Positions 1-7,283 of a DNA stretch of 7,283 nt are shown in pieces (position 1 is the stretch's first letter; every line of letters starts with the position of its first letter). A program made the translations under genes and the position numbers. The stretch is from Candidatus Desantisbacteria bacterium CG1_02_49_89 (GTDB lineage Bacteria > Desantisbacteria > UBA1551): NCBI GenBank assembly GCA_001871075.1, contig MNUP01000098.1, positions 1 through 7,283 on the forward strand. Reading direction: 5' to 3'. The notes beneath the pieces are model-generated. The model did no database searches. It saw only the letters and a program-made list of their open reading frames with translations, and was not told where the DNA came from.

Positions 1-876
1 AACTACGCGCAGGTCGCCGAAGTAAGCCAATGCTCAACCTCCTACACGGACAACGCCATTACAACAGACCTGATATACTACTGGACCGTGATGGCCAAGA
101 ATTCCTGGGATATGCTGAGCCTGATAAGCGAGGAAGTTGACAACAAAGGAAACCTGGTAATAATGTTGCCCGGTGAAACCCAGACTTACGTGATGCTTCC
201 CAGGAATACGGTAATGCTGCTTGATTCGGCAGATTCAAAAGCAATAGGCATAACAGCGACGCGAACGGGTATCCTGCCGCCGACAGCCGGAGGCCTGGGC
301 GCCATAGTAGGCATATTTGACTTTATACCCTACAGGATCTCTGACGGGGCACAGGTCGGGTTCAACGCTTCTCCCGAAACGCTTGTTATAGCCCTGCATT
401 ACGCGGCGCCGGGCGGACTTCTGGAGAACACAGGTATTTCTCTTGCTGACGCGGCAAAATACATAAGCATCGCTTACTGGAACGGGATACAGTGGACCAG
501 GATCAACGGGACTGTAGACGCGGCAAACCAGAACATAACCGCCATTGTCACACACCTGAGCAGGTTCGCGATAACTGCAACGGATGTTACCTCGTTCAGG
601 GTGCTGGCGGCTGAACCCAACCCGTTCACTCCGCTCAACCCCCCGTATGATAAAGTAACGGTCTCCTTCGCTAATCCTAACAAATACGAGGTTATTTTCA
701 GCATTTACGACCTTACCGGCACCCTGTTCTTCACGAAAACATATACGGCGGGCGAAATAAAGATCGAGTGGGACGGCAAAGACAGGAACGGGAATGTCGG
801 CGAGGACGGCATTTACATTTACCAGTTGCAGTGCGGCACGCAGTCCTATACCGGCACGATGATCCTGGCCAAATAA
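1..876 (+). CDS. C-terminal part of a large extracellular protein with FnIII-like and FlgD-type Ig domains (5' end outside window)
   Basis: The reading frame is open from base 1, so this is the last 291 residues of a longer protein. The GTG/ATG codons at 88-93 are internal. Visible residues 1-45 look like the end of a fibronectin type III domain (IYYWTVMAKNSW followed by SEEV). Residues 48-195 form a beta-rich region ending in YWNGIQW and HLSRFAI, a pattern often seen before C-terminal sorting or Ig domains in surface proteins. Residues 199-291 resemble the FlgD Ig-like fold: EPNPFTP, then IYDLTG, WDGKDRNG and GIYIY, ending in a GTMILAK strand. Such C-termini are found on secreted or cell-surface proteins and resemble type IX secretion C-terminal domains. 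It is not the flagellar hook-cap protein FlgD itself as far as can be seen. The PorV-like gene follows after 61 bases, which suggests a secretion pairing (inference). Substrate and precise role are unknown. Confidence 0.85.
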   Translation, partial: NYAQVAEVSQCSTSYTDNAITTDLIYYWTVMAKNSWDMLSLISEEVDNKGNLVIMLPGETQTYVMLPRNTVMLLDSADSKAIGITATRTGILPPTAGGLGAIVGIFDFIPYRISDGAQVGFNASPETLVIALHYAAPGGLLENTGISLADAAKYISIAYWNGIQWTRINGTVDAANQNITAIVTHLSRFAITATDVTSFRVLAAEPNPFTPLNPPYDKVTVSFANPNKYEVIFSIYDLTGTLFFTKTYTAGEIKIEWDGKDRNGNVGEDGIYIYQLQCGTQSYTGTMILAK

Positions 877-900
877 CGTGTTACGTGTTACGTGTTACGG
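874..900. repeat. Heptad tandem tract, unit ACGTGTT
   Basis: Just over three copies of a 7-bp unit (TAACGTG-TTACGTG-TTACGTG-TTACGG). The first copy begins with the TAA stop codon of the preceding gene, so the tract abuts the coding region with no gap. The same unit recurs at 6842-6858. A close variant lies in the opposite orientation at 986-1018, inside a gene. Confidence 0.8.
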
Positions 901-937
901 GAAATACGGGATATAAAGATCAAGAAAAAGAGGGATA

Positions 938-1918
938 ATGTTCAATAAATATCTCAACAAAATATTCGTGGGCATCTTTATTCTTGCGTTACACGTGACA
1001 CCTTACACGTTACACGTCTGTTATGCGTCATATGAGGACATCGGCTGCGGCGCAAGGCCCCTGGGCATCGGGAACGCGTTCTGCGCCATAGCTGACGACG
1101 CCAATGCATTCCTGTATAACCCCGCCGGGCTTCCGCAGCTTAAAAAACTGCAGGTGAGCGCAATGTACGCCAATCTTTATCCGCTATTAAGCGACAGGTC
1201 CATAATCAGCAACAATTATCTTGCGGTAGCATACCCGATGAAACAGGCGGCTATAGGGGTGGCGTGGTTCAGCCTCGGCGCGGTTTCCGACCCGGAAAGA
1301 TCAAAAGCGCAATACCAGGAAAATACGTACCTGCTGACCTACGCAAGGCAGATGGAACGCTTCTACATAGGGTTCTCGGCCAGGTTCCACTCGAAAGAAT
1401 ACGGCGTGAACGACTGGACAGCCGTAAACCCCGTGTTCACAAGGAAGAAAACCGCGTTCGGCGTGGGCATTGACGCCGCGATGCTTTACAGGACCGAGGA
1501 CAACCTGTTCAAGTTCGGCCTGCTGGTCGCCGACATAAACCAGCCTGACCTCGGCATAGCGTCCCCAAGCCCGGTCCCGATGTCTGCCAGGGCTGGTATC
1601 GCCTATGAATTCGAGCCGGTCTGGGTTTTCAACGACCTGACAGGCGCGGTGGATGTTACCTACCGGGATAATGACGTAAAAGCCCAGGGCGGCATAGAAG
1701 GATGGTTCATTGAAAGGACTGTAGCGGTCAGGATAGGGGGCGGGTTCGGCAGCAATTCCTACGGATTAATATCAATGGGGGCAAGCTACCAGCTTACCGA
1801 GGAACAATACAATAATGATTTCAGGATCGATTACGCCTTCTCCTGCCCGTTAGGAGGCCTGCAGCCGACAGGCGGGACGCACAGGATATCGCTCACAATG
1901 GGATTTGATGTGAAATAA
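938..1918 (+). CDS. PorV/UPF0164-like outer-membrane beta-barrel protein
   Basis: 326 residues. The N-terminus (MFNKYLNKIFVGIFILAL, then a polar stretch, then CYA before SYED) is a signal peptide with likely cleavage near residue 30. Residues 38-65 carry the signature of the PorV/PorQ/UPF0164 family: GARPLGIGNAF, then a DDANAF stretch and YNPAGL. The rest consists of alternating amphipathic strands with turns, as expected for a 14-stranded FadL-like barrel, and the length is close to the family's usual 300-400. PorV proteins act in type IX secretion as shuttles that carry cargo bearing C-terminal Ig-like signals; many uncultivated phyla have homologues of unproven function. The upstream gene ends in such a domain. 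The start is ATG with GAGGG at 930-934, a rather close spacing of 3 bases. Oddity: codons 17-27 consist of a heptad repeat tract (986-1018). Alternatively it could be a general FadL-like porin. Confidence 0.8.
   Translation: MFNKYLNKIFVGIFILALHVTPYTLHVCYASYEDIGCGARPLGIGNAFCAIADDANAFLYNPAGLPQLKKLQVSAMYANLYPLLSDRSIISNNYLAVAYPMKQAAIGVAWFSLGAVSDPERSKAQYQENTYLLTYARQMERFYIGFSARFHSKEYGVNDWTAVNPVFTRKKTAFGVGIDAAMLYRTEDNLFKFGLLVADINQPDLGIASPSPVPMSARAGIAYEFEPVWVFNDLTGAVDVTYRDNDVKAQGGIEGWFIERTVAVRIGGGFGSNSYGLISMGASYQLTEEQYNNDFRIDYAFSCPLGGLQPTGGTHRISLTMGFDVK
986..1018. repeat. Antisense ACGTGTA heptad tract inside signal-peptide codons
   Basis: Read on the minus strand this stretch is ACGTGTA-ACGTGTA-AGGTGTC-ACGTGTA-ACGC, a 7-bp tandem tract of the same type as the intergenic one at 874-900. 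Read as the plus-strand gene it encodes residues 17-27, where the tripeptide LHV appears twice exactly 7 residues (21 bases) apart. That is the protein periodicity expected when a 7-bp repeat is translated. Confidence 0.8.
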
Positions 1919-1980
1919 CTTGTAGCTCATGGCTCATGGCTTTTTGGCTTAAAAAACAAAATTAAGAGCTCAAAATTAAG
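1919..1980. repeat. Short tandem repeats, units GGCTCAT and a 14-bp CAAAATTAAG unit
   Basis: Immediately after the stop codon come AGCTCAT-GGCTCAT-GGC (about 1925-1940) in 7-bp steps. A 10-base word, CAAAATTAAG, follows twice at 1957 and 1971, spaced 14 bp (two heptads). No coding potential or strong hairpin is evident. Confidence 0.65.
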
Positions 1981-2008
1981 TTCAGTATTATCAATAAATC
2001 TTGAAGCA

Positions 2009-2107
2009 TTAACTTTTACATTTTGCATTTTAACTTTTGACTTGTATCTATTTCCCGGATCCTTCACTTTTGCATTTTACACTTTGCACTTTGCATTTTG
2101 ACTTGTA
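2009..2107. repeat. Two T-rich heptad tracts, unit TTGCATT/TTGCACT
   Basis: Tract A (2009-2047) reads TTAACTT-TTACATT-TTGCATT-TTAACTT-TTGACTT-GTAT. Tract B (about 2064-2107) reads TTGCATT-TTACACT-TTGCACT-TTGCATT-TTGACTT-GTAT. Both are 7-bp periodic and both finish with the same word, TTGACTTGTAT, as if they were two copies of one element. A short non-repetitive piece containing CCCGGATCC separates them. Tract B ends 26 bases before the fliF-like start codon, so these fill the leader of the flagellar group. Confidence 0.8.
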
Positions 2108-2133
2108 TTTTGTAACCAACATAGGAGTATTGC

Positions 2134-3303
2134 ATGGCTGAACCTATTCTATCCAAATTTAAACTGCCTCCGACTAAACTTTCAAGGCCTATAATAATAA
2201 TTATTATATGCGTGGCTGTTGCTGTTTTTGGCTTTATTTTCATCAGGAACGTGAGCCGGCTCGCGTCAAACAAGATCACGCAGCAGATGAAATACAGCGA
2301 AACAAACAAAGGCATCCAGATGCCTGACGTCCCGGGGTACCAGAAACTGGCGATAGAAAAAGAAATGGAAAGAAGGGTCCAGAATATAATGGACGAGATC
2401 GTCGGGCCCCAGAAATCCATCGTCAGGGTGACAGTTGACCTCACGCCTATGATCCAGGACAAGGAAGAGGTCCACACCCCAAGGCCCATATCTACTACGA
2501 AAGAGGAAAAATACACGGTTTCCTCCGAAAGAGGAACTGAAGACAAAGCCGCGGAGGAACCTGCGGGAACCGCTGCCAAGAAAGAAAACCTGCCGGGAGT
2601 CTTTGATGACGTGGAAGACCAGATAAGAGCAAGGGGCGGGGAGGAATATTTTCTGTATCCGGGTTATCCGTCCGTGGGGGACCTTGAAGCAAAACCCATG
2701 GGCCGCGCTCCGATGGGAAGTAACCAGGAAAAATCAGGAACGAAATCAGTAAGAGAAGCGTCATCCACCGACTATGCCCTGGATAAGAAAATAACGGAAA
2801 GGACCACGCCGGCGGGAACAATAGACAGGATAAGCGTGCTGGCGCTTGTTGACGTGAACTGGATCAAGACCTTCACCGGAAGGACGATCCAGAGGAAAAG
2901 GTCAGAAAAGGAATTAGACCAGATAAAAACACTGATAACAGACGCGATCGGGTTCAGCGAGGACAGGGGGGACACGATAATAATGCAGAACGTCGCCTTC
3001 CTGGGAGCAAGGCCCAAGGTCGAAATGATGGAAAGGATCACGACCGGGATAACCGTCCTGATACTGCTGCCGCTTATTTATTTTATCGTGAAAACAACGC
3101 TCACATTCCTGAAGCGCAGGGCTGAAATAAGGCAGGAAATGATCGAGAAAATGCAACAGGAAGAAGAAGCGGAGAAAGAAAGGAAAATAAAGGAAGAAAA
3201 GGAACTGAGGGAAAGGATACAGATGCACCAGGAGCAGGTGTTCACCATCGGCAGGACGCATCCCGACATTTGCGCGCGTATTATTCGAAACTGGCTTACT
3301 TAA
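2134..3303 (+). CDS. fliF: Shortened FliF-like MS-ring protein lacking RBM1 and RBM2
   Basis: 389 residues; typical FliF has about 500-570. FliF forms the inner-membrane MS ring on which FliG sits. Residues 20-40 are a first membrane helix. Only about 28 residues later comes the segment that normally follows RBM2 (YQKLAIEKEMERRVQ, residues 69-83, then IVGP at 89-92). Residues 94-292 correspond to the RBM3/beta-collar domain, including STDYALDK (211-218) and the family hallmark GFSEDRGD (273-280). Residues 304-320 are the second membrane helix. Residues 326-368 are a charged coiled coil, and 376-389 (THPDICARIIRNWLT) are the FliG-binding tail. The RBM1 and RBM2 domains, normally about 200 residues between the first helix and RBM3, are absent while the frame stays intact. 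The start is supported by AGGAG at 2123-2127. The next two genes are a copy of this tail and fliG. The family call is firm; the missing domains are judged by eye. Confidence 0.88.
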   Translation: MAEPILSKFKLPPTKLSRPIIIIIICVAVAVFGFIFIRNVSRLASNKITQQMKYSETNKGIQMPDVPGYQKLAIEKEMERRVQNIMDEIVGPQKSIVRVTVDLTPMIQDKEEVHTPRPISTTKEEKYTVSSERGTEDKAAEEPAGTAAKKENLPGVFDDVEDQIRARGGEEYFLYPGYPSVGDLEAKPMGRAPMGSNQEKSGTKSVREASSTDYALDKKITERTTPAGTIDRISVLALVDVNWIKTFTGRTIQRKRSEKELDQIKTLITDAIGFSEDRGDTIIMQNVAFLGARPKVEMMERITTGITVLILLPLIYFIVKTTLTFLKRRAEIRQEMIEKMQQEEEAEKERKIKEEKELRERIQMHQEQVFTIGRTHPDICARIIRNWLT

Positions 3304-3308
3304 AAAAC

Positions 3309-3406
3309 AATTATGAGTTATGAATGATGAATTATGAATTAAAGGCATGGAATTTTATCTAAATTTAACTTCCTTGCAGTTGATTCATAACTCATAATTC
3401 ATAATT
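3309..3406. repeat. ATGAATT heptad tracts forming a 17-bp inverted repeat
   Basis: The left tract (3311-3342) is built of TTATGAG-TTATGAA-TGATGAA-TTATGAA units. The right tract (3383-3406) is the same family inverted (TTCATAA, CTCATAA, TTCATAA). Bases 3309-3325 and 3383-3399 are perfect reverse complements (17 bp) around a 57-base spacer, so RNA from this gap could fold into a long A+U-rich stem. The gap lies between the fliF-like gene and the small tail gene. There is no typical GC-rich terminator. Confidence 0.8.
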
Positions 3407-3439
3407 TTATTTGTATTTAAAAGGAAGGAGCAAAAGCAA

Positions 3440-3697
3440 ATGACTGGATTTACATTACTTATATTAGTATCTATTGGAGCAATAGCCGGGATCACTTATC
3501 TGGTCATAAGAATGAACGCGTCTTCCTCTGAAAAAAAGGCGGTGCGCGCCGCCGAAAAGAGAAAGACTGACACCGAGGAAAGGGAAAAGCAGGAAAAAAT
3601 GCGCATTGAAATGCAGATGCACCAGGAAGAAGCGCTCGCGATGGCGAAGAACAATCCTGAGCTGGTCGCGCGGGTAGTGCGCAACTGGCTTACTTGA
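3440..3697 (+). CDS. Mini-FliF: membrane helix plus FliF-type FliG-binding tail only
   Basis: 85 residues. Residues 2-25 are a membrane helix, 30-65 a charged coiled-coil segment, and 72-85 (NNPELVARVVRNWLT) match the C-terminal FliG-binding motif of FliF. It aligns end to end with the last 86 residues of the upstream FliF-like protein: TGFTLLIL against TGITVLIL at the helix, QMHQEE against QMHQEQ in the coil, and ARVVRNWLT against ARIIRNWLT at the end. The ring-forming domains are entirely missing. The start has a strong Shine-Dalgarno, AAGGAAGGAG at 3421-3430, identical to that of the FliM-like gene. It lies between fliF and fliG and is flanked by near-identical intergenic blocks, which suggests origin by tandem duplication of the fliF 3' end (inference). 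It probably sits in the inner membrane and presents an extra FliG-binding tail. FliO and FliL, also small single-helix flagellar proteins, do not carry this tail. Confidence 0.85.
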   Translation: MTGFTLLILVSIGAIAGITYLVIRMNASSSEKKAVRAAEKRKTDTEEREKQEKMRIEMQMHQEEALAMAKNNPELVARVVRNWLT

Positions 3698-3706
3698 AAA
3701 ATATAT

Positions 3707-3803
3707 TTATGAGTTATGAATGATGAATTATGAATTAACCGCAAGGATGTTTATTTAAATAGAAATTCCTTCACTCATAACTCATAATTCATAACTCATA
3801 ATT
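3707..3803. repeat. Second ATGAATT heptad block, inverted repeat abutting the fliG ribosome-binding site
   Basis: The 32 bases at 3707-3738 are identical to 3311-3342 in the preceding gap. The inverted tract at 3773-3803 is built of CTCATAA/TTCATAA heptads. Bases 3707-3721 and 3787-3801 are perfect reverse complements (15 bp). The right arm ends 2 bases before the AAGGAG at 3804-3809 used by fliG. The spacers of the two gaps also look related (TTTAT.TAAAT and a later TTCCTT in both). Confidence 0.8.
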
Positions 3804-3820
3804 AAGGAGAGGGAGGAACA

Positions 3821-4825
3821 ATGGCGGAAGAACAGGAAGTTAAAACTTTGACGGCGGAAACGCTGTCGGGAGGCCAGAAAGCGGCGATACTTCTTATAGC
3901 GCTTGGGCCTGAAATATCCACGGAAGTCTATAAGCACATGGGCGAGGCGCAGATACGCCAGCTCACAAGGGAAATAGCGGGGCTCAGGCAGGTCACCAAG
4001 GATATAAGGGAAGCGGTATTCGAGGAATTCTACCAGAAAGCCATGGGCCTTGACTACATAAAGGGAAGCTCTGAGGACGCGCTGGACTTCCTCAAACGGA
4101 CCTTCGGGGACGAGAAAGCCGCCGAGTTCATGGAAGAGGTAAAAACAGCCGAGGATGGCGGCCCGGGGCTTTTTGATTTCCTGAAAAACCTCGGAACTGA
4201 TTTCCTTTACGAAGAACACCCGCAGGTCGCGGCCCTGGTGTTGTCGCACATGACACCCGAATGGGTCTCCTCAATAGTCTCAGCCGCGCCGCCGGCGTTC
4301 CAGGCAGACGTGCCCGAAAGAATGGCGACGATGGGCGAGGTAATGCCTGATGTGATAAAGGAAATAAGGGACCTGCTGCGCAAAAAGATGTCTTCCGCGA
4401 CAAAAAAGGAAGCTACGTCCAAGAACAGGCTCAGTTTCCTCGCGAAGATGGTGGAAGGCGACGGCGGTGACAGGGTCCTGGAAGGCTTAAGGCAAAAAGA
4501 CCCGAAGCTTGCGGAAGAAGTAAGGGGGCTGGTATTCCTTTTTGAGGACGTGGTTACCATTGAAGATGAATCTCTGCAGCTCGCGCTGGGAAAAGTGGGG
4601 GTAGAGGACCTTGTTATGGCGCTCAAGGGCGCGACGAAGGAAATAAAGGACAAGATATTCAAGAACGTCTCCGGAAGGCTGCGTTCCATACTGAACGAAG
4701 AGCTCGAATACAAGAAGGAATCCCGCAAGGCGGATGTGGACAAGGCGCAGCGGAAGCTCGTCAACATACTGCGCGAGCTGGACAAGTCCGGAGATATCAT
4801 ACTTAAAAAAACAGAAACAGTCTGA
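3821..4825 (+). CDS. fliG: Flagellar motor switch protein FliG
   Basis: 334 residues, full length for the family. FliG couples the MS ring (FliF tail) to FliM and receives torque from the MotA stator on the cytoplasmic face. The N-domain starts with SGGQKAAILLIALG (16-29). The middle domain has the EHPQ motif at 132-135, which with its surroundings binds FliM. The C-domain has ALKGATKE (267-274) and the DVDKAQRKLVNILREL helix near the end. Aligned by eye to E. coli FliG, the charged torque residues are kept: K269 (K264), R286 (R281), E293 and E294 (D288, D289) and R302 (R297). The usual GPV before the last arginine is replaced by KES (299-301). The start is supported by AAGGAG at 3804-3809 and GGAGG at 3812-3816. 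The upstream neighbours supply two FliF-type tails and the downstream neighbour is FliM-like, consistent with one switch-complex unit. Confidence 0.96.
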   Translation: MAEEQEVKTLTAETLSGGQKAAILLIALGPEISTEVYKHMGEAQIRQLTREIAGLRQVTKDIREAVFEEFYQKAMGLDYIKGSSEDALDFLKRTFGDEKAAEFMEEVKTAEDGGPGLFDFLKNLGTDFLYEEHPQVAALVLSHMTPEWVSSIVSAAPPAFQADVPERMATMGEVMPDVIKEIRDLLRKKMSSATKKEATSKNRLSFLAKMVEGDGGDRVLEGLRQKDPKLAEEVRGLVFLFEDVVTIEDESLQLALGKVGVEDLVMALKGATKEIKDKIFKNVSGRLRSILNEELEYKKESRKADVDKAQRKLVNILRELDKSGDIILKKTETV

Positions 4826-4829
4826 TAAT

Positions 4830-4897
4830 AGTAACAAGTAACAAGTGTCAAGTATCAAGTTTGAAACTGGCCACTGGAAACTGGCCACTGGAAACTG
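4830..4897. repeat. Composite heptad tract: AGTAACA units followed by ACTGGCC/ACTGGAA units
   Basis: It begins 5 bases after the fliG stop. The first part (4830-4862) steps through AGTAACA, AGTGTCA, AGTATCA and AGTTTG. The second part (4866-4897) is a clean alternation ACTGGCC-ACTGGAA-ACTGGCC-ACTGGAA-ACTG. Both have a 7-bp period. The same two-part arrangement in the same order occurs at 7222-7283. Confidence 0.85.
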
Positions 4898-4905
4898 TAG
4901 TTCAA

Positions 4906-4913
4906 GGAAGGAG
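4906..4913 (+). promoter_or_regulatory. Shine-Dalgarno that fixes the FliM-like start
   Basis: GGAAGGAG lies 7 bases before the ATG at 4921. This chooses 4921 over the in-frame TTG at 4861, which would read the ACTGG repeat tract as protein. Confidence 0.85.
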
Positions 4914-4920
4914 TGAAGCC

Positions 4921-5493
4921 ATGGCTGAATTGACAAATGAGCAGAAGGGCGTCCTTAAGGATCTTCTTACAAACCTTGGCGGAAGAACAAGCGAGTCTTT
5001 CTCGAAGGTCGCTAAAAGAAGGGTAGAGGTTAAATACACCAAGTGGGAAATAGAGGATTACCAAAAATTCATCGAATACCTCCCGCACTTCACCGCGATA
5101 GGGATATTCGGGACCGAACTGTCCAAGGACCAGATACTTATTGACGCGCATCCGTCTTTGTCCTACTACCTGCTGGACAAGCTGCTGGGCGGGAAAGGGG
5201 AAGCCGGGATTATCGAAGGAAAGAAAATGACAGAGATAGAAAGGGTGCTTTTCCAGGATTTTGTTTTCGCGGGACTTACGCAATCCTGGGAAGAAGGCTG
5301 GGAAAACATCACGGGGCTGCAGCTCAAAATGAGCCTTATAAGGGTTGAGAGCGACCCGTTCCTTACCAGAAGGATGGACGGCAAATTCGTGCACGCCTTT
5401 ATGGAATGCCAGTTCGAAAAAGGCAAGGAAGAAATAAACGTCTGCATCCCGCACAAAGTCGCGGAGATGATCGGCGCCGCCCCGCAAGCATAA
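4921..5493 (+). CDS. fliM: FliM-like switch protein reduced to the middle (CheC-like) domain
   Basis: 190 residues from the ATG chosen by its Shine-Dalgarno; full FliM is about 330. The whole chain matches the FliM middle domain. Residues 5-60 are the opening helix and strand, 76-93 contain the pseudo-twofold motif HPSL and the GGKG loop (90-93) that contacts FliG, 103-107 (MTEIE) begin the second long helix, 139-147 are LIRVESDPF, and 173-184 (NVCIPHKVAEMI) form the closing strand and helix. The N-terminal CheY-P-binding peptide (normally an EIDALL-like motif) is absent. The C-terminal SPOA/FliN-like domain that assembles the C ring is also absent, and the stop is followed by repeat DNA. The CheC phosphatase motif is not evident, so FliM is preferred over CheC. 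It follows fliG by 95 bases. It would bind the FliG middle domain, but how it joins FliN is unclear. I cannot tell whether the missing parts are encoded elsewhere. Confidence 0.85.
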   Translation: MAELTNEQKGVLKDLLTNLGGRTSESFSKVAKRRVEVKYTKWEIEDYQKFIEYLPHFTAIGIFGTELSKDQILIDAHPSLSYYLLDKLLGGKGEAGIIEGKKMTEIERVLFQDFVFAGLTQSWEEGWENITGLQLKMSLIRVESDPFLTRRMDGKFVHAFMECQFEKGKEEINVCIPHKVAEMIGAAPQA

Positions 5494-5504
5494 AATCCGT
5501 CGAG

Positions 5505-5551
5505 CGTCGTAGGTCGTACGTAAATACCGTCATACGTCGTAGGTCGTACGT
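5505..5551. repeat. Paired ACGTCGT heptad tracts
   Basis: A 17-base word built of CGTCGTA-GGTCGTA-CGT occurs at 5505-5521 and again at 5535-5551, 30 bp apart. Internally each copy is 7-bp periodic. It lies 12 bases after the FliM-like stop codon. Confidence 0.8.
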
Positions 5552-5566
5552 TTTAAGATTATGTGT

Positions 5567-5590
5567 ATGACGCATGACGAATGACGAATA
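5567..5590. repeat. ATGACGA heptad tract
   Basis: Three consecutive 7-bp units, ATGACGC-ATGACGA-ATGACGA, followed by ATA. The unit differs from the neighbouring ACGTCGT tract but has the same period. Confidence 0.75.
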
Positions 5591-5633
5591 ATCACTGTAA
5601 TCATCTTTAAAAAATCACTGTAATCGTCTTTAA
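5590..5633. repeat. Tandem 23-bp repeat in the leader of the barrel-TPR gene
   Basis: The word AATCACTGTAATC.TCTTTAA occurs at 5590-5610 and 5613-5633, differing at one base in 21, with a 23-bp period. The second copy ends 4 bases before the AAGGGGAG ribosome-binding site at 5638-5645. Its period is not 7, so it may be a different element or a paired regulatory site. Confidence 0.7.
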
Positions 5634-5650
5634 GGAAAAGGGGAGTAAAT

Positions 5651-6781
5651 ATGCGCGTTAAATTGACGAAGTCAATGATACTGGCCATAATGATCATGCT
5701 GACCGCCGGCAATGCGGTATACGGGAGCTTCAACCGCACGACAGGCCTGATAAACATCCCCACGGCCGGAACAACGCTGAAAGAAGGCGATTTTGAAAAA
5801 GGCCTTCTGGTGAATTTCTCCTCCGAAATATTCACGATGGATATGAAACTCAACTACGGCATCAACGACAGGTGCGAAATAGGCATATCCATATTTGACG
5901 CGTTCGGCTCAGCGGCAACCAAGGCGAATTTCCACTGGCAGGTACTCGGCGGAAAAAAGATACAGATGGCCCTGGGTATCCAGAACATACCTCTTGCCGG
6001 CGATATCAACCTTGTTCCTAATTCGCTTTCCCCGTATGCGGTTTTTACCCTTTATGTGATCCCGAGTATGTCGCTCAATGTGGGGATGGGAGGCGGCAGG
6101 TTCAGAAGCGAAACCCTTGCTCCGGGGTTCGGCGGGTTTTTCGCAGGCATAGAGTTCCTTATCAAGTCCACGAAACTCGGATTTGAATACGACGGCAACT
6201 GGCTTAACGTCGGAATTAAATACAACCTTACGCCAAACATAATACTCGAAGGCGCGGGGATACGCCTAAATGATACCGCGAAAGGCCTTGCTGCGACCGT
6301 GGGCGTCAGCATCATAGATTTCCCCAAGAGGCAGTCCGCGGAAATATCGGAAGGCGTGATCAGCAAAGACGAGATAACAAAAATAATAAACGACCAGATA
6401 ATGAAAATAATGCCTATAGAGGAAAAACCTGCGGGTCCGGGCATGGGCGAAACCCCCGGAGGAAGGCTTACCGGGATCAAAGAAGACCAGGCAACTATGG
6501 ACAACCTTGCGTTCGAGCACGCCCAGGCGGGCACGCGCTATTACTTCCAGGGTGAATACGCCAAGGCGGTTGACGAGTTCAAAATGGCGATCGCGATGAA
6601 TGAAAATATTTTCATATTCCACTGCCAGCTCGGTTCCGTGTATTACAAACTCGGGATGATCGACAGCGCGGTCTCGGAATGGAACAGGGCGCTTGAGATC
6701 AACCCCAACGACAAGAATCTCAGCGAATTCCTGTTAAAAGTGCTTGAGGGCAAAATGGAAGCGGACCTCGCCCCGCGTTAG
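5651..6781 (+). CDS. Exported beta-barrel-like protein with C-terminal TPR repeats
   Basis: 376 residues. Residues 1-25 are a signal peptide (LTKSMILAIMIMLTAGNAVYG) with cleavage probably after VYG. Residues 30-225 are made of alternating strands: TGLINIPTAG near the start followed by KEGDFEKG, then repeated aromatic/glycine strands such as GIEFL, LGFEYDG and NVGIKYNL. This resembles YjbH-like and related outer-membrane proteins, which open with a G-x-x-N-x-P-T-A motif. Residues 226-285 are a helical, proline- and glycine-rich linker. Residues 287-354 fit two TPR units (AGTRYYFQGEYAKAVDEF and QLGSVYYKLGMIDSAVSEW) plus a capping helix. It would be an outer-membrane barrel with a periplasmic TPR platform. 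The start has AAGGGGAG at 5638-5645. Its place between the FliM-like gene and flbD suggests, but does not prove, a role with the motor or its outer-membrane passage. No specific family name is assigned. Confidence 0.8.
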   Translation: MRVKLTKSMILAIMIMLTAGNAVYGSFNRTTGLINIPTAGTTLKEGDFEKGLLVNFSSEIFTMDMKLNYGINDRCEIGISIFDAFGSAATKANFHWQVLGGKKIQMALGIQNIPLAGDINLVPNSLSPYAVFTLYVIPSMSLNVGMGGGRFRSETLAPGFGGFFAGIEFLIKSTKLGFEYDGNWLNVGIKYNLTPNIILEGAGIRLNDTAKGLAATVGVSIIDFPKRQSAEISEGVISKDEITKIINDQIMKIMPIEEKPAGPGMGETPGGRLTGIKEDQATMDNLAFEHAQAGTRYYFQGEYAKAVDEFKMAIAMNENIFIFHCQLGSVYYKLGMIDSAVSEWNRALEINPNDKNLSEFLLKVLEGKMEADLAPR

Positions 6782-6784
6782 CAT

Positions 6785-6860
6785 TCGTAACGTCGTGCGT
6801 CGTTCTTCGTGCATCGTCAAAACTGTTGCGTGTTGCCGTGTTTAGCGTGTTACGTGTTAA
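6785..6860. repeat. Degenerate TCGTNNN and ACGTGTT heptad tracts
   Basis: Following the stop codon, 6786-6820 step through CGTAACG-TCGTGCG-TCGTTCT-TCGTGCA-TCGTCAA. Then 6825-6858 contain GTTGCGT, GTTGCCG and GTTACGT-GTTA words, the latter matching the tract at 874-900. The copies are more eroded than elsewhere. Confidence 0.65.
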
Positions 6861-6865
6861 ATCTT

Positions 6866-6885
6866 AAAAATTTTGAAAATTTTTT
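6866..6885. other. A/T palindrome with a T-run, possible weak terminator
   Basis: AAAAATTTT-G-AAAATTTTT is a perfect palindrome around a central G and ends in a run of six T. The stem would be only A-U pairs, so it is weak as an intrinsic terminator. Its position between the barrel-TPR gene and flbD would suit either a terminator or a remnant insertion end. Confidence 0.35.
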
Positions 6886-6940
6886 GGGAGTAGGGGCTTT
6901 AGCCCCGTAATTATATCGTGAGCCTAAAGGCTCTACTCCA
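6886..6940. repeat. Inverted pair of REP-like palindromes with GTAG feet
   Basis: GGAGTAG (6887-6893) pairs with CTACTCC (6933-6939) as an outer stem. Inside are two short hairpins: GGGGC-TTTA-GCCCC (6893-6906) and GAGCC-TAAA-GGCTC (6920-6933). Read on the opposite strand, the right half is GGAGTAG followed by AGCCTTTAGGCT. The structure is therefore two head-to-head units, each with a GTAG foot before a palindrome, as in REP doublets mobilised by REP-associated tyrosine transposases. No transposase gene is in the window. Dispersal in this genome is inferred, not seen. Confidence 0.7.
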
Positions 6941-6960
6941 AAAGACTCTATTCCAGTTTT

Positions 6961-6990
6961 AAAATCCGTGAAAATCCGTGGCAATCCGTG
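6961..6990. repeat. Threefold 10-bp repeat AAAATCCGTG
   Basis: Three consecutive decamers, AAAATCCGTG-AAAATCCGTG-GCAATCCGTG. The period is 10 bp, unlike the heptads elsewhere. It lies 16 bases before the flbD start and would be translated if the GTG at 6968 were used. Confidence 0.8.
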
Positions 6991-6997
6991 GTTAAAT

Positions 6998-7001
6998 AGG
7001 A
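6998..7001 (+). promoter_or_regulatory. Shine-Dalgarno that fixes the flbD start
   Basis: AGGA lies 5 bases before the ATG at 7007. It is modest but sits after the decamer repeat, which supports 7007 over the GTG at 6968. Confidence 0.65.
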
Positions 7002-7006
7002 ATGAT

Positions 7007-7216
7007 ATGATAAAAGTGACGAAATTCGACGGGAATACAATTGTTATAAACGCGGATATGATAGAAACGGTGGAATGCACCCCCGACACCGTTATTTCCC
7101 TGACCACAAAAAATAAGATACTGGTCAAGGAATCAATTGATGAAGTGATTGCAAAGGTCCTCGCGTATAAACAGCAGGTGCACAAGTTCCCGGAACAGAG
7201 CGGATCTAATAATTAA
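7007..7216 (+). CDS. flbD: Flagellar protein FlbD (SwrD family)
   Basis: 69 residues beginning MIKVTKFDG, the usual N-terminus of this short family (about 60-75 residues). The hallmark stretch is residues 14-30: INADMIETVE then PDTVISLT, followed by KILVKES at 37-43. FlbD is a small cytoplasmic protein usually encoded between hook genes and motA/motB. The Bacillus homologue SwrD raises motor torque, so it fits with the rotor genes upstream. The ATG at 7007 is preferred because MIKVTK matches the family start and an AGGA lies 5 bases upstream; the longer frame from GTG 6968 would add KIRGNPW-type residues made from the 10-bp repeat. The barrel-TPR gene is 225 bases upstream, so a separate promoter is possible, though none is convincing. 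Stator genes may follow beyond the window (inference). Confidence 0.92.
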   Translation: MIKVTKFDGNTIVINADMIETVECTPDTVISLTTKNKILVKESIDEVIAKVLAYKQQVHKFPEQSGSNN

Positions 7217-7221
7217 ATTCA

Positions 7222-7283
7222 GTGACAAGTAACAAGTGACAAGTAACAAGTTAAAAACTGGACACTGGATACTGGACACTGGA
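7222..7283. repeat. Second composite tract: GTGACAA/GTAACAA units then ACTGGAC units
   Basis: 7222-7252 alternate GTGACAA-GTAACAA-GTGACAA-GTAACAA-GTT. 7257-7283 read ACTGGAC-ACTGGAT-ACTGGAC-ACTGGA and run to the window edge. This is the same two-part order as at 4830-4897, again starting just after a flagellar gene's stop codon. Confidence 0.85.

What the first reader, a model, noticed from the sequence alone, without database searches (positions are those of the whole stretch)
3440..3697. A stand-alone FliF tail protein (mini-FliF) between fliF and fliG
The 85-residue product aligns along its whole length with the last 86 residues of the neighbouring FliF: same helix start, same QMHQE word, same RNWLT end. 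It would offer FliG a second, ring-free docking site. That could change FliG stoichiometry, bridge symmetry mismatch between MS and C rings, or cap FliG competitively. I know of no described standard flagellar component of this form.
Basis: partly seen in the sequence, partly recalled or inferred. Interest (0 to 1): 0.85.

Follow-up and report, generated by a model that had tools for sequence, protein, structure and literature searches.

The report
Stand-alone FliF tail anchoring FliG
A tiny membrane protein that is little more than the part of the flagellar ring protein FliF that grips the motor protein FliG sits in a stripped-down flagellar motor operon of a bacterium that shows no sign of making flagella; similar fragments have arisen separately in other bacteria, so it is probably a working motor part and not debris.

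Summary
ORF 3440-3697 (85 aa) is a single-TM protein that aligns end to end with FliF 304-389 and carries the FliG-binding tail. Its tail scores 32.7 bits against a profile of 45 unrelated FliF tails (median of real tails 32.5); the neighbouring FliF's own tail scores 20.6, the best of 2000 shuffles about 14. It has its own Shine-Dalgarno and native codon usage, and its synonymous sites are saturated relative to FliF while frame and tail are kept. A model of tail plus FliG N-domain co-folds into the FliF-FliG split ARM domain.

FliF here lacks RBM1/RBM2, FliM lacks its SpoA domain, and the genome (93.5% complete) shows no FlhA, SpoA, rod/hook or MotA gene. This is a reduced, apparently export-less rotor operon, not an ordinary flagellum.

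No orthologue could be tested: the only other genome held from the phylum lacks FliF and FliG. The same architecture occurs in other lineages, including all nine genomes of one order, and arose at least three times from the host's own fliF. Best reading: an accessory membrane anchor for FliG. Stoichiometry and phenotype are untested.

The parts
3440..3697 (+). mini-FliF: one TM helix (about residues 5-23), charged helix (26-58), FliG-binding tail (60-85)
3421..3430 (+). Shine-Dalgarno AAGGAAGGAG of mini-FliF
   Evidence: sequence
2134..3303 (+). reduced FliF: TM1, RBM3 (YscJ_FliF_C), TM2, charged helix, less canonical FliG-binding tail; no RBM1/RBM2
   Evidence: PF08345 E 1e-23 and no PF01514; TIGR00206 residues 71-388 to model 241-551; TMs
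3821..4825 (+). full FliG (N, M, C domains); EHPQ motif kept; K264, R281, D288E, D289E, R297 positions keep their charge
4921..5493 (+). FliM core only: lacks the N-terminal part and the SpoA (FliMN_C) domain
   Evidence: PF02154; TIGR01397 57-222/320; no PF01052 in genome
7007..7216 (+). FlbD
   Evidence: PF06289 E 9e-26
938..1918 (+). PorV/PorQ-like outer-membrane protein upstream
   Evidence: PF11751 E 1.4e-5; NF033709 E 2.5e-23, just under its cut-off
5651..6781 (+). protein with C-terminal TPR repeats inside the operon, probably a beta-barrel N-terminally (inferred)
1..876 (+). 3' end of a protein with a FlgD_ig / CHU_C-like C-terminal domain (below curated cut-offs)

Best explanation
The ORF is a functional accessory membrane anchor for FliG. 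It arose by duplication of the 3' end of the neighbouring fliF (TM2, charged helix, FliG-binding tail) and acquired its own start site. Its tail inserts into the FliG N-domain and completes the split ARM fold as FliF's tail does, so FliG subunits can be held at the membrane by either FliF or mini-FliF. In this operon it serves a reduced, apparently export-less rotor (FliF with RBM3 only, FliG, FliM core), where FliF's own tail has drifted from consensus and the canonical tail is carried by the small protein. Shown: homology, intact coding signals, canonical tail, co-folded docking in a model, recurrence in other lineages. Inferred: co-assembly with FliF in one ring, and what the rotor turns.
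For: Tail matches 45 unrelated FliF tails as well as a typical real tail and better than its parent. Across the aligned 84 codons pS is 0.86 (saturated) and pN 0.43; in the tail pS 0.59, pN 0.32, Fisher p=0.036. Model of tail-linker-FliG_N: both tail helices at pLDDT 86-90, FliG_N mostly 80-93; best Foldseek hits are FliG chains, first the one of the FliF-FliG complex 5wuj, with 5tdy also near the top; tail plus first FliG_N helices (model 15-163) superpose as one unit on FliG C-terminal ARM domains, rmsd 2.0 A over 86 residues. The tail profile hits the FliF peptides of 5wuj and 5tdy. Similar proteins elsewhere: five genomes of the 386-genome panel, all nine genomes of one order; the best FliF match is the own FliF (window, one other genome) or FliFs of the same order, so at least three origins. 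FliG keeps its torque-site charges.
Against: No orthologue is available from the same lineage, so selection on this very gene rests on paralogue comparison. The docking model used the in-frame read-through of the intergenic DNA as a linker, a 7-row alignment and no control peptide. The full-length fusion model was poor (pLDDT 59.8, pTM 0.35). No stator gene was found, so a working motor is not established.
Confidence: 0.55

Rival explanations
1. Division of labour: FliF no longer holds FliG in this system and mini-FliF is the main or only FliG anchor, FliF serving as a periplasmic RBM3 ring.
For: FliF tail scores 20.6 bits, about 40th of 46, against 32.7 for mini-FliF.
Against: The FliF tail keeps the P, A, R and W-L positions and still hits the tail profile at E 4e-10 (the profile included this tail), so it probably still binds.
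Confidence: 0.18
2. Competitive regulator: mini-FliF holds FliG at the membrane away from FliF and so limits rotor number or size.
For: In other genomes the small protein is encoded outside flagellar clusters beside housekeeping genes, which fits a separately controlled regulator.
Against: In the window it lies between fliF and fliG with its own strong ribosome-binding site, which suggests production alongside its supposed target.
Confidence: 0.17
3. Non-functional duplicate of the fliF 3' end.
For: No orthologue; partial paralogue flanked by two copies of a dispersed element.
Against: 85 open codons after synonymous saturation, strong SD, codon usage of a gene; the tail is closer to consensus than the parent's; similar proteins are kept throughout another order.
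Confidence: 0.07

Closest known systems
FliF C-terminal FliG-binding region (FliFc:FliGn complexes, PDB 5tdy and 5wuj)
   Same: two-helix tail with conserved Pro and Trp-Leu; predicted to complete the FliG_N ARM fold; TM helix directly before the charged helix
   Different: stand-alone 85-aa protein without RBM domains or TM1
FlgV of Campylobacterota (PMC10655999)
   Same: small membrane protein at the place where MS and C rings meet; FlgV forms its own ring there
   Different: FlgV has two TM helices, no FliF-like tail was found described in the passages read, and it is encoded between flhG and fliA
Chlamydiaceae FliF-FliG fusion (PMC4768692)
   Same: reduced FliF in a bacterium not thought to be flagellated, FliF and FliG coupled in an unusual way
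   Different: fused protein that keeps RBM2; here RBM3 is kept, FliG is separate and complete, and no FlhA was found
MotAB-linked RBM3-FliG_MC fusion clusters seen here (L068; also L070, L071)
   Same: reduced FliF/FliG rotor parts next to PorV- or TPR-type envelope proteins
   Different: fused into one protein with FliG_N lost or not detected, motAB adjacent, no mini-FliF seen

Membership tests
FliF (MS-ring protein) | C-terminal FliG-binding tail | tested here: met
FliF (MS-ring protein) | TM helix before the cytoplasmic tail | tested here: met
   hydropathy 2.39 over residues 5-23
FliF (MS-ring protein) | RBM3 / YscJ_FliF_C domain | tested here: not met
   no Pfam hit over cut-off in the 85-aa protein
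FliF (MS-ring protein) | RBM1-RBM2 / YscJ_FliF domain | tested here: not met
   absent from mini-FliF and from the neighbouring FliF
Canonical flagellar system | type III export gate (FlhA) | tested here: not met
   no PF00771 in the own genome, 93.5% complete
Canonical flagellar system | FliM/FliN SpoA domain | tested here: not met
   no PF01052 in genome; FliM in the window ends before it
Canonical flagellar system | rod and hook proteins | tested here: not met
   no PF00460 in genome
Canonical flagellar system | MotA stator | tested here: not met
   no PF20560; only MotA_ExbB hit is an ExbB-like gene downstream of a receptor-like gene; the gene could lie in the missing 6.5%
Canonical flagellar system | FliG with torque-site charges | tested here: met
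   alignment with Salmonella FliG
FlgV | two TM helices | tested here: not met
   one TM; FlgV topology from PMC10655999
FlgV | gene between flhG and fliA | tested here: not met
   lies between fliF and fliG
Stand-alone FliF-tail proteins of other genomes | single TM plus FliF tail, small, separate from fliF | tested here: met
Stand-alone FliF-tail proteins of other genomes | common descent as one family | tested here: not met
   best match is the own FliF, so origins look independent
MotAB-linked FliF-FliG fusion clusters | RBM3 and FliG_MC in one protein | tested here: not met
   separate genes in the window; fusion in L068 and weakly L070

The most novel reading that the evidence does not exclude
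The window encodes a flagellar rotor repurposed without an export apparatus (RBM3-only FliF, mini-FliF, FliG, FliM core) and coupled to PorV-type outer-membrane proteins for a non-flagellar task such as gliding, with a two-protein FliG scaffold; it is one of several convergent rotor-without-export machines, the reverse of injectisomes, which kept export and lost the rotor.
Probability: 0.3. Interest if true: 0.85.

Novelty: new variant of a known kind. Interest (0 to 1): 0.62.

Why it matters
FliG is usually thought to be held only by FliF, one to one. A separate, recurrent FliG anchor would break that rule and gives a simple test of how rotor stoichiometry is set. The surrounding operon suggests that the flagellar rotor can outlive the flagellum and its export gate, which makes the modular evolution of the motor directly testable.

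Tried and rejected
Orthologue search: the only other genome held from the phylum has no FliF or FliG; the one GTDB contig scan with FliG gave three distant FliG genes; viral contigs gave no FliF or mini-FliF relative. Misbinned contig: rejected, tetranucleotide profile and dispersed elements match other contigs of the genome. The flanking repeats dating the duplication: rejected, spacers are 84-85% alike while synonymous sites are saturated, and the elements occur elsewhere in the genome. L096 hit: false positive, no Trp-Leu tail. Single-sequence search of the PDB with mini-FliF: nothing significant. FliG tree: window FliG branches near ordinary FliGs and not with the fused ones, support 0.74 and 0.43, long branch, not relied on. 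Full mini-FliF-FliG model: too poor to use. Papers: seven searches found no description of a stand-alone FliF tail; subscription journals are mostly not in the library.

Full report
Observation. The window is a whole 7283-base contig of a 2.48-Mb, 150-contig genome estimated 93.5% complete. Gene order on the + strand: end of a protein with a FlgD_ig-like C-terminus (1-876), PorV/PorQ-like protein (938-1918), FliF (2134-3303), the ORF in question (3440-3697), FliG (3821-4825), FliM core (4921-5493), a TPR protein (5651-6781), FlbD (7007-7216). The 85-aa product aligns with FliF 304-389 along its length; local score 133 against a maximum of 83 in 5000 composition-keeping shuffles, E=2e-9 in a genome search. 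It has an AAGGAAGGAG site and coding statistics like its neighbours.

The tail is a FliG-binding tail. An HMM from 45 FliF tails of other genomes gives 32.7 bits for the mini-FliF tail, at the median of leave-one-out scores of the real tails (32.5), and 20.6 for the window's FliF. The same kind of profile hits the FliF peptides crystallised with FliG (5wuj, 5tdy). mini-fliF and fliG lie in the same frame, so their read-through gives a natural spacer of about 41 residues. A full-length model was poor, but tail-spacer-FliG_N gave tail helices at pLDDT 86-90, a disordered spacer, and FliG_N mostly at 80-93. The top Foldseek hits are FliG chains, those of the two FliF-FliG complexes among the first five. 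Model residues 15-163, that is mini-FliF 60-85 plus the first FliG_N helices, superpose on FliG C-terminal ARM domains at 2.0 A over 86 residues, as expected for the co-folded split domain of FliF and FliG (Lynch et al. 2017, cited in PMC10655999). This is a modelled interaction, without PAE and without a control peptide.

Selection. Compared with its parent, synonymous differences are saturated (pS 0.86 over 84 codons) and non-synonymous ones are not (0.43); in the tail 0.59 and 0.32, Fisher p=0.036. The small protein's tail lies nearer the general FliF consensus than the parent's, which a decaying fragment would not. The flanking spacers, copies of a dispersed element found on other contigs, are more alike than the synonymous sites, so they do not date the duplication.

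Recurrence. A tail profile run over 386 genomes found, besides full-length FliFs, small single-TM FliF-tail ORFs in five other genomes. In the order of one of them (G144) all nine genomes hold such an ORF; one (G386) has no clear TM and one (G391) is at a contig edge. In all six genomes of its main family the gene lies upstream of a purF-like gene, in five preceded by the same transporter-like gene (L102-L105, L117, L118). Pairwise pS there is 0.58-0.90 and pN 0.38-0.60, apart from one close pair. Best matches are to the own FliF in the window and in G055, and to FliFs of the same order in the G144 group. I infer at least three independent origins.

Context. FliF here has only the RBM3 region: Pfam finds YscJ_FliF_C but not YscJ_FliF, and TIGR00206 is matched from position 241 on. 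Among about 160 genomes with this domain it has the shortest open frame listed; two others under 430 aa were not examined further. FliM lacks both ends. The genome gives no match for FlhA, SpoA, MotA_N or rod/hook families, and its single MotA_ExbB hit is an ExbB-like gene. FliG is complete and keeps the torque-site charges (E. coli residue numbers from general knowledge, partly stated in PMC12505986). The simplest reading is a rotor kept without export. The contig ends 67 bases after flbD in a repeat, so motAB could lie beyond, although no MotA gene was found in the rest of the assembly.

Mechanism. I favour an accessory membrane anchor for FliG (0.55), over replacement of FliF as the main anchor (0.18), a competitive sink (0.17) and debris (0.07). 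Only homology, coding intactness, motif quality, modelled docking and recurrence are shown; co-assembly, copy number and phenotype are inferred.

Comparison. FlgV is the nearest described small protein at the MS/C-ring junction but has two TMs and no FliF tail in the passages read (PMC10655999). Chlamydiaceae have a reduced FliF fused to FliG (PMC4768692). Neither is the same thing. mini-FliF is not a FliF by domain content; it works like a FliF tail.

Noticed in passing
L068 5278-13992 (minus strand): Cluster with a giant FlgD_ig-type protein, a PorV-like protein, a 553-aa RBM3-FliG_M-FliG_C fusion, MotA-like and MotB-like genes: an apparently flagellum-independent rotor set.
   Followed up: partly
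L070 3-7900 and L071 1834-9299: One genome holds two FliG_MC-containing proteins (740 and 495 aa), each with MotA- and MotB-like genes downstream and TPR or outer-membrane-type neighbours.
   Followed up: partly
L072 57-3865 and L099 3650-7365: MotA, MotB, a 431-435-aa protein ending in a FliF-like tail but without a FliF family match, and FliG in a row; the genome of L099 also has an ordinary fliF-fliG pair elsewhere.
   Followed up: partly
window 3302-3405 and 3698-3808, also L086, L085, L082: Dispersed palindromic intergenic elements flank mini-fliF and occur on other contigs of the genome; further short repeat types fill other gaps of the operon.
   Followed up: partly
window 4830-4892 and 7221-7283: Two 87% alike repeat copies; the second ends the contig, a likely assembly break just downstream of flbD.
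   Followed up: no
L102-L105, L117, L118: Stand-alone FliF-tail gene upstream of a purF-like gene across one family, usually preceded by a transporter-like gene, not next to flagellar genes.
   Followed up: partly
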